From Anaerolinea sp. (GTDB lineage Bacteria > Chloroflexota > Anaerolineae > Anaerolineales > Villigracilaceae): 64,000 nucleotides of DNA. Positions 1 to 64,000 of the stretch are shown here, piece by piece. The stretch covers positions 78,711 to 142,710 of the forward strand of contig DYID01000001.1 in NCBI GenBank assembly GCA_020723805.1, read 5' to 3'. Within the stretch, counting starts at the first letter, position 1, and each line of letters starts with the position of its first letter. Under the pieces are notes generated by a model. The model searched no databases. It worked only from the letters and a program-made list of their open reading frames with translations, and had not been told where the DNA came from. Both the position numbers and the translations under genes were made by a program.

Positions 1-302
1 ACGAAGACGACTCCCTCCTCCTCCAGCAATTGACGCTGTCTCTCTGCGCCGGGTCTCTTGCTGATCTTGCCCTGCGCGTTGATGACTCTCTGCCACGGCA
101 CATCGTCGGGGCAGGCTGCCATCGCGCCGCCCACCCAGCGCGGACCGAAGGCTTTGTAGGTTTCAAAATCCACGCCGGGCGGAATGGGCAGCATCAGCGC
201 AATCTGCCCATAGGAGGCGACTTTCCCTCTGGGAATCTGCCGCACCAGGTTCCAGACCTGTTCATAATAGGCTTGCGGGTTGGGAGGGGAGGTGAATTGC
301 AT
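1..302 (-). CDS. MGMT/alkyltransferase-like (ATL) DNA-binding domain protein, 3' end outside the window
   Basis: Reverse strand from CAT at 300-302 translates MQFTSPPNPQAYYEQVWNLVRQIPRGKVASYGQIALM...GPRWVGGAMAACPDDVPWQRVINAQGKIS..., typical of the ATL/Ogt C-terminal domain; open to position 1. Confidence 0.85.
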   Translation of the reverse strand, partial: MQFTSPPNPQAYYEQVWNLVRQIPRGKVASYGQIALMLPIPPGVDFETYKAFGPRWVGGAMAACPDDVPWQRVINAQGKISKRPGAERQRQLLEEEGVVF

Positions 303-305
303 GGT

Positions 306-342
306 AAGTAGTAATTGGTAATTACGGAATGAGAATTGGTGA
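306..342. repeat. 7-bp tandem repeat array, ATTGGTA-like
   Basis: agtagta attggta attacgg aatgaga attggtg. Confidence 0.7.
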
Positions 343-427
343 CTCACCTTACGCAGTTTCTTCGTAGCGCGACATTTATGTCGCCTGAAAACGCGAGATA
401 AATCTCGCGCGACCGCGTAAGATGAGT
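342..427 (+). repeat. Repeat family 1, copy 1 (three-stem palindromic element)
   Basis: ACTCACCTTACGCAGTTTCTTCGTAGCGCGACATTTATGTCGCCTGAAAACGCGAGATAAATCTCGCGCGACCGCGTAAGATGAGT. Confidence 0.9.
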
Positions 428-434
428 TGGTGAA

Positions 435-716
435 TTATGAAGTTACAAACTCTCCACCGGCGATGGACTTCTCCAGCAATTGACGCGCCGGGTCGAACTT
501 CAACTCCACCTCGATCTGCTGAAAACAGCGGTTGCTCCCGATGAGCCCCTTGCGGACAAGATAGCCATCCCCCTCATCGTTGAGGCTCAGGTCGTTGTCC
601 AAATCCACGCGCCCTTCGATGACCTCGCCGCAGCGACTGCATTTGACTTGAAACGTGTAATACCGCTTTGCGGGTCTCGCAGGTTCACGGCTGAAGAGCC
701 TTTTGAAGAAGTTCAT
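435..716 (-). CDS. Small hypothetical protein with one CxxC pair (zinc-ribbon-like)
   Basis: 93 aa ORF, FQVKCSRCGEVIEGRV; ATG start. Confidence 0.6.
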   Translation of the reverse strand: MNFFKRLFSREPARPAKRYYTFQVKCSRCGEVIEGRVDLDNDLSLNDEGDGYLVRKGLIGSNRCFQQIEVELKFDPARQLLEKSIAGGEFVTS

Positions 717-760
717 AATTTCCTTTCCAAACTCGACAACAGCCTTTGCTGCTGCTCTCT

Positions 761-806
761 ACTTTCCACTTTCCACTTTCTACTTTCTACTTTCCACTTT
801 CCACTT
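761..806. repeat. 7-bp tandem repeat array, CTTTCCA family
   Basis: ctttcca ctttcca ctttcta ctttcta ctttcca ctttcca ctt. Confidence 0.9.
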
Positions 807-812
807 CTATCA

Positions 813-1577
813 TCAAAACTCCCACTTCCTCAACACCTCCATCGCCTTGTAACTCGTCAAATCCAAATGCAAAGGCGTGATGGACACGTACCCGTCCTCC
901 AGCGCGCCGAAGTCGGTACCGTCCTCGAACACGCCGGTGGGCGCCTCGCCGCCGATCCAAAAATACGGTTTGCCGCGCGGATCCACCCGTGCATCCAGCG
1001 CATCGCGGTACACGCGTAGTCCCTGCCGCGTGACCATGTATCCCGCCAGTTCGCTTTCTCTCAAGTATGGCACGTTCACGTTCAACACCACCCCCTCGGG
1101 CAGACCGTTGGCAATCACCTTTTCCGCCACGCGCCGGCCCACAACCGCCGCCGTCGAATAATCCAGCGGACCCTTGTGTCCCTCCGGCGAATTGAGCGAG
1201 ACTGCAATCCCCTTCACCCCCGCAATGACCGCCTCCATCGCCGCCGTCACCGTGCCGGAGTAAGTGATGTCGTGACCGATGTTGGCGTTGGGGTTGATGC
1301 CCGAAATCACCAGGTCAATCTCCTCCTGAAGGAACCCCAGCAGAGGCAGGGCAACGCAGTCCGAAGGTGCGCCGTCGCAGGCGAAGGCAGACGTTCCGTC
1401 GGCGAGGACCGTTTCCCTCACCCGCAGAGGACGATCCATCGTCTTCACATGTCCCGAAGCCGACCAGTTGCGGTCCGGTGCAAAGACAGTCACTTTGCCC
1501 AGTTTACGCATCTCCTGCGCCAGGGCGAGCAGTCCGGGCGCGGTCACGCCGTCGTCGTTGGTGACAAGAATGTGCAT
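813..1577 (-). CDS. surE: 5'/3'-nucleotidase SurE
   Basis: 254 aa, N-terminal MHILVTNDDGVTAPGL, SGINPNANIGHDITYSGTVTAAMEA signature. Confidence 0.95.
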   Translation of the reverse strand: MHILVTNDDGVTAPGLLALAQEMRKLGKVTVFAPDRNWSASGHVKTMDRPLRVRETVLADGTSAFACDGAPSDCVALPLLGFLQEEIDLVISGINPNANIGHDITYSGTVTAAMEAVIAGVKGIAVSLNSPEGHKGPLDYSTAAVVGRRVAEKVIANGLPEGVVLNVNVPYLRESELAGYMVTRQGLRVYRDALDARVDPRGKPYFWIGGEAPTGVFEDGTDFGALEDGYVSITPLHLDLTSYKAMEVLRKWEF

Positions 1578-1581
1578 GGTT

Positions 1582-1614
1582 CAATTTCCGATTTGCAATT
1601 TTGGATTTACGATT
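1582..1614. repeat. 7-bp tandem repeat array, ATTTNNG family
   Basis: atttccg atttgca attttgg atttacg att. Confidence 0.75.
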
Positions 1615-1647
1615 GTCTGATGATTATAACCCTCGCGCCTGTATAAT

Positions 1648-2820
1648 TTGCCCATGCCCTTCAACTCTTTTTTCACTCTCCATCCAGGTCGGCGCTTTCC
1701 ACTGCTCACTGATCACTGCTCACTGTTCACTGATCACTGTTCACTGATCACTGATCACTGTTCACTGATCACTGTTTACTGCTCACTGATCACTTTCTAC
1801 TTCCTTTCCTCTTGTTCCCCTCACCCCCCTTCTTCCCTCCAAACCTCCCTCCTCGTCTATCGCTTCTCCCCTCCCGCCCTGCTGGAGTACTCCGAAGACC
1901 TCCGCCTCCTGCGCGAAATCCCCTTTTCCCTCCCTCCCAACTGCGGACTCTTCGACCTCTTCCCCGCTCCTGTGGGATCGTTTCTCCTCCTCGAACTCAA
2001 CTGTCCCGGCGGGCAGACGGTTCTCCTCTTCGACCTCGAAACGGGCTCCACATCCCAACCCTTTCCCAACACCGACAGCCACTTCCTCGCCTGGCAAAGC
2101 GACGGGCGCGCCGCCTACCTCAAAGTGGACTCGCTCGGCAGCCCCCGCATCCTCCGCGCCTACGTGGATGGCGGGCAGGACGCCCTTTCCATCCCCGAAT
2201 TCACCTACGACCTCGCCGCCCAACCCAACTCGCCTCACTTCACCTTCACCCTCTCGCGCGGACTGGGCTATGGCAGTGAACTTTCCCTCGCCTCCAGTGA
2301 CGGACGCCGCGCCGCCCTGCTGTATTCCGACCCATACCACTACATTTCCTTTGTCCGCTTTTCGCCGGATGGGGAGCAAATTGCCTTCATCAAAATTCCC
2401 GACACGCAGACTCCCTTCACAATGGGCGAATTGTGGGTGATGAAGGCGGATGGCTCGAACCCGCGTAAACTCGCCGACGCCGATGCCGGTCACGGCTACG
2501 CCGCGAATTGGTCGCCCGATGGAACGAAGATCGCCTTCGTGGTGCGCGAAAACCCCGCTGACCCTCAAGCCGATGTCTCGAGCGATGCGCTCATCAGCAA
2601 CATCTACATCGTCGAAGTTGACAGCGGGCAGATGACCCCTCTCACCTTTTTTGAGCAGGGCTATGTCGAGACCCCGCATTGGTCGCCGCAGGGGAACATC
2701 TTGGCGTTCAACCGGGTCGTAGATGGTAGAATGAGCGTGTTCATCGTGGAGACGGCGTCAGGTGAGGTAAAGCCCCTCGAGACCGAACCAGCCTGCTGTC
2801 CCGCGTGGATGCGGAAGTGA
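1648..2820 (+). CDS. TolB/WD40-like beta-propeller (putative lipoprotein), N-terminus encoded by 7-bp repeats
   Basis: 390 aa; FSPDGEQIAFIK, WSPDGTKIAFVV, WSPQGNILAF blade motifs; TATAAT just upstream of ATG; no obvious in-frame alternative start after the repeat. Confidence 0.75.
   Translation: MPMPFNSFFTLHPGRRFPLLTDHCSLFTDHCSLITDHCSLITVYCSLITFYFLSSCSPHPPSSLQTSLLVYRFSPPALLEYSEDLRLLREIPFSLPPNCGLFDLFPAPVGSFLLLELNCPGGQTVLLFDLETGSTSQPFPNTDSHFLAWQSDGRAAYLKVDSLGSPRILRAYVDGGQDALSIPEFTYDLAAQPNSPHFTFTLSRGLGYGSELSLASSDGRRAALLYSDPYHYISFVRFSPDGEQIAFIKIPDTQTPFTMGELWVMKADGSNPRKLADADAGHGYAANWSPDGTKIAFVVRENPADPQADVSSDALISNIYIVEVDSGQMTPLTFFEQGYVETPHWSPQGNILAFNRVVDGRMSVFIVETASGEVKPLETEPACCPAWMRK
1700..1797. 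repeat. 7-bp tandem repeat array, TCACTGA family (about 13 units), within the CDS at 1648
   Basis: tcactga tcactgc tcactgt tcactga tcactgt tcactga tcactga tcactgt tcactga tcactgt ttactgc tcactga tcacttt. Confidence 0.93.
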
Positions 2821-2826
2821 GTCCTC

Positions 2827-3486
2827 ATGTTTCGCCGAGTCTTGTTCCTCCTGCTCCTGTCATTGTTCATTGCCTCATGCGGAGGCGCTCCTGCCGCCAC
2901 CGAAGGAACGTCTGCGCCCACGGCGGAGCAGGCGACCCTCGAACCGACTTCCCAGGCGTTCCTTCCCGAAACGCCCACCCCCACGCAGACTCCTCTGCCC
3001 ACCTCCACTCCCACCGAAACGCCCCTGCCCCCGCTCGAACTCCCAACGGAAATCCCCAGCGCCCCTGCCCTGCTCGCTTGGGACGGCGTTCCCACCTACC
3101 TTGGCGACTCTCAACCCGGCTACGCGTTTCGCGTGTTGTACAACCCTGAAATCTGGGCGCTCACACAAGACCAGTTTGGCTTCCCCGCCCTCGCGCACCG
3201 CGCCATCCCCTATTGCGTCATCTCGGTCACCTCGGGGCGCGGGCTGCCTCCCAACGTCTCGGTGGAGCAGGATGTTCTGTACACCAAGACCGTCACCTTC
3301 TACGTCGGCACTGCTTATGAAAACGGCGTGAAGAAATTCGTCACCTACACCGGCGGCGACGGCGTCATCTTCACCGCCTTTCAAGTTTCCTTCGAAGAAC
3401 AAGCAGACCAATGCCTGGCAGACGCCGAAACGGTTCTGACCACGCTGCGGTCTGTTCCCTCCTTCCAAGCCACTCCCACCCCCTAG
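2827..3486 (+). CDS. Putative lipoprotein with Pro/Thr-rich linker
   Basis: MFRRVLFLLLLSLFIASCGG lipobox, TPTPTQTPLPTSTPTETP linker. Confidence 0.75.
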   Translation: MFRRVLFLLLLSLFIASCGGAPAATEGTSAPTAEQATLEPTSQAFLPETPTPTQTPLPTSTPTETPLPPLELPTEIPSAPALLAWDGVPTYLGDSQPGYAFRVLYNPEIWALTQDQFGFPALAHRAIPYCVISVTSGRGLPPNVSVEQDVLYTKTVTFYVGTAYENGVKKFVTYTGGDGVIFTAFQVSFEEQADQCLADAETVLTTLRSVPSFQATPTP

Positions 3487-3496
3487 GTGAACCCTC

Positions 3497-6025
3497 GTGA
3501 CCCGCACCGCCCGGAACCTCTTCACCGCCTTGATGGTCAGCGCCGCCCTTTTGGGGGCAAGCGCTGCCCTCGCCGAACGCGCCTCTGCTCCCGCTCAGGC
3601 AGTGACACCCTTCCTCTACCCGCCTTATCCCGGCACTGCCTCGCAGGAATCCGTCTTCGACCATTCCAAACCCATCTATCAATATGACAACAAGGTGCTG
3701 ACCTACGCCGGCGACGAGGCGAACCGCAACTGCCCTGTCCCCCCGCCGCCGGGCACACCGCCTCCGCAAAGCGGCGTGTGCAACGCCGGCAGCGGCGCCT
3801 ACTGGTCTTACAGCCTCGGCGACTGGGTCTATTACGACGGTCACGACGGCGTGGATTACGGCATCTCCTACCGTCCCGTCTATGCCGCCGCCGACGCCGA
3901 CCAAATCGTCTACGCCGGCTGGTGGGACCCGCAAAATCACAAAATCAACCTCGGCATCTACGTCCGCCTGCGCCATCCCAACGGCTACAACACCTACTAC
4001 GGACACATGAGTTCCGTTGCGGTGCAAGCCTGCTCCACGCCGGGCTGTACCTTCGTCCCTCACGGCGAGGTGTTGGGCATCAGCGGCACCACCGGCAATT
4101 CATCTGGTCCGCACCTGCATTTCCTCGTCCGCGACCCGGCCGGCAAATCGGTGGACCCCTACGGCTGGAAGGGGAGCGGTTCCAGCCCCTGGGCGCCTCA
4201 GCAGAAAGAGTCGCTGTGGGCGGCGCTGCCCTCCCTCACCTACTACGGCGCACAAATTTACCCCTCCGGCAACCCGCTCGAATTCCCGCCGCGTCCCGCC
4301 GGCGGCATCATCGTGGACGACGGCTCGCTCGAATTCGACGAAACCCCCGACGGCTGTTGGGCGCAAGTCCCCGCCTCCAGCGCCACCAACGGACGCATGA
4401 GCACCGTCAAACCGCGCACCGCCTCCGCCACCTGCTCCGGGCGCTGGGCATTTCCCACAGGCGTCCGCGAAGGTATGTACGCAGTGTACATCCGCATCCC
4501 CGCCGTCAAAGCCACCAGCCAGGGTGCGGTCTATACCATCCGTCACGCCGGGCGCAGTGACCGCATTGTCATCAACCAGGCGGTCTTCCCTAACATGTAT
4601 TACGTCACCGACGGCTGGGTCTATGCCGGCAAATACAACTTCAGCGGCGCAGGGGACGAATACATCGAACTCTCCAACCTCACGCAGGATGAAACCGCTG
4701 CCATCGCCGACCTCGACCTCGGCGCAGACGCCGTGCGCTTTGTCTTCCAGGGAGACGCAACCGCCACTCCTCCCTCGCCGGTTACTGTTACTCCTTCACG
4801 GACGCCCACCGTCACCCCCACGCCGACTCGCACCTTCACTCCCACCGTCACCCGCACACCGACCATTACCCGCACGCCGACGGCGACCTTCACCCCCACC
4901 GTCACGCGCACGCCGACGGTGACTCGCACGCCGACCATCACCCGTACTCCAACCCGCACGCGGACTCCCACCGCCACCCGCACCCCCACGCGGACTCCTA
5001 CGCCCTCGCGCACGCCCACCGCCACGCGGACTCCTTCGTCCACGCCCACCCGCACCCCAACCCACACCCGCCGTCCCACGCTGACGCCGCAGTATTACCT
5101 GGTCAAAGTGTATTTCGCCAGCCGCGCCCGCTACAACGCAAACCTGCCGCCCATCGAAGTGGCAGGACAGCGCTACGTCCGCTCCAACGCGCTCTACACT
5201 TCCGTGCTAAACGAATACTTCAAAGGTCCCGGGGCGGTCGAGCGCACCTCCTACGGCTGGATTGCCGTCAACAACGGTTTCACCGGCTACAGCCGGCTGG
5301 AGGTTCAGGATGGAATCGCCCGCGTCTATCTGACCGGCGCGTGCATCTCCGAAGGCAAAGACTTCAACATCGCCGACCTGCTCTCGCTGAACCTCAAGCA
5401 GTTCCCCGAAATCCGCTACGTCAAGGTCTATGACCAAAACGGCTCCACGCGCGACCCCAGCGGCGTCAGCGACTCGGAGCCGCTCTGCCTCTCCGAATAC
5501 AAGACCCCCACGCCCACACCCACGCGCACTCCCACCGCCACCCGCACGCCGACCCGCACCCGCACCCCCACACGGACACCGCCCCCCACCAGCACGCGCC
5601 GTCCCACCGCCACGCCGCAGTGGAGGCTGGTCAACGTGTATTTTGTCGGCAGGTTTGCTTACGAAAACAACATTCCGCCCTTCGAACGGACGGGGGTCCG
5701 CTGGGTGCGCACCAGCAACCCCATCGGCGCAGTGCTGGACGAATACTTCAAAGGACCCGGCGCGCAGGAAAAATCCTCCGGCTGGATGGCGCTCTACAAC
5801 GGCTTCACCGGCTATGACCGTTTCGAACTCCGCGACGGAGTCCTTCACCTCTACCTCAAGGGGGCGTGCGACCGCGCCGGGCAAACCTACACCATTGCCA
5901 ATCTGCTGTTCCTCAACCTCAAACAGTTCCCCGAAATTCAATTCGTCAAAATCTACGACCAAAACGGCACAACACAGACCCCGGGCGGGGCGAGCGATTC
6001 CATCCCTGCCTGTTTACAACCGTAA
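3497..6025 (+). CDS. Secreted M23-family metallopeptidase with two (TPT)n linkers and two C-terminal GerMN-like domains
   Basis: 842 aa; signal peptide; YYDGHDGVDYG and GPHLHFLVRDP M23 motifs; two homologous ~130 aa C-terminal repeats (VYFxxR...LPPxE...EYFKGPGAxExxxGWxAxxNGFTGY...LNLKQFPEI). Confidence 0.8.
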   Translation: MTRTARNLFTALMVSAALLGASAALAERASAPAQAVTPFLYPPYPGTASQESVFDHSKPIYQYDNKVLTYAGDEANRNCPVPPPPGTPPPQSGVCNAGSGAYWSYSLGDWVYYDGHDGVDYGISYRPVYAAADADQIVYAGWWDPQNHKINLGIYVRLRHPNGYNTYYGHMSSVAVQACSTPGCTFVPHGEVLGISGTTGNSSGPHLHFLVRDPAGKSVDPYGWKGSGSSPWAPQQKESLWAALPSLTYYGAQIYPSGNPLEFPPRPAGGIIVDDGSLEFDETPDGCWAQVPASSATNGRMSTVKPRTASATCSGRWAFPTGVREGMYAVYIRIPAVKATSQGAVYTIRHAGRSDRIVINQAVFPNMYYVTDGWVYAGKYNFSGAGDEYIELSNLTQDETAAIADLDLGADAVRFVFQGDATATPPSPVTVTPSRTPTVTPTPTRTFTPTVTRTPTITRTPTATFTPTVTRTPTVTRTPTITRTPTRTRTPTATRTPTRTPTPSRTPTATRTPSSTPTRTPTHTRRPTLTPQYYLVKVYFASRARYNANLPPIEVAGQRYVRSNALYTSVLNEYFKGPGAVERTSYGWIAVNNGFTGYSRLEVQDGIARVYLTGACISEGKDFNIADLLSLNLKQFPEIRYVKVYDQNGSTRDPSGVSDSEPLCLSEYKTPTPTPTRTPTATRTPTRTRTPTRTPPPTSTRRPTATPQWRLVNVYFVGRFAYENNIPPFERTGVRWVRTSNPIGAVLDEYFKGPGAQEKSSGWMALYNGFTGYDRFELRDGVLHLYLKGACDRAGQTYTIANLLFLNLKQFPEIQFVKIYDQNGTTQTPGGASDSIPACLQP
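4779..5080 (+). repeat. Low-complexity Thr-Pro-Thr-Arg coding repeat (linker 1 of the M23 protein); a second shorter one lies at ~5507-5610
   Basis: Repeated cgcacgccgacg/acccgcacc-type units encoding TPTVTRTPT. Confidence 0.85.
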
Positions 6026-6110
6026 CTCAAAGCCCCAGCCTCGCTGACTGACCCATCGGGGCTATTGCGGAAGACCTCTCTGGCGGATAAGATGAAAGCA
6101 AGGAGGAAAG

Positions 6111-6875
6111 ATGAACACCCGCCATTGGATACTCGCCGCCTTGCTGCTGACATCCTGCAACCTGACCGCCGTCCAGCCGACGCCGACTGCGCCGCTTCTT
6201 CCCTCGCCGGCGCCCGCTTCTCCCACATCGAACTTATCCACCCCCACGCCTCTTCCCATCGAGACTCTGCTGGCGGCTGATACACCCACCTTGCCTTCGC
6301 CCCTGCCCACCGCCACGCCGCGTATGGTCCTTGCCGCGCCCAAAGACCAGCCGGTCAACTGCCGCTTCGGACCGGAAGTTTCCTATGCCATCGTCGGCGC
6401 GCTGGTTGCAGGCAGGCAGGCGGAAGTGGTTGGCAGGAACACGGACTTTACCTGGTGGTATGTCCGCAACCCCAGTGACCCTTCCACCAACTGCTGGCTC
6501 TCGGCAGATTTCGTCGTCGTCACGGGGAATGTGGAGGCGCTCCCGGTGGTCAGTCCGCCCGAAATTGGGGTGACCAATATCCGGGTCCGGGTGGAACCGC
6601 CGGTGATGAACGTGGCTTGCACGGCGTTCCCGCAGACCTTCAGCGTGTTCGGGCAGATTACCGCCAACGGTCCGACCATCGTCACTTGGCGCTGGGAGGC
6701 GAGCAACGGCTACGCCTCGGAGCCGGCGGCGCTGTTGTTCGAATCCGAAGGGACGAAAGAAGTGACGGGCTTCGTTACGGTGGGCAGCGTCAACGACTAT
6801 TGGGTCAACCTGCATGTGTTGATTCCCAACGACCGCAGCGGCGGAGCGACCTTCAAGGTGGTCTGTACCCCGTAA
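6111..6875 (+). CDS. Putative lipoprotein with SH3b-like region
   Basis: MNTRHWILAALLLTSCNLTA lipobox; VNCRFGPEVSYAIVGALVAGRQAEVVGRN...WWYVRNP...CWLSADFV SH3b pattern. Confidence 0.75.
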   Translation: MNTRHWILAALLLTSCNLTAVQPTPTAPLLPSPAPASPTSNLSTPTPLPIETLLAADTPTLPSPLPTATPRMVLAAPKDQPVNCRFGPEVSYAIVGALVAGRQAEVVGRNTDFTWWYVRNPSDPSTNCWLSADFVVVTGNVEALPVVSPPEIGVTNIRVRVEPPVMNVACTAFPQTFSVFGQITANGPTIVTWRWEASNGYASEPAALLFESEGTKEVTGFVTVGSVNDYWVNLHVLIPNDRSGGATFKVVCTP

Positions 6876-7015
6876 ATGAAACGGCGGTGAAAGAGCCGCC
6901 ACATTGTCATTAACGACATTGTATGTTTTCCGAAATATGACCTGCTTTATAATCCACATGGTCCTTACGCCCCCTTTGCGAATCCAAATATATCCATCTT
7001 ACAGGATAAATTGAA

Positions 7016-10000
7016 ATGGCAGGTCAATGGATTAGAAATTTTCTCTCCCCTCCAAAAACGCTGGAAGGGGAGAGTGCGCATTTGGGGCGAATCATCCATT
7101 TGGTCACGTTATGGGGCATTCCCATCCTGCTGTTGGTTATTGTCTTTCGGTTATTGGGGGGTGAAAGCCTTCTCAGCGATGTGAGTCTGTATGCGGGCTT
7201 CATGCTGGCGATGTTTTTGATTGGGCGGCTGGCGCTCAAGCGGGGATACGTCCGTTGGGCAGGGCTGGCGTTGACCTTTCTGGTGTGGACCGGTTTTACG
7301 GTCCTGGTCTGGTACTCTCATGAATTGGAAGGGATTGGCATCATCGGTTTCCTGACCATTGCCTTGGTGGCTGGCTTTCTCTTCGGCAGTGCCGAAGCCC
7401 TGTTCTTCTTAATAGTGAGCCTCGCGGTGATTTGGGAATTTGCCTACGCCGATGCCAGTGTCTTGAGTCTTGCCGCCGCCACCGGACTCAATCCTTCTGC
7501 GTATGCTTTCAATCTTTCGCTCAGTTTTCTGCTGACATGGCTCCTGCTCCATTTTCTGATTCGCACGTTGCAAAAGTCGCTTGCCGAAGGCGAAAAAGAA
7601 ATTCACCGCAGCCGGCAGGTTGAAGCCGCTCTTCAACAGCAAGCCGCCTATCTCAATGCTCTGCATGAGACCACCCTCGGCATTGTCAATCGCCTCGAAC
7701 TGCGCCCCCTGCTCGAATCCATCCTGGCGCGGGCATGTGAACTGGCTGACACCCGTCATGCGCTGATCGAACTTGTGACCCCGGATAAATCCGCCCTGCG
7801 GCTGGAACTGGGGCTGGGCATCCCTGAACCGTTTGTGGGGCATCTTACCTACAAGGGCGAAGGACTCACCGGGCGCGTGTGGGAAAGCGGCGAGACGCAA
7901 TTCATCAACGATTATTCGCATTGGGAACACCGCGATCCCGAAGTGGACGGAAGGTTCTATGCCATTGTCGGACTGCCGCTGAAATCCGGCGAAGAAGTCA
8001 TCGGCGTTCTGGCGCTGTTGTATGAAAAAGAAGATCAGCGCTTTCACAGTGAACTGGTGACTTTGCTCGAGCGTTTTGCCTCGCTTGCCTCGGTGGCGAT
8101 TCAAAACGCCCGTCTGTATGAAGCGGCGCAAAAAGAACTCGAGGAACGGCGGCAGGCGCAGAATGCCCTGCTCGAAAGCGAGGAAAAATTCCGCAAAATC
8201 TTTCACGCCAGCCCCATCGCCATCTGCATCACCACCTTCGACGAGGGGCGTCTGTTGGAAGCAAATTACGCCTACTGGGATATGACCGGTCTCGACCCAG
8301 CCGCCTCGCTGGGAAAGACCGCGGATGAATTGAAACTTTGGAGCACGCCCGAAGCGCGCGCAAAATTCCTCGAAGAACTCAAACGCAAAGGCTCGCTCTA
8401 CAACCCCGACGATTCCTTCTACGACGAACAGGGCAACCTCAAACAGGTCATCAGCTTCTACGAACGGGTGCGCATCGGCGGCGAAGACCGCATCATCTCC
8501 ATGTTCTACGACATGAGCGAACAGAAGAAGACGATGGAAGCGCTGCGTCAGAGCGAAGCCCGCTTGCGCATCCTGCTCGAAGCCTTCCCGGATATGATTT
8601 TGGAAATCTCGCGCGAGGGCATCATCAAGAACATGGTCCCGCCAAAGGGAATGGAAGCGCCCATGCCGCCCGATATGTTCGTGGGCAGGCGGCTGGAGGA
8701 AGTGCTGTCCGAATCGGCGGCGGCGCAGGCGCTTTTTGCCATCGAACGCGCCCTGGCGACCGGTCAGATGCATGCCTTCGAGTTCGAACAAAAAATGAGG
8801 GACGATTATCGCGTTCTCGAAGCCCGCGTCGTGCCGGTCTTCAAGGATACAGCCTCGGTGATGCTCCGCGATGTGACCCAGCAAAAGTGGATCGAAGCCG
8901 AGCGCGAACAACTCATCAATGAACTCGAAGAAAAGAACTTTGAATCCGAATCCCTGCGTGCCAGCCTGGCAAGCATCGTCGGAACCTTCGAATTCTCCGA
9001 AATCGTCCAGCGCATCCTCGACCAAATTCAACTGGTGGTTCCCTACGACAGCGCCTCCATCTGGCGGCTGGAGGGGAAAAAACAAATCCTCATCGGCAGC
9101 CGCGGCTTGCCGCCCGAACTTCCCCAAGACCTGGAATTCGAAATTGACGAACAAAACCACGCCGCCCCCATCTTTCGCGGCGAACTGCCCTACCTCATCA
9201 GCCGCGACGTGCAGGCGGAATTTCCGCGTTTCCGCCAGGAGCCGCACAACTACATCCACTCTTGGCTGGGCGTCCCTCTCAAAGTACGCGGCAGAGTCAT
9301 CGGTTTGATTGCGCTGGACGGCAAACAAAGAGGTCAATTCGACGAACATCATGCCCGCCTTGCCGTTACCTTTGCCGACCAGGTGGCGATTGCCCTCGAA
9401 AACGCCCAACTCTTCTCCAGTCTGCAAGCCGAATTGGAAGAGCGTAAGCGCCTTATCCGTGAACTCGAACTGAAAAACATCGAATCCGAAACCCTGCGCG
9501 AAAGCGCCGCCATTGTCGTCGCAACGCTCGAACAAAACGAAGCCGTTGACCGCATCCTCGAGCAACTCGAACGCGTCATCCCCTACGACAGCGCCTCCGT
9601 TCAACTCATCAATGGCAATATGCTCGAGATTGTCCGAGAACGGGGCTTCACGCTGGGCGATAATCCCGCCGAGCGCATCTTCGCAATCAATGAAAGGGAA
9701 GTGTCTTATCCGGTTCTGATCGGACGTGCGCCATATGTCCTCTTCGACGACGTGCAAACGGTGACTAACGCCTTTGCCCTCTCGCCGCATAGCCGCATCC
9801 GCGCCTGGATGGCGGTTCCACTCAAAGTCAAAGACCGCATCATCGGCATCATCGCGCTCGACGGCTATCAGCCTGGCAAATTTAACGAAAGACATGCCCA
9901 ACTGGCAGTGACCTATGCCAGCCAGGTGGCAATTGCCCTCGAAAACGCCCGCCTCTACTCGGACCTGCAGGCTGAACTTGCCCTGCGGCAGCGCCTCATC

Positions 10001-10741
10001 TCGGAGTTGGAAGCCAAAAACGCCGAACTTGAACGCTTCACCTACACCGTCTCCCATGACCTGAAATCGCCCCTCTTCACCATCCGCGGTTTTCTTGGCT
10101 ACCTCGAGCAGGACGCGCTGGCGGGCAACATCGAGCGTATGCGCTCCGACATTGCCCGTATCGTCGCCGCCACAGACAAAATGCACCAGTTATTGAACGA
10201 TCTGCTCGAACTCTCGCGCATCGGGCGGGTGATGAACGAACCACAGGCAATCCCCTTCGAAGAACTGGTGCGCGAAGCGGTGACGCTCGTGCAGGGACGC
10301 CTCATGGAGCGCGGCACCGCCGTTCACATTGACGCCAATCTGCCGCTCGTGTTTGGCGACCGTCCCCGCCTGATTGAGGTGATCCAAAACCTGGTGGACA
10401 ACGCCGCCAAATTCATGGGCGACCAGCCGCAGCCGCGCATCGAAATCGGCTGCGCCGGCGAAGAGGATGGCAAACCCATCTTCTATGTGCGCGACAACGG
10501 CATCGGCATCCCTCCCGAACACCACGAACGCATCTTCGGCTTGTTCAACAAACTCGACGCCAGCGGCGAAGGGACGGGCGTGGGCTTGGCGCTTGTGAAG
10601 CGCATTGTCGAGGTTCACGGCGGCAGAATCTGGGTCGAGAGCGAACCGGGCAAAGGGTCAACCTTTTACTTTACCTTAGCGGCAGGCAAGCCGGAACAGT
10701 CCGCCGCGCCGCCCGGGGCAGCGGAAGGAAAAGGCGTATGA
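7016..10741 (+). CDS. Membrane-anchored multi-sensor histidine kinase (TM-GAF-PAS-PAS-GAF-GAF-HisKA-HATPase_c)
   Basis: 1241 aa; N-terminal TM helices; repeated GAF-like segments; FTYTVSHDLKSPL H-box; NLVDNAAKF, VRDNGIGIP, GTGVGLALVKRIVEVHGG. Confidence 0.9.
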   Translation: MAGQWIRNFLSPPKTLEGESAHLGRIIHLVTLWGIPILLLVIVFRLLGGESLLSDVSLYAGFMLAMFLIGRLALKRGYVRWAGLALTFLVWTGFTVLVWYSHELEGIGIIGFLTIALVAGFLFGSAEALFFLIVSLAVIWEFAYADASVLSLAAATGLNPSAYAFNLSLSFLLTWLLLHFLIRTLQKSLAEGEKEIHRSRQVEAALQQQAAYLNALHETTLGIVNRLELRPLLESILARACELADTRHALIELVTPDKSALRLELGLGIPEPFVGHLTYKGEGLTGRVWESGETQFINDYSHWEHRDPEVDGRFYAIVGLPLKSGEEVIGVLALLYEKEDQRFHSELVTLLERFASLASVAIQNARLYEAAQKELEERRQAQNALLESEEKFRKIFHASPIAICITTFDEGRLLEANYAYWDMTGLDPAASLGKTADELKLWSTPEARAKFLEELKRKGSLYNPDDSFYDEQGNLKQVISFYERVRIGGEDRIISMFYDMSEQKKTMEALRQSEARLRILLEAFPDMILEISREGIIKNMVPPKGMEAPMPPDMFVGRRLEEVLSESAAAQALFAIERALATGQMHAFEFEQKMRDDYRVLEARVVPVFKDTASVMLRDVTQQKWIEAEREQLINELEEKNFESESLRASLASIVGTFEFSEIVQRILDQIQLVVPYDSASIWRLEGKKQILIGSRGLPPELPQDLEFEIDEQNHAAPIFRGELPYLISRDVQAEFPRFRQEPHNYIHSWLGVPLKVRGRVIGLIALDGKQRGQFDEHHARLAVTFADQVAIALENAQLFSSLQAELEERKRLIRELELKNIESETLRESAAIVVATLEQNEAVDRILEQLERVIPYDSASVQLINGNMLEIVRERGFTLGDNPAERIFAINEREVSYPVLIGRAPYVLFDDVQTVTNAFALSPHSRIRAWMAVPLKVKDRIIGIIALDGYQPGKFNERHAQLAVTYASQVAIALENARLYSDLQAELALRQRLISELEAKNAELERFTYTVSHDLKSPLFTIRGFLGYLEQDALAGNIERMRSDIARIVAATDKMHQLLNDLLELSRIGRVMNEPQAIPFEELVREAVTLVQGRLMERGTAVHIDANLPLVFGDRPRLIEVIQNLVDNAAKFMGDQPQPRIEIGCAGEEDGKPIFYVRDNGIGIPPEHHERIFGLFNKLDASGEGTGVGLALVKRIVEVHGGRIWVESEPGKGSTFYFTLAAGKPEQSAAPPGAAEGKGV

Positions 10742-13095
10742 ACAAACCGCCCTCCACACAGGAAACAAACGAATTCCCATTGAGCGAACTTTATGGTGAT
10801 AGCGACATCGTCTTCAAACTTTTTCGCCAATTTATCGTTCTTGTTCTTATTGGGCTGACTGGCGGCGCAATGATTGCGCTTGCAACCCGAAAAGAATTTT
10901 TATTCGCCGCCATCATGGCGCTTGCCATCCTGCCGGTGCTCGCCTCCTTCCGCCTCGTCCAGAAAAAGAAGTTCGAAACCGCCGCCGTTTTTTTGGCGAT
11001 TCTGCTCGCATTGCTCAACACCGTTGTTTCCACCAAGGACGGCGGAATTTTTCGCATCAACAACCTGGCGTTCCCTGCCATTCTCATCATTGCCAGCCTG
11101 GTGACAAGTCGTCGCACGTTCTTCCTTCTGACGTTTTTTACCATTCTGTGCATTGCCTGGCTTTCATTTGGAGAAGCATTGGGCTGGTATCCAGCGGCTT
11201 CTCTCCCGCACAATCCATGGGACAATTTTCTTTCCGCCTCGCTCATCATTGGATTGACTGCTGTCATGGCGCAGCGCCTGACAGGCGGAGTGTTCCATAG
11301 TCACCTGCAATTGCAAAAAGAAGTTGCTGAACGCCGCCGCGTAGAAGAGACCCTGCGTCAGCGCGAATCCATGCTCGAAGCCGTTACCTTTGCCGCCGAA
11401 CAAATCCTCCGTTCGCCGGATTGGCGCGCCGGCATGAATCAGGTACTCGAACGGCTGGGCAGGGTGTTCCACGCCTCGCACGCCTACTTGTTTGAATTCC
11501 ACGCCGGACCGAACGGCGAGATGCTGAGCTCGATGCGCTACGAGTGGGTGGCGCCCGGTCAAAAATCGGACATGGACAACCCCGCCTACCAAAACCTCAA
11601 AGGAGACGAGCCGGAATTCCAGGAGTATTACGAAATTCTGGCGCAGGGCGAACCGTACGTTGGCAGCGCATCCCGCCTTCCCGAAGCAGGACGTGCCTGG
11701 CTCAACCGCATGGGACTCAACGCCCTGCTCGAAATGCGGATTCTGGTAAACGGCAAACCCTGGGGAACTCTCGGCTTCGACGATGCCGTGACCGAACGCG
11801 AATGGAGCGGTGTGGAAGTGGATGTCATCAAAATTGCCGCCAATGTGCTGGGCGCCGCCATTCAGCGTCAATTGAATGAAGAGGCGCTGAAAAGGGAACT
11901 TGATGCACGTTCGGCGCTTGCCGCCCTCAATGACCGCTACTCCCGCGACCTCGAACAGGAACTGGCGGAACGCCGCCGCCTCGAACGCGAACTTGAGGAA
12001 CAGCGCGACTTTGCCCTCCAAATCATCAACAACCTCGGTCAGGGGCTTACCGTAACGAATGCCGACGGGGCATTCGAACTCGTCAACCCTGCCTATGCCC
12101 GCCTGATCGGCTACGAACCGCACGAACTCCTCGGCAAAAGCCCGCCCCAATTCACCTTCACTGAAAGCCTGCAGGACCTCGAACATGCCTTTGCCCAGCG
12201 CCGCGAGGGATTGATTACCACCTATGAAAGCCTGCTCCGCCACAAAAGCGGCAAACTCGTTCCCGTCCTCATCACCGGCGCGCCGCGTTTCAAAGACGGC
12301 AAATTTGCCGGCTCCATCTCCTCCATCACCGACCTGACCGAAATCAAATGGGCGCAGGAAGAACGCGAAAGGCTCATTGCCGAACTTTCCGCCAAGAACG
12401 CCGAACTGGAACAATTTACCTACACCGTCTCTCACGACTTGAAATCGCCTCTTGTCACCATCAGCGGCTTCCTCGGCTACCTCGAACAGGACGCCTTCGC
12501 CGGCGACGCCGCACGACTGAAAAAGGACATCCAGCGCATCAACGAAGCGGTTTACAAAATGCAAAAACTGCTCAACGAACTCCTCGAACTCTCGCGCATC
12601 GGAAGGCTGATGAACGCTCCCGAAACCGTTCCCTTTATCGAAATGGTTCAGGAAGCCATCAACCTTGTCCAGGGCAGGCTCGACGAGGGAGGCGTGAGCG
12701 TCTTCATCCAGCCTGATCTGCCGTGGGTTCATGGCGACCGGGCGCGCCTCATTGCAGTTCTGCAAAACCTGCTCGACAACGCCGCCAAGTACATGGGCAG
12801 TCAGCCGCAGCCGCGCATCGAAATCGGCTGCAGGGGCGAGGAAAACGGCAAAGCCATCTTCTACGTGCGCGATAACGGCATCGGCATCTCTTCTCAACAC
12901 CATGACCGTATTTTCGGCTTGTTCAACAAACTGGATGCCCAAAGCGAAGGCACAGGGGTGGGACTGGCTCTCGTGAAGCGCATTGTCGAGGTTCACGGAG
13001 GCAGGATCTGGGTCGAGAGCGAAGCGGGACGAGGCTCCACCTTTCTCTTCACCCTTCCCTCTGCGCAAACGCCTCCCGCCGGACCTCCAGCCTGA
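10738..13095 (+). CDS. Second sensor histidine kinase (TM-GAF-PAS-HisKA-HATPase_c), paralogous to the upstream gene
   Basis: 785 aa; ATGA overlap with upstream stop; FTYTVSHDLKSPLVTISGFLGYLEQDAF nearly identical to the upstream kinase core. Confidence 0.9.
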   Translation: MNKPPSTQETNEFPLSELYGDSDIVFKLFRQFIVLVLIGLTGGAMIALATRKEFLFAAIMALAILPVLASFRLVQKKKFETAAVFLAILLALLNTVVSTKDGGIFRINNLAFPAILIIASLVTSRRTFFLLTFFTILCIAWLSFGEALGWYPAASLPHNPWDNFLSASLIIGLTAVMAQRLTGGVFHSHLQLQKEVAERRRVEETLRQRESMLEAVTFAAEQILRSPDWRAGMNQVLERLGRVFHASHAYLFEFHAGPNGEMLSSMRYEWVAPGQKSDMDNPAYQNLKGDEPEFQEYYEILAQGEPYVGSASRLPEAGRAWLNRMGLNALLEMRILVNGKPWGTLGFDDAVTEREWSGVEVDVIKIAANVLGAAIQRQLNEEALKRELDARSALAALNDRYSRDLEQELAERRRLERELEEQRDFALQIINNLGQGLTVTNADGAFELVNPAYARLIGYEPHELLGKSPPQFTFTESLQDLEHAFAQRREGLITTYESLLRHKSGKLVPVLITGAPRFKDGKFAGSISSITDLTEIKWAQEERERLIAELSAKNAELEQFTYTVSHDLKSPLVTISGFLGYLEQDAFAGDAARLKKDIQRINEAVYKMQKLLNELLELSRIGRLMNAPETVPFIEMVQEAINLVQGRLDEGGVSVFIQPDLPWVHGDRARLIAVLQNLLDNAAKYMGSQPQPRIEIGCRGEENGKAIFYVRDNGIGISSQHHDRIFGLFNKLDAQSEGTGVGLALVKRIVEVHGGRIWVESEAGRGSTFLFTLPSAQTPPAGPPA

Positions 13096-13136
13096 TTCCG
13101 TTATAATAGCCTCATCTCAACCCGAGGAGAACTTGC

Positions 13137-14042
13137 ATGAAAAGAGCCGTCAGCATCAGCATCGGATCGTCCAAACGCAACAAAGCAGTGACGGTGGAAC
13201 TGTTGGGCGAAAAAGTCAGCATCGAACGCATTGGCACCGACGGTGACATGGAAGCCGCCGCCCTGAAATACAAGGAACTCGATGGAACGGTGGATGCCTT
13301 TGGCGTGGGCGGCGCAGACCTGGGCGCCCTGATAGACGGCAAATTCTATCCCTTCCATTCCGTCCAGCCGATGGTGCGCTTCGTGAAGAAGACCCCGCTG
13401 GTGGATGGCGGTGGCTTGAAGAACACACTCGAAAACCGCGCCCCTGCCTTCCTCGATAAAACCATCGGCGATTACATCCGCCAGCGCGGACGCAAAGTCT
13501 TCGTCACCCTCGGCGTGGACCGCTGGGGGCTGTCCAAATCCTTTGTCGAGGCGGGCTACGAGGTTGTGTTTGGCGACCTGATGTTTGCCCTGGGCGTGCC
13601 CATTCCCATCCGCACCATGAACGGACTGCGCACGCTGGCAAAGATCATGATTCCCATCGTCACGCGCTTCCCGTTCGAGTGGCTGTACCCGACCGGCGAA
13701 AAACAGGAGGAGCGCATCCCCAAATATGAAAAATACTATCGCTGGGCAACCGTGATCGCCGGCGATTGTCACTACATCAAACGCCACATGCCGGAAGACA
13801 TGCAGGGCAAGGTGATCGTCACCAACACCACCACGCCCGAAGACGTGGAACTTTTCAGGAAGTGCGGGGTGAAATACCTTGTCACCACCACGCCCGTGCT
13901 GGATGGACGTTCCTTCGGCACCAACATGATGGAAGCCGCGCTGGTGGCAGTCTCAGGCAAGGGACGTCCCCTTACCTGGGCGGAATACGATGAATTGCTC
14001 GACAAACTCGGCTTCGAGCCGCAGTTACAGGAACTCAATTAA
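13137..14042 (+). CDS. Conserved hypothetical (resembles proteins annotated quinate 5-dehydrogenase in Chloroflexota/Deinococcota)
   Basis: 301 aa MKRAVSISIGSSKRNKAVTVELLGEKVSIERIGTDGD...; family assignment from memory only. Confidence 0.6.
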   Translation: MKRAVSISIGSSKRNKAVTVELLGEKVSIERIGTDGDMEAAALKYKELDGTVDAFGVGGADLGALIDGKFYPFHSVQPMVRFVKKTPLVDGGGLKNTLENRAPAFLDKTIGDYIRQRGRKVFVTLGVDRWGLSKSFVEAGYEVVFGDLMFALGVPIPIRTMNGLRTLAKIMIPIVTRFPFEWLYPTGEKQEERIPKYEKYYRWATVIAGDCHYIKRHMPEDMQGKVIVTNTTTPEDVELFRKCGVKYLVTTTPVLDGRSFGTNMMEAALVAVSGKGRPLTWAEYDELLDKLGFEPQLQELN

Positions 14043-14127
14043 CTCACCTTACGCAGTTCCTTTGTAGCGCGACATTTATGTCGCCTGAAAACGCGAGATG
14101 AATCTCGCGCTACCGCGTAACATCAGT
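14041..14127 (+). repeat. Repeat family 1, copy 2
   Basis: CTTACGCAGTTCCTTTGTAGCGCGACATTTATGTCGCCTGAAAACGCGAGATGAATCTCGCGCTACCGCGTAA. Confidence 0.9.
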
Positions 14128-14140
14128 CAATTAATTTAAC

Positions 14141-14217
14141 GATTTGCGATTTTCGATTGACGATTGGGTTTACAACCGCACAATCCGAAATCGTAAATCT
14201 ACAATCGTAAATCCCAG
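14141..14217. repeat. 7-bp tandem repeat array, GATTNNC / AATCGTA family in opposing halves
   Basis: gatttgc gattttc gattgac gattggg ... aatccga aatcgta aatctac aatcgta aatccca. Confidence 0.85.
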
Positions 14218-14225
14218 GAGATTTT

Positions 14226-15128
14226 ATGGACGCACTCGTACTCGCAGGCGGAATTCCCCAGCCCGACGACCCCTTATATGCCTATTCCAACGGCGACTCC
14301 AAAGCGCTGATTGATGTGGCTGGCAAGCCCATGGTGCAATGGGTGTTGGATGCCTTAGGCGACGCCCGGCACGTGGACAATGTCATCGTGATCGGGCTTT
14401 CTCCCAAAAGCGGAGTGACCTGCAAAAAGCCCCTGCACTTCGTCTCCAACCAGGGACGCATGCTCGCCAACATTGTGGCAGGCGTGAACAAGGCGCTCGA
14501 ACTGAACAAGAAGAACAAATATGTCATCGTCGCCTCCTCCGATATTCCCGCCCTCAAACCCGAAATGGTGGACTGGCTGGTGGAAACCGCCATGCAGACG
14601 AAAGACGACTTATATTACGGAGTCTGCACGCGCGAAGTGATGGAAGCCCGCTACCCCGGCTCCAAGCGCACCTACACCCGTCTCAAGGATGCGGAACTGT
14701 GCGGCGCCGACATCAACATCACCCACGTGCGCATGGCGACCGAACACCTCGATATGTGGGAATCCCTGATTGGCAGCCGCAAGAGTCCGCTTCGCCAAGC
14801 CAGCCTCATTGGTTTCGGCACGCTGTTCAAACTGCTGACCCGTCAACTCACGCTTGAGGAGGCGGTGCGCCGCGTCTGTGAACGGATTGGCATCAAAGGG
14901 CGCGCCATTGTCTGGGAACATGCCGAAGCCTGCATGGACGTGGACAAGCCCCATCAACTGGAAATCCTGCGTGAAGACCTTGCCGCCCAACAGCGGAAAG
15001 CCTCTGCCAAGGCAGTGGCACGCCGCAAAGCCGCCCCTGCTGCTGAACCTGTAAAGAAGGCGAAGCCTGCTCCGAAAAAAGCCGCGCCTGTCAAACCTGC
15101 GCTGAAAGCGAAGCCCAAGAAACAATGA
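14226..15128 (+). CDS. MobA-like nucleotidyltransferase with Lys/Ala/Pro-rich C-terminal tail
   Basis: MDALVLAGG...KALIDVAGKPMVQWVLDAL signature; tail KAAPAAEPVKKAKPAPKKAAPVKPALKAKPKKQ. Confidence 0.8.
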   Translation: MDALVLAGGIPQPDDPLYAYSNGDSKALIDVAGKPMVQWVLDALGDARHVDNVIVIGLSPKSGVTCKKPLHFVSNQGRMLANIVAGVNKALELNKKNKYVIVASSDIPALKPEMVDWLVETAMQTKDDLYYGVCTREVMEARYPGSKRTYTRLKDAELCGADINITHVRMATEHLDMWESLIGSRKSPLRQASLIGFGTLFKLLTRQLTLEEAVRRVCERIGIKGRAIVWEHAEACMDVDKPHQLEILREDLAAQQRKASAKAVARRKAAPAAEPVKKAKPAPKKAAPVKPALKAKPKKQ

Positions 15129-15685
15129 AACTGCGTTCCATCCTCGAACTGGATGCACGCCTCTCCGACAAAATGCGCGTGGCTGAGAAGCCAGGCGCAT
15201 TGCGTTCATTGGCGGTGTTCTTCGCCCACTCCGGCGACTCGTGGTTCTGGGGCGCGGCGCTGATTCTGCTGTGGTTCTTCAGCAATTCATTTTGGAGACA
15301 ATGGGAAGTGGTGGAGTTTGCCGCCATCAGCGTGCTGGCGGCTCTGGTGATGGCGATCAAATTCCTCGTGCGGAGGAGGCGTCCCGAAGGAGAATGGGGA
15401 GGCATCTACCGCAACACCGATCCGCACTCCTTTCCCTCCGGTCACGCGGCGCGGGCGTTTCTGATTGCCGTCATCGGCGCGGCGCTGGGTCCTGCCTGGC
15501 TCGGCATCCTGCTTTGGGTCTGGGCGCCGCTCGTCGCGCTGGCGCGTGTGGCGATGGGCGTCCACTACCTTTCGGATGTGGTGGCGGGCGCCGTGCTGGG
15601 CGTGGTCGTTGCTGCGGCGGGTTTGCAAATCTACGAAGGGGTGTTTGCCGCGCTCACTGCCTGGCTGGGCTTCCCGCTCTGGTAG
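15125..15685 (+). CDS. PAP2-superfamily phosphatase (membrane)
   Basis: KFLVRRRRPEGEWG...DPHSFPSGHAARAF...VAMGVHYLSDVVAGAVLG motifs; ATGA overlap with upstream gene. Confidence 0.9.
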   Translation: MKLRSILELDARLSDKMRVAEKPGALRSLAVFFAHSGDSWFWGAALILLWFFSNSFWRQWEVVEFAAISVLAALVMAIKFLVRRRRPEGEWGGIYRNTDPHSFPSGHAARAFLIAVIGAALGPAWLGILLWVWAPLVALARVAMGVHYLSDVVAGAVLGVVVAAAGLQIYEGVFAALTAWLGFPLW

Positions 15686-15688
15686 CGA

Positions 15689-16153
15689 TTACCCGCTCTG
15701 TCTGACCGCTTTCAAGTGTTCCTCGATGTGCGCCAAAGCGCGCTCCACCCATCTCTGCAGGGTGAAGCCGCTTCCCAGCGTGGCATGACGCGACTCCCGC
15801 GACCAAGCCTCCGCCGGCAATTTTCGCAGCATCTCGGTCAACGCTTCCACCTCCGCCACAAAATTATCCAGCATCTCCCGCAGCGGCTCGCCGGCGTCGT
15901 AATGCTCAGCCATATAAGCGTCGCCGTCGAAGTTGGGGAACTCCGGATTCTCCTCCTCCACCGTGCGGCGGGCGCGCAAACCGTACACCAACCTCTGCAC
16001 ATCGCGCGTGTGGGCGGCAATCTGATGGACGTTCCAGCCGCCGTCAATCGGCGCGAACGGGTCGGTAACCGCCAGGCAGGCATCGCGGAACTCCGCCGCC
16101 GCATTCGTCAGCCGTTCCAACAACTTCGTGCGATATTCCGTCAACTCTTTCAT
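15689..16153 (-). CDS. DinB-family protein
   Basis: 154 aa; WNVHQIAAHTRDVQRLVYG ... LQRWVERALAHIEEHL. Confidence 0.75.
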   Translation of the reverse strand: MKELTEYRTKLLERLTNAAAEFRDACLAVTDPFAPIDGGWNVHQIAAHTRDVQRLVYGLRARRTVEEENPEFPNFDGDAYMAEHYDAGEPLREMLDNFVAEVEALTEMLRKLPAEAWSRESRHATLGSGFTLQRWVERALAHIEEHLKAVRQSG

Positions 16154-16836
16154 ATCTCCTCCAAAAGCGCCAGAACTTTTTCGACGACACCCTCGCCCGT
16201 TTCTACAAGATGGACGCGAACGCCATAGGGACTCAACTCACGCGCGGCTTGATGCGTGAAGGCAGCCAGCCCGTGCATGGCAGAGACGAACGCCGCTTCC
16301 TTCTCCGCCGATTCCTGATTCAACGTCACGAGGTTGATAATCACCCCCGAGCCTTGACTCCGCATCACGCGTCCCGCCGATTGCGTCATCAAAAACGCGC
16401 CTGTCAGGGTGACATCCAGCGTGCGGTGCCAATCCCACTCGTCCATATCCAGCAGGGGAACGCGCGGTTGGACCGCAGCATGGTTGACCAGCACATCTAT
16501 CCTGCCAAATTCATCCTCCACCTGCTTGATTAAACCCTGCGCTCCCATCTTCTTGGCAACATCTTCCACGAAAGTTTGCGCGCGCCCGCCCTGTTGTTGA
16601 ATCTGAGCGACCACTTCCTCCACATTTATCGGCGAAATATCGTTCGCCGCCACTATCGCGCCGTATTCGGCAAATGCCAGCGCCAGCCTTCGCCCGCTGC
16701 CTTTGCCCGCGCCTGTGATGAGAACCACTTTTCCCGCGAGTCCTTTCCACTTTTTACTTTCCACTTGCCACTCACCACTTTCCTCTTTCATTTTTCCTCT
16801 TTCATTCGTGCGATTCACAAAGCGGAATCCGGTCAC
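16150..16836 (-). CDS. Short-chain dehydrogenase/reductase; true start uncertain
   Basis: GLAGKVVLITGAGKGSGRRLALAFAEYGA Rossmann motif; N-terminal extension MKEESGEWQVESKKWK comes from a 7-bp repeat array. Confidence 0.8.
   Translation of the reverse strand: MTGFRFVNRTNERGKMKEESGEWQVESKKWKGLAGKVVLITGAGKGSGRRLALAFAEYGAIVAANDISPINVEEVVAQIQQQGGRAQTFVEDVAKKMGAQGLIKQVEDEFGRIDVLVNHAAVQPRVPLLDMDEWDWHRTLDVTLTGAFLMTQSAGRVMRSQGSGVIINLVTLNQESAEKEAAFVSAMHGLAAFTHQAARELSPYGVRVHLVETGEGVVEKVLALLEEI
16743..16805. repeat. 7-bp tandem repeat array, CTTTCCA family, overlapping the SDR N-terminus
   Basis: ctttcca cttttta ctttcca cttgcca ctcacca ctttcct ctttcat ttttcct ctttcat. Confidence 0.85.
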
Positions 16837-17509
16837 GGTTTTCGTAGCCGTTCAGCGGCAAGCCAAGATAAGGCGAAGGGTCGAGCGTGTTGCGGATTTC
16901 CAATTCGTTCTTGAATTGTCCATTGCCGTCATCCTTCACGATGGAAAAGTGTAAATGCACTCCCACAGGATTGGCTGGGTCGCCTGAGTAATTTCCCTGA
17001 TAGCCGAGAAAGGTCCCTGCTTCGATGAATTGCTCAGTCGTGCCGGGGGGAAATTTCTCCGAAATGAACGAATTGCCGAACTGGTCTGCCATGTGGGTAT
17101 AGTATAGCCAGATTTGGACGCCGGGCTGGAGCGGGTCGCTGGGGACGCGCACGATGACAGAAGACTTCCATTCGGGCAGGCGGGTGAGGTAGCCGGGGTA
17201 GGCGGAAATGACCGGCGTCACGCCTGCCTCGCCGCCGGCGAAAATATCTATGCCCTGGTGGCTGTGACCCGGGCGAAAAGAATCGCCCCATAGAAAACCG
17301 ACGAAACCATTGGTGGGGAAAAGAAAAGGGGCGGAGCCGCATTGGGAACCGGCTGCCAGCCTCCAGTCTGGGTGTGAGGCGGGGTTGCGCATCCAAGTGC
17401 GAAAGGCGAGAAGCCGCGCAGCGTTGGGACGGTATAGATAAAACGCAGTTCCCAGCGCGGTAATGACTGCCACAATCACACCAGAGAGTATGAGGGAGCG
17501 TCTTGGCAT
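16802..17509 (-). CDS. M23-family peptidase
   Basis: GHSHQGIDIFAGGEAGVTPV ... VGVHLHFSIVKDD. Confidence 0.85.
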   Translation of the reverse strand: MPRRSLILSGVIVAVITALGTAFYLYRPNAARLLAFRTWMRNPASHPDWRLAAGSQCGSAPFLFPTNGFVGFLWGDSFRPGHSHQGIDIFAGGEAGVTPVISAYPGYLTRLPEWKSSVIVRVPSDPLQPGVQIWLYYTHMADQFGNSFISEKFPPGTTEQFIEAGTFLGYQGNYSGDPANPVGVHLHFSIVKDDGNGQFKNELEIRNTLDPSPYLGLPLNGYENRDRIPLCESHE

Positions 17510-17562
17510 AGGGCAGGATTATACCGCTGTAACCTTTTCTAATTTTCAATGGCGCACATTGC

Positions 17563-17590
17563 TTGTAATTTTGTTTGGGTGGGCTATAAT
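17563..17590 (+). promoter_or_regulatory. Sigma70-like promoter: TTGTAA (17563-17568), 16 bp spacer, TATAAT (17585-17590)
   Basis: Hexamers and spacing read directly, immediately upstream of the riboswitch. Confidence 0.6.
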
Positions 17591-17593
17591 TTA

Positions 17594-17675
17594 GGTGTCG
17601 AAAGGGCAAACCCGTCGCAAGGCGGGGACGCAAAGTCATGGGTCCCATAGAGGAGTGGGATCGCCAGACCGCCGA
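17594..17675 (+). ncRNA. Cyclic di-GMP-I (GEMM-I) riboswitch aptamer
   Basis: Conserved core AGGGCAAACC-P2(CGTC GCAA GGCG, GNRA tetraloop)-GGGACGCAAAG-P3-GGGATCGCCAG. Confidence 0.9.
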
Positions 17676-17706
17676 AATTATTATTTTTTCGGCGTTTTTG
17701 TTTTTT
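17671..17706 (+). terminator. Intrinsic terminator of the c-di-GMP riboswitch expression platform
   Basis: GCCGAAAttattatttTTTCGGC-type hairpin followed by gtttttgtttttt. Confidence 0.8.
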
Positions 17707-17792
17707 CAGGAGGTGCAGCGCCCTAACAATCAAATAGAACCATTGCCTGTGATGTCCACGAAAGCAAATCTCAAACTATCAGAGGAGAAATA

Positions 17793-20384
17793 GTGATGAA
17801 AGCAAAGTGGTTCAGTGTATTGTCAGCCGTGGTCATTTTGACGCTCGCGATTGTGCCGGTTGCCGGCGCTGGCGATGGCGTGACCAAGGTGGAGCCGCTT
17901 GTCCCGGTTCCCTCGGCTGACTCAGGCGAATTTGTAAACGAAACGCCCGACTTGTGGTTTGTGGAATTCGCCAGTAAACCTCTGGCAGATGGCGGTTCCA
18001 AGACCCTGACGGACGCCGATAAGGCGAAGTTCCGCGCCGCTGCCGCAGCAAAGGGGATCCAATTTACAGAGCGGTTTGCCTTCAATAATTTGTGGAATGG
18101 TGTTTCCATCAAAGTAAATCCCGCTGATGTCAACAAACTAAAGACATTGCCCGGTGTGGTGGCGGTGTATCCGGTCATTTCCATCCCGCTGCCGCAGACG
18201 TTCGACAATGCCAGCCCCGAACTGGCGACCGCCATTCAAATGACCGGCGCCGATATTGCCCAGAACGAGATGGGCTACACCGGTGCAGGCGTCAAAGTGG
18301 CGGTGATGGATACCGGTGTTGACTTCGATCATCCCGACCTGGGCGGTTGTTTCGGTCCGGGCTGCCGCGTGGCGTATGGCTATGACTTCGTCGGCGATGC
18401 GTTCAACGCCGATGAGACTTCTCCCACCTACAACCCGATTCCTTCCCCCGATCCAATCCCCGATGACTGCAACGGTCATGGTACGCACGTGGCGGGCATC
18501 GTCGGCGCGAACGGCACGGTGAAGGGCGTGGCGCCCAATGTCACCTTCGGCGCATACCGCGTCTTTGGCTGCTCCGGCTCCACCACTGCGGATATTATGA
18601 TCGCCGCCATGGAGCGCGTGCTGGCGGATAAGATGCAGGTGCTCAACATGAGCATCGGTTCCGCCTTTACCTGGCCCCAGTACCCGACCGCCGTCGCCTC
18701 CGACCGTCTCGTCAAGAAGGGCGTGGTGGTGGTTGCCTCCATCGGCAACAGCGGCGCCAACGGTTTGTACTCGGCTGGCGCGCCGGGCTTGGGCAAGGAC
18801 GTGATCGGCGTTGCCTCTTTCGATAACACCCATAACACTGCCAACGTCTTCGAAGTAAACGGCAGAGACATTGGCTATCTGCCCATGTCGTTCTCGGGAC
18901 CCGTTCCCACCTCTGGCACGGAAGAAATCGTGTACGTTGGTCGCGCTTGTAATGTGGATCCTCTGCTGGTCAATCCGGCTGGTAAAGTAGCGCTGGTGGT
19001 TCGCGGCGCCTGTACTTTTGCCGAAAAAGCCACCAATGCCATCAACGCCGGGGCAACAGCGGTTGTCATCCACAACAACGCAGCGGGTCTCTTCAGCGGT
19101 ACGCTGGGCGCTCCCATCGGCGATGGCAGCGTGCCGGTCGTTTCCATCTCACTGGCAGACGGCATGTACATCCGCTCGCAGACTGCGCCGGTGATGATGA
19201 CCTGGACCGACCGCATCGGTTCCTTCCCCAACCCGAACGGCGGCTTGATTTCCTCCTTCAGTTCCTACGGTCTCGCTCCCGACTTGAGCCTGAAGCCTGA
19301 CATCGGCGCGCCGGGCGGCAACATCTATTCCACCTTCCCGCTGGAATTGGGCGGTTATGCCACCCTGAGCGGCACTTCCATGTCCTCGCCGCATGTGGCG
19401 GGCGCGGTGGCTTTGCTGCTCGAAGCCAAGCCGAAACTGAAGGCGCGCGACGTGCGCGGCATTCTGCAAAACAGCGCCGACCCGAAAGTCTGGTGGGGCA
19501 GCCCCGCCTCGGGCTTCCTGGATAACGTCCATCGCCAGGGCGCCGGCATGCTCGATATTGACGATTCCATCCGAGCGACGACTGTCATTACCCCCAGCAA
19601 GATTGCCACCGGCGACTATTGGGAAGTGATGGATCCGTGGGTGCAGCCGATTGACGTGACGAACAACTCCAACACACCGGTGACTTACGATATCACCTAC
19701 GTCAACGCCCTTTCCACCGGCGGCGTGATCACCCCGTCCTTCTGGCTGTCGGATGCTTACGTTGAATTCAGCGAGTCGACCATCACGGTGCCGGCTTGGA
19801 ACAAGTACACCATCGAGGCTTATATCCATGCCGCAACGGGTCCTGTCAACGGTATCTACGGCGGTTACATCGTCTTCACGCCGCGCGATGGCGGGCAGGT
19901 TTACCGCATCCCCTATGCCGGCTTCGTGGGCGATTATCAGGGCATTCAGGTGCTGACGCCGACCGCCAACGGCTTCCCGTGGCTGGCGATCAGTTACCAG
20001 GGTTCCTTCTACGGACCTGTCACCGGTCCCGCCGACTGGGTGTACACCATGCAGGGCGAGGATGTGCCGTGGATTTTGGCGCACTTCGACCATCAGGCTG
20101 AAATCGTCCATATCCACATCTACAAGGCAGACGGCACTCCCGTTCACCCGGTTCACAACTATGCCTACGCTGAAAAGTACTTCCCGCGCAACTCTACCTC
20201 TTCGGGCTTCTTTGCCTTCGCGTGGGACGGTAACCGCATGAGCGAGAACGGCAAGATTGTGAAAGCCCTGCCGGATGGCGATTACATCCTTGAACTGGAA
20301 GTCCTCAAGGCAGGCGGCGATCCGGGCAATCCCGATCATTGGGAGCACTGGATGTCGCCCGTCATTCGCATTGACCGTCCATAA
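17793..20384 (+). CDS. Secreted subtilisin-like S8 serine protease with PA domain
   Basis: 863 aa; signal peptide; VAVMDTGVDFDHPDLGG, HGTHVAGIVGANG, LSGTSMSSPHVAGAVALLL triad motifs. Confidence 0.93.
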   Translation: MMKAKWFSVLSAVVILTLAIVPVAGAGDGVTKVEPLVPVPSADSGEFVNETPDLWFVEFASKPLADGGSKTLTDADKAKFRAAAAAKGIQFTERFAFNNLWNGVSIKVNPADVNKLKTLPGVVAVYPVISIPLPQTFDNASPELATAIQMTGADIAQNEMGYTGAGVKVAVMDTGVDFDHPDLGGCFGPGCRVAYGYDFVGDAFNADETSPTYNPIPSPDPIPDDCNGHGTHVAGIVGANGTVKGVAPNVTFGAYRVFGCSGSTTADIMIAAMERVLADKMQVLNMSIGSAFTWPQYPTAVASDRLVKKGVVVVASIGNSGANGLYSAGAPGLGKDVIGVASFDNTHNTANVFEVNGRDIGYLPMSFSGPVPTSGTEEIVYVGRACNVDPLLVNPAGKVALVVRGACTFAEKATNAINAGATAVVIHNNAAGLFSGTLGAPIGDGSVPVVSISLADGMYIRSQTAPVMMTWTDRIGSFPNPNGGLISSFSSYGLAPDLSLKPDIGAPGGNIYSTFPLELGGYATLSGTSMSSPHVAGAVALLLEAKPKLKARDVRGILQNSADPKVWWGSPASGFLDNVHRQGAGMLDIDDSIRATTVITPSKIATGDYWEVMDPWVQPIDVTNNSNTPVTYDITYVNALSTGGVITPSFWLSDAYVEFSESTITVPAWNKYTIEAYIHAATGPVNGIYGGYIVFTPRDGGQVYRIPYAGFVGDYQGIQVLTPTANGFPWLAISYQGSFYGPVTGPADWVYTMQGEDVPWILAHFDHQAEIVHIHIYKADGTPVHPVHNYAYAEKYFPRNSTSSGFFAFAWDGNRMSENGKIVKALPDGDYILELEVLKAGGDPGNPDHWEHWMSPVIRIDRP

Positions 20385-20414
20385 TCGTTGAGCGTCAAGT
20401 GTAAGTAACTAATG

Positions 20415-20485
20415 TTACGCGGTAGGCGAGACTTATCTCGCGTTTTCAGGCGACATAAATGTCGCGGCACGGATAAACTGCGTAA
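20415..20485 (-). repeat. Repeat family 1, copy 3 (inverted orientation)
   Basis: TTACGCGGTAGGCGAGACTTATCTCGCGTTTTCAGGCGACATAAATGTCGCGGCACGGATAAACTGCGTAA. Confidence 0.9.
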
Positions 20486-20499
20486 CCTCCGTAAGTAAA

Positions 20500-20530
20500 T
20501 CAGGCTGGCAGAGAACCTCTGCCAGCCTGA
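20500..20530. terminator. Bidirectional hairpin between convergent genes
   Basis: TCAGGCTGGCAGAG-aac-CTCTGCCAGCCTGA perfect 14-bp stem followed by acttttatt. Confidence 0.75.
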
Positions 20531-20534
20531 ACTT

Positions 20535-21056
20535 TTATTCCTTCGGAAGCGCATCCAGCGGAAGCGCCGACGGGTTCTCACAATAGACGACCGTTTCGCG
20601 CAGGTCGGTGTGATATTCAAAGGTGCGCTCGGCGGCTTGCAGGCGGATCAGGTAGCCGGGGGTGAGAACCTGCAGATACATCGAGGAAGGGTTCGGGCAT
20701 CCCAGGCTGGAGTCGGGCCAGGTGACGGCGGCGGCTTCCTTGAACTGTATCTGTTCCGCGGGGATGGTGAAGCGCTTTGCCAGGTCTTCGGTTGCGATGG
20801 CAATCAATTTTTGGAGGGTGGGGTCGGAAGGATCAGGCATGGATGGGGAATCTCCCTGAAGGGCTGGATCAGGCGAGGGTGTGGAAAGAGGCGTAAGTTC
20901 CACCAGCGGGGTGGCGTTGGGCGAATTTTGCGGCGGCGATGCCGGTTCTTCCAGCGGCGGCGCTTGAGGTTCTCCCGGCGTCAGATTCCCGCTTCCTCCG
21001 CATCCTGTCAGAGTCAGTATCAAGACGAATACAAACCAAAGCCAATACTTCTTCAT
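20535..21056 (-). CDS. Lipoprotein, conserved C-terminal domain of unknown function
   Basis: MKKYWLWFVFVLILTLTGCGG lipobox; AIATEDLAKRFTIPAEQIQFKEAAAVTWPDSSLGCPNP...; longer ORF extends to 21083. Confidence 0.75.
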   Translation of the reverse strand: MKKYWLWFVFVLILTLTGCGGSGNLTPGEPQAPPLEEPASPPQNSPNATPLVELTPLSTPSPDPALQGDSPSMPDPSDPTLQKLIAIATEDLAKRFTIPAEQIQFKEAAAVTWPDSSLGCPNPSSMYLQVLTPGYLIRLQAAERTFEYHTDLRETVVYCENPSALPLDALPKE

Positions 21057-21386
21057 GGAAGGAACCTCCTGGATACTTTGCACAATGTGGGCAGTTTAAT
21101 CCGAGACGATATATGCAGCGTAAATGTTCCTTGCATTGGTTTGCCGAAGGTGAGATGTAACCTTTTGAAATCATGCGAGGCTTGCTTTTTGGATGTTTTT
21201 GTACTATAAGTTTTTCTCGAATCATAAATCCGTCTCAATGTGGGGGTGTGGGTAATCCGGCACTGGCAGCAGGATGTGCGGGGCGGTGAATTACGTTGAT
21301 TTTGTTCTAAAGGAGGTTCGATAGGCTCACAAACAAAGACTGTTGTTCATGACATCTCGTAAACCAACCTTGAAGAGGAGAGTATT

Positions 21387-22766
21387 ATGAAACGGTTCGC
21401 TTTCACGACAATGATGATTGCTGTTTTGGCGGTTGCCCTTGTCATCCCAGCCGGAGCGGCTCCCAGCGGCAAAATGATGGGGATTAACATTCTGCTCAAG
21501 ACCGATGTAACCCCCGCCATTCTTGCGGATTTGGGTGTGTATGGCAAGGTGCGCGATGTGATTTACGAAATTGACGCGCTCACCATGCAGGTTCGCGAGG
21601 GAGACCTGGCGAAAATCCGCGCACTGCCGTATGTTGCCGCCGCCAATCCCGATGCCGAACGGAATGGCGCCCCGGTGGATACGGTGGCTGTGACAGATTT
21701 CCTCAACGGTCTGAGCACCTGGGACCTGGATGCAGTCAACGTGACCGATTTTGGCTTTGCCAACCGCCAGGTTCCCTACGATGGGACGGGCGTGTATGTG
21801 GCGGTGCTGGATACCGGTCTGGTGGATAGTTGGCGGCAGGTCTTTCCGCAAGAGCGCATTGCCGAGGAATTTGCCAAGTCCTTCGGCGGCGGAGGCGGTG
21901 AGGTGGGAAATGTCTCCGAACAGCCCAATAAATGGGAACATGACCAGAACTCGCACGGCACTCATGTGACCAGCACCATTCTGGGGTACAGCCTGCGCGG
22001 CGTGCCGGTCAACGGCGTGGCGCCGATGGCAACGGTGATACCGGTCAAGGTGCTTAATCAAAATGGTTCCGGCTGGTCTTCTGTGGTTGCCCGCGGCATC
22101 GTCTATGTGGCGGACTTGAAGGCTGGACCGCTGGCGGCGTATCCTGTGGTGATCAATATGTCGTTGGGCGGACCGGTATTGGACGCCGTCGAAAAAGCCG
22201 CGATTGATTACGCTATTGCAAAGGGCGTAATCATTGTTGCCTCGGCGGGCAACAGCGGTGATCGCGGCATGGGCTATCCCGGCGCGTATGCCCCGGTCAT
22301 TTCGGTGGCGGCTTCCGGCTGGGTGGGGGAGTGGGCGCCGGCAGGCAACCGTGCCTGGTGGTACAACAGCAATGTTGCCGAACCCACCAGCCCGGCAGAT
22401 TTCTACATCACCGACTTTTCGAGCCGCGCCAAACCCGGTCAGGACCTGGATGTTGCCGCGCCCGGTTCGTGGGTGGTGGGTCCCTTCAAAACCAACAGCA
22501 GCAACGAACCCACCTACTACTTCCTGGGAGGAACTTCGATGGCAAGCCCCCATGTGGCAGGCATTGTGGCATTGATGGCGCAGAAATATCCCGCACTCAC
22601 CGCACCTCAGGCTGAGACCATCCTCACCGGCGCCGCCATTCCGCTTCCTCCGGGATGCCGGAATGTTCTCGAGCCAACGGGCGTGGTGACAACCTTCTGC
22701 TGGGGCGCTGATGCCACCGGCTCGGGTTTGATTACCGCCGACGCGGCACTCTCTGCCGTCCCCTAA
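21387..22766 (+). CDS. Secreted subtilisin-like S8 serine protease
   Basis: 459 aa; YVAVLDTGLVDSW, SHGTHVTSTILGY, GGTSMASPHVAGIVALMAQ. Confidence 0.92.
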   Translation: MKRFAFTTMMIAVLAVALVIPAGAAPSGKMMGINILLKTDVTPAILADLGVYGKVRDVIYEIDALTMQVREGDLAKIRALPYVAAANPDAERNGAPVDTVAVTDFLNGLSTWDLDAVNVTDFGFANRQVPYDGTGVYVAVLDTGLVDSWRQVFPQERIAEEFAKSFGGGGGEVGNVSEQPNKWEHDQNSHGTHVTSTILGYSLRGVPVNGVAPMATVIPVKVLNQNGSGWSSVVARGIVYVADLKAGPLAAYPVVINMSLGGPVLDAVEKAAIDYAIAKGVIIVASAGNSGDRGMGYPGAYAPVISVAASGWVGEWAPAGNRAWWYNSNVAEPTSPADFYITDFSSRAKPGQDLDVAAPGSWVVGPFKTNSSNEPTYYFLGGTSMASPHVAGIVALMAQKYPALTAPQAETILTGAAIPLPPGCRNVLEPTGVVTTFCWGADATGSGLITADAALSAVP

Positions 22767-22791
22767 ACCAAACTCGTCAACTGTTTCTTCC

Positions 22792-22828
22792 AATCCCCTG
22801 CGGGACAAACCCGGCAGGGGATTTTCTT
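22792..22828 (+). terminator. Intrinsic terminator after the second subtilase
   Basis: AATCCCCTGC...GCAGGGGATTttctt. Confidence 0.8.
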
Positions 22829-22915
22829 ATACTCTTTCTACACAGCGCCGCCTCTTTTCTTATACTTTCGAAATACACTACGCTCAACTCAATCAAACAA
22901 TCAAGGAGTCGAGCC

Positions 22916-23308
22916 ATGACCTTCTATCTGCAAACTTACCCGTATCACCGTCCGTACCGCCACATGCACCGCCGCTGGGTGGAAAATGACCAGCACGCCC
23001 TGGGTGTGAACATTCGCGAAGAGGACGACGCCTATATCCTCTCCGCGCTTGTGCCGGGGCTCACTGCCGAAGATCTGGATATTCAGGTGCTGGATGATGT
23101 TGTCCGCATCGAGGGCGAGTACAAACAGGATGACAAAGAATACCTGATGCAGGAACTGCCGCGCGGTTCCTTCTCGCGGACCTTGCGCCTGCCTGCCCCT
23201 CTCGACGCCGACCGCGTGGAAGCGAAAATCGCCGACGGCGTGCTGACGCTGACTCTGCCCAAGGCAGAATCTGCCAAACCGAAGAAGATCAAAATCAAGG
23301 TCAAGTAA
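22916..23308 (+). CDS. Small heat shock protein, Hsp20/alpha-crystallin family
   Basis: 130 aa; ALVPGLTAEDLDIQVLDDVVRIEGEYK, ADGVLTLTLPKAESAKPKKIKIK. Confidence 0.93.
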   Translation: MTFYLQTYPYHRPYRHMHRRWVENDQHALGVNIREEDDAYILSALVPGLTAEDLDIQVLDDVVRIEGEYKQDDKEYLMQELPRGSFSRTLRLPAPLDADRVEAKIADGVLTLTLPKAESAKPKKIKIKVK

Positions 23309-23323
23309 GAAGCGCAGACCTGT

Positions 23324-23362
23324 TGAGACGAGACCGCGTGGAAAAGCGCGGTCTCGTCTCTT
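23324..23362 (+). terminator. Long perfect hairpin after hsp20 (weak T-run)
   Basis: GAGACGAGACCGCG tggaaaag CGCGGTCTCGTCTC tt. Confidence 0.6.
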
Positions 23363-23409
23363 AATCCCAGCGGGTATAATTCGCCCATTCCCGTCTTTGG
23401 AGAATTCTC

Positions 23410-24405
23410 GTGCGTTTTCGACTGTTTATCCTTCTCATCCTGATTGCCCTGTTGAGCGCGTGCAGCGCAGAGACGCCCACTGCCGCACCGTCCGCAGTTC
23501 CCTCTGCCACCGCCGCTGTCCCCACGCTCACCCCCACACCGACCGTCCCTCTTGCCGTCCTCGTCCTGCCCGCCGACCTCGAACCGGAAGCATCCAACCT
23601 CTACCAAAAAACCGTCTATGACCTCACGCAGGCTTCGGGCATGCGCTTTCAAGTGCGCAATCACCTGACGACCGCCGACCTCGAACCGGGGCTGAAGATC
23701 GTCATTGTGCTTTTTGAAGATCCCGGTCTTGCGGCGCTTGCGCCTGCCGCGCCGCAGGTGCAGTTCCTTGCCATTGGCATTCCGGGCATCACGCCCGGCG
23801 GAAACGTCAGCGTGTTGGGAGATACCTCCCAGGCTGAGGTGGTCGGCTTTCTGGCGGGATACACCGCCGCCATGCTCACCGACGATTATCGCATTGGCAT
23901 GTTGATGCCCAAGGACAACAACGACGCCATCCGCATGTTCAACTCCTATGCCAACGGCATGAGATATTATTGCGGTTTGTGCCGCCCCTACTTCTTCCTG
24001 CCCTGGTCGTTTCCGCAGTATCTCGAAATCCCCGCTGATGAAGACCCCAATAACTACGATGCCTACGCCGACATTCTCATCCTCCAGCGCAAGGCAGGGA
24101 CTCTCCTGATTCACCCGGCGATTCAGACCCAGGATTTGGTGGATTACATCGGCACCACCGGCGTGTATATGATTGGAACTGTCACCCCGCAGCAGCGCCC
24201 AGCGGGCTGGGTGATGACAATTCAACCGGACACCGTCAAAGCCATCCAGACTGCCTGGTCTCAACTGCTCGCCGGGCAGGGCGGCGTGACGGTTCAGGCT
24301 CCCCTCGGCTTGAGCGATGTGGACCCCAGCCTACTCTCCCCGGGAAAACTGCGGCTCGTTCAACAAACGCTGGATGATTTGCAGGCAGGTTTAATCGCGC
24401 CGTGA
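23410..24405 (+). CDS. BMP/PnrA-like lipoprotein (stand-alone)
   Basis: GTG start; LLILIALLSACSAETPT lipobox; QVQFLAIGIPG...AEVVGFLAGYTAAMLTDDYRIGML pattern. Confidence 0.65.
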   Translation: MRFRLFILLILIALLSACSAETPTAAPSAVPSATAAVPTLTPTPTVPLAVLVLPADLEPEASNLYQKTVYDLTQASGMRFQVRNHLTTADLEPGLKIVIVLFEDPGLAALAPAAPQVQFLAIGIPGITPGGNVSVLGDTSQAEVVGFLAGYTAAMLTDDYRIGMLMPKDNNDAIRMFNSYANGMRYYCGLCRPYFFLPWSFPQYLEIPADEDPNNYDAYADILILQRKAGTLLIHPAIQTQDLVDYIGTTGVYMIGTVTPQQRPAGWVMTIQPDTVKAIQTAWSQLLAGQGGVTVQAPLGLSDVDPSLLSPGKLRLVQQTLDDLQAGLIAP

Positions 24406-24409
24406 AAAA

Positions 24410-24440
24410 CTGACCCCCCCGCTCAAAGCGGGGGGGTCAG
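24410..24440. terminator. Hairpin between convergent genes
   Basis: CTGACCCCCCCGC tcaaa GCGGGGGGGTCAG. Confidence 0.65.
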
Positions 24441-24468
24441 TTCAAAAGGAGGAGAAACCAGAAGGAAG

Positions 24469-24912
24469 TTACACAGCCGGTGATACGCTGAGCGGACCGG
24501 TGGGATACTTTTTACGCTGCCCATGTCCCAGCCATGCCATTGCCTTGACGACCAGCACCGCCGGATTGATGGGCTTCACCAGGCATTCATCCGCGCCTGC
24601 TTGATTGGCTTCCATCACGTCTTCAACGGTGTTTGCCGAAGTGAGGAGAAGGATCGGTCCGCGGCTGGCGTTGCGCAGTTCCCTGAGCATCGAATTGCGC
24701 GCCGCCTTGGGAAGTTTCATGTCCACCAGCATCAGCGAGGGACCGACCAGCCGCGCCGTTTGCAGGGCATTGGCGACAGTCGTTTCGGAAAGCACAATAC
24801 AATTCCTCTGCTGGAAGAGCGCTTCCAGCGCAGAGATGTCCTCCGGGTGGTCGGATGCGATTAACACCGTATGGAGGGGGATCGTGTCAATATCCGTTTT
24901 CCAAGTAACCAT
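24469..24912 (-). CDS. Stand-alone response-regulator receiver domain protein
   Basis: 147 aa; LMLVDMKLPKAARNSMLRELR, ILLLTSANTVEDVMEANQAGADECLVKPIN. Confidence 0.8.
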   Translation of the reverse strand: MVTWKTDIDTIPLHTVLIASDHPEDISALEALFQQRNCIVLSETTVANALQTARLVGPSLMLVDMKLPKAARNSMLRELRNASRGPILLLTSANTVEDVMEANQAGADECLVKPINPAVLVVKAMAWLGHGQRKKYPTGPLSVSPAV

Positions 24913-24936
24913 AAATCAACCTTTCGCTCTGTTTAC

Positions 24937-24966
24937 TTGACGGAAAACAAACCTGCATGTTACACT
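24937..24966 (+). promoter_or_regulatory. Sigma70-like promoter TTGACG-N18-TACACT upstream of a 32-aa ORF
   Basis: Hexamers read directly (24937-24942; 24961-24966). Confidence 0.55.
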
Positions 24967-25007
24967 CACCGCGCTGGTAAATTTCACAGAAAGGAGACGC
25001 ACGAGAC

Positions 25008-25106
25008 ATGGCAATGAACATCGTCACCATCATCGCGAAGTCGTTCCGCCTCGAAAAAGGCGGCGCTGGTTTCGTTCCTTGTCGTAGTGCGCCTGCTCGC
25101 CGGTAA
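25008..25106 (+). CDS. 32-aa ORF, candidate regulatory leader peptide (MAMNIVTIIAKSFRLEKGGAGFVPCRSAPARR)
   Basis: AAAGGAGACG ribosome-binding site, ATG-TAA, promoter upstream, terminator downstream; not in the supplied ORF track (short). Confidence 0.55.
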   Translation: MAMNIVTIIAKSFRLEKGGAGFVPCRSAPARR

Positions 25107-25129
25107 TTTACACGCAGTATCGGTAAATG

Positions 25130-25167
25130 ACAGCCGCGGCGCACTCGCCCGTGGCTGTTTTTTTTAT
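25130..25167 (+). terminator. Intrinsic terminator/attenuator upstream of the GNAT cluster
   Basis: ACAGCCGCGG cgcactcgc CCGTGGCTGT TTTTTTT, 10-bp stem with one G-U. Confidence 0.85.
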
Positions 25168-25172
25168 TTAAT

Positions 25173-25218
25173 CCTCACCCCAACCCCTCTCCCAACGGGA
25201 GAGGGGCAAGGGGTGAGG
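25173..25218. repeat. REP-like palindrome CCTCACCCC..CCCCTCTCCC-GGGAGAGGGG..GGGGTGAGG
   Basis: Near-perfect inverted repeat, arms of ~20 bp. Confidence 0.8.
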
Positions 25219-25231
25219 GGAGGAGCTAACC

Positions 25232-25810
25232 ATGTTCGACATTCAAACCCAATTGTTCGAAGGACGCGACATCCGTTTCGGGCCCATTGACCATGAAAAG
25301 GACCCGCAGGTCGAATCCAAATGGACGCATGACTCGGATTTCATGCGTCTGTATGACATCGAACCGGCGCGCCCCCTGTCGCCGGCGATGGTGAAGAAAA
25401 AGTACGAGAAACTCGAAAAGGAAATCGAAGAATCAAAGAACCTCTTCTACTTTGCCATCCGCGCCCGCGAAGATGACCGCCTGATCGGCAAAGCCATCAT
25501 CAGCCGCATCGAGTGGTCCAACGGCAACGGCTGGATCGAACTCGGCATCGGCTCGGCGGATGACCGCCGCAAGGGATACGGCGCGCAAGCCCTGCAAATG
25601 CTACTCCGCTTCGCTTTTGCCGAGTTGAACCTGTATCGTGTGACGGCGCGCGTGCAGGAATATAACCAAGCCGCCATCGCCCTGTTGAAAAAGTTCGGCT
25701 TCAGCGAGGAAGTGCGCCGGCGGCAGGCGCTGGAGCGTGACGACCGCCGCTGGGACCTGCTCGTTTTCGGCTTGTTGAAGGACGAATGGGTGAAGCAGCC
25801 TCAGGCGTAG
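25232..25810 (+). CDS. GNAT N-acetyltransferase (RimJ/RimL type)
   Basis: 192 aa; WIELGIGSADDRRKGYGAQALQMLLRFAFAELNLYRVTARVQEYNQAAIALLKKFGF. Confidence 0.9.
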   Translation: MFDIQTQLFEGRDIRFGPIDHEKDPQVESKWTHDSDFMRLYDIEPARPLSPAMVKKKYEKLEKEIEESKNLFYFAIRAREDDRLIGKAIISRIEWSNGNGWIELGIGSADDRRKGYGAQALQMLLRFAFAELNLYRVTARVQEYNQAAIALLKKFGFSEEVRRRQALERDDRRWDLLVFGLLKDEWVKQPQA

Positions 25811-25844
25811 GCTGAAGCGGATTTTCATCCGAAAGGAGAATGCA

Positions 25845-26414
25845 ATGAGAGATTTATTTCGCGGAGAATTGGTCCGCCTGACGGCTGAAGACCCGGAGAC
25901 GCGCGCAAAAATCGAAGTCCACTGGCAGCGAGACTCGGAGTATCGCCGGTTCCTGGATACCGAGCCGGCGATGGTCGTATCCGAAAAGTGGCTGAAGGAC
26001 TGGTTCGAAAAACGGAACGAGGAAGGATACGGTCCCAACCGTTACGTGTTTTCCATCCGCACGCTGGCGGAGGAAAGATTGATTGGTTTCTTTAGCCTGT
26101 GGGTGGACCTGGTTCACAGCGAAGCCTGGGTGGGCATCGGCATTGGCGAGCGCGCGTTTTGGGGCAAGGGCTACGGCACCGATGCGATGCGGCTGTGCCT
26201 GCGATATGCCTTTACCGAGTTGAACGTGCAGCGCGTGTCGCTCGGTTTGATGGACTATAACCCGCGCGCCCTGCGTTCGTATGAGAAGGCTGGCTTTCGG
26301 CTGGAGGGACGCACCCGCGGCGATGTGCAGCGCGCAGGGAAACGCCATGACTCTCTGTGGATGGGCATCCTGCGCGAGGAATGGCTGGCGATGCAAAATG
26401 GAGAGAAAGTATGA
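25845..26414 (+). CDS. GNAT N-acetyltransferase (RimJ/RimL type)
   Basis: AWVGIGIGERAFWGKGYGTDAMRLCLRYAFTELNVQRVSLGLMDYNPRALRSYEKAGF. Confidence 0.92.
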   Translation: MRDLFRGELVRLTAEDPETRAKIEVHWQRDSEYRRFLDTEPAMVVSEKWLKDWFEKRNEEGYGPNRYVFSIRTLAEERLIGFFSLWVDLVHSEAWVGIGIGERAFWGKGYGTDAMRLCLRYAFTELNVQRVSLGLMDYNPRALRSYEKAGFRLEGRTRGDVQRAGKRHDSLWMGILREEWLAMQNGEKV

Positions 26415-26983
26415 GAGACATTTACAAAGGCGAACTGGTGCGCTTGAGCGCCATGGACGCCGGGGAGGCTGGCAAGGCATTCGCACGCTGGGGGCGCGAC
26501 TCCGAGTTTCGGCGGCTGTTGGGCAGTGATGTGGCACAACTCCATTCTGCGAAAGCCGCGCAAACCTGGCTGGAAAAAGAACTGGAGGAAGCGTCCGTCA
26601 ACCAGCACTGGTTCAGCATCCGCAAACTGGACGACGACCGTCTGCTCGGCGACATTGACCTGTACGTGTACAACTGGTCTGCCCGCGATGCCTTCGTGGG
26701 ACTGGGTATTGGCGAGCGCGAGTTCTGGGGCAAAGGCTACGGCACCGACGTGATGCGCGTCATCCTGCGTTACGCCTTCACCGAAGTCAACCTGCACCGC
26801 GTCACCCTGACCGTGTTCGAGTACAACCCGCGCGCCATCCGTTCTTATGAAAAGGCGGGCTTCCGCCATGAGGGACGGATGCGCGGAGCATTGAACAAGG
26901 AAGGCAGGCGCTGGGACATCCTCGTGATGGGCATCCTGCGCGAAGAATGGATGGAACAAAATGACAACAAACCTGCAAACTGA
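26411..26983 (+). CDS. GNAT N-acetyltransferase (RimJ/RimL type)
   Basis: ATGA overlap with previous gene; AFVGLGIGEREFWGKGYGTDVMRVILRYAFTEVNLHRVTLTVFEYNPRAIRSYEKAGF. Confidence 0.92.
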   Translation: MRDIYKGELVRLSAMDAGEAGKAFARWGRDSEFRRLLGSDVAQLHSAKAAQTWLEKELEEASVNQHWFSIRKLDDDRLLGDIDLYVYNWSARDAFVGLGIGEREFWGKGYGTDVMRVILRYAFTEVNLHRVTLTVFEYNPRAIRSYEKAGFRHEGRMRGALNKEGRRWDILVMGILREEWMEQNDNKPAN

Positions 26984-27953
26984 AAAAACGCTTCTTGACT
27001 CAACCCTGCGCCTGCGTGCTGCCCAATGGGCAGACGTGGACGCTGTGGCAAAACTCATCCTCGAAGTCTGCACCCACGACGGCGACCCGACCGTGGCGGT
27101 CACGCCGCAGGAACTGGAGCGCGGCTGGAAGACCCCCGGCTTTATCCTCGAAACGGACGCGTTCGTCGTCGAAACATCCGATGGGCGCATCGTGGGCTAC
27201 GAGGAATTCGAAAATGTTCACGGGCATGCCTTCCTGCGCGGCGACGGCTACGTCCACCCCGAGTTTCTCGGTCGCGGCATTGGCACGGCTCTCCTGCGCG
27301 CCCTCGAAGCGCGCGCCCGCGAGGAAATGAAACTCGCCGACCCCGACCTGCGCGTGTTCATCCGCAACGGCATGGCAGCGGGCGACAAAATCGGCTGTGA
27401 ACTGCACGCAAACGAAGGCTACAAACCCATCCGTTACTCGTGGCGGATGGAAATCAGGCTCGATGAGGCGCCGCATGCGCCAAAGTTCCCGCCAGGGGTT
27501 GAACTGCGTCCGTTCGAGATGGAGCAGGACCGGGCGGTGTATGAAGCGCACGAAGAGGCGTTCAGCGACCATTGGGGTCATGTCCCTCATCCCTACGAGG
27601 AGTGGCTGCATCGTTTCGAAGACCGCGATCCTTCGCTCTGGTTTATCGCCTGGGATGGCAGACAAATTGCCGGGTATGCCCTCTGCCGCTTCCGCATGGG
27701 AATTGGCTGGGTCGGCTCGCTGGGCGTCCGCCGTCCCTGGCGCAAACGCGGATTGGGCGAGGCACTCCTTCTTCACGCATTCGGCGAATTTTACCGGCGC
27801 GGGATGAAGGTCATCGGTCTGGGCGTGGATGCGGCGAATCCCACCGGCGCGACGCGCCTATACCAAAAGGCTGGCATGAAAGTCGCCGCCGAATATGTCA
27901 TTTATGAAAAGGAACTCCGACCCGGCCGGGAAATCAGTGTACAATCGCTTTAA
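26961..27953 (+). CDS. Two-domain (tandem) GNAT acetyltransferase
   Basis: 330 aa; two GNAT cores: HPEFLGRGIGTALLRALEARA and GSLGVRRPWRKRGLGEALLLHAFGEFYRRGMKVIGLGVDAANPTGATRLYQKAGM. Confidence 0.88.
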   Translation: MTTNLQTEKTLLDSTLRLRAAQWADVDAVAKLILEVCTHDGDPTVAVTPQELERGWKTPGFILETDAFVVETSDGRIVGYEEFENVHGHAFLRGDGYVHPEFLGRGIGTALLRALEARAREEMKLADPDLRVFIRNGMAAGDKIGCELHANEGYKPIRYSWRMEIRLDEAPHAPKFPPGVELRPFEMEQDRAVYEAHEEAFSDHWGHVPHPYEEWLHRFEDRDPSLWFIAWDGRQIAGYALCRFRMGIGWVGSLGVRRPWRKRGLGEALLLHAFGEFYRRGMKVIGLGVDAANPTGATRLYQKAGMKVAAEYVIYEKELRPGREISVQSL

Positions 27954-27965
27954 CGAATAAATCGT

Positions 27966-28016
27966 CCCCAAGGCTTATCCTGAAGCGAAGCCAAAGGATC
28001 GCAATAGCCTTCGGGG
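27966..28016. repeat. Nested imperfect palindrome (REP-like)
   Basis: CCCCAAGGCT..ATCCTgaagcgaagccaaAGGAT..AGCCTTCGGGG. Confidence 0.65.
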
Positions 28017-28039
28017 CGGTCAACAACAAGGAGACCTCT

Positions 28040-28540
28040 ATGAACCTGCGTTGTTCCTACTGTCAGACCCCCTTCACCTTAGGGCGCATCGAAAAACTCA
28101 ACGCCCTGCAGGAAATATATGCGAAGAATCTGAACCATTATGACGCGCATTGTCCGCGCTGCCGGCGCGCCACGCCGGTCCCGCGCCAAAAACTGGAAAT
28201 GACCATGCCCAACTGGCGCGAAGCGCTTCAGGAACTGGAAAAGGAAATGGCGGCGCACCCTCAACCGGCAGCGCCTCTTCCCAAGCCGGAGCCTGCTCCT
28301 GTTCCCCCGGCTGAGTCCAAGCCTGAGCATCGCAAGCGGGCTGGCAAACCCGCTCCGCCGCCTCCCGTCAGCGAGAAGCCTGCCAAAGAAAAGCCTGCCA
28401 GGAAGAAAGCGGCGGCAGAAAAACCGGCGGAAGAGAAACCCGCCAAAGAGAAACCCGCAAAGAAGAAACCGGCAGCCGAAAAGCCCGCTGCTGAAAAGCC
28501 CGCCAAACAACCGAAAGCGACCGCCAAGAAAAGCAAATGA
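28040..28540 (+). CDS. Zinc-ribbon protein with Lys/Pro/Ala/Glu-rich repetitive C-terminal tail
   Basis: CSYCQTPF...CPRCRRATPV; tail (EKPAKEKPAKKKPAA)n. Confidence 0.75.
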   Translation: MNLRCSYCQTPFTLGRIEKLNALQEIYAKNLNHYDAHCPRCRRATPVPRQKLEMTMPNWREALQELEKEMAAHPQPAAPLPKPEPAPVPPAESKPEHRKRAGKPAPPPPVSEKPAKEKPARKKAAAEKPAEEKPAKEKPAKKKPAAEKPAAEKPAKQPKATAKKSK

Positions 28541-29142
28541 CCATCAAAGCCGTATTCTTCGATCTGGGCGGAGTCATCCTCCGCACGGAATTTCAAGCGC
28601 CGCGTCAGCATCTCGCCGAGCGCCTCGGCATGGACTATGACGACATCGAAAAAATCGTCTTTGGCGGAGGCGCGAACGGTTCCGCCGCCCGCGCCTCGCT
28701 CGGCGAAATCACGGAGGAGGAACACTGGCGCAACGTGATGAAAACCCTCAAACTGCCGGTCAGCGACTACGAACGCATCCGCGACGAGTTCTTTGCCGGC
28801 GATGTGCTTGACCACAGCCTTCTGAACTTTCTGCGCTCCATCAAGCCGAAGGTCAAGACGGGGCTCATCAGCAACGCCTGGAGCGGACTGCGCGCCTTCA
28901 TCGTGCGCGAAAAGTTCGACGACGCATTCCATCACATGGTCATCTCGGCGGAGGTGAAGGCGGCAAAGCCCGACCCGAAGATCTATCAGATTGCGCTGGA
29001 GCAGGCTCAGGTTCGGGCAAGCGAGGCGGTCTTTGTGGACGATTTCATCGAAAATGTCGAGGCGTGTCGAAAACTGGGCATGAAAGGCATCCATTTCAAG
29101 GATGCGGCGTCTGCCATTGAACAGGTGAAGGCGTTGCTGTAA
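28537..29142 (+). CDS. HAD-superfamily hydrolase
   Basis: 201 aa; AVFFDLGGVIL, GLISNAWSG, KPDPKIYQIAL, VFVDDFIENVEAC. Confidence 0.92.
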   Translation: MTIKAVFFDLGGVILRTEFQAPRQHLAERLGMDYDDIEKIVFGGGANGSAARASLGEITEEEHWRNVMKTLKLPVSDYERIRDEFFAGDVLDHSLLNFLRSIKPKVKTGLISNAWSGLRAFIVREKFDDAFHHMVISAEVKAAKPDPKIYQIALEQAQVRASEAVFVDDFIENVEACRKLGMKGIHFKDAASAIEQVKALL

Positions 29143-29153
29143 TTCGAACCGCA

Positions 29154-29192
29154 GACTTCGGATGTCTTTCAGGCTTCCGAAGTCTTTGCTTT
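29154..29192 (+). terminator. Hairpin after the HAD gene
   Basis: GACTTCGGA tgtctttcaggct TCCGAAGTC tttgctttt. Confidence 0.65.
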
Positions 29193-29194
29193 TA

Positions 29195-29345
29195 ACTCAC
29201 CTTACGCAGTTTTCTCGTAGCGCGACACATTGTCCCCGCAAGGGGGTTCATGTCGCCTGAAAACACGAGATACCCTTCGGCGGGGTTTCGACAGGCTCAA
29301 CCTGCCTGCTCAGGGCAAGAATCTCGCACTACCGCGTAAGGTAAC
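29195..29345 (+). repeat. Repeat family 1, copy 4, enlarged by sequence in both hairpin loops
   Basis: CTTACGCAGTTTTCTCGTAGCGCGACA[CATTGTCCCCGCAAGGGGGTTC]ATGTCGCCTGAAAACACGAGATA[CCCTTCGGCGGGGTTTCGACAGGCTCAACCTGCCTGCTCAGGGCAAGA]ATCTCGCACTACCGCGTAAG. Confidence 0.88.
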
Positions 29346-29973
29346 CTTTTAATTCCTCTTCCAAATCCCTGCGCGCGCGGATCGAGATGGGGGCGTCGAG
29401 ATGCCGCCGCAGAAACTCCTCGCTTTTGTCCTTCAGGTAATGCCCGCGATACATCTCCAAAATGGAAATTGTTTTCCCCGTGTATTTTTCAACCGTGATG
29501 GCATCGCCTGCTTTGATGACGCCTTCTCTGATGACGCGGACGTATAAGCCGGGTCGCTCCGCCGCGCGGAACTTTTTGACCCATTGCGGGTCGCCCATGC
29601 GCGTGGCGAACGTCCCGCAGGGGATACGCGGCGCAGTGACCTGCAGAATCACCTCACCGATGTGCAGAGTATCGCCGACGTTGAACGCCGTGCTTTCGAG
29701 TCCGCTGATGGTCAGGTTCTCGCCGAATGTGCCGGGCGCGAGTCGTTGCCCGAGTTCCTGCTCCCACCAGGCGTAGTCCGCGCCGCCGTAGAGGTAGAGC
29801 GCCTGGTCGGGTCCGCCGTGATTCTTCGTGTCGCAAACAGCGTCGCCTGCAATGCCGAGAGATGTAATCTCGACGGCACCCTCCACCGGCATTTTGTAGA
29901 TGCCCGTCGTCTCGACGTAATCTTTCCGTTGCTGCTGGCGTTCCTTGCCGATGTTGATGCTGAGAAGTTTCAT
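29329..29973 (-). CDS. MOSC-domain protein
   Basis: 214 aa; GIAGDAVCDTKNHGGPDQALYLY, PGTFGENLTISG, CGTFATRMGDP; last codons and stop lie inside repeat family 1. Confidence 0.88.
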   Translation of the reverse strand: MKLLSINIGKERQQQRKDYVETTGIYKMPVEGAVEITSLGIAGDAVCDTKNHGGPDQALYLYGGADYAWWEQELGQRLAPGTFGENLTISGLESTAFNVGDTLHIGEVILQVTAPRIPCGTFATRMGDPQWVKKFRAAERPGLYVRVIREGVIKAGDAITVEKYTGKTISILEMYRGHYLKDKSEEFLRRHLDAPISIRARRDLEEELKGYLTR

Positions 29974-30083
29974 TGGGGTTCACCTGTAATCGAGTTTTGC
30001 ATGTATTCAATTGTAACAAAGTCAAAGCCCTTGGGAAATGACGATGACGGTATAATTTGCTCGTAAAAGAAAGCAGGCAACTT

Positions 30084-30281
30084 ATGACCACCTTTACCAT
30101 TACCATCCCCGATGAGCGAGCGAAAGAACTCAAGCAAATTGCCGAGCGTTTCCGCATCGCGCCCGAAGAATTGGTGCGCGCGAGTCTCGAAGAATTGTTG
30201 ACTCGTCCATTGGATGAATTCCAAAAAATACTGGAACGCGTCCTCACCAAAAATGCAGACCTCTACAAACGGCTGGCATAA
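30084..30281 (+). CDS. Putative antitoxin of a Doc-type TA module
   Basis: MTTFTITIPDERAKELKQIAERFRIAPEELVRASLEELL, RHH-like; immediately upstream of the Doc ORF. Confidence 0.65.
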   Translation: MTTFTITIPDERAKELKQIAERFRIAPEELVRASLEELLTRPLDEFQKILERVLTKNADLYKRLA

Positions 30282-30284
30282 TTC

Positions 30285-30671
30285 ATGCGTTATTTGACGG
30301 TGGGTGAAGTTCTTGAAATTTACAGCCGCGTGGTGAAGCAATCGGGTGGCTCGGTGGGAATTCTCGATCTGGGCGCGTTGGCATCGGCAGTTGCCCAACC
30401 GCGTGCGACATTTAACGGTGAAGAACTGTATCCAACCATCGTAGAAAAAGCGTCGGCGCTTGGATTTTCGTTGATTCAAAATCATCCCTTCATTGACGGA
30501 AACAAACGCGCAGGGCACGCCGCGTTGGAAACGTTTCTCATGCTCAACGGCTACGAGATTTCCGCCAGCGTGGACGAGCAAGTGGAAATCGTTCTTGGCG
30601 TTGCTTCCGGGAAAATAGACCGTGAGGCGTTCACAGCTTGGCTGAGAAATCACATTGTCGAGTTGTCGTAA
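30285..30671 (+). CDS. doc: Fic/Doc-family toxin
   Basis: 128 aa; [23 protein letters not shown] Fic/Doc catalytic motif. Confidence 0.9.
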
Positions 30672-30682
30672 CAGGGAAGAAA

Positions 30683-32266
30683 ATGGGTGAAACGAAGCAG
30701 CCTTTGAAAGTATTTTTATGTCACGCCCACGCGGACCGTGACGCCGTGAAGGCTCTTTACACCCGCCTGACCAATGAAGGCGTGGATGCATGGCTGGACA
30801 AGGAAAAACTCCTGCCCGGCGCGGATTGGGAGTATGAAATCCGCAAAGCGGTGCGCGAAGCGGACGTGGTGGTGGTTTGCCTTTCCAAGCAGTTCAATCA
30901 GGCAGGATTCCGCCAAAAGGAAGTGCGCCTTGCCCTCGATACCGCCATGGAAAAACCCGAAGGCGAGATTTTCATCATCCCTGCGCGGCTGGAAGAATGT
31001 GACAATCTCGAAAGCCTGCAAAGATGGCATTGGGTGGACTTGTTTGAGGAGGATGGCTTCCAAAGGCTGATGCTTGCCTTGCGCCTTCGTGCCGAGAAAA
31101 TCGGCGCGGCGCTGCGCCAGCGCGGTCACACCGTATCCCGCCCGAAAATCACCCCGGAACAGGAAGCCGCTCGTGAAAAGACGGAGAAAGAGGCGGCTGA
31201 AAAAGCCGCGCGCGAAAAAGAGTTGAGCGAGAAAGCGCGCCTGCAAGCCGCAGAACGGGAAAAGCAGAGAATTGCAAAGGAACGGGCAAACCGCGAAGCG
31301 GCGGAAAGAAAACGCCAGCAAGCTACTGCGTCGAAGGTCATGCTCCCGCGCCGAAAGGTCAGAATCCCGCCAGCATTGCTCCTTGCCGTGGCTGGCGTGG
31401 TCATTCTCACATTGTGCGGGCTTTGGAGTGTCCCGCGTTTGGTGGATCTCGGCCTCCAGGGCTTTGGCCCCTTCAAAGGCCTGGCTACGCCCACGAATAC
31501 CCCGACCCGAACCCCTACTCCTACTCCTACTCCTACTCCGCTTCCCACGCCGATTTCTCTCGCCGACCCGGCCGGCAATCCAATCTCCATGCGCCTCGTG
31601 CCGGCGGGCGAGTTCCCCATGGGCAGCGAAAAAGGCGCCAGCGACGAGCGCCCGGTGCACACTGTCTACCTGGACGCATTCTATATGGATACCTACGAGG
31701 TCACCAACGCCCTCTACCGCGCCTGCGTGCAGGCCGGCGCCTGCACCCCGCCGCACCAGACCACTTCCTACACCCCTTCCAGTTATTACGGCAACCCCGA
31801 CTTCGACGATTACCCCGTCATCTACGTGGATTGGAACATGGCCAAAACCTACTGCGAATGGCGCGGGGCGCGCCTGCCCACCGAAGCCGAATGGGAAAAA
31901 GCCGCGCGCGGGACGGACGGCCGCACCTACCCTTGGGGCGAAGGGATTGACTGCGATAAAGCCAATTACTACGGTTGTGTTGGTGACACAACCAAAGTCG
32001 GCAGTTATGAAAACGGCAAAAGCCCTTACGGGCCATATGATATGGCAGGAAACGTCTGGGAATGGGTGGCGGATTGGTACGACGAAAACTACTACGACCG
32101 ATCGCCTTCCCGCAACCCGCAGGGTCCCTCCAGCGGCAGTTCTCGCGTTCTGCGGGGCGGCTCGTGGAACTACAACGATGACAACGTCCGCGCTTCCTTC
32201 CGTCACTGGCTCGTACCCGATCTCTGGAGCAACTACATCGGCTTCCGCTGCTCCCGCTCACCCTAG
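30683..32266 (+). CDS. TIR domain - coiled coil - TM - (TPT)n linker - FGE-sulfatase/SUMF1-like domain fusion
   Basis: Start [50 protein letters not shown] (TIR); [20 protein letters not shown] (TM); [40 protein letters not shown]...WEWVADWY...RVLRGGSW (FGE). Confidence 0.88.
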
Positions 32267-32450
32267 TCCTGCAATTCTGAATGCTGGCGTTCTGAAAAAC
32301 TGAAGCGGGGTGCCGTCCACGAATTCTCCACGAATGCACGAATGAAGTGGCGTAACTGTGAGCAGTTGGTACATCCCTGCTCCCTTCGCCTCTCCGATTG
32401 GAGCGAGGCGCTTTCTTTCATCTTTCCTCTTTTCATCAGTTATAATCCCC

Positions 32451-32487
32451 TCGCCAATCGGAAATCGCAAATCGGAAATCGTAAATG
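32451..32487. repeat. 7-bp tandem repeat array, AATCGGA family
   Basis: aatcgga aatcgca aatcgga aatcgta aatgc. Confidence 0.85.
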
Positions 32488-35400
32488 CAAAAATCTTCTT
32501 TCCAAGAAATCATCCTCAAACTCCAATCCTTCTGGGCTTCCCACGGCTGCCTCATCACCCAGCCCTACTACACCCAGGTCGGCGCAGGGACCATGAACCC
32601 CGCCACCTTCCTGCGCGTGCTCGGACCCGAGCCGTGGAACGTCGCCTACGTCGAACCCTCCGTCCGCCCCGACGACGGGCGCTACGGCGAGAACCCCAAC
32701 CGCTTCCAGGTGCATTACCAGTACCAGGTCATCCTCAAGCCCGACCCCGCGTCTCGACCAGGCTCGACGGGCCCGCAGGAACTCTACCTCGACTCGCTCA
32801 AAGCCCTCGGCATTGACCCGCGCAAGCACGACATCCGCTTCGTGGAAGACAACTGGGAACAGCCCGCCATCTCCGCTTGGGGGCTGGGCTGGGAGGTCTG
32901 GCTCGACGGGCAGGAGATCACCCAATTCACCTACTTCCAGCAGATGGGCGGCGTGACTCTCAACCCCGTCTCCGTTGAACTCACCTACGGGCTGGAGCGC
33001 ATCCTCATTGCCCTCAACAACGCCAAAGCCATCTGGGACGAACCCTGGAACGAGCAGGTCACCTACGGGGAGATTCGCCGCCGCGAAGAATTCGAGCATT
33101 CCAAATACTACTTCGAGATTGCCGATGTCGAGCGCGTCCGCCGCATGTACGACCTCTACTCCGCCGAAGCCGACGCCTGCCTCGAGAACGGTCTCATCGT
33201 CCCCGCGCACGACTACGTCCTCAAATGCTCGCACGCCTTCAACATCCTCGACACGCGCGGCGCGGTCAGCGTTGCCGAACGCCAGGCATTCTTCCGCCGT
33301 ATGCGCGAACTCGCCCGCCGCGTGGCAACTTCTTATGAGGAGCAGCGCAAGGAACTGGAATACCCGCTTCTCAAGGAGAGTCAAAAGTCGAAAGTCGAAA
33401 GTCAAGCCAAACCTTCGAACTTCGACCTGCGACCTTCGACTTTCTTGCTGGAAATCGGCACCGAAGAACTCCCCGCCTCCGATGTGGACTCCGCCCGCGA
33501 CCAACTCATCGCCCGCATCCCGCAATTCCTCTCCGACCTCCACCTCGCCCACGGCGACATCCGCATCTTCTCGACCCCGAGGCGGATCGCCGTTTCGATA
33601 GACTCTCTCTCCCCGAAGCAGCCCGACCGCGAAGACCTCGTCAAGGGACCTCCTGCCGATAAGGCTTTCGACAAAAACGGAAACGCGACGCCCGCCGCGC
33701 AGGGCTTCGCCAAAAAGAACGGTGTGGATGTGAAAGACCTCATCGTCCGCGAGGACGCAAGCGCGGCAGGCAAATACGTTTTCGCGGTGGTCAAGCAAAA
33801 GGGACGCCCCGCCCCCGAGGTCCTCGCCGAGGCGCTGCCCAAACTGATTGCCGAAATCAAATTCGAGAAGACCATGCGCTGGAATGACTCAGGCGTCGCC
33901 TTCTCGCGTCCCATCCGCTGGCTGGTGGCGATGTTTGGCGAGGTAGTCATCCCCTTCGGGTACGCGGGCGTGACCAGCGGCAACGTCACGCGCGGACTGC
34001 GTCCCTACGACTCGCCCGAAATCGCCATCCCCTTCGCCGAGAAATACGCTGACCTACTGCGCGAAGCGGGCATCGTTCTTGATAAAGAAGAGCGCAAAGC
34101 CGCCATCGTGGAACAGGTGAAGCAGGCGGCGGCGCTGATCGGCGGCGAAGCCATCATCGAAGAAGACCTGCTCGACGAAGTGGCGAACCTCGTCGAAATG
34201 CCCACCGCCGTCATGGGCGGCTTCGATCAAGAATTTTTATCTCTGCCCAAAGACGTGCTTGTCTCCGTGATGAAAAAGCATCAACGCTATTTCCCCGTTG
34301 CCAAGTCTAACCAATCGCCAATTACCAATTACCAATTACTTCCTTACTTCATCGCCATCCGCAACGGCGACGACCTCCACCTCGACCTCGTCCGTCAAGG
34401 CAACGAACACGTCCTCGGCGCGCGCTTTGCTGACGCGAACTTCTTCGTCCGCGAAGACCTCAAGCACAAACTCGAAGACTTCCGCCCGAAACTGGCAGGT
34501 CTGACCTTCCACACCAAACTCGGCTCCATGCTCGACAAGTCGGAGCGCATGTTGAAACTCGGCGCGGAAGTGGCAGACCTGCTCCACATCAAAGACGCTG
34601 AGACCATCAAAACGCTGGCGCGGGCAATCTACCTCGCCAAAGCCGATTTGGTCACGCAAATGGTGACCGAGATGACCTCCCTGCAAGGCATCATCGGCGG
34701 CGAGTACGCCCTGCGCAGCGGCGAGACCCTCGAAGTGGCGCGGGCGATTGCCGAGCAGTATCAAACCGTGCCGCAGACGAAGGCGGGCTTGGTCGTCGCG
34801 CTCACCGACCGCCTCGACTCGCTTGTTGGGCTGTTTGCCGCGGGGCTGGCTCCCACAGGCGCGAAAGACCCCTTCGGTCTGCGCCGCGCCGCGATTGGCA
34901 TCGTCCAGCCGCTCATCGAACACGACGCCGACTTCGATTTGGCGGAGGCGGTGAAGCGTTCTGCCAAAACCCAGCCCATCGAGGTCACGGAAGAAACGCA
35001 GGCAAAGGTTCTCGAATTCCTCGCCGGGCGTCTGTCTGTCGCGTTGAAAGAGATGGGTTACCGCTACGATGTCGTGGATGCGGTGCTTGCGGAGCAATCC
35101 GCCAACCCGGCCGCGTCGGCTCGGGCGGTGAAGCAGTTACAGGTCTGGGTGGGACGCGAAGATTGGCGCGAGATTCTGCCGGGGTACGCGAGGTGCGTCC
35201 GCATTATCCGCTCGGCTTCAGTGAGCAGTGAGCAGCCTGCCCTGAGCAAAGTCGAAGGGTTATCAGTTATCAGTGAGCAGTTGTTGGCGGAGGCGGAGGA
35301 GAAGCGGTTGTATGAGGCGCTGCAAGGCGTCAACTGCCAGCCGTCCAATGTGGATGAATTTTTAGGGACGGTGGTCAAACTCATCCCGTCCATCAACGCG

Positions 35401-35526
35401 TTCTTCGACAAGGTGCTGGTCATGGCGGAGGAGGAACAGGTGCGGCAGAACCGCCTCGCCTTGGTCGGGCAAATTGCCAATTTGTCCAAAGGGATTGCGG
35501 ATTTGAGCAAACTCGAAGGGTTCTAA
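32485..35526 (+). CDS. glyQS: Glycyl-tRNA synthetase, fused alpha and beta subunits, interrupted in frame by 7-bp repeat arrays
   Basis: 1013 aa; [24 protein letters not shown]...[19 protein letters not shown] (alpha); [22 protein letters not shown] (beta). Confidence 0.95.
33381..33446. repeat. 7-bp tandem repeat array in coding DNA (glyQ-glyS linker), two opposed half-arrays
   Basis: agtcaaa agtcgaa agtcgaa agtcaag ccaaacc ttcgaac ttcgacc tgcgacc ttcgact ttc. Confidence 0.88.
34303..34345. repeat. 7-bp tandem repeat array in coding DNA (glyS region), AATTACC family
   Basis: tctaacc aatcgcc aattacc aattacc aattact tcc. Confidence 0.85.
35217..35286. repeat. Composite insertion in coding DNA (glyS region): CAGTGAG heptamers split by a REP-like CCTGCCCTGAGCAAAGTCGAAGGG unit
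   Basis: cagtgag cagtgag cag|cctgccctgagcaaagtcgaaggg|ttatcagttatcagtgagcagtt; encodes [19 protein letters not shown]. Confidence 0.88.
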
Positions 35527-35539
35527 CCTGTCCAACATG

Positions 35540-35567
35540 CCCAGCCCTCAGCGGCTGGGTTTTTTAT
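35540..35567 (+). terminator. Intrinsic terminator of glyQS
   Basis: CCCAGCC ctcagc GGCTGGG TTTTTTATT. Confidence 0.85.
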
Positions 35568-35624
35568 TGGAACGAAGTAAAAGATGACACCGTTTTAGTG
35601 GTTATCACCAAGAGGAGAGTTGGG

Positions 35625-36602
35625 ATGTCCCGCCTGCAAAAAATACTTGTGTTCATTGTGTTGCCTGCCCTCTTCGCTTGTTTGCCGGCGCCGGGCATTC
35701 CGCCGGGGTCTGTTACTCCAACCTTCACCCCTTGGGCGGCTGGGACGGAGACTGCCATGGCTGTAGATACGCATACAGCCTTGGCGTCAAGTTTAACGGC
35801 AACACCCGTATCCACAGCGTCTCCTTTTCCCACCTTCACTTCGGGGGGCATAGAAAAGCCGACCGATTTTTCGCCCGTTCTCTATGGAGGAAAACTGTAT
35901 GACGCCGTATCCTTCCTTCTGCTCGGCGGCGTAAGCCGGGAGGGATGGTACGCGCCCGACATGAGCGTTGCTCGTTTTTCCGGCGAGGCGGCATACGGCT
36001 TGCACAACATGGAGTATGTGGATAAATATTTTCTCTGGGGCGGGTCCCCTGAATTCTCGCCAACCTGCAAAACGTACTCTGTTCGCACCGATGCAGGGCT
36101 TGACGAGGCTGGCTTTGTCGCCACGCTGGACGGCTGGGCTGTCACGAAACGCGAAGTGACCGAACTCTCTGCGGATGGCGAGTTCTACCAGGATACAGTA
36201 ATTGACTGGCTGGAGGCTGAAGGTGTCAGTTCTCCCAGGATCGGGATATTACAAATCTTTCGCGTGGATATTGAAGGCGACGGCGCGGACGAGGTCTTTA
36301 TCAGCGCGACCCGGCTGGATGAATCACAACACACGACGAAAGCGGGCGATTATTCGGTCGTTCTGATGCGCAAAATCTCCGATGGTGACGTCGTCACGAA
36401 ATTTGTCATCGGAGATATATATCGCTCGGAAGAATTGGAACTGACTTTTCCACGTACCTATTCGCTCGCGAACTTCATTGACCTGAACCAGGATGGGGTG
36501 TTGGAGGTCATCGTGGAGATCCGGGGATGGGAGAAATTCGGCGCGGTCGTGTTCCAGATTGACGGGTTGGAAGTGATCCAAGCCCTGCGCGCGGAATGTT
36601 AA
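35625..36602 (+). CDS. Putative lipoprotein of unknown function
   Basis: MSRLQKILVFIVLPALFACLPAPG lipobox; integrin/EF-like IDLNQDGVLEVIVEI near the C-terminus. Confidence 0.65.
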   Translation: MSRLQKILVFIVLPALFACLPAPGIPPGSVTPTFTPWAAGTETAMAVDTHTALASSLTATPVSTASPFPTFTSGGIEKPTDFSPVLYGGKLYDAVSFLLLGGVSREGWYAPDMSVARFSGEAAYGLHNMEYVDKYFLWGGSPEFSPTCKTYSVRTDAGLDEAGFVATLDGWAVTKREVTELSADGEFYQDTVIDWLEAEGVSSPRIGILQIFRVDIEGDGADEVFISATRLDESQHTTKAGDYSVVLMRKISDGDVVTKFVIGDIYRSEELELTFPRTYSLANFIDLNQDGVLEVIVEIRGWEKFGAVVFQIDGLEVIQALRAEC

Positions 36603-36629
36603 TAACGTGAATTCGTGATAAGCGAGCAG

Positions 36630-36682
36630 ACGTTAGAGAACGTCCGCTCTACGCAGGGCGTAAGAGACGCTCTCTAGCGTCG
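36630..36682. repeat. Repeat family 2, locus A: two hairpins with complementary AGAG/CTCT loops
   Basis: GACGTTagagAACGTC ... GACGCTctctAGCGTC. Confidence 0.7.
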
Positions 36683-36805
36683 GGCAAAGCGCTTGATCTT
36701 TATCCCGAACTGACGTTTAATACTTGCAGAATGTGGGATGGGAAGGCGACCCACTTTCTCATCTGCGGACTGGTCTTGTACTAATCCGTTTTATCCTTGA
36801 ACAAA

Positions 36806-36840
36806 GGCGTTGAACCAGACGGCTCAACGCCCTTGTGTTT
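36806..36840 (+). terminator. Hairpin upstream of dnaG
   Basis: GGCGTTGA accagacggc TCAACGCC cttgtgttttcctctttt. Confidence 0.6.
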
Positions 36841-36847
36841 TCCTCTT

Positions 36848-36875
36848 TTGCCAAATCCCCAAACCCGTCTATAAT
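36848..36875 (+). promoter_or_regulatory. Sigma70-like promoter TTGCCA-N16-TATAAT upstream of dnaG
   Basis: Hexamers and spacing read directly. Confidence 0.6.
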
Positions 36876-36883
36876 TCATCTCG

Positions 36884-36912
36884 TCCAAATTACCACGCAC
36901 CAATTACCAACA
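36884..36912. repeat. 7-bp tandem repeat array, ACCAATT family, just upstream of dnaG
   Basis: ccaaatt accacgc accaatt accaaca. Confidence 0.65.
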
Positions 36913-38822
36913 TGTCCACCATTGACGAAATCAAATCCCGCATTGACATCGTGGACCTCGTCTCCGAGGCAGGGGTCAAACTGCGTCATGCCGGCAAGAA
37001 CTACACGGGCTTCTGTCCGTTCCACGAAAACAAGCACACGCCCGCCTTCGTCGTCTGGCCCGAGACGGGGACGTGGCGCTGTTTCGGCGCGTGCAATGAG
37101 GGCGGCGACATCTTCAAGTTCGTGATGAAGAAGGACGGGATTGATTTCAAGGAGGCTTTACAAAAGCTTGCCGCCCGCGTCGGCGTGCAACTTCAGGAAT
37201 ATCAGCGCGAGACGCCCCAGCAAAAAGAGGCATACGACCACCTCCGCAAACTGCTGGAAGATGCGGTCATCTTCTATCGCAGTCATCTGCTCGCCAACAA
37301 GGACATCCTCGCTTACCTGCGCGAAAAACGCAGACTGACCGACGCCACCATCGAGACCTTTGGGCTGGGCTACGCGCCTCCGGGCTGGGACAACGCCCTG
37401 AAGCATTTCACCTCGCGCGGCTACAGCGAACAGGATTTGATTGACGCCGGCTTGCTCACGGTGCGAGAGGGGGAAGGTACACAGGTTTACGATAGATTCC
37501 GCCACCGCATCATGATTCCCATCCGTGACGAGCAGGGACGCATGGCAGGCTTCGGCGCGCGCATCGTGGACCCGAACGACATCCCCAAGTTCCTCAACTC
37601 GCCCGAAACCCCGATCTTCTCGAAGGGACGCCTGCTCTACGGACTCGACCGCGCCCGCAAACCCATCCGCGCCGCCGACCAGGCGGTGATTGTCGAAGGG
37701 TATCTCGATGTCATTGCCCTGCATCAGGCGGGGTATGAAAACGTCGTCTCGCCGATGGGCACGGCGCTGACCGAAGACCAGTTGCGCCTGCTCAAAAAGT
37801 TCACGCGGCGCATCGTCCTCGCACTCGACCCCGACATTGCCGGGCAGAAAGCCGTCCTGCGCGGGCTGGATGCGGCGCGCTCCGCCATGGACAAGGAGGG
37901 GGAACTTGCCTTCGATGCGCGCGGTCTGCTCCGCAACGAGTCGCGGCTGCAGGCGGATTTGCGCGTGGCAACCATGCCCGATGACCTCGACCCCGATGAA
38001 ATCGTGGCGCGGGATAAAGCGGAGTGGGCGCGTTTGATCGAGAACGCCAAGCCCATCGTCACGCACGTCATGGAAACGCTTGCGGCGGGGCAGAATCTCA
38101 ACGACCCGAAGGTGAAGAATCAGATTGCCGCGCAAGTGCTCCCGCTCATCGAAGATTTGCCCAATCCCTTGGAACGCGACACGTACCGTCAGGCGCTGGC
38201 GCGAATGCTCAAGGTGAGTGAAAGTGCATTGACGGGGACGCAGGCTCAAGGTCCGAGGGTGAGGCGGCCGAGGGAGAAGGTTCGGGAACGGGCGCAGGAG
38301 CCGGTCAAAGTCGTCGTGGCGGTTTCGTCGAGCAAGAAAGTCGAGGAGTATGTCATCGGTGTGCTGTTCCAAAAGCCCGAACTGTTGTACCGTCTTGACC
38401 GTCTGTTGCAGGAGTATGGTTTGACGCCGCTGGACGCGCAGGACTTTGCTTACACCGACCATAAACTACTGTTTGGTCTCATTCGCGAGTCGGTGGAGCA
38501 GTATCAGACGGAGCATCACAAGTTTGTGGTGCAGGCATTGCCCGAGTCGCTGGTGGCGCGTTCCGTCGAGCTGATGCGCGAGGCGGTGGAAGTGGAAAAG
38601 CGGGAGGAGAAACTGCTGGAGGAACTTCTGCGCGGCGTGATCAAACTGCGCCGGCAGGCGGCTGGCGAGAACTTGAATCAGTTGCGTTTTTTGCAGGAGG
38701 AAGCGCATCAATCCGGCGACTTGCGCGCCTCGTCTTACATGGAACTGGTGTTGAGACACACCCGTCTTTTGCGCGAACTGGACGAGGCGTATCGTAAAAT
38801 GACGCAGAAACGTTTGGAGTGA
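36912..38822 (+). CDS. dnaG: DNA primase
   Basis: MSTIDEIKSRIDIVDLVSEAGVKLRHAGKNYTGFCPFHENKHTPAFVVWPETGTWRCFGACNEGGDIFKFV zinc-binding domain; TOPRIM VIVEGYLDVIALHQAG; ORF-track start at 36810 precedes the promoter/terminator and is unlikely. Confidence 0.95.
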   Translation: MSTIDEIKSRIDIVDLVSEAGVKLRHAGKNYTGFCPFHENKHTPAFVVWPETGTWRCFGACNEGGDIFKFVMKKDGIDFKEALQKLAARVGVQLQEYQRETPQQKEAYDHLRKLLEDAVIFYRSHLLANKDILAYLREKRRLTDATIETFGLGYAPPGWDNALKHFTSRGYSEQDLIDAGLLTVREGEGTQVYDRFRHRIMIPIRDEQGRMAGFGARIVDPNDIPKFLNSPETPIFSKGRLLYGLDRARKPIRAADQAVIVEGYLDVIALHQAGYENVVSPMGTALTEDQLRLLKKFTRRIVLALDPDIAGQKAVLRGLDAARSAMDKEGELAFDARGLLRNESRLQADLRVATMPDDLDPDEIVARDKAEWARLIENAKPIVTHVMETLAAGQNLNDPKVKNQIAAQVLPLIEDLPNPLERDTYRQALARMLKVSESALTGTQAQGPRVRRPREKVRERAQEPVKVVVAVSSSKKVEEYVIGVLFQKPELLYRLDRLLQEYGLTPLDAQDFAYTDHKLLFGLIRESVEQYQTEHHKFVVQALPESLVARSVELMREAVEVEKREEKLLEELLRGVIKLRRQAAGENLNQLRFLQEEAHQSGDLRASSYMELVLRHTRLLRELDEAYRKMTQKRLE

Positions 38823-38858
38823 CGTAACGCTTTATTGCCGGCGGCGTCTGGTAAAGTG

Positions 38859-40478
38859 ATGATGTCCATAAAGCAGCCTATCCCTTCGAAACGCAAGAAG
38901 CATTCACCCGGCGCGCAGGCGAGTTCCTCTTCAGCGCGGCGTAAATCGTCCCTCGAAGAGGCGTTTGCCGAAAATGGCTTGGAATTGAACGGCAGTGGTC
39001 TGACGGAACTGGCGCTGATGGGGGAGGAGGGCGGCGACCCGGATGCAAGTCTGCTCGCACAGGAGGAGGATGTTCTCGAGGAAGACCTCGACCTGCACGA
39101 CCCGAAACTTGCCGCCGAACTATCCGAAGACCCGGTGCGTCTGTATCTGCGCGAAATCGGTCAGGTCAAACTGCTGGATGCCGACAGCGAATTCCGCCTG
39201 GCGACGATGATCGAAGCCAACCGCTTCGTCAGCGCCCTGCGCCGTCACCCGCCCCGCAAGGGGATGAGCGCTCCGCGTTCCATTTGTCATGCCATTCTTT
39301 CCGAACTGAAGACCTCGTGGGAACGCCTGAGGGAGGATGCCGAGCGTCTGCATCACGACACGCCCAACTTGGGCTTGATGCTCAGCGAGGCGCAAGCCCT
39401 GCGCGCCGGCTGGTCTTCGGATGCGCCCTCCTATCTGCGCGCCTTTCTGGACAACGGTAAATGGGGGAGAGACCCGCTGTGGGACGATTTTGCGCGGAAA
39501 GCCTACTCGGTTTTTCTCTGCCTCTATCTGCTCCCGTTCAATTATGCGGCATGGCTCCTGGGTCATATCAACAAAAAACATGAACTGCCCAGCCTGCGCA
39601 CCATGTCCAGCCGCCTGCCGGAGGATAAGGAAATTCTGGACGAACTCGAGCTCATCAAAAATCAGGCAAAGGAAGCGCATCAGGCGCTCATCCGCGCCAA
39701 CCTGCGGCTGGTGGTGAGTGTCGCCAAACGCTACCTCGGGCGCGGCATCAGTTTTCTCGACCTGATTCAGGAGGGCAATATCGGTCTTCTGCGGGCGGTC
39801 AGCAAGTTCGACCCGCGGCGCGGATTCAAATTCAGCACCTACGCCACCTGGTGGATTCGCCAGTCCATCAACCGTTCGATTGCCGAACAGGCGCGCACGA
39901 TCCGCATCCCGGTGCATCTGTTCGAATCCATCACACGCATCATGCGCGTCCAGCGCCAACTCACGCAGGAACTGGGGCGCGAACCCACCACCGAGGAAAT
40001 TGCCCTTGAAATCGGCTACCTGCCTGCCTCCGACGTGCAAGCCATCCTGCGCGCCCACGCCGAGAAGAAGCCGCTGCCGCCGGCGCTTCAACACAAACTG
40101 GAGACTGCCACCCGCAAAATTGACCGCATCCTCCGTTCGGCGGAAGAGCCGGTCTCCATTGACGGACCGGTGGGGGATGAAGATTCCAGTTCGCTGGGCG
40201 ATTTCATCGAGGACGAAGAAACCATCTCGCCGATGGACGCGGCGGCGCGTCAGATGCTGCGCGAGCAGATCCGCTCTGCTTTGACCTCCCTCGCCGACCG
40301 TGAACGGGAAGTCCTCGAAATGCGCTTCGGTCTCGTGGACGGGCAGGACCATACCCTCGAGGAGGTCAGCCGCTTCTTCGATGTGACCCGCGAGCGGATT
40401 CGCCAAATCGAAGCGAAAGCCCTGCGCAAACTGCGGCACCCCTCGCGCAGCAAGACGCTGAGGGAGTATTTGGGGTAA
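38859..40478 (+). CDS. rpoD: RNA polymerase sigma factor (sigma-70, RpoD-like); start approximate
   Basis: [90 protein letters not shown]. Confidence 0.93.
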
Positions 40479-40682
40479 TTTCGTTTTTGCTATTGGGGGA
40501 ATTGGTATGCTTTGTCAATTCTTGTGGCAATATGACGAATATCACCAATTTTGTGAAAAGAGGCACTTTTCCTAGCCCCTGAAAAACACTTATGTTATAC
40601 TTTGCCGAACGTGCGAGAAAGCACAAACTCCGTCCATGAGGGCGTTTTCCCGGAAAATATCGGGACTTCGTGAGGTGCCAAA

Positions 40683-41036
40683 ATGCTCGAATACGTTGCA
40701 ATTGCGTTGTTGATCGCACTGGCGTTGGTGGTTGCTCTGGCTGCGATCGGTTTGGGGTATCTGTTCGGTCCACGGAAACAATCTGCGGTAAAAGCCCAGC
40801 CTTATGAATCGGGCATCAACCCGTTCGGTGAAGGGACGCGGCGTATGCCCGTCCGCTTCTATTTGATTGCGGTGTTGTTCATCCTCTTCGATATCGAAGT
40901 GGTGTTCTTTTTGCCGTGGGCAATCGCTTTTCGTCAGTTGGGGTTGTTCGGACTGATCGAAATGGTTCTCTTCATTGTCATCTTACTGGTTGGTTATATT
41001 TACGCTTGGAAGAAAGGAGCCTTGGAATGGGAGTAG
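40683..41036 (+). CDS. nuoA: NADH-quinone oxidoreductase subunit A
   Basis: [41 protein letters not shown]. Confidence 0.95.
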
Positions 41037-41509
41037 AACAAAAACTCGGCAATATGGGCATTGTGACCGCCAAGCTCGAGGACGCGGTCAACTGGGCACG
41101 CACGAATGCCATGTGGCCCATGTTGTTCGGTCTTGCCTGCTGCGCCATTGAGATGATGGCGGCGCAGGCTTCGCATTATGACATGAGCCGCTTCGGCATG
41201 GAACTGATGCGCGCCAGCCCGCGCCAATCGGACCTGATGATTGTCGCCGGACGCCTCTCGCGCAAGATGGCGCCCGTGCTTCGCCGCCTGTACGACCAGA
41301 TGCCCGAGCCCAAGTGGGTCATTGCCATGGGCGACTGCGCCTCCTGCGGCGGCGTCTTCAACAATTATGCCCTGGTGCAGGGGGTGGATGAAATCGTCCC
41401 GGTGGATGTGTTCGTGGCGGGCTGCCCGCCGCGCCCGGAAGCGTTGATTCACGGCATCATCACCCTGTACGAGAAAGTCAAAGGGGAGAAGTTTGTAGCA
41501 CCGACTTAA
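41027..41509 (+). CDS. nuoB: NADH-quinone oxidoreductase subunit B
   Basis: [44 protein letters not shown]; overlaps nuoA stop; C-terminus VAPT* lies in a palindromic repeat. Confidence 0.95.
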
Positions 41510-41518
41510 GTCGGCGCT
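41489..41518. repeat. Palindromic repeat GTAGCaCCGACTTAAGTCGGcGCTGC at the nuoB 3' end
   Basis: 14-bp perfect palindrome CCGACTTAAGTCGG with outer GTAGC/GCTGC. Confidence 0.7.
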
Positions 41519-41531
41519 GCGGGGTAGTTTT

Positions 41532-42044
41532 ATGGATCAAAAACTCGAACCCATCGTAAAGGCTTTGCAGGAACAATTCGCCGCAACTTATGAAGAGTTT
41601 CGCGGCGAAGTGCATGTCTTCGTCGCCGCCGAACAAATCGTCGAGGCGTTGACCCTCTTGCGCGACAAATTCGACTTCGAAATGCTCTCGACGATCACCG
41701 CCTCCGACTATTACCCGCAGAGGTCGCCGCGTTTTCACGTCATCTACCAACTCTCGTCGCTGGCGAAAAATGTCACGGTGCAGTTGAGAGTCCCGGTAAA
41801 CGGCGACCAGCCCAAGGTCCTGACCGCGACGCGCGTGTACGAAACGGCGAACTGGCGCGAGCGCGAGGTCTTCGACATGTTCGGCATCGAGTTCGAAGGT
41901 CATCCCGATCCGCGCCGCATTCTGATGCCCGAAGACACGGAGGGACATCCCCTGCGGAAGGACTTCCCGCTCGGCTACGAGGAGCCGCAGTTCACCTTCA
42001 ACTTCGAAGAGATTGACCTGCGCAAACCGTACGCAAAGGAATAA
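41532..42044 (+). CDS. nuoC: NADH-quinone oxidoreductase subunit C
   Basis: ETANWREREVFDMFGIEFEGHPDPRRILMPEDTEGHPLRKDFPLGYE. Confidence 0.95.
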   Translation: MDQKLEPIVKALQEQFAATYEEFRGEVHVFVAAEQIVEALTLLRDKFDFEMLSTITASDYYPQRSPRFHVIYQLSSLAKNVTVQLRVPVNGDQPKVLTATRVYETANWREREVFDMFGIEFEGHPDPRRILMPEDTEGHPLRKDFPLGYEEPQFTFNFEEIDLRKPYAKE

Positions 42045-42046
42045 GC

Positions 42047-43276
42047 ATGACCCAGATCGAAGAAGTCAACTACGAACAATACCGCCATCTGGTTTCGGAA
42101 CGCGCCTTCACCGGCGAAACCATGCTGCTCAACATGGGACCGCAGCACCCGTCCACGCACGGCGTGCTACGCCTCCTGCTCGAACTGGACGGCGAGGTCA
42201 TCGTCAACGCCGTGCCCGACATCGGCTTCCTGCACACCGGCGTCGAAAAGAACATGGAAGCCAAGACCTACCTCAAAGCCGAGGTCATGTCGGACCGCCT
42301 CGATTACATGAACAACTTGGGCAACAACCTTGCCTACTGTATGGCGGTCGAAAAACTGGTGGAGCTCGACGTGCCGCCGCGCGCCCAAGCCCTGCGTGTG
42401 ATTTTAGTGGAGTTGCAGCGCATCGCCTCGCATCTGGTCTGGATCGGCACCTTCGGTCTCGACTTGGCGGCGATGTCCGTGTTCCTCTATGCCTTCCGCG
42501 AGCGCGAACAAATCCTCGACATCTTCGAGTTGTGTTCCGGTCAGCGCATGATGACGACCTTCATTCGCCCGGGCGGTTTGTGGCGCGATGTGCCGGTGGA
42601 ATTCGAGACGGCGGTGCGCAACTTCCTCAAAATCTTCCCGAAGCGGGTGGACGAATACGAAGCCCTGTTGACCAAAAACCCGCTCTTTCTGGACCGTCTG
42701 CTGGGCATCGGCAAACTGGACGCCGCCACCGCCCTGCAGCACGGCGTGACCGGTCCCATGCTGCGCGCCTCGGGCGTGAAGTGGGACCTGCGCAAAGCCC
42801 GCCCCTACATGGGCTACGAGCAGTACGATTTCGACATCCCCGTCCGCACCGAGGGCGACACGTATGCCCGCTACCTCGTCCGCGTGCAGGAATTCCGCGA
42901 GTCCATGAAGATCATCGAGCAGGCGCTGAACAAACTGCCGATGGGACCCGTGCGCAGCGACAACCGCAAATTCGTCCCGCCGCCGCGCTCCGAGATTGGC
43001 GTGAGCATGGAGGCGCTCATCCACCACTTCAAATTGTGGACGGAAGGTTTTTCCGCCCCCAAAGGTTCGGTGTACAGCGCGGTCGAATCGCCGCGCGGCG
43101 AACTGGGCGTGTACCTCGAAGGCGATGGCGGACCCAAACCGCACCGTGTCCACTGGCGCACACCATCCTTTAGCAACCTGTCGGTTGTGCCGAAACTCGT
43201 CAAAGGACATCTGGTGGCAGACTTGGTCGCCATCCTTGCCTCCACCGACATTGTGCTCGGAGATATTGACCGATGA
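42047..43276 (+). CDS. nuoD: NADH-quinone oxidoreductase subunit D
   Basis: NMGPQHPSTHGVLRLLLELDGE. Confidence 0.97.
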   Translation: MTQIEEVNYEQYRHLVSERAFTGETMLLNMGPQHPSTHGVLRLLLELDGEVIVNAVPDIGFLHTGVEKNMEAKTYLKAEVMSDRLDYMNNLGNNLAYCMAVEKLVELDVPPRAQALRVILVELQRIASHLVWIGTFGLDLAAMSVFLYAFREREQILDIFELCSGQRMMTTFIRPGGLWRDVPVEFETAVRNFLKIFPKRVDEYEALLTKNPLFLDRLLGIGKLDAATALQHGVTGPMLRASGVKWDLRKARPYMGYEQYDFDIPVRTEGDTYARYLVRVQEFRESMKIIEQALNKLPMGPVRSDNRKFVPPPRSEIGVSMEALIHHFKLWTEGFSAPKGSVYSAVESPRGELGVYLEGDGGPKPHRVHWRTPSFSNLSVVPKLVKGHLVADLVAILASTDIVLGDIDR

Positions 43277-43770
43277 GCCTGGCTGAAAAATACCCCAAAG
43301 AAGTGAAGCAAATCCTTGCCAAATACCCGCCGGAGCACAAGCGCTCGGCGGTTATGCCGCTGCTTTACCTTGCCCAGCGCGAGGAAGGCTATATCACCAA
43401 AGCCGCCATGCAAGACATCGCCCGAATGCTCGACATCAGCGAGACCGATGTCGCCTCCATCGTCGGCTTTTACACCCTCTACCACGACAAGAAAGAGGGC
43501 AAGTACCGCATGCAGGTTTGCACCGACCTGCCGTGTGCCCTGCGCGGGGCGGATGAATTCCTCGACAACCTGTGTGCCAACCTGGGCATCAAAGTCGGCG
43601 AGACGACACCGGATGGTGTCATCACCCTCGAAGCAGTCATGTGCCTCGCCGCCTGCGACAAGGCTCCCGTGTTCCAAACGCAGGGACCCGACGGCATCAA
43701 ATATCACGAGAACATGACCGTGGATAAGACGATGGAACTCATCGAAGCGCTCAGGAAAAGTAGTGCTTGA
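43273..43770 (+). CDS. nuoE: NADH-quinone oxidoreductase subunit E
   Basis: KRSAVMPLLYLAQREEGYITKAAMQDIARMLD; CTDLPCALRGA...MCLAACDKAPV. Confidence 0.95.
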   Translation: MSLAEKYPKEVKQILAKYPPEHKRSAVMPLLYLAQREEGYITKAAMQDIARMLDISETDVASIVGFYTLYHDKKEGKYRMQVCTDLPCALRGADEFLDNLCANLGIKVGETTPDGVITLEAVMCLAACDKAPVFQTQGPDGIKYHENMTVDKTMELIEALRKSSA

Positions 43771-43776
43771 AGCAGC

Positions 43777-44187
43777 ATGAGGTCGAGTGTGAGCGAAAAG
43801 CCGAAAATCAACGTCGAAAAGCATATCGCCTATTGGCGCGATGGCGCGTTGGAAGTATGGAAGGATGTGGATCATTCTATGAGCGGCAGGCGGATCGCCT
43901 TTGCATTATTCGCTGCCCACCTTGCTCTTGAAAAGGCGTTGAAGGCGCATGTTGTAAAGCAGACAAAGAATTTGCCTCCCATGATTCACAATTTGATGGC
44001 GCTCGCTAACCTCGCAAACCTAAAACTGCCGTCGAAGTATGCATTGTCTTTGGTCGAATTGAACCCCATGAACATTGTTGCCCGTTATCCCGGTGAAACT
44101 GTAGGGCAGATACCTTCTTTCGAACAGGCTGCAGACATGGTAAAGCGCGCAAAGGAAGTATTGGAATGGTTGATCAAAAAATTGTGA
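43777..44187 (+). CDS. HEPN-domain protein (putative toxin of HEPN/MNT pair)
   Basis: HIAYWRDGALEVWKDVDHSMSGRRIAFALFAAHLALEKALKAHVVKQTKNLPPMIHNLMALA. Confidence 0.85.
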   Translation: MRSSVSEKPKINVEKHIAYWRDGALEVWKDVDHSMSGRRIAFALFAAHLALEKALKAHVVKQTKNLPPMIHNLMALANLANLKLPSKYALSLVELNPMNIVARYPGETVGQIPSFEQAADMVKRAKEVLEWLIKKL

Positions 44188-44495
44188 AATCCGTTCAAAA
44201 ATATCTTGAGTTTGTCAAACGAAAAAGGATCCCTGTCAAATACGGGGTTTTGTTTGGCTCTTATGCGAGAAATCAACAGCATACGTGGAGCGATATTGAT
44301 TTATTGGTTGTCTCGCCGTTGTATGATAAGCGCCGCACTTACAAGGACATGGTGAAATTGTGGCGCATTGCCGCGGAAACGGATGTCCGCATCGAACCAA
44401 TACCGGTTGGCGAAAAGCAATTCGAAGAGGACGATTCAAACTTAATTATCGAAATTGCCCGCCGCGAAGGAAAAATCATTCCTCTCGCAGAATAG
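44166..44495 (+). CDS. MNT-type minimal nucleotidyltransferase (putative antitoxin)
   Basis: YGVLFGSYARNQQHTWSDIDLLVV; overlaps the HEPN ORF. Confidence 0.88.
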   Translation: MVDQKIVKSVQKYLEFVKRKRIPVKYGVLFGSYARNQQHTWSDIDLLVVSPLYDKRRTYKDMVKLWRIAAETDVRIEPIPVGEKQFEEDDSNLIIEIARREGKIIPLAE

Positions 44496-44501
44496 AGACC
44501 T

Positions 44502-45752
44502 ATGGCACATATTCTCTTACGGCATCGGGATATTCCCGACATTCACAAACTCGAAGTCTATAAAAAGAACGGCGGCTTTGCCGCGTTCCAGAACGCGGTC
44601 ACCAGGATGAAGCCCAACGAGGTGACCGAGGTGGTCAAGAACTCCGGCCTGCGCGGACGCGGAGGCGCCGGCTTCCCCACCGGCATGAAGTGGTCGTTCA
44701 TTGACAACAAAAACTGGCCCCATTACGTGGTGGCAAACGCCGACGAATCCGAGCCGGGCACCTTCAAAGACCGCGAAATCATGGAAAGCAACCCCTTCCA
44801 ATTTCTGGAAGGAGTCGCCATTGCCTCCTATGCCGTTGGCGCAAATGCGGCGTATGTGTACCTGCGCGGCGAATTCTGGCAGATTGCCGCCTTCCTCGAT
44901 GAGAAAATCGCGGAGATGGAAGCGGCGGGATACCTCGGCAAAAACCTCTTCGGCACCGATTACTCCCTCAAAATCTACACCCACCTCGGCGCCGGCGCCT
45001 ACATTTGCGGCGAAGAGACCGCCATGCTCGAATCCATCGAAGGCAAACGCGGACAGCCGCGCGTGCGTCCGCCGTTCCCGCCTTCCTACGGTCTCTATGG
45101 CAAGCCCACCATCGTCAACAACGTCGAGACGCTTACCAACGTCCCGCTCATCCTTGCCAACGGCGCGGAGTGGTACAAATCCATGGGCACCGCCGACAGC
45201 GCCGGCGTGAAAATCTTCTCGCTTTCGGGGCGTGTGCGCAAGCCTGGCAACTACGAACTGCCCTTCGGCACGACCTTCCGCGAACTCATCTACACCTACG
45301 GCGGCGGCGTGCAGGATTCCCGCAAGGTCAAAGCCATCATGCCGGCGGGCGCCTCCTCCTCTCTCATTCTGGTGGACGACGAAAAAGTCCTCGACACCCC
45401 GATGGATTACGCCTCCGTCCGCACCCTCGGCGCGGACCTCGGCTCCGCCTCGGTCATCGTCATAGACGACACCGTCTCGATGGACTGGCTCATCAATAAG
45501 ACCGTCCACTTCTTCCGCCATGAATCGTGCGGCAAATGCACTCCCTGCCGCGAAGGCACTTACTGGATGTCGCACCTCACCGAACGCATCCACGAAGGAC
45601 GCGCCACCCGCGCCGATGTGGATTTGCTGTTGAATGTGGCAAAACAAATGCAGGGCAAATGTCTGTGTGCGCTCGGCGAGTTTTCCACCATGGCGGTCGT
45701 GACCGGCATCGAACGCTTCCGGCAGGATTTCGACAAGGTAGTAAAAGCATAA
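44502..45752 (+). CDS. nuoF: NADH-quinone oxidoreductase subunit F
   Basis: GLRGRGGAGFPTGMKWSF...ANADESEPGTFKDREIME...ESCGKCTPCREGTYWM. Confidence 0.97.
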   Translation: MAHILLRHRDIPDIHKLEVYKKNGGFAAFQNAVTRMKPNEVTEVVKNSGLRGRGGAGFPTGMKWSFIDNKNWPHYVVANADESEPGTFKDREIMESNPFQFLEGVAIASYAVGANAAYVYLRGEFWQIAAFLDEKIAEMEAAGYLGKNLFGTDYSLKIYTHLGAGAYICGEETAMLESIEGKRGQPRVRPPFPPSYGLYGKPTIVNNVETLTNVPLILANGAEWYKSMGTADSAGVKIFSLSGRVRKPGNYELPFGTTFRELIYTYGGGVQDSRKVKAIMPAGASSSLILVDDEKVLDTPMDYASVRTLGADLGSASVIVIDDTVSMDWLINKTVHFFRHESCGKCTPCREGTYWMSHLTERIHEGRATRADVDLLLNVAKQMQGKCLCALGEFSTMAVVTGIERFRQDFDKVVKA

Positions 45753-45758
45753 GGTTTT

Positions 45759-45809
45759 GCGTAACGGACGGTCTCTTCCGTCCGCCGTGCCAGAGAGCGC
45801 GGAATACGC
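45759..45809. repeat. Repeat family 2, locus C (nuoF-nuoG junction): two hairpins inside a GCGTA/TACGC stem
   Basis: GCGTAA CGGACGGtctcttCCGTCCG CCGTGCcagagaGCGCGG aaTACGC. Confidence 0.7.
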
Positions 45810-45815
45810 ACAGGA

Positions 45816-48269
45816 ATGTTTATGGCAAAACAAGTCACCTTAACCATTGATGGAAAACAGGTCACCGTCCCCGAAGGGACGCTCGTGGCGGATGCCGCCA
45901 AGATGGCGGGTATAGATATTCCCGTTTTCTGTCATCACCCCAAACTCGAACCGGTCGGCATGTGCCGCATGTGCCTGGTGGAAATCGGGCGCCCTGTGCG
46001 CGACCGCGCCACCGGACAGTTCGTAATGGAAAACGGCGCGCCGAAAATCCAATTCATGCCCAAACTCGAAACCGCCTGCACCAACAAGGTCGAGGAAGGC
46101 ATGGTGGTGTTGACCCGCTCGCAGAAGGCGGTGGAGGGACAGAAAGGCACCATCGAATTTCTGCTCACCTCGCATCCGCTCGACTGCCCCATCTGCGATA
46201 AGGGCGGCGAATGCCCGCTTCAAAACCTGACCGTGGCTTACGGTCCCGGCAAGAGCCGCTTCCTCTACGACGAAAAGATGCACCTCGACAAGCAGGTGCC
46301 GCTGGGCGAACTCATCTGGCTCGACCGCGAACGCTGCATCCAGTGCGCGCGCTGTATCCGCTTTCAGAACGAGATTGCCGGGGACCCGGTCATCGGCTTC
46401 GACGAGCGCGGACGCGCCACCCAAATCGTCTCTTTCTCGGACCCCGGATTTGATTCGGTTTTCTCCGGCAACACCACCGACATCTGCCCGGTCGGCGCGT
46501 TGACCACTTCGGACTTCCGCTTCGGTGCGCGCCCCTGGGAGTTGCAGGCGCACGCTTCCATCTGCACGCAATGTCCCGTCGGCTGCAACACCACACTGAA
46601 CACGCGCCGCGAGGCAAAGTCGGGCGGGCGGATCGTAGTCAAGCGCGTCATGCCGCGCCAGAACGAGGACGTAAACGAAATCTGGATCTGCGACAAGGGA
46701 CGCTTCGCCTATCATTACACGGAAGGGAAGCAGCGCCTGACCCGTCCCATGATCCGCAAGGACGGCAAACTCACACGCGCCTCTTGGGACGCCGCCACCA
46801 AACTCGCCGCCGAAAACTTCCAAAAGGCAAAGAAGAACTTCGTCATTCTGGCTTCGGGCAGGCTCTCCAACGAAGATTTGTTCAACCTGAAATCGCTCGC
46901 CGAACATGCGGACGGCAAGGCTTACATCTATTCACACATGGGCGGCGGCGAACTGACCTCGCTGGTGGGGGTGGGGGAGGGGACGAACTTCGGCAGCATG
47001 GGCGCGGGGACGACGATTGTCGTCGTTGCCTCTGATTTGTATGAAGAGGCGCCCGTCTGGTATCTGCGCATCAAACAGGCGGCGGCGCGCGGCGCAAACC
47101 TGATTGTGATGAACGCCCGCGAAACCAAACTCGATCGCTACGCTTCGTTCACCGTCCGTTATGCCTATGGCGACGAGGTCAAAGCCGTGAGCGACCTCGC
47201 CAAAAAAGGCAAAATCGGCGACACGTTCCTGAAATCGGAGAACGCCGTCATCCTGTATGGCAGCGACGGCTTGGGTGTTTCCGGCTCCGCGGCGCTTGCC
47301 TCCGCCTGCGCCAAACTCCTGCACGATAACGGCTTCACCGGCAGACCTAACAACGGTCTCATCGGCGTGTGGGGGCGCGCCAACGACCAGGGCGCTTGGG
47401 AGATGGGCTTCGAGGTGGAGGAAGACCTGGCGAAGGCGTTCAAGGGCAAGACCGTGTACATTGCCGGCGCCGACCCCGTGGCAGACGACCCGAAACTGGC
47501 AAAGGCGCTCGAAGGTGCGGAGTTCGTTGCCGTACAGGATGTGATGACCACCGCCACCACCGAAATCGCGGATGTCGTCCTGCCGGCGCAGGCGTTCACC
47601 GAACGCGAAGGGACGCTGACTTCAGGAGAGCGGCGGGTGCAGCGCTTTTATCCTGCCGTCCCGGTGACGGGCGAAGCAAAGGCGGATTTTGCCATCACCT
47701 CGCAGATTGCCCGTCACATGGGCATCGTCCTGGAGGGGACGTCGGTCTCGGCGGTGTTCGATATTCTGGCGGCGTCGGTCAAATCGTTCGAAGGCTTGAC
47801 CTATGCCAGACTGGCGGAAGTCCGCCCGCAGTGGCCCATCGTCGGGCGCAGTGACCTGTATTACGGCGGCACGACCTACGAGAACACGCAGGGCATGGGC
47901 GCACAGTTGTCGGCGGCGGCAGGGCGCGGGGAAAAGGTGAGCATCCCCAAGGTCGAGAAAGAAGCGCTTGTCCGTCCCAAGGAGAAGGAATTGCTGGCGG
48001 TGCCGGTCACGAAGTTGTATGACCGCGGCACGACCATCCTGCCTTCGGAGTTGCTGCATGAGCGCATCGGCGAGGCAAAGGTCATCCTGCATCCTGAGAC
48101 GGCGAAGAGCCTGGGCGTGGAGGAAGATCAGAAAGTGAGCGTCAGTTTCAACGGCGTGAATGGCGAAGCGGCGGTGAAATTGACCGACACGATTTCTGTG
48201 GGCGTGGCGCTGATTCCCCGTTCGATGGGGCTGGCGATCCGTGAACCTGTGGCAGTGAAGGTGAAATGA
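45816..48269 (+). CDS. nuoG: NADH-quinone oxidoreductase subunit G
   Basis: VTLTIDGKQVTVPEGTLVADAAKMAGIDIPVFCHHPKLEPVGMCRMCLVEIG; CPICDKGGECPLQNLT. Confidence 0.95.
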   Translation: MFMAKQVTLTIDGKQVTVPEGTLVADAAKMAGIDIPVFCHHPKLEPVGMCRMCLVEIGRPVRDRATGQFVMENGAPKIQFMPKLETACTNKVEEGMVVLTRSQKAVEGQKGTIEFLLTSHPLDCPICDKGGECPLQNLTVAYGPGKSRFLYDEKMHLDKQVPLGELIWLDRERCIQCARCIRFQNEIAGDPVIGFDERGRATQIVSFSDPGFDSVFSGNTTDICPVGALTTSDFRFGARPWELQAHASICTQCPVGCNTTLNTRREAKSGGRIVVKRVMPRQNEDVNEIWICDKGRFAYHYTEGKQRLTRPMIRKDGKLTRASWDAATKLAAENFQKAKKNFVILASGRLSNEDLFNLKSLAEHADGKAYIYSHMGGGELTSLVGVGEGTNFGSMGAGTTIVVVASDLYEEAPVWYLRIKQAAARGANLIVMNARETKLDRYASFTVRYAYGDEVKAVSDLAKKGKIGDTFLKSENAVILYGSDGLGVSGSAALASACAKLLHDNGFTGRPNNGLIGVWGRANDQGAWEMGFEVEEDLAKAFKGKTVYIAGADPVADDPKLAKALEGAEFVAVQDVMTTATTEIADVVLPAQAFTEREGTLTSGERRVQRFYPAVPVTGEAKADFAITSQIARHMGIVLEGTSVSAVFDILAASVKSFEGLTYARLAEVRPQWPIVGRSDLYYGGTTYENTQGMGAQLSAAAGRGEKVSIPKVEKEALVRPKEKELLAVPVTKLYDRGTTILPSELLHERIGEAKVILHPETAKSLGVEEDQKVSVSFNGVNGEAAVKLTDTISVGVALIPRSMGLAIREPVAVKVK

Positions 48270-49390
48270 TGCTATCGGATTGGACTCTCTGGCTCGAGTG
48301 GTTAATCAAATCGTTGGTGGTGACCTTTGGATTGCTGACGGGGTTCGCCTACCTGACGTGGTACGAACGCCGCGCGCTGGCTCGCATTCAGGCGCGCATC
48401 GGTCCGAATCGCGCCGGACCTCAGGGCTTGCTTCAGCCCATTGCCGACGCGATCAAACTGATTTTCAAGGAGGAACTCGTCCCCGCCAAGGCGGATAAGA
48501 CGCTGTTCTTCTGGGCGCCGGTCATCACGATGATTCCTTCGCTCATCATCGCGGCGGTCATTCCGTGGGGACCCGCCATCGAGATGTTCGGGCGCGTCAT
48601 ACGGCTTTCGATTGCCGACCTCAACGTGGGGGTGCTGTATCTGATGTCCATCGCTTCGATTGCGGTGTATGGCATTGTGTTGGCGGGCTGGTCTTCGAAC
48701 AACAAGTACGCCATGTTGGGCGGTCTGCGTTCCTCGGCGCAGATGATTTCGTATGAACTGGCGCTGGGGCTTTCGTTTGCCACCTCCATCATCCTTGCCA
48801 ACTCGATGCGCATGCTCGATATTGTGGAGGCGCAGAGAAATCTGTGGTTCGTGGTCGTTCAGCCGGTGGGGGCGGTCATCTTCTGGATTGCGACGCTGGC
48901 GGAGGTCAACCGCGCTCCGTTCGACATGCCCGAAGCCGAGCAGGAATTGACCGCCGGTTATCACGCCGAATATTCGGGCATGAAGTTTGCGCTGTTCTTC
49001 ATGGCGGAATATCAGAAGATGATCGTGGTCAGCGCCATCCTGGCGACATTGTATTTCGGCGGGTATCTCGGTCCGTTTGTGGACCGCTTCCCCTGGCTGG
49101 GACCGATTTACATGATCATCAAAATCGTCATCCTGTTGTTCGTGATGATCTGGGTGCGCGCCACCTGGCCCCGCATCCGCTACGACCGGCTGATGGCGTT
49201 TGGCTGGAAGATTTTGCTGCCGCTTTCGCTGGCGATTGCCTTTATCACTGCGACCGGCATCCTGCTGGCGGACCTGTCCGGCAACCCGTTGTATTTCTGG
49301 GCAATCCCGGTGGTTTCGGTTTTGGCTGGTTTATTTACTGTTGCGGTCATCTACCGTGAGTTGAGGAGAAAAGCCTATGGGCGTGTTTGA
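48266..49390 (+). CDS. nuoH: NADH-quinone oxidoreductase subunit H
   Basis: [41 protein letters not shown]. Confidence 0.97.
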
Positions 49391-49895
49391 TCCCCTGCTT
49401 GAGTTGCTGCGTGGTCTGGGTACCACGTTCAAGATGGCGCTGGACAAGCCAGTTACGTATCAGTATCCCGAAGAAAAGCGACCGGTGCGCCCGCGTTTTC
49501 GCGGACGCCACGTGCTGAAGCGTTACGAAAACGGGCTGGAAAAGTGCATCGGCTGTTCGCTGTGCGCCGCCGCCTGCCCGGCGGATGCGATCTTCGTGGA
49601 AGCCTCCGAAAACACAGACGAGAAACGCTTCTCACCCGGTGAGCGCTACGCCTCCACCTACGAAATCAACATGCTGCGCTGCATCTACTGCGGCTTCTGC
49701 GAGGACGCCTGCCCGACCGAGGCGATTGTGCTGGGCGATAACTATGAACTCTCCTTCTACGACCGCCGCTCGGCGATTTACACCAAGGAGATGCTGTTGG
49801 AACCCGTCCCCTCGGTGGAGATGACCACGCCGCGCAAGGTGGAGCCGGGCGTCTTCACACGCTCGGTGCCGGAGATGAAGGATCCTCAAGACTAG
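49377..49895 (+). CDS. nuoI: NADH-quinone oxidoreductase subunit I
   Basis: [20 protein letters not shown]...[19 protein letters not shown]. Confidence 0.96.
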
Positions 49896-49966
49896 TGTTC
49901 AGTGTTCAGTGTTCAGTGATCAGTGATCAGTTATCAGTGAGCAGTTATCAGTTAACTGAACACTGG
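49896..49966. repeat. 7-bp tandem repeat array, TCAGTGA family, nuoI-nuoJ junction
   Basis: gtgttca gtgttca gtgttca gtgatca gtgatca gttatca gtgagca gttatca gttaact. Confidence 0.92.
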
Positions 49967-49974
49967 GAGAGACT

Positions 49975-50499
49975 ATGACCCCTAACCTCATCCTCTTCCT
50001 CATCCTTGCCCTCGTTGCCGTAGCCACCGCGCTGGGCATGTTGTTCAGCAAAAACGCTGTGTATTCCGCGTTGTTCCTCGTGCTGAATTTCGTCACGGTG
50101 GCGGTGTTCTACCTCCTGCTGGGAGCGCCGTTTATCGCCATGGCGCAGATTACGGTCTATGCCGGCGCCATCATGGTGTTGTTCCTGTTTGTCATCATGC
50201 TGCTCGGCGCAGAACGCCTGCCCGATACCCATGTGCTGCCGTGGCAAAAACCGCTGGCAACCGTGCTGACCGTGATTCTGGCGCTGGAATCCACATACCT
50301 GTTGTGGACCAAGGCGCGTCCGTCGGGGGCTGTCTTGCCGCCTGGAGCGGAGGTCAACACGGTGGATAACCTGCGCGCCATGGCAATGACCCTGTTCAAC
50401 GATTATCTCCTGCCCTTCGAGGTGACGTCCGTCCTGCTGCTGGTTGCGATGGTGGGCGTCATCGTACTGGTGCGGAGGGAGAAAGGGCAGAAATCATGA
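49975..50499 (+). CDS. nuoJ: NADH-quinone oxidoreductase subunit J
   Basis: [47 protein letters not shown]. Confidence 0.95.
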
Positions 50500-50798
50500 T
50501 CCCTGTGGAATATTACATCATTCTTTCGGCAATCCTGTTTGCCATCGGCGTGGCGGGTGTGCTCGTCCGCCGTAACGCGCTCATCATCTTCATGTCCATC
50601 GAGTTGATGCTGAACTCCGCCAACCTTGCCATCGTGGCGTTCAGCAGTGTGCTGAAGTCGTTCAGCGGGCAGGTGTTTGTGTTCTTCGTCATTGCGGTTG
50701 CCGCAGCAGAAGTGGCGGTGGGGCTGGCGCTGATGGTCGAAATCTTCAAAGCCAAGCACAGCATTGACGTGGACCAGATGAATTCGTTGAAAGGGTAA
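50496..50798 (+). CDS. nuoK: NADH-quinone oxidoreductase subunit K
   Basis: [46 protein letters not shown]. Confidence 0.96.
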
Positions 50799-50807
50799 GG
50801 AGAAATC

Positions 50808-52957
<2,150 letters not shown>

Positions 52958-52958
<1 letters not shown>

Positions 52959-52985
52959 AAAGTCAAAAGTCGAAGGCTGTGACTT
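52958..52985. repeat. Short 7-bp repeat array, nuoL-nuoM junction
   Basis: gaaagtcaaaagtcgaagg. Confidence 0.6.
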
Positions 52986-52997
52986 CGACCTCGAGGA

Positions 52998-54515
52998 ATG
53001 AACATGGAATTTCTTTTGCAACCTCTCACTTTGCTGACCTTCTTTCCGCTGTTGGGCGTGCTGCTCATCCTCTTCATCAACGCCGAAGCGAAGAACGCCA
53101 TCCGCTGGGTGGCGCTGGCGACCTCGCTGATCACGTTCGGCATTTCCCTCTGGGTGCTGGCGATGTTCGACGCCTCGAACGTGAACCTGCAACTGGTCGC
53201 CCGTTACGACTGGATCACCGTCGCCGGCTGGAACATCCAATACTTCCTCGGCATTGACGGGTTGAGCATCCTGCTCGTCCTGCTGACCGCCTTCCTGACG
53301 CCGATCTCCATCCTCTCCACGTGGACCGCTGTCGAGGAGCGAGTCAAGGACTTCATGATCTTCTTCCTCCTGCTGGAAGTGGGCATGACCGGCGTGTTCC
53401 TGGCGCAGGATTTGTTCCTGTTCTACATCTTCTGGGAGTTCACGCTCGTGCCGATGTATTTCCTCATCGGCATCTGGGGCGGACCGCGCCGCATCTACGC
53501 CGCCATCAAGTTCTTCCTCTACACCATGGCGGGTTCCATTCTCATGCTGTTAGCCATCCTGTGGCTGGGCATCTACGGCGGCACCTTCTCTGTGCCAGAC
53601 CTGGTGGCGCTGGGCAACATCCCCGCCAACATTCAATGGTGGTTGTTCCTGGCGTTTACCGCCGCCTTTGCCATCAAAGTGCCGATGTGGCCCCTGCACT
53701 CGTGGCTTCCTGATGCCCACGTCGAAGCGCCGACCGCCGGCTCCGTCATCTTGGCGGGCGTTCTGCTGAAGATGGGCACTTACGGCTTTGTACGTTTCAA
53801 CCTGCCCCTGTTCCCCGAAGCGGCTGTCCGCGCCGCCCCGTGGATTGCGCTGCTTGCCACCATCGGCATCCTCTACGGCGCGATGGTCTCCTACGCCCAG
53901 GCAGACGTGAAGAAGCTGGTCGCTTATTCCTCCGTCAGCCACCTCGGTTTCGTCATGCTCGGTCTGTTTGCGATGAACCCGCAGGGCATTGCCGGCGGCA
54001 TTTTGCAGATGATCAATCACGGTCTCAGCACGGGCGCGTTGTTCCTCCTCGTCGGCATGATTTACGAACAGACCCACACCCGCGAAATCAAAGTCTATGG
54101 TGGCTTGTGGAAGATCACCCCGGTCTTCGGCTCGATTATGCTGATTGTCTCGCTCTCCTCGATGGGTTTGCCCGGCTTGAACGGTTTCGTGGGCGAGTTC
54201 ACCATTTTGCTGGGCGCGTTCGGTTCGCAAGCCATCGGTAACACCGCCTACGCCATCGCCTCGGCGCTGGGCGTCATCATGGCGGCGGTTTATATCCTCT
54301 ACATGTTCCAGAAGATGTTCCTCGGTCCGCAAGGCGAGATCGTGGACGAGGTCAAGAAACACGGTCACGGTTTGCGCGACCTGAACTGGCGCGAGATCGT
54401 CACTGTGGTTCCCCTGCTCATCTTCATCTTCTGGATTGGCTTGTATCCCAAGCCCTTCTTTGCCCTCATGGCTCCGGCGGTGGAACACTTGGTCGGAATG
54501 CTGCCCATCCCCTAG
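52998..54515 (+). CDS. nuoM: NADH-quinone oxidoreductase subunit M
   Basis: LFYIFWEFTLVPMYFLIGIWGG; AFAIKVPMWPLHSWLPDAHVEAPTAGSVILAGVLLKMGTYGF. Confidence 0.96.
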   Translation: MNMEFLLQPLTLLTFFPLLGVLLILFINAEAKNAIRWVALATSLITFGISLWVLAMFDASNVNLQLVARYDWITVAGWNIQYFLGIDGLSILLVLLTAFLTPISILSTWTAVEERVKDFMIFFLLLEVGMTGVFLAQDLFLFYIFWEFTLVPMYFLIGIWGGPRRIYAAIKFFLYTMAGSILMLLAILWLGIYGGTFSVPDLVALGNIPANIQWWLFLAFTAAFAIKVPMWPLHSWLPDAHVEAPTAGSVILAGVLLKMGTYGFVRFNLPLFPEAAVRAAPWIALLATIGILYGAMVSYAQADVKKLVAYSSVSHLGFVMLGLFAMNPQGIAGGILQMINHGLSTGALFLLVGMIYEQTHTREIKVYGGLWKITPVFGSIMLIVSLSSMGLPGLNGFVGEFTILLGAFGSQAIGNTAYAIASALGVIMAAVYILYMFQKMFLGPQGEIVDEVKKHGHGLRDLNWREIVTVVPLLIFIFWIGLYPKPFFALMAPAVEHLVGMLPIP

Positions 54516-54535
54516 GGCTGTTCGCGGCTGGTTGA

Positions 54536-54570
54536 ACACGGCTGACCGCTAATTGCCAACGGCTAATGCT
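54536..54570. repeat. 7-bp repeat array, GCTAATN family, nuoM-nuoN junction
   Basis: gctgacc gctaatt gccaacg gctaatg ct. Confidence 0.6.
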
Positions 54571-56022
54571 ATGAATCTGACATCTCAAGATTACCAAGTT
54601 CTCGCTCCCTACATTCTGCTCACTGCCTGGGCGTGTGTGCTTCTGCTGGTGGACCTCTTCATCCCCAAAGAGCGCAAGAGCGTCACCGCCCTGCTCGCCG
54701 CGCTGGGGCTGGCAGTCACGCTGGGCGTTACCCTCTCGCAGGTGGGCATCGAGCAGGTGGGCTTCTTCAACATGGCGGCGCTCGACGGCTTCTCGACCTT
54801 CGTCAACGCGCTGCTGCTCGTTAGCGGTATCCTCGGCATTGCTCTTGCGCACGGTTACGTCAAACGCATGGGCATCGAGCGCGGCGAATATTACACCCTG
54901 CTGCTCTTCAGCGTCAGCGGCATGATGCTCATGGCGCAAGCCACCGACCTCATCATCGTCTTCATCGCCCTCGAACTGCTTTCCATCCCGCTCTATGTGC
55001 TTGCCGCCTTTGCGCGTCCGCAGCTCAGTTCCGAAGAAGCGGGGATGAAATACTTCCTGCTCGGCGCTTTTGCAACCGGCTTCGTCGTTTACGGGACTGC
55101 GCTGGTCTTCGGCGCGACGGGGACAACCTCGCTCGCCGGCATTGTCGCTGCCGCCGCTTCCCCCTCGACCTCGACCCTGCTCCTGACCATCGGGGCGGCT
55201 CTCGTCCTCGTCGGATTCGGCTTCAAGGTTGCCGCCGTTCCCTTCCACATGTGGACGCCTGACGTGTATCAGGGTGCGCCGACGGCAGTGACCGCGTTCA
55301 TGGCATCGGGCGCCAAGATTGCGGGCTTTGCCGCCCTGCTGCGGGTCTTTGCCACCGCCTTCCCCGCGCTTGCCGTGGATATGACCGCTGTGCTTTGGGC
55401 GCTCGCCGCATTGACCATGATTGTCGGCAACGTGATTGCCATTTCGCAGACCGACATCAAGCGCATGTTGGCATATTCCAGCATTGCCCATGCGGGATAC
55501 ATCCTCATGGCGTTTGTGCCATACGGCAATCCCGCCGTCCGTGATGTGTCCATCGCTGCGGGGTTGTTCTACCTCGTTGCCTATGCCTTCACCAACTTCG
55601 GCGCGTGGGGTGTGGTCATTGCCCTTGAAAAGAAGGAAGAAAAGGGGCTTGCCATTGCGGATTATGCCGGGCTGGGACGCAAACATCCCCTGCTCGCCGC
55701 CGCCATGACCGTCTTCATGCTCTCGCTGGTCGGCTTGCCTCCCACGCTGGGGCTGGTGGGCAAGGTCTATCTCTTCCGCGCCGTCATCGCCGGCGGCTTC
55801 ACCGGGCTTGCCATCATCGGCGTGCTTACTTCCCTTATCTCCGCATACTACTATCTGCGCGTGGTCGTCACCATGTACATGAAGGAAGGCGAACCTGAAA
55901 CCGTGCGCGAAACCTGGCTGAGCCTCACCACCGCCTTGACTGCGATTGTGACCGTAGTCTTCAGCCTCCTGCCGCAGTCCCTGTTTGAGTGGGCAAGCAC
56001 AGCGGTGCTGAAGTTGTTTTGA
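54571..56022 (+). CDS. nuoN: NADH-quinone oxidoreductase subunit N
   Basis: ALELLSIPLYVLAAF; FKVAAVPFHMWTPDVYQGAPTAVTAFMA; ATG at 54571 preferred to the TTG at 54553. Confidence 0.95.
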   Translation: MNLTSQDYQVLAPYILLTAWACVLLLVDLFIPKERKSVTALLAALGLAVTLGVTLSQVGIEQVGFFNMAALDGFSTFVNALLLVSGILGIALAHGYVKRMGIERGEYYTLLLFSVSGMMLMAQATDLIIVFIALELLSIPLYVLAAFARPQLSSEEAGMKYFLLGAFATGFVVYGTALVFGATGTTSLAGIVAAAASPSTSTLLLTIGAALVLVGFGFKVAAVPFHMWTPDVYQGAPTAVTAFMASGAKIAGFAALLRVFATAFPALAVDMTAVLWALAALTMIVGNVIAISQTDIKRMLAYSSIAHAGYILMAFVPYGNPAVRDVSIAAGLFYLVAYAFTNFGAWGVVIALEKKEEKGLAIADYAGLGRKHPLLAAAMTVFMLSLVGLPPTLGLVGKVYLFRAVIAGGFTGLAIIGVLTSLISAYYYLRVVVTMYMKEGEPETVRETWLSLTTALTAIVTVVFSLLPQSLFEWASTAVLKLF

Positions 56023-56045
56023 TGTTTGTCATTCGTAAAAAATGG

Positions 56046-56096
56046 AACGTCCCGCAGGTGTCTCATGCCTGCGGGACGTGTTGTTTTTGCGAGTGT
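56046..56096 (+). terminator. Terminator of the nuo operon
   Basis: ACGTCCCGCAGG tgtctcatg CCTGCGGGACGT gttgttttt. Confidence 0.85.
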
Positions 56097-56108
56097 AGTT
56101 GCCGCCGT

Positions 56109-57035
56109 TTACGGACAGTTGTTCAGGATGGTGACTTTCTCGTATTCCTGATATTGCGGCGCAAGGACGATGAGTTGAATCCAGCGCGGGTTGGGGCTGT
56201 CGCCGCGTCCGATCATCCATTCGCGGCTGATGGTCTTGGTGCCGGCGCTGGTCATGGTGATGGTTCTAATGCCGCTTTCGTTGCCGTCGCTTTGATCCCA
56301 GCGGTAGTCGAATGCGAGCGGACCGTTGGTGGTGATGGTGGCGTAAACGGTATAGCGGACGTTGGTGGGGCATCCCTGAGCGGGGTCACGGACGAGTTCG
56401 TATTTCACGTTGGTGATGGCATATTTGGGCTTGGCAGAGACTTCGATTTGCACGTAGAAGGAACTGCTGAGCGGGCCCGCGCCGAAATCGGCTCCCCAGG
56501 GGCTTTTGAAGCGCCAGTAGCCGGTATACATGCCTTCGGTGGCGGGCGCTTGCAGGTAGATGGAGATGTCCATGGTTTCGTTGGGGGGGACGACCTCCGA
56601 GAGCGGGTAGGAGACCAAGCCGCCCATTTGCTCGCCGCTCCAGAAGACGAGGCTGTAAGACTTATCCCAAGTGCAGGTGCCGGTGTTGACGAAGGTCCAG
56701 GTTTTCCAGAAGTATTCGCCGGGCAGGAAGACGGTTTTATCGGGCGGGTTTTCGCCCACCAGCACAGCGGATGTGGTGCAGAACTGGTTGGGAGCCGCCT
56801 GCGCCGCCGGGGTGTCGGTGGGAGTTGTCGGTTCGGGGGTGGATTCGGCTGGGAGGGTTGGAGCAGGCGTCGGCGTGGGAAGAAGCGCCACTTCCGTCAG
56901 CGAATCCTGCGCCTGAACGGTTTGGGCGACGGCGGTGGCGATTTCCGCATCCCGTTGGGTGGAGGTCCCGCAGGATGCTGTAAGCAGGGCAATGCCAAGG
57001 AGGATGGGAAGGAGTTTGTTTTTTCTCAACTGCAT
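56109..57035 (-). CDS. Lipoprotein with NBR1-type Ig-like domain
   Basis: MQLRKNKLLPILLGIALLTASCG lipobox; FLPGEYFWKTWTFVNTGTCTWDKSYSLVFWSGEQMGG...VVPPNETMDISIYLQAPATEGMYTGYWRF. Confidence 0.78.
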   Translation of the reverse strand: MQLRKNKLLPILLGIALLTASCGTSTQRDAEIATAVAQTVQAQDSLTEVALLPTPTPAPTLPAESTPEPTTPTDTPAAQAAPNQFCTTSAVLVGENPPDKTVFLPGEYFWKTWTFVNTGTCTWDKSYSLVFWSGEQMGGLVSYPLSEVVPPNETMDISIYLQAPATEGMYTGYWRFKSPWGADFGAGPLSSSFYVQIEVSAKPKYAITNVKYELVRDPAQGCPTNVRYTVYATITTNGPLAFDYRWDQSDGNESGIRTITMTSAGTKTISREWMIGRGDSPNPRWIQLIVLAPQYQEYEKVTILNNCP

Positions 57036-57111
57036 GTTGTTCCTTTCTGTAGGGGCTATGATTATACCGTTCAATGAAGACGCCCGGTGGGGAGCCGGGC
57101 GTCTGGTTCTT

Positions 57112-58245
57112 TTAGGGGAGGGCGATTTGAGGTCTGATCCAGACTGCCCAGTCTTGGCTGGCGGGTCCGTTTGCCAGGACAGCGAGGATGAATTCGACCG
57201 TTTTGCCTTTGAGCGGGGTGAGGTCCACGTCCACCGATTTGAGCGTGCCGTCGCAGGATTTGGTCCACTCGCCGAGCGGGGTGACGGGACCGCCGCCTTC
57301 GCGGTAGTTCAATTGGAATTTGACGTTGCCGGCGCCGCAGGAGCCGTCTGCCAGGGCAAGGAAGCCGATCTTGGCGGTGAAGTGTTCGCCCTGTACGACG
57401 GTATAGGCGGGGAAGCGCCCGGAGATGACGCCATTGTCCACCCATTGCGGATGGGTTTCGAGAACTTTCGAGGTGAGGGTGCCGTCTTCGAGTTTCTGGT
57501 TGTCCTTGTACATGGCGAAGCCGTTGGCGTCGGTGTCGGGACCGCCGAAGGTCAGGGTGCCGGCGCCGCTGATCCAAACGGCGGAGGGGGCGCGGGTGTA
57601 GAAGTCGTACCCTGAACTGGTGACGGCAACTTTGATATCCACAAAGAAGGATTTGCCCTGGTAGCCGTTCAGGATGGGAATGAGCACGCCGGAGGCGTTG
57701 CGGATGCGCCAGTAGCCGCGGTAAGAACCGTTGGTGGCGGGTGCGGTGAGGTTGACCGAGAGGTCCACTTCCTGCCCGGGCGCCACCGTGCCGATGGCGA
57801 TGGGGGAGGTGCCGCTCATCGAGTCGCCGCTGTCGAATACCAGCGAGTAGCCCGACCACGTGCAGGTGCCGGCATTGCGGATGCGCCAGGTTTTGGTAAA
57901 GGCGGCGCCGGGGGCAATGGTGGTTCCGTCGGGGATGTTCACGTCTTTGACGAATTGCCCAAGGTCACACAGCGGGGTGGGGGAGACAAGCGGAGTGTTG
58001 GTGACGAGCGGCTGTGTGGGCAGAACGACCGCCGTATTGGTCGGTTGGGGCGGCGGCAGGGTGGGGGTGTTGAATGGCGCGGGGGTTGCCGTCTGGCTCA
58101 ATTGCGCCTGAACGGTCAGCGCGGCTTGGGTAAAGATGGCATTGGGTTCCTGGGTTTGCGGCGCGCGTGAAGGCAGGTTGCAGGATGCCAACACGATGGC
58201 AAACAATACGCTCAGGATGAAGAACGGGCGGATGAATTTAGACAT
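57112..58245 (-). CDS. Lipoprotein with NBR1-type Ig-like domain (paralogue of the downstream gene)
   Basis: FFILSVLFAIVLASCNLPS lipobox; IAPGAAFTKTWRIRNAGTCTWSGYSLVFDSGDSMSG...VAPGQEVDLSVNLTAPATNGSYRGYWRI. Confidence 0.78.
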   Translation of the reverse strand: MSKFIRPFFILSVLFAIVLASCNLPSRAPQTQEPNAIFTQAALTVQAQLSQTATPAPFNTPTLPPPQPTNTAVVLPTQPLVTNTPLVSPTPLCDLGQFVKDVNIPDGTTIAPGAAFTKTWRIRNAGTCTWSGYSLVFDSGDSMSGTSPIAIGTVAPGQEVDLSVNLTAPATNGSYRGYWRIRNASGVLIPILNGYQGKSFFVDIKVAVTSSGYDFYTRAPSAVWISGAGTLTFGGPDTDANGFAMYKDNQKLEDGTLTSKVLETHPQWVDNGVISGRFPAYTVVQGEHFTAKIGFLALADGSCGAGNVKFQLNYREGGGPVTPLGEWTKSCDGTLKSVDVDLTPLKGKTVEFILAVLANGPASQDWAVWIRPQIALP

Positions 58246-58346
58246 GGTTTCTCCTCAATCAACGCAATAATTGTACATCATGCAGGACGTACTTGTATTC
58301 CCCTTTGTTCCTAAAGTGGTCGTTTGGAGTTTATAGACATTTTGGC

Positions 58347-58401
58347 GCGTACTCGGCGTTCTCTAACGCCGAACGGACACGTTAGAGAACGTGTCCTATG
58401 C
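58347..58401. repeat. Repeat family 2, locus B: two hairpins inside a GCGTA/TATGC stem
   Basis: GCGTA ct CGGCGTTctctAACGCCG aac GGACACGTTagagAACGTGTCC TATGC. Confidence 0.75.
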
Positions 58402-58460
58402 TTCCAAGGTGTGTGAATGAAAAAGCGGGCGCCGCCGAAACGACTCCCGCTTTGCAATAA

Positions 58461-58496
58461 GTTTGTAGAACAAGCCTATAGACTTGTTCTACAAAC
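58461..58496. terminator. Perfect 14-bp inverted repeat just downstream of the ABC permease gene (minus strand)
   Basis: GTTTGTAGAACAAG cctataga CTTGTTCTACAAAC. Confidence 0.6.
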
Positions 58497-58497
58497 T

Positions 58498-59760
58498 CTA
58501 TTTTTCATACGGCTGACCGTCGGCGGCAGGCGGCACGGCGCGTCCCACCACGCCGGTCAGCACGATCATGGTCACGATGTAGGGCGCCATCAGCAGGAAT
58601 TCTGAGGGGATTGGCACGCGCAGGATTTGGAGTTTGACCTGAAGCGAATCGGCGAAGCCGAAAATCAGGGAGGAGGTGAACGCGCCAATCGGGTTCCATT
58701 TGCCGAAGATCATTGCCGCCAGCCCGATGAAGCCCTTGCCGGCGGTCATGATTTCGTCGAAGCGCCCCACCGAGCCGATGGTGAAGTATGCACCGCCGAG
58801 GCCGGCAATCATGCCGCCGAGGATGACGTTGATATAACGCACGAGGTACACGTTGACTCCGAGCGTGTCGGCGGCTTTGGGGTGTTCGCCCACCGCCCGC
58901 GTGCGCAGACCCCAGGGTGTGTAGAACAGCGTGATGTGCATGGCAATCACCAATACGATCATCAGGTAAATGACAATGTTGTTCTCGAAGAGCATGGGTC
59001 CGAGGACGGGAATGCGGTCCAAGACCGGGATGGAGATGACCGGGAACACGCCCGAGTTATTGAGCAGGTCGGTGTTCTTTTCGAGGAAGCGCGAACTGAC
59101 GAACGAAGTGAACCCTGTGCCGAAGATGTTGATGGCGACGCCGCTCACAATTTGGTCCACTTTGAAGCGGATGACGAGATAGGCGTGAAACGCCGCCAGC
59201 AAGCCGCCGACCAGAATAGCGGCGATTAGACCGACATACAGGCTGTCCGTCAGGCTGGCAGTCACCACTGCCGTCTGGGCGGATAACAGCATGATGCCCT
59301 CGATGCCGATGTTGATGACCGCCGAACGCTCGCTGATGACGCCGCATAGAGCCGCCAATGCGATGGGCGTGGCGCGCACCAGCGAACTGCTGATCATGCC
59401 GGTCAGGTTAAAGGATTTACCCTGCGCCGCCCAAGTGAGGAAGGCGATGACGAACGTGGCGGCGATCACACCGACCAGCGCCCCGGTGGATTTGATTCCG
59501 CGCGAAAGTTGGAAGGCGCCGAAGAAAATGGCGATGCCCGCCATGAGATAAACGGTCAATTGGGCGGGGACGACCAGGTCCGGCACCGGCACGGCATGGG
59601 CGCCAGCCAGGTTGATGCCGAAGGTGGTCTGTAAACCGGGCTGTGTGTTCAGCCCAAAGACGAGGTAAATGAACAGCCCGACGGCAAGCAGCACGATGCC
59701 ATAGGCAATGCGCGCGCGCCGGACTCGAGCGGGGTTGATGGCGATTTCTGCAGTTGTCAT
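58498..59760 (-). CDS. ABC transporter permease, BMP/purine-nucleoside uptake type
   Basis: 420 aa; GVISERSAVINIGIEGIMLLSAQTAVV, GLAAMIFGKWNPIGAF. Confidence 0.88.
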   Translation of the reverse strand: MTTAEIAINPARVRRARIAYGIVLLAVGLFIYLVFGLNTQPGLQTTFGINLAGAHAVPVPDLVVPAQLTVYLMAGIAIFFGAFQLSRGIKSTGALVGVIAATFVIAFLTWAAQGKSFNLTGMISSSLVRATPIALAALCGVISERSAVINIGIEGIMLLSAQTAVVTASLTDSLYVGLIAAILVGGLLAAFHAYLVIRFKVDQIVSGVAINIFGTGFTSFVSSRFLEKNTDLLNNSGVFPVISIPVLDRIPVLGPMLFENNIVIYLMIVLVIAMHITLFYTPWGLRTRAVGEHPKAADTLGVNVYLVRYINVILGGMIAGLGGAYFTIGSVGRFDEIMTAGKGFIGLAAMIFGKWNPIGAFTSSLIFGFADSLQVKLQILRVPIPSEFLLMAPYIVTMIVLTGVVGRAVPPAADGQPYEK

Positions 59761-59770
59761 GTTGTACTTC

Positions 59771-60955
59771 CTATCTGCCCCAGCCGCGCGTCAGCACCGT
59801 CTCTTCGACTTTGATGCTCTTGAGCCGGTAGAGCCAGCGGATGATATCGGGCGCGGCGATGAATACAATGACCAAGCCCTGAACGATGGAGATGATGTCA
59901 ATCGGCACGCCGGCGATGGACTGCATGCGCGTCGCGCCGCTGCGCAGGAAACCGAACAACAGCGCCGCCAGCACCACGCCTGCCGGGTGGCTTTTGCCCA
60001 GCAGGGCGAGCGCAATCGCGTCGAAACCGTAGCCGGCGGAGAAGCCCTGTCCCACCCAGTGATCCACGCCCAGCACTTGCGATGCGCCCGCCATGCCCGC
60101 CAGGGCGCCTGCCAGCGCCATCACCATCACAAAGTTGCGGATGATGTTCATGCCTGCGTATTTGGCGGCGTCGGGGTTGGCGCCCACCGAGCGGATTTCG
60201 AAGCCGATGGTGGTCTTGAACAGGAACCAATAGACGATGTATGCCACCACCAGCGCCAGGATGAAGCCCCAGTTCAGGCGCAGGGGATCGGGGAAGAAGC
60301 GCGGCAGTTCGGCAGTGTGTTCGATGTTGGGGGTGACCGGACGGAAGCCGGAAGCCTTCATGGGACCGTTCAACAGCCAGTCGCTCAGGCGGAAGGCAAT
60401 CCAGTTCATCATGATGGTGTTCACCACCTCATGCGCGCCAAAGCGGGCTTTGAGGTAACCGGGGATTGTGCCCCATAACGCGCCGCCCGCCATGCCTGCC
60501 AGAATGGCAAGCGGCAGGTGGATGAAGGCGGGCAAGCCCGTGAGGCTGTAGCCCACAAAGGCGGATGCCAGCGCACCGATGAAGAACTGTCCCTCCGCGC
60601 CGATGTTGAACAAGCCGCAGCGGAAGCCCAGCGCCACCGAAAGCCCGGCGAAGATATAGGGCGTGGCGGTGACGAGACTTTCCGTAAAGGGGTAAATGGC
60701 TCTCAGCAAGCCGGCGGTTTCGCCGGTGGAGAAAAACTGCTGAAAACCGTTGTAGAAGCGCACGGGGTCGCCAAACGAGCCGACGAACAACGCATAGTAG
60801 GCTTCGAATACGTTCGAGCCGCTGGCGACAATGAAAATGGCGCCGATGAGAAGTCCGGTCAGCACTGCCAGCGCCGGAATACGGAGCGCATCCCGCAGGG
60901 AACCGCCGCCAATGCCCTCCGTGGTCTTGGTTTGAGTTTTGTCTTTTTTGGTCAC
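59771..60955 (-). CDS. ABC transporter permease, BMP/purine-nucleoside uptake type
   Basis: 394 aa; LGFRCGLFNIGAEGQFFIGALASAFVGY, FGAHEVVNTIMMNWIAF. Confidence 0.9.
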   Translation of the reverse strand: MTKKDKTQTKTTEGIGGGSLRDALRIPALAVLTGLLIGAIFIVASGSNVFEAYYALFVGSFGDPVRFYNGFQQFFSTGETAGLLRAIYPFTESLVTATPYIFAGLSVALGFRCGLFNIGAEGQFFIGALASAFVGYSLTGLPAFIHLPLAILAGMAGGALWGTIPGYLKARFGAHEVVNTIMMNWIAFRLSDWLLNGPMKASGFRPVTPNIEHTAELPRFFPDPLRLNWGFILALVVAYIVYWFLFKTTIGFEIRSVGANPDAAKYAGMNIIRNFVMVMALAGALAGMAGASQVLGVDHWVGQGFSAGYGFDAIALALLGKSHPAGVVLAALLFGFLRSGATRMQSIAGVPIDIISIVQGLVIVFIAAPDIIRWLYRLKSIKVEETVLTRGWGR

Positions 60956-60964
60956 AGCGTTCTC

Positions 60965-62524
60965 CTAGAATACTTTTTCGGGGACTGTGCCTTCGGCAGG
61001 AAGCGGAGCGCCCTCAGGGTGGACGCCTGCCATCAACAAGCCCAAATACTCCTTGTTGACTTTGTTGGCGTCGAGAATATCCATGATATGCCCCTTGTAC
61101 ATGACCGCGATGCGGTCGGAGAGGGCGAGGATTTCATCCAGTTCGGAGGAGACCAGCAGGACGCCGGTGCCTTCGTCGCGTTTTTTGATGATTTGGGAGT
61201 GGATATATTCAATCGAGCCGACGTCCAGTCCCCGGGTCGGTTGCGAGGCGATGAGCAATTGAATCGGGCGGGAAAATTCGCGGGCAACGATCACTTTCTG
61301 CTGGTTGCCGCCGGAAAGTCCTCCCACGTTGACGAAGATGGAAGGCGTTCGCACGTCGAATTGTTTGACGAGCGCCTCAGCGTTTTCGTAGATGACTTTT
61401 TCCTGCAGGTTGATGCCTTTGGCAAAGGGGGGCTTGTAGTAGGTGCATAACACCAGATTGTCATGCACGGGGAAGGAGAGGATCAAGCCGTGCCGCTGGC
61501 GGTCTTCGGGGATGTGCGCCACGCCGCGTTCCAGGATGTTGCGCGGGGTGTTGCGGTGGACGGGTTGTCCCAGTAAATGGATCTCGCCGCTTTCGATGGG
61601 AAGCAGACCGGTCAGCGCGTAAACCAGTTCTGTTTGTCCGTTGCCCTGCACGCCGGCAATGCCCAACACCTCGCCTTTGCGGACATCGAAGGAGATGCCG
61701 TTGACGGTCAGGTTTTGGCGCTCGTCGCGCACGTACAGGTTCTTCACCTCCAGCACCGCTTCTTTGGGCTGGGCAGGCTGTTTCGTCACCACCAGGTTGA
61801 CTTCTCTGCCGACCATCATGGAAGCCAGAATTTCGGGGGTGGCATCTTGCGGGGAAATGGAGCCGACCACCTTGCCGAGGCGCAGGACGGTGATGTCGTC
61901 TGCAATCTTCAGCACTTCCTTGAGTTTATGGGTGATGAAGATGATGGACTTGCCCTTTTCGATCAGCGAGCGGATGATTTTGAACAAGCCCTCCACTTCC
62001 TGCGGCGTCAGCACGGCGGTGGGTTCGTCGAGGATGAGGATGTCGGCGGAGCGGTAGAGGACTTTGATGATTTCCACCCGCTGTTGAATGCCCACCGGTA
62101 GGTCTTTGATGTAGGCGTCCGGGTCCACCTCCAGCCCATACTGGTCGGAAATTTCGCGGATGCGAGCCGCCACTTTTGCCTTATCCAGAAAGAGTCCGTT
62201 TTTTGTGGGTTCCACGCCGAGCATCACATTTTCGGTCACGGTCATGACCGGCACCAGCATGAAGTGCTGATGCACCATGCCGATGCCGCGCGCGATGGCG
62301 TCGTTGGGACCATGAATTTCCACCTCTTCGCCGCGGACGATGATTTTGCCCTCGTCGGGTTTGTATAAGCCGTATAAAATGTTCATCAGGGTGGATTTAC
62401 CCGCGCCGTTCTCTCCCAGCAGCGCCAAGATCTTGCCTTCCCGCAGGGTGATGTCAATGTGATCGTTGGCAAGGACGCCGGGAAAGCGCTTGGTGATGCC
62501 GCGCAGTTCCAAAACATTGGTCAT
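60965..62524 (-). CDS. ABC transporter ATP-binding protein (double ABC domain), BMP/nucleoside type
   Basis: LLGENGAGKSTLMNILYG, ILILDEPTAVLTPQE, SGGNQQKVIVAREFSRPIQLLIASQPTRGLDVGSIEY. Confidence 0.93.
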   Translation of the reverse strand: MTNVLELRGITKRFPGVLANDHIDITLREGKILALLGENGAGKSTLMNILYGLYKPDEGKIIVRGEEVEIHGPNDAIARGIGMVHQHFMLVPVMTVTENVMLGVEPTKNGLFLDKAKVAARIREISDQYGLEVDPDAYIKDLPVGIQQRVEIIKVLYRSADILILDEPTAVLTPQEVEGLFKIIRSLIEKGKSIIFITHKLKEVLKIADDITVLRLGKVVGSISPQDATPEILASMMVGREVNLVVTKQPAQPKEAVLEVKNLYVRDERQNLTVNGISFDVRKGEVLGIAGVQGNGQTELVYALTGLLPIESGEIHLLGQPVHRNTPRNILERGVAHIPEDRQRHGLILSFPVHDNLVLCTYYKPPFAKGINLQEKVIYENAEALVKQFDVRTPSIFVNVGGLSGGNQQKVIVAREFSRPIQLLIASQPTRGLDVGSIEYIHSQIIKKRDEGTGVLLVSSELDEILALSDRIAVMYKGHIMDILDANKVNKEYLGLLMAGVHPEGAPLPAEGTVPEKVF

Positions 62525-62773
62525 GCAAACCTCCACGTCCGGGGAATGAATTGTGTCGAATTGCCATGATTGGACTTACGCAAAACAAACAAGATGCACA
62601 GGATATTCAGGATAAAGGATAGGGTGGTGTACTCTACAGGCATCCTGCCTATCGTGTACATCCTGTTGATATTCGCGTTTTGTTCGCCTCCCCGGGAAAG
62701 CGTCAGAAATCCAATTTGCCGGCGGTCATCTATAAGTGAAGTCGGATTCTAGAAATGATTGCCTGAATAAAAA

Positions 62774-62801
62774 GGGTCGGGGAAAATCTCTTCCCCGACC
62801 C
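62774..62801 (-). terminator. Intrinsic terminator of the BMP lipoprotein gene
   Basis: Reverse strand GGGTCGGGGAA gagatt TTCCCCGACCC TTTTTATT. Confidence 0.85.
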
Positions 62802-62818
62802 ACACGCACAAAGGTCAA

Positions 62819-63880
62819 TTATCCGCCTGCGGAGATGGTGCCGTTGATGATGCCCTGTTTGATTTCTTCGAGGGCGGCATTGAGTTCGGCGGAAGCGCCC
62901 TTGACCGGGGCAATGCCTACACCACCATTGGCAAGCGTACCAACGTACACGCCGCCTTTGAAGGTGCCATCCACAGCGGCTTTGGTGGCGTCGAACACAG
63001 CCACGTCCATGTTCTTCAGCACGCTGGTCAGGATCACATCGGTGTATTCAGCCGCGGAAACGGTCCAGTCGGTGTCCACGCCGATGATCATGCAGGATTT
63101 GGTCTCCTGGCAGTAGGCGGCGGAGCCGAGACCCACAGGACCAGCCACCGGCATGATGATGTCGGCGCCTTCCTGCACGAAGGACTCGGCGAACGAGCGC
63201 CCGTCATCGGTGGATTCGAAGTTGCCGGTGAACGAACCGTCGTTGGCGGCGGTGCTCCAGCCGAGCACTTCCACGTTGGCGCCGTTCTTCTCGTTGTAAT
63301 ACTTCACGCCGGCTTCGAAACCCTTCATGAAGATGGTGACGGGCGGGATGTTGATGCCGCCGAAGGTGGCGACTTTGCCGGTCTTGGTGTTTGCCGCAGC
63401 GGCATAGCCAGCCAGGAATGCGGCTTGGTCGGTGGCGAAGGTCAGCCCCAGCACGTTGGGCAGTTCGGTCTTGGAGCCGCAGTCCTTGCCTTCCACCTGG
63501 TCGCCGAAGCAGTCCGGATACGCATAGTCCACAATGGCGAACTTGGTGTTCGGGTTGGCTTTCGCGGCGGTGGCGGTGTCCACACCGAGCAGGAAGCCCA
63601 CGGTGACAATCAGGTTGGTGTCTTCGTCAATCAGTTGCTGGATATTCTTGGCGTAATCGGATTGCTGCTGGGATTCCAGATACTTACCTTCGACGCCCAG
63701 TTCAGCGACCGCCCGCTCGATGCCCTTGTAGGCGGTGGCGTTGAACGACTTGTCGTCAATACCGCCCAGGTCGGTCACCTGCGCTACCTTGAACTTGGCT
63801 GCCGCGCCGCCTCCGGTGCAGGCGCTCAGCGCCAGCGAGGCAATCATCAGCAGGGCTAAGACAGAATACAGCTTTTTCAT
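62819..63880 (-). CDS. BMP family ABC transporter substrate-binding lipoprotein
   Basis: MKKLYSVLALLMIASLALSACTGGG lipobox; KVAQVTDLGGIDDKSFNATAYKGIERA; FATDQAAFLAGYAAA. Confidence 0.94.
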   Translation of the reverse strand: MKKLYSVLALLMIASLALSACTGGGAAAKFKVAQVTDLGGIDDKSFNATAYKGIERAVAELGVEGKYLESQQQSDYAKNIQQLIDEDTNLIVTVGFLLGVDTATAAKANPNTKFAIVDYAYPDCFGDQVEGKDCGSKTELPNVLGLTFATDQAAFLAGYAAAANTKTGKVATFGGINIPPVTIFMKGFEAGVKYYNEKNGANVEVLGWSTAANDGSFTGNFESTDDGRSFAESFVQEGADIIMPVAGPVGLGSAAYCQETKSCMIIGVDTDWTVSAAEYTDVILTSVLKNMDVAVFDATKAAVDGTFKGGVYVGTLANGGVGIAPVKGASAELNAALEEIKQGIINGTISAGG

Positions 63881-64000
63881 GTGTTCTTCTCCTCTTGAAA
63901 TTGTGGATAGTGAAAGGCATGCATGCCGCAACACCTTACAACTTTAATAGTATAAATCGTAACAATTGATTCCGCAAGCCAGCCCCTTTTCGTTCCGTGA

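Follow-up and report, generated by a model that had tools for sequence, protein, structure and literature searches.

The double hairpin that fills the gap between nuoF and nuoG in an Anaerolinea sp. genome is very probably an inverted doublet, of REPIN type, of a REP-like palindromic repeat family tied to a REP-associated tyrosine transposase (RAYT), and probably an immobile remnant. The repeat is a REP/REPIN family of the Anaerolineales (Chloroflexota), known in type and undescribed as a family, and related species carry a transposase of its own. The window analysed here is a stretch of 64,000 nt (contig DYID01000001.1, positions 78,711–142,710, forward strand), and the element and its neighbours are placed in it as follows.

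44502–45752, plus strand: nuoF, the upstream host gene, outside the repeat, identified by the Pfam domains Complex1_51K, NADH_4Fe-4S and SLBB.
45759–45785, plus strand: half-unit 1, with tag GCGTA, 8 nt, loop TCTCTT and 8 nt; 7-bp stem CGGACGG/CCGTCCG.
45783–45809, minus strand: half-unit 2, inverted, reading GCGTA-TTCCGCGC-TCTCTG-GCACGGCG on that strand.
45812–45815, plus strand: AGGA, the likely Shine–Dalgarno sequence of nuoG, just outside the element.
45822–48269, plus strand: nuoG, the downstream host gene, with its likely start at ATG 45822 (45816 in the ORF list), identified by congeneric homologues and operon position.

The nuoF stop codon TAA occupies 45750–45752, GCGTAA begins at 45759 and AATACGC ends at 45809 on the plus strand, and the two half-units have 3 nt in common. 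Read along the plus strand, hairpin CGGACGG-TCTCTT-CCGTCCG is followed by hairpin CCGTGC-CAGAGA-GCGCGG, the latter with one T-G wobble. The predicted RNA fold of 45759–45809 reproduces this three-way layout exactly, with an energy of −31.9 kcal/mol where shuffles average −20.96 kcal/mol (z = −4.05; 0 of 200 shuffles as good). The sequence, coordinates and outer stem with two hairpins described in the initial annotation are thereby confirmed. Its placement of the element exactly between the nuoF stop and the nuoG start holds in that the element lies between both, but the start is very likely ATG 45822 and not the listed 45816, since homologues align from 45822. This ATG follows 6 nt after AGGA, which the element abuts.

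The repeating unit is a 27-nt half-element consisting of a tag GYGTA (GCGTA or GTGTA), exactly 8 nt, a loop TCTCTN and a pairing 8-nt arm, with the tag 5′ of the hairpin at a fixed distance from the loop. Aligned genome matches resolve the nuoF–nuoG locus into two such units in inverted orientation, and its complementary loops and outer stem follow from that symmetry: in inverted copies the loop TCTCTN meets NAGAGA and the tag GCGTA meets TACGC without further constraint. A first covariation count was set aside as circular because its sequences had been selected for pairing, and it was replaced by selection on sequence only. With only tag and loop as criteria, 29 sites were picked from 458 kb of the window's own genome (G000, a 3.69-Mb MAG, 97% complete); 28 of them carry the hairpin, and the reversed-sequence control gave 2 sites. 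Among the 29 sites, the inner seven pairs are formed in 89% of cases, compared with 68% when the arms were re-dealt and a maximum of 76% in 2000 shuffles. Stem pairing is thus real, whereas stem sequence is nearly free except for a preferred CG step, in agreement with the earlier proposal of a dispersed family with constant tag and loop and divergent stems. Of 60 distinct units, 27 have G directly after GTA and the others C, A or T; lacking a consistent terminal GT[AG]G, the repeat is therefore not filed in the GTAG-tagged REP superfamily.

Copies are numerous in G000. The pattern GCGTA..TCTCT..AGAGA has 31 matches against 1 for the reversed control, and a strict pattern finds 112 GCGTA and 16 GTGTA sites (128 together; 0 for the reversed pattern). 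BLAST of the exact nuoF–nuoG locus against this genome returned partial matches only, because the stems differ. Across the genus, strict sites are patchy (0–189 per genome). Within the sampled stretches of G000, 34 of 59 half-units are without a partner within 70 nt, and the 14 close pairs comprise nine with tags outward, three with tags inward and two in tandem. The nuoF–nuoG copy and most sampled doublets are inverted pairs able to form one larger hairpin, as REPINs are. The window holds two further loci of the family, presumably those called A and B in the initial annotation.

36626–36652, minus strand: half-unit of the second locus, GCGTAGA-GCGGACGT-TCTCTA-ACGTCTGC, its tag two bases further out.
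36658–36684, plus strand: partner half-unit of the second locus, GCGTA-AGAGACGC-TCTCTA-GCGTCGGG, the tags facing inward.
58347–58373, plus strand: half-unit of the third locus, GCGTA-CTCGGCGT-TCTCTA-ACGCCGAA.
58375–58401, minus strand: partner half-unit of the third locus, with tag GCATA, GCATA-GGACACGT-TCTCTA-ACGTGTCC.

The initial annotation had seen a conserved structure in stems that differ while layout and loops persist. The stems do differ, but the layout does not persist, the units at 36626–36684 standing in the opposite relative order. Singletons, inward and tandem pairs and uncompensated loop changes all argue against the paired loops and outer stem as a conserved functional object. 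Copies lacking the paired-loop layout, which the annotation had itself named as evidence against its reading, are found in the 34 unpaired half-units. Covariation across copies, its suggested check, is seen between stem arms but fails between loops: none of five doublets with a core-loop substitution in the G000 sample carries a matching change in the partner loop.

Half-units are largely extragenic: with genes called by a simple home-made caller, coding sequence makes up 87% of the G000 sequence examined, yet 38 of 40 half-units are intergenic. Gaps between co-directional genes account for 63% of the intergenic bases and contain 26 of 29 collapsed elements (P = 0.0013), a bias that may come partly from promoter avoidance. 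The window also contains intergenic short repeats with a 7-nt period (CACTGATCACTGTT, TTTCCACTTTCTACT) at 1686–1808, 49893–49965 and 35214–35282, and at 741–827 and 16722–16815.

Near-identical doublets occur at several loci in G000, and the recent ones examined sit in elements bearing terminal inverted repeats (TIRs). Several lie between inverted ends AGAAAGTGTCTGAAAA / TTTTCAGACACTCTCT or AGAGAGTGTTTTAAA / TTTAAAACACTCTCT, and the congeneric genome G001 has twenty copies of two doublets between ATCAGTA..TCACGAAA / TTTCGTGA..TACTGAT ends. The doublets are found mid-element in these MITE-like carriers (L009, L013, L017, L022, L024, L027 and L038 in G000; L310–L329 in G001), which show at least two or three different TIRs. 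Doublets inside such elements, many of them near-identical, are apparently hitch-hiking, and MITEs rather than RAYT are behind some of the amplification. The nuoF–nuoG copy and its congeneric alleles lack such TIRs. At three G000 loci (L019, L060, L061), the TTAGAGAA loop of half-units is interrupted by a further GC-rich hairpin, CACCTGCC..GGTGCCAGGG, as though the loop served as a target for insertion.

At the nuoF–nuoG junction, the element is present in 5 of 12 congeneric genomes (G000, G001, G004, G007, G012) and absent from the other seven (G002, G003, G005, G006, G009, G010, G011). In most empty alleles nuoF and nuoG overlap or touch, for example as TAATG; AGGA is at the same place in all five filled alleles where several empty ones have TAATG coupling. 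Stems differ among all the filled alleles, two of which carry the tag GCGTA and three GTGTA; G012 has an additional TACGC copy just downstream. Both orientations of the element occur: G004 and G007 have the unit with stem CCGCAC/GTGCGG on the 5′ side, whereas G001 and G012 have it on the 3′ side. On the NuoG tree this takes no fewer than four gains or losses, each of these four being required by branches with good support. The layout that had been taken to belong to this junction is also replaced in the nearest relative found (L143, NuoG 94%), which has an unrelated palindrome, GTAATTGGTAATTCGCGAATTACCAATTAC, there; other genera have further repeats at the same position. A conserved regulatory signal was rejected after this comparison (5 of 12 genomes, both orientations, at least four changes), and nuoF–nuoG is a permissive junction, repeatedly hit or cleared, rather than a conserved control site.

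Between nuoE and nuoF, the window has two overlapping genes at 43777–44495, one for an HEPN protein (PF05168) and one for a nucleotidyltransferase (PF01909), which make up an HEPN-MNT toxin-antitoxin-like pair; nuoE and nuoF are nearly adjacent at this point in several congeneric genomes. A second repeat family in the window has canonical GTAG tags (342–436, 14042–14136 and about 20400–20470), its hairpins GCGACATTTATGTCGC / GCGAGATAAATCTCGC forming inverted pairs, a GTAG-type REP doublet; the nuoF–nuoG gap of L168 holds an element resembling this family. One MAG in the comparison, L151, is labelled Pyrinomonadaceae (Acidobacteriota) and has a NuoG identical to that of the Anaerolineales MAG L150; it is probably a mislabelled or contaminated bin.

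The link to a transposase came from comparing Y1_Tnp genes of relatives with unit positions. A gene for a 178–179-aa protein is flanked by units in G001, G004, G007, G009 and G012, at about 30–200 nt and on both sides in four of the five; in G007 units are on one side only at the threshold used. Up to eleven units cluster in 5.5 kb around the gene. With the NCBIfam model for REP-associated tyrosine transposases, NF047646, the protein reaches 118–120 bits where the cut-off is 80, and it has TnpArep (4er8) as a PDB relative. It carries the marks of a RAYT, namely an HUH motif, a catalytic Tyr with NP(L/V)(R/K)xG and a conserved Thr close to the N-terminus, here as DH[LI]H (DHLH/DHIH), YIH[ML]NPVRAG and an invariant T15, together with a WQ motif. 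An ungapped alignment to the protein of E. coli shows W94, Q95 and E100 unchanged, with Q in place of H101 and F or Y in place of R104; these positions are among those named as contacting GTAG (PMC6006769), and the changes at H101 and R104 are in keeping with a different tag.

Two RAYT clades, about 70% identical, were distinguished. Flanking units carry GCGTA in G001, G007 and G009 and GTGTA in G004 and G012. Genome-wide, GTGTA accounts for 7 of 11 sites in G004, 30 of 63 in G012 and 24 of 68 in G009, as against 15 of 110 in G007 and 11 of 189 in G001; the tag thus tends to go with the RAYT clade. G009 and G007 have RAYTs that are 94% identical although the NuoG tree puts these two genomes far apart, which suggests horizontal transfer. 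The cognate RAYT gave no match at E ≤ 1e-10 in the G000 assembly, so the nuoF–nuoG copy is probably an immobile remnant, and none was found in the assemblies of G014 and G019, with more than 100 strict sites each. With three genomes holding more than 100 sites and no RAYT, copy number is not simply tied to RAYT presence; the mismatch could reflect loss of the gene once amplification had taken place, gaps in the assemblies or some other route of spread. The seven Y1_Tnp genes of G000 were considered as mobilisers and rejected, none having a unit nearby.

Experiments on TnpAREP enzymes show strand-specific recognition of single-stranded hairpins through the tag and, for some systems, through the loop as well (PMC8266576). 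By analogy, the RAYT would bind the unit as folded single-stranded DNA, read tag and loop while tolerating any paired stem, and cut next to the unit, moving copies in trans. Such recognition would explain why tag, loop, spacing and pairing are kept and stem sequence is free. The repeat has the features of a REP in the broad sense: a short palindrome (about 20–40 nt), extragenic and in high copy, with a 5′ tag and a flanked RAYT gene in some hosts. A cognate RAYT in the same genome does not define a repeat copy, though it bears on whether the copy can move at present. Against this explanation stand the non-canonical tag and the lack of an established target-site signature for the bare doublet. 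The nuoF–nuoG copy is most likely tolerated rather than used, probably because nuoG has its own AGGA just downstream.

Three other origins were weighed against a RAYT-associated repeat. The stable predicted fold and complementary loops, an element abutting AGGA 6 nt before the nuoG ATG, enrichment in co-directional and probably co-transcribed gaps, and AGGA in filled alleles where several empty ones have TAATG coupling would all suit a cis-acting RNA in the nuo mRNA, whose outer stem and kissing-loop hairpins control nuoG translation or segmental mRNA stability. A nuo-specific signal is hard to reconcile with more than 100 copies genome-wide, over half of the sampled units unpaired, or with absence from this junction in 7 of 12 congeners and occurrence in both orientations; loop changes within doublets are uncompensated, and non-Watson–Crick positions on the tag strand of strong hairpins show no excess of G-T over A-C (2 versus 5). 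Rfam contains no family at the nuoF–nuoG element, which also counts against an RNA, its one sub-threshold match (19 bits; gathering score 45) lying inside nuoG on the other strand. We regard a cis-acting RNA as the least probable of the three. A related possibility, to which we give scarcely more credence, is domestication of the repeat in operon gaps: between co-directional genes a structured spacer with a new ribosome-binding site would replace TAATG coupling, and kissing-loop doublets made by RAYT would reset the nuoF:nuoG ratio between sister species.

The near-identical doublets between inverted ends in G000 and G001 would instead fit a TIR-bearing MITE family, mobilised by a DDE-type transposase, of which the repeat is the core and the hairpins are passive internal sequence. 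That origin is unlikely, if the least so of those considered here, given that the nuoF–nuoG copy and its congeneric alleles are without such ends, that different MITEs carry the same core unit, that units flank RAYT genes and that singletons exist; more likely, MITEs picked up the repeat. Template-switch correction perfects inverted repeats, and stems that differ widely with pairing kept could on that basis reflect mutation bias (quasipalindrome template switching) and not recognition. This would leave the conserved tag, the loop, the fixed 8-nt spacing and the RAYT association unexplained, and as the reason why the stems stay paired we hold it improbable, though template-switch correction may still contribute to pairing.

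Read as a RAYT-associated repeat, the conspicuous double hairpin within the operon of a respiratory complex is explained as selfish repeated DNA, and it cautions that paired complementary loops need not mean RNA function when inverted duplication yields them. The Anaerolineales thereby gain a REP/RAYT system whose tag is non-canonical, whose spacing is fixed and whose stems are almost unconstrained in sequence. The leaning of GCGTA and GTGTA to two RAYT clades offers a natural experiment on target recognition by a single-strand transposase, and the nuoF–nuoG junction provides filled and empty alleles in close relatives.

The family shares much with the REP/REPIN (BIME) systems of E. coli, Pseudomonas and Stenotrophomonas: short, tagged, extragenic palindromes in high copy that occur singly or as inverted pairs and flank a RAYT gene, with tag and loop conserved on one strand (PMC2817692, PMC3116915, PMC6006769, PMC8266576). 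It differs in having GYGTA plus a variable base instead of GT[AG]G, a conserved TCTCT with an almost free stem, and no cognate RAYT in the window's own genome. The 24 GTAG- and 4 CGTC-tagged families have the same architecture of singletons and dimers of opposite orientations (PMC3733652), but neither tag fits GYGTA. GTAG repeats have been reported in Chloroflexi (PMC3733652); the words GCGTA and TCTCT are absent from the main text of that paper, and our literature search found no repeat family with a GYGTA tag or TCTCT loop. Relative to IS200/IS605 ends, the Y1 HUH enzyme fold family and a hairpin with a 5′ guide sequence are common features, whereas here units are dispersed away from the transposase and paired in inverted orientation, and the RAYT scores 22–27 bits, under the IS200 equivalog cut-off of 55. 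RAYT subclass 2.6 and class 3 are known to have repeats other than GT[AG]G. RAYT group 5 (TnpAY1 subclass 2.6), mainly from Bacteroidetes, is flanked by atypical structures without GT[AG]G (PMC6006769), and the Anaerolineales enzyme resembles it, by motif and length alone, in size (178–179 versus 179 aa), WQ, YIHxNP and non-canonical flanking repeats, while differing in DH[LI]H for NH[LIV]H, YIH[ML]NP for YIH[QN]NP and a Chloroflexota host.
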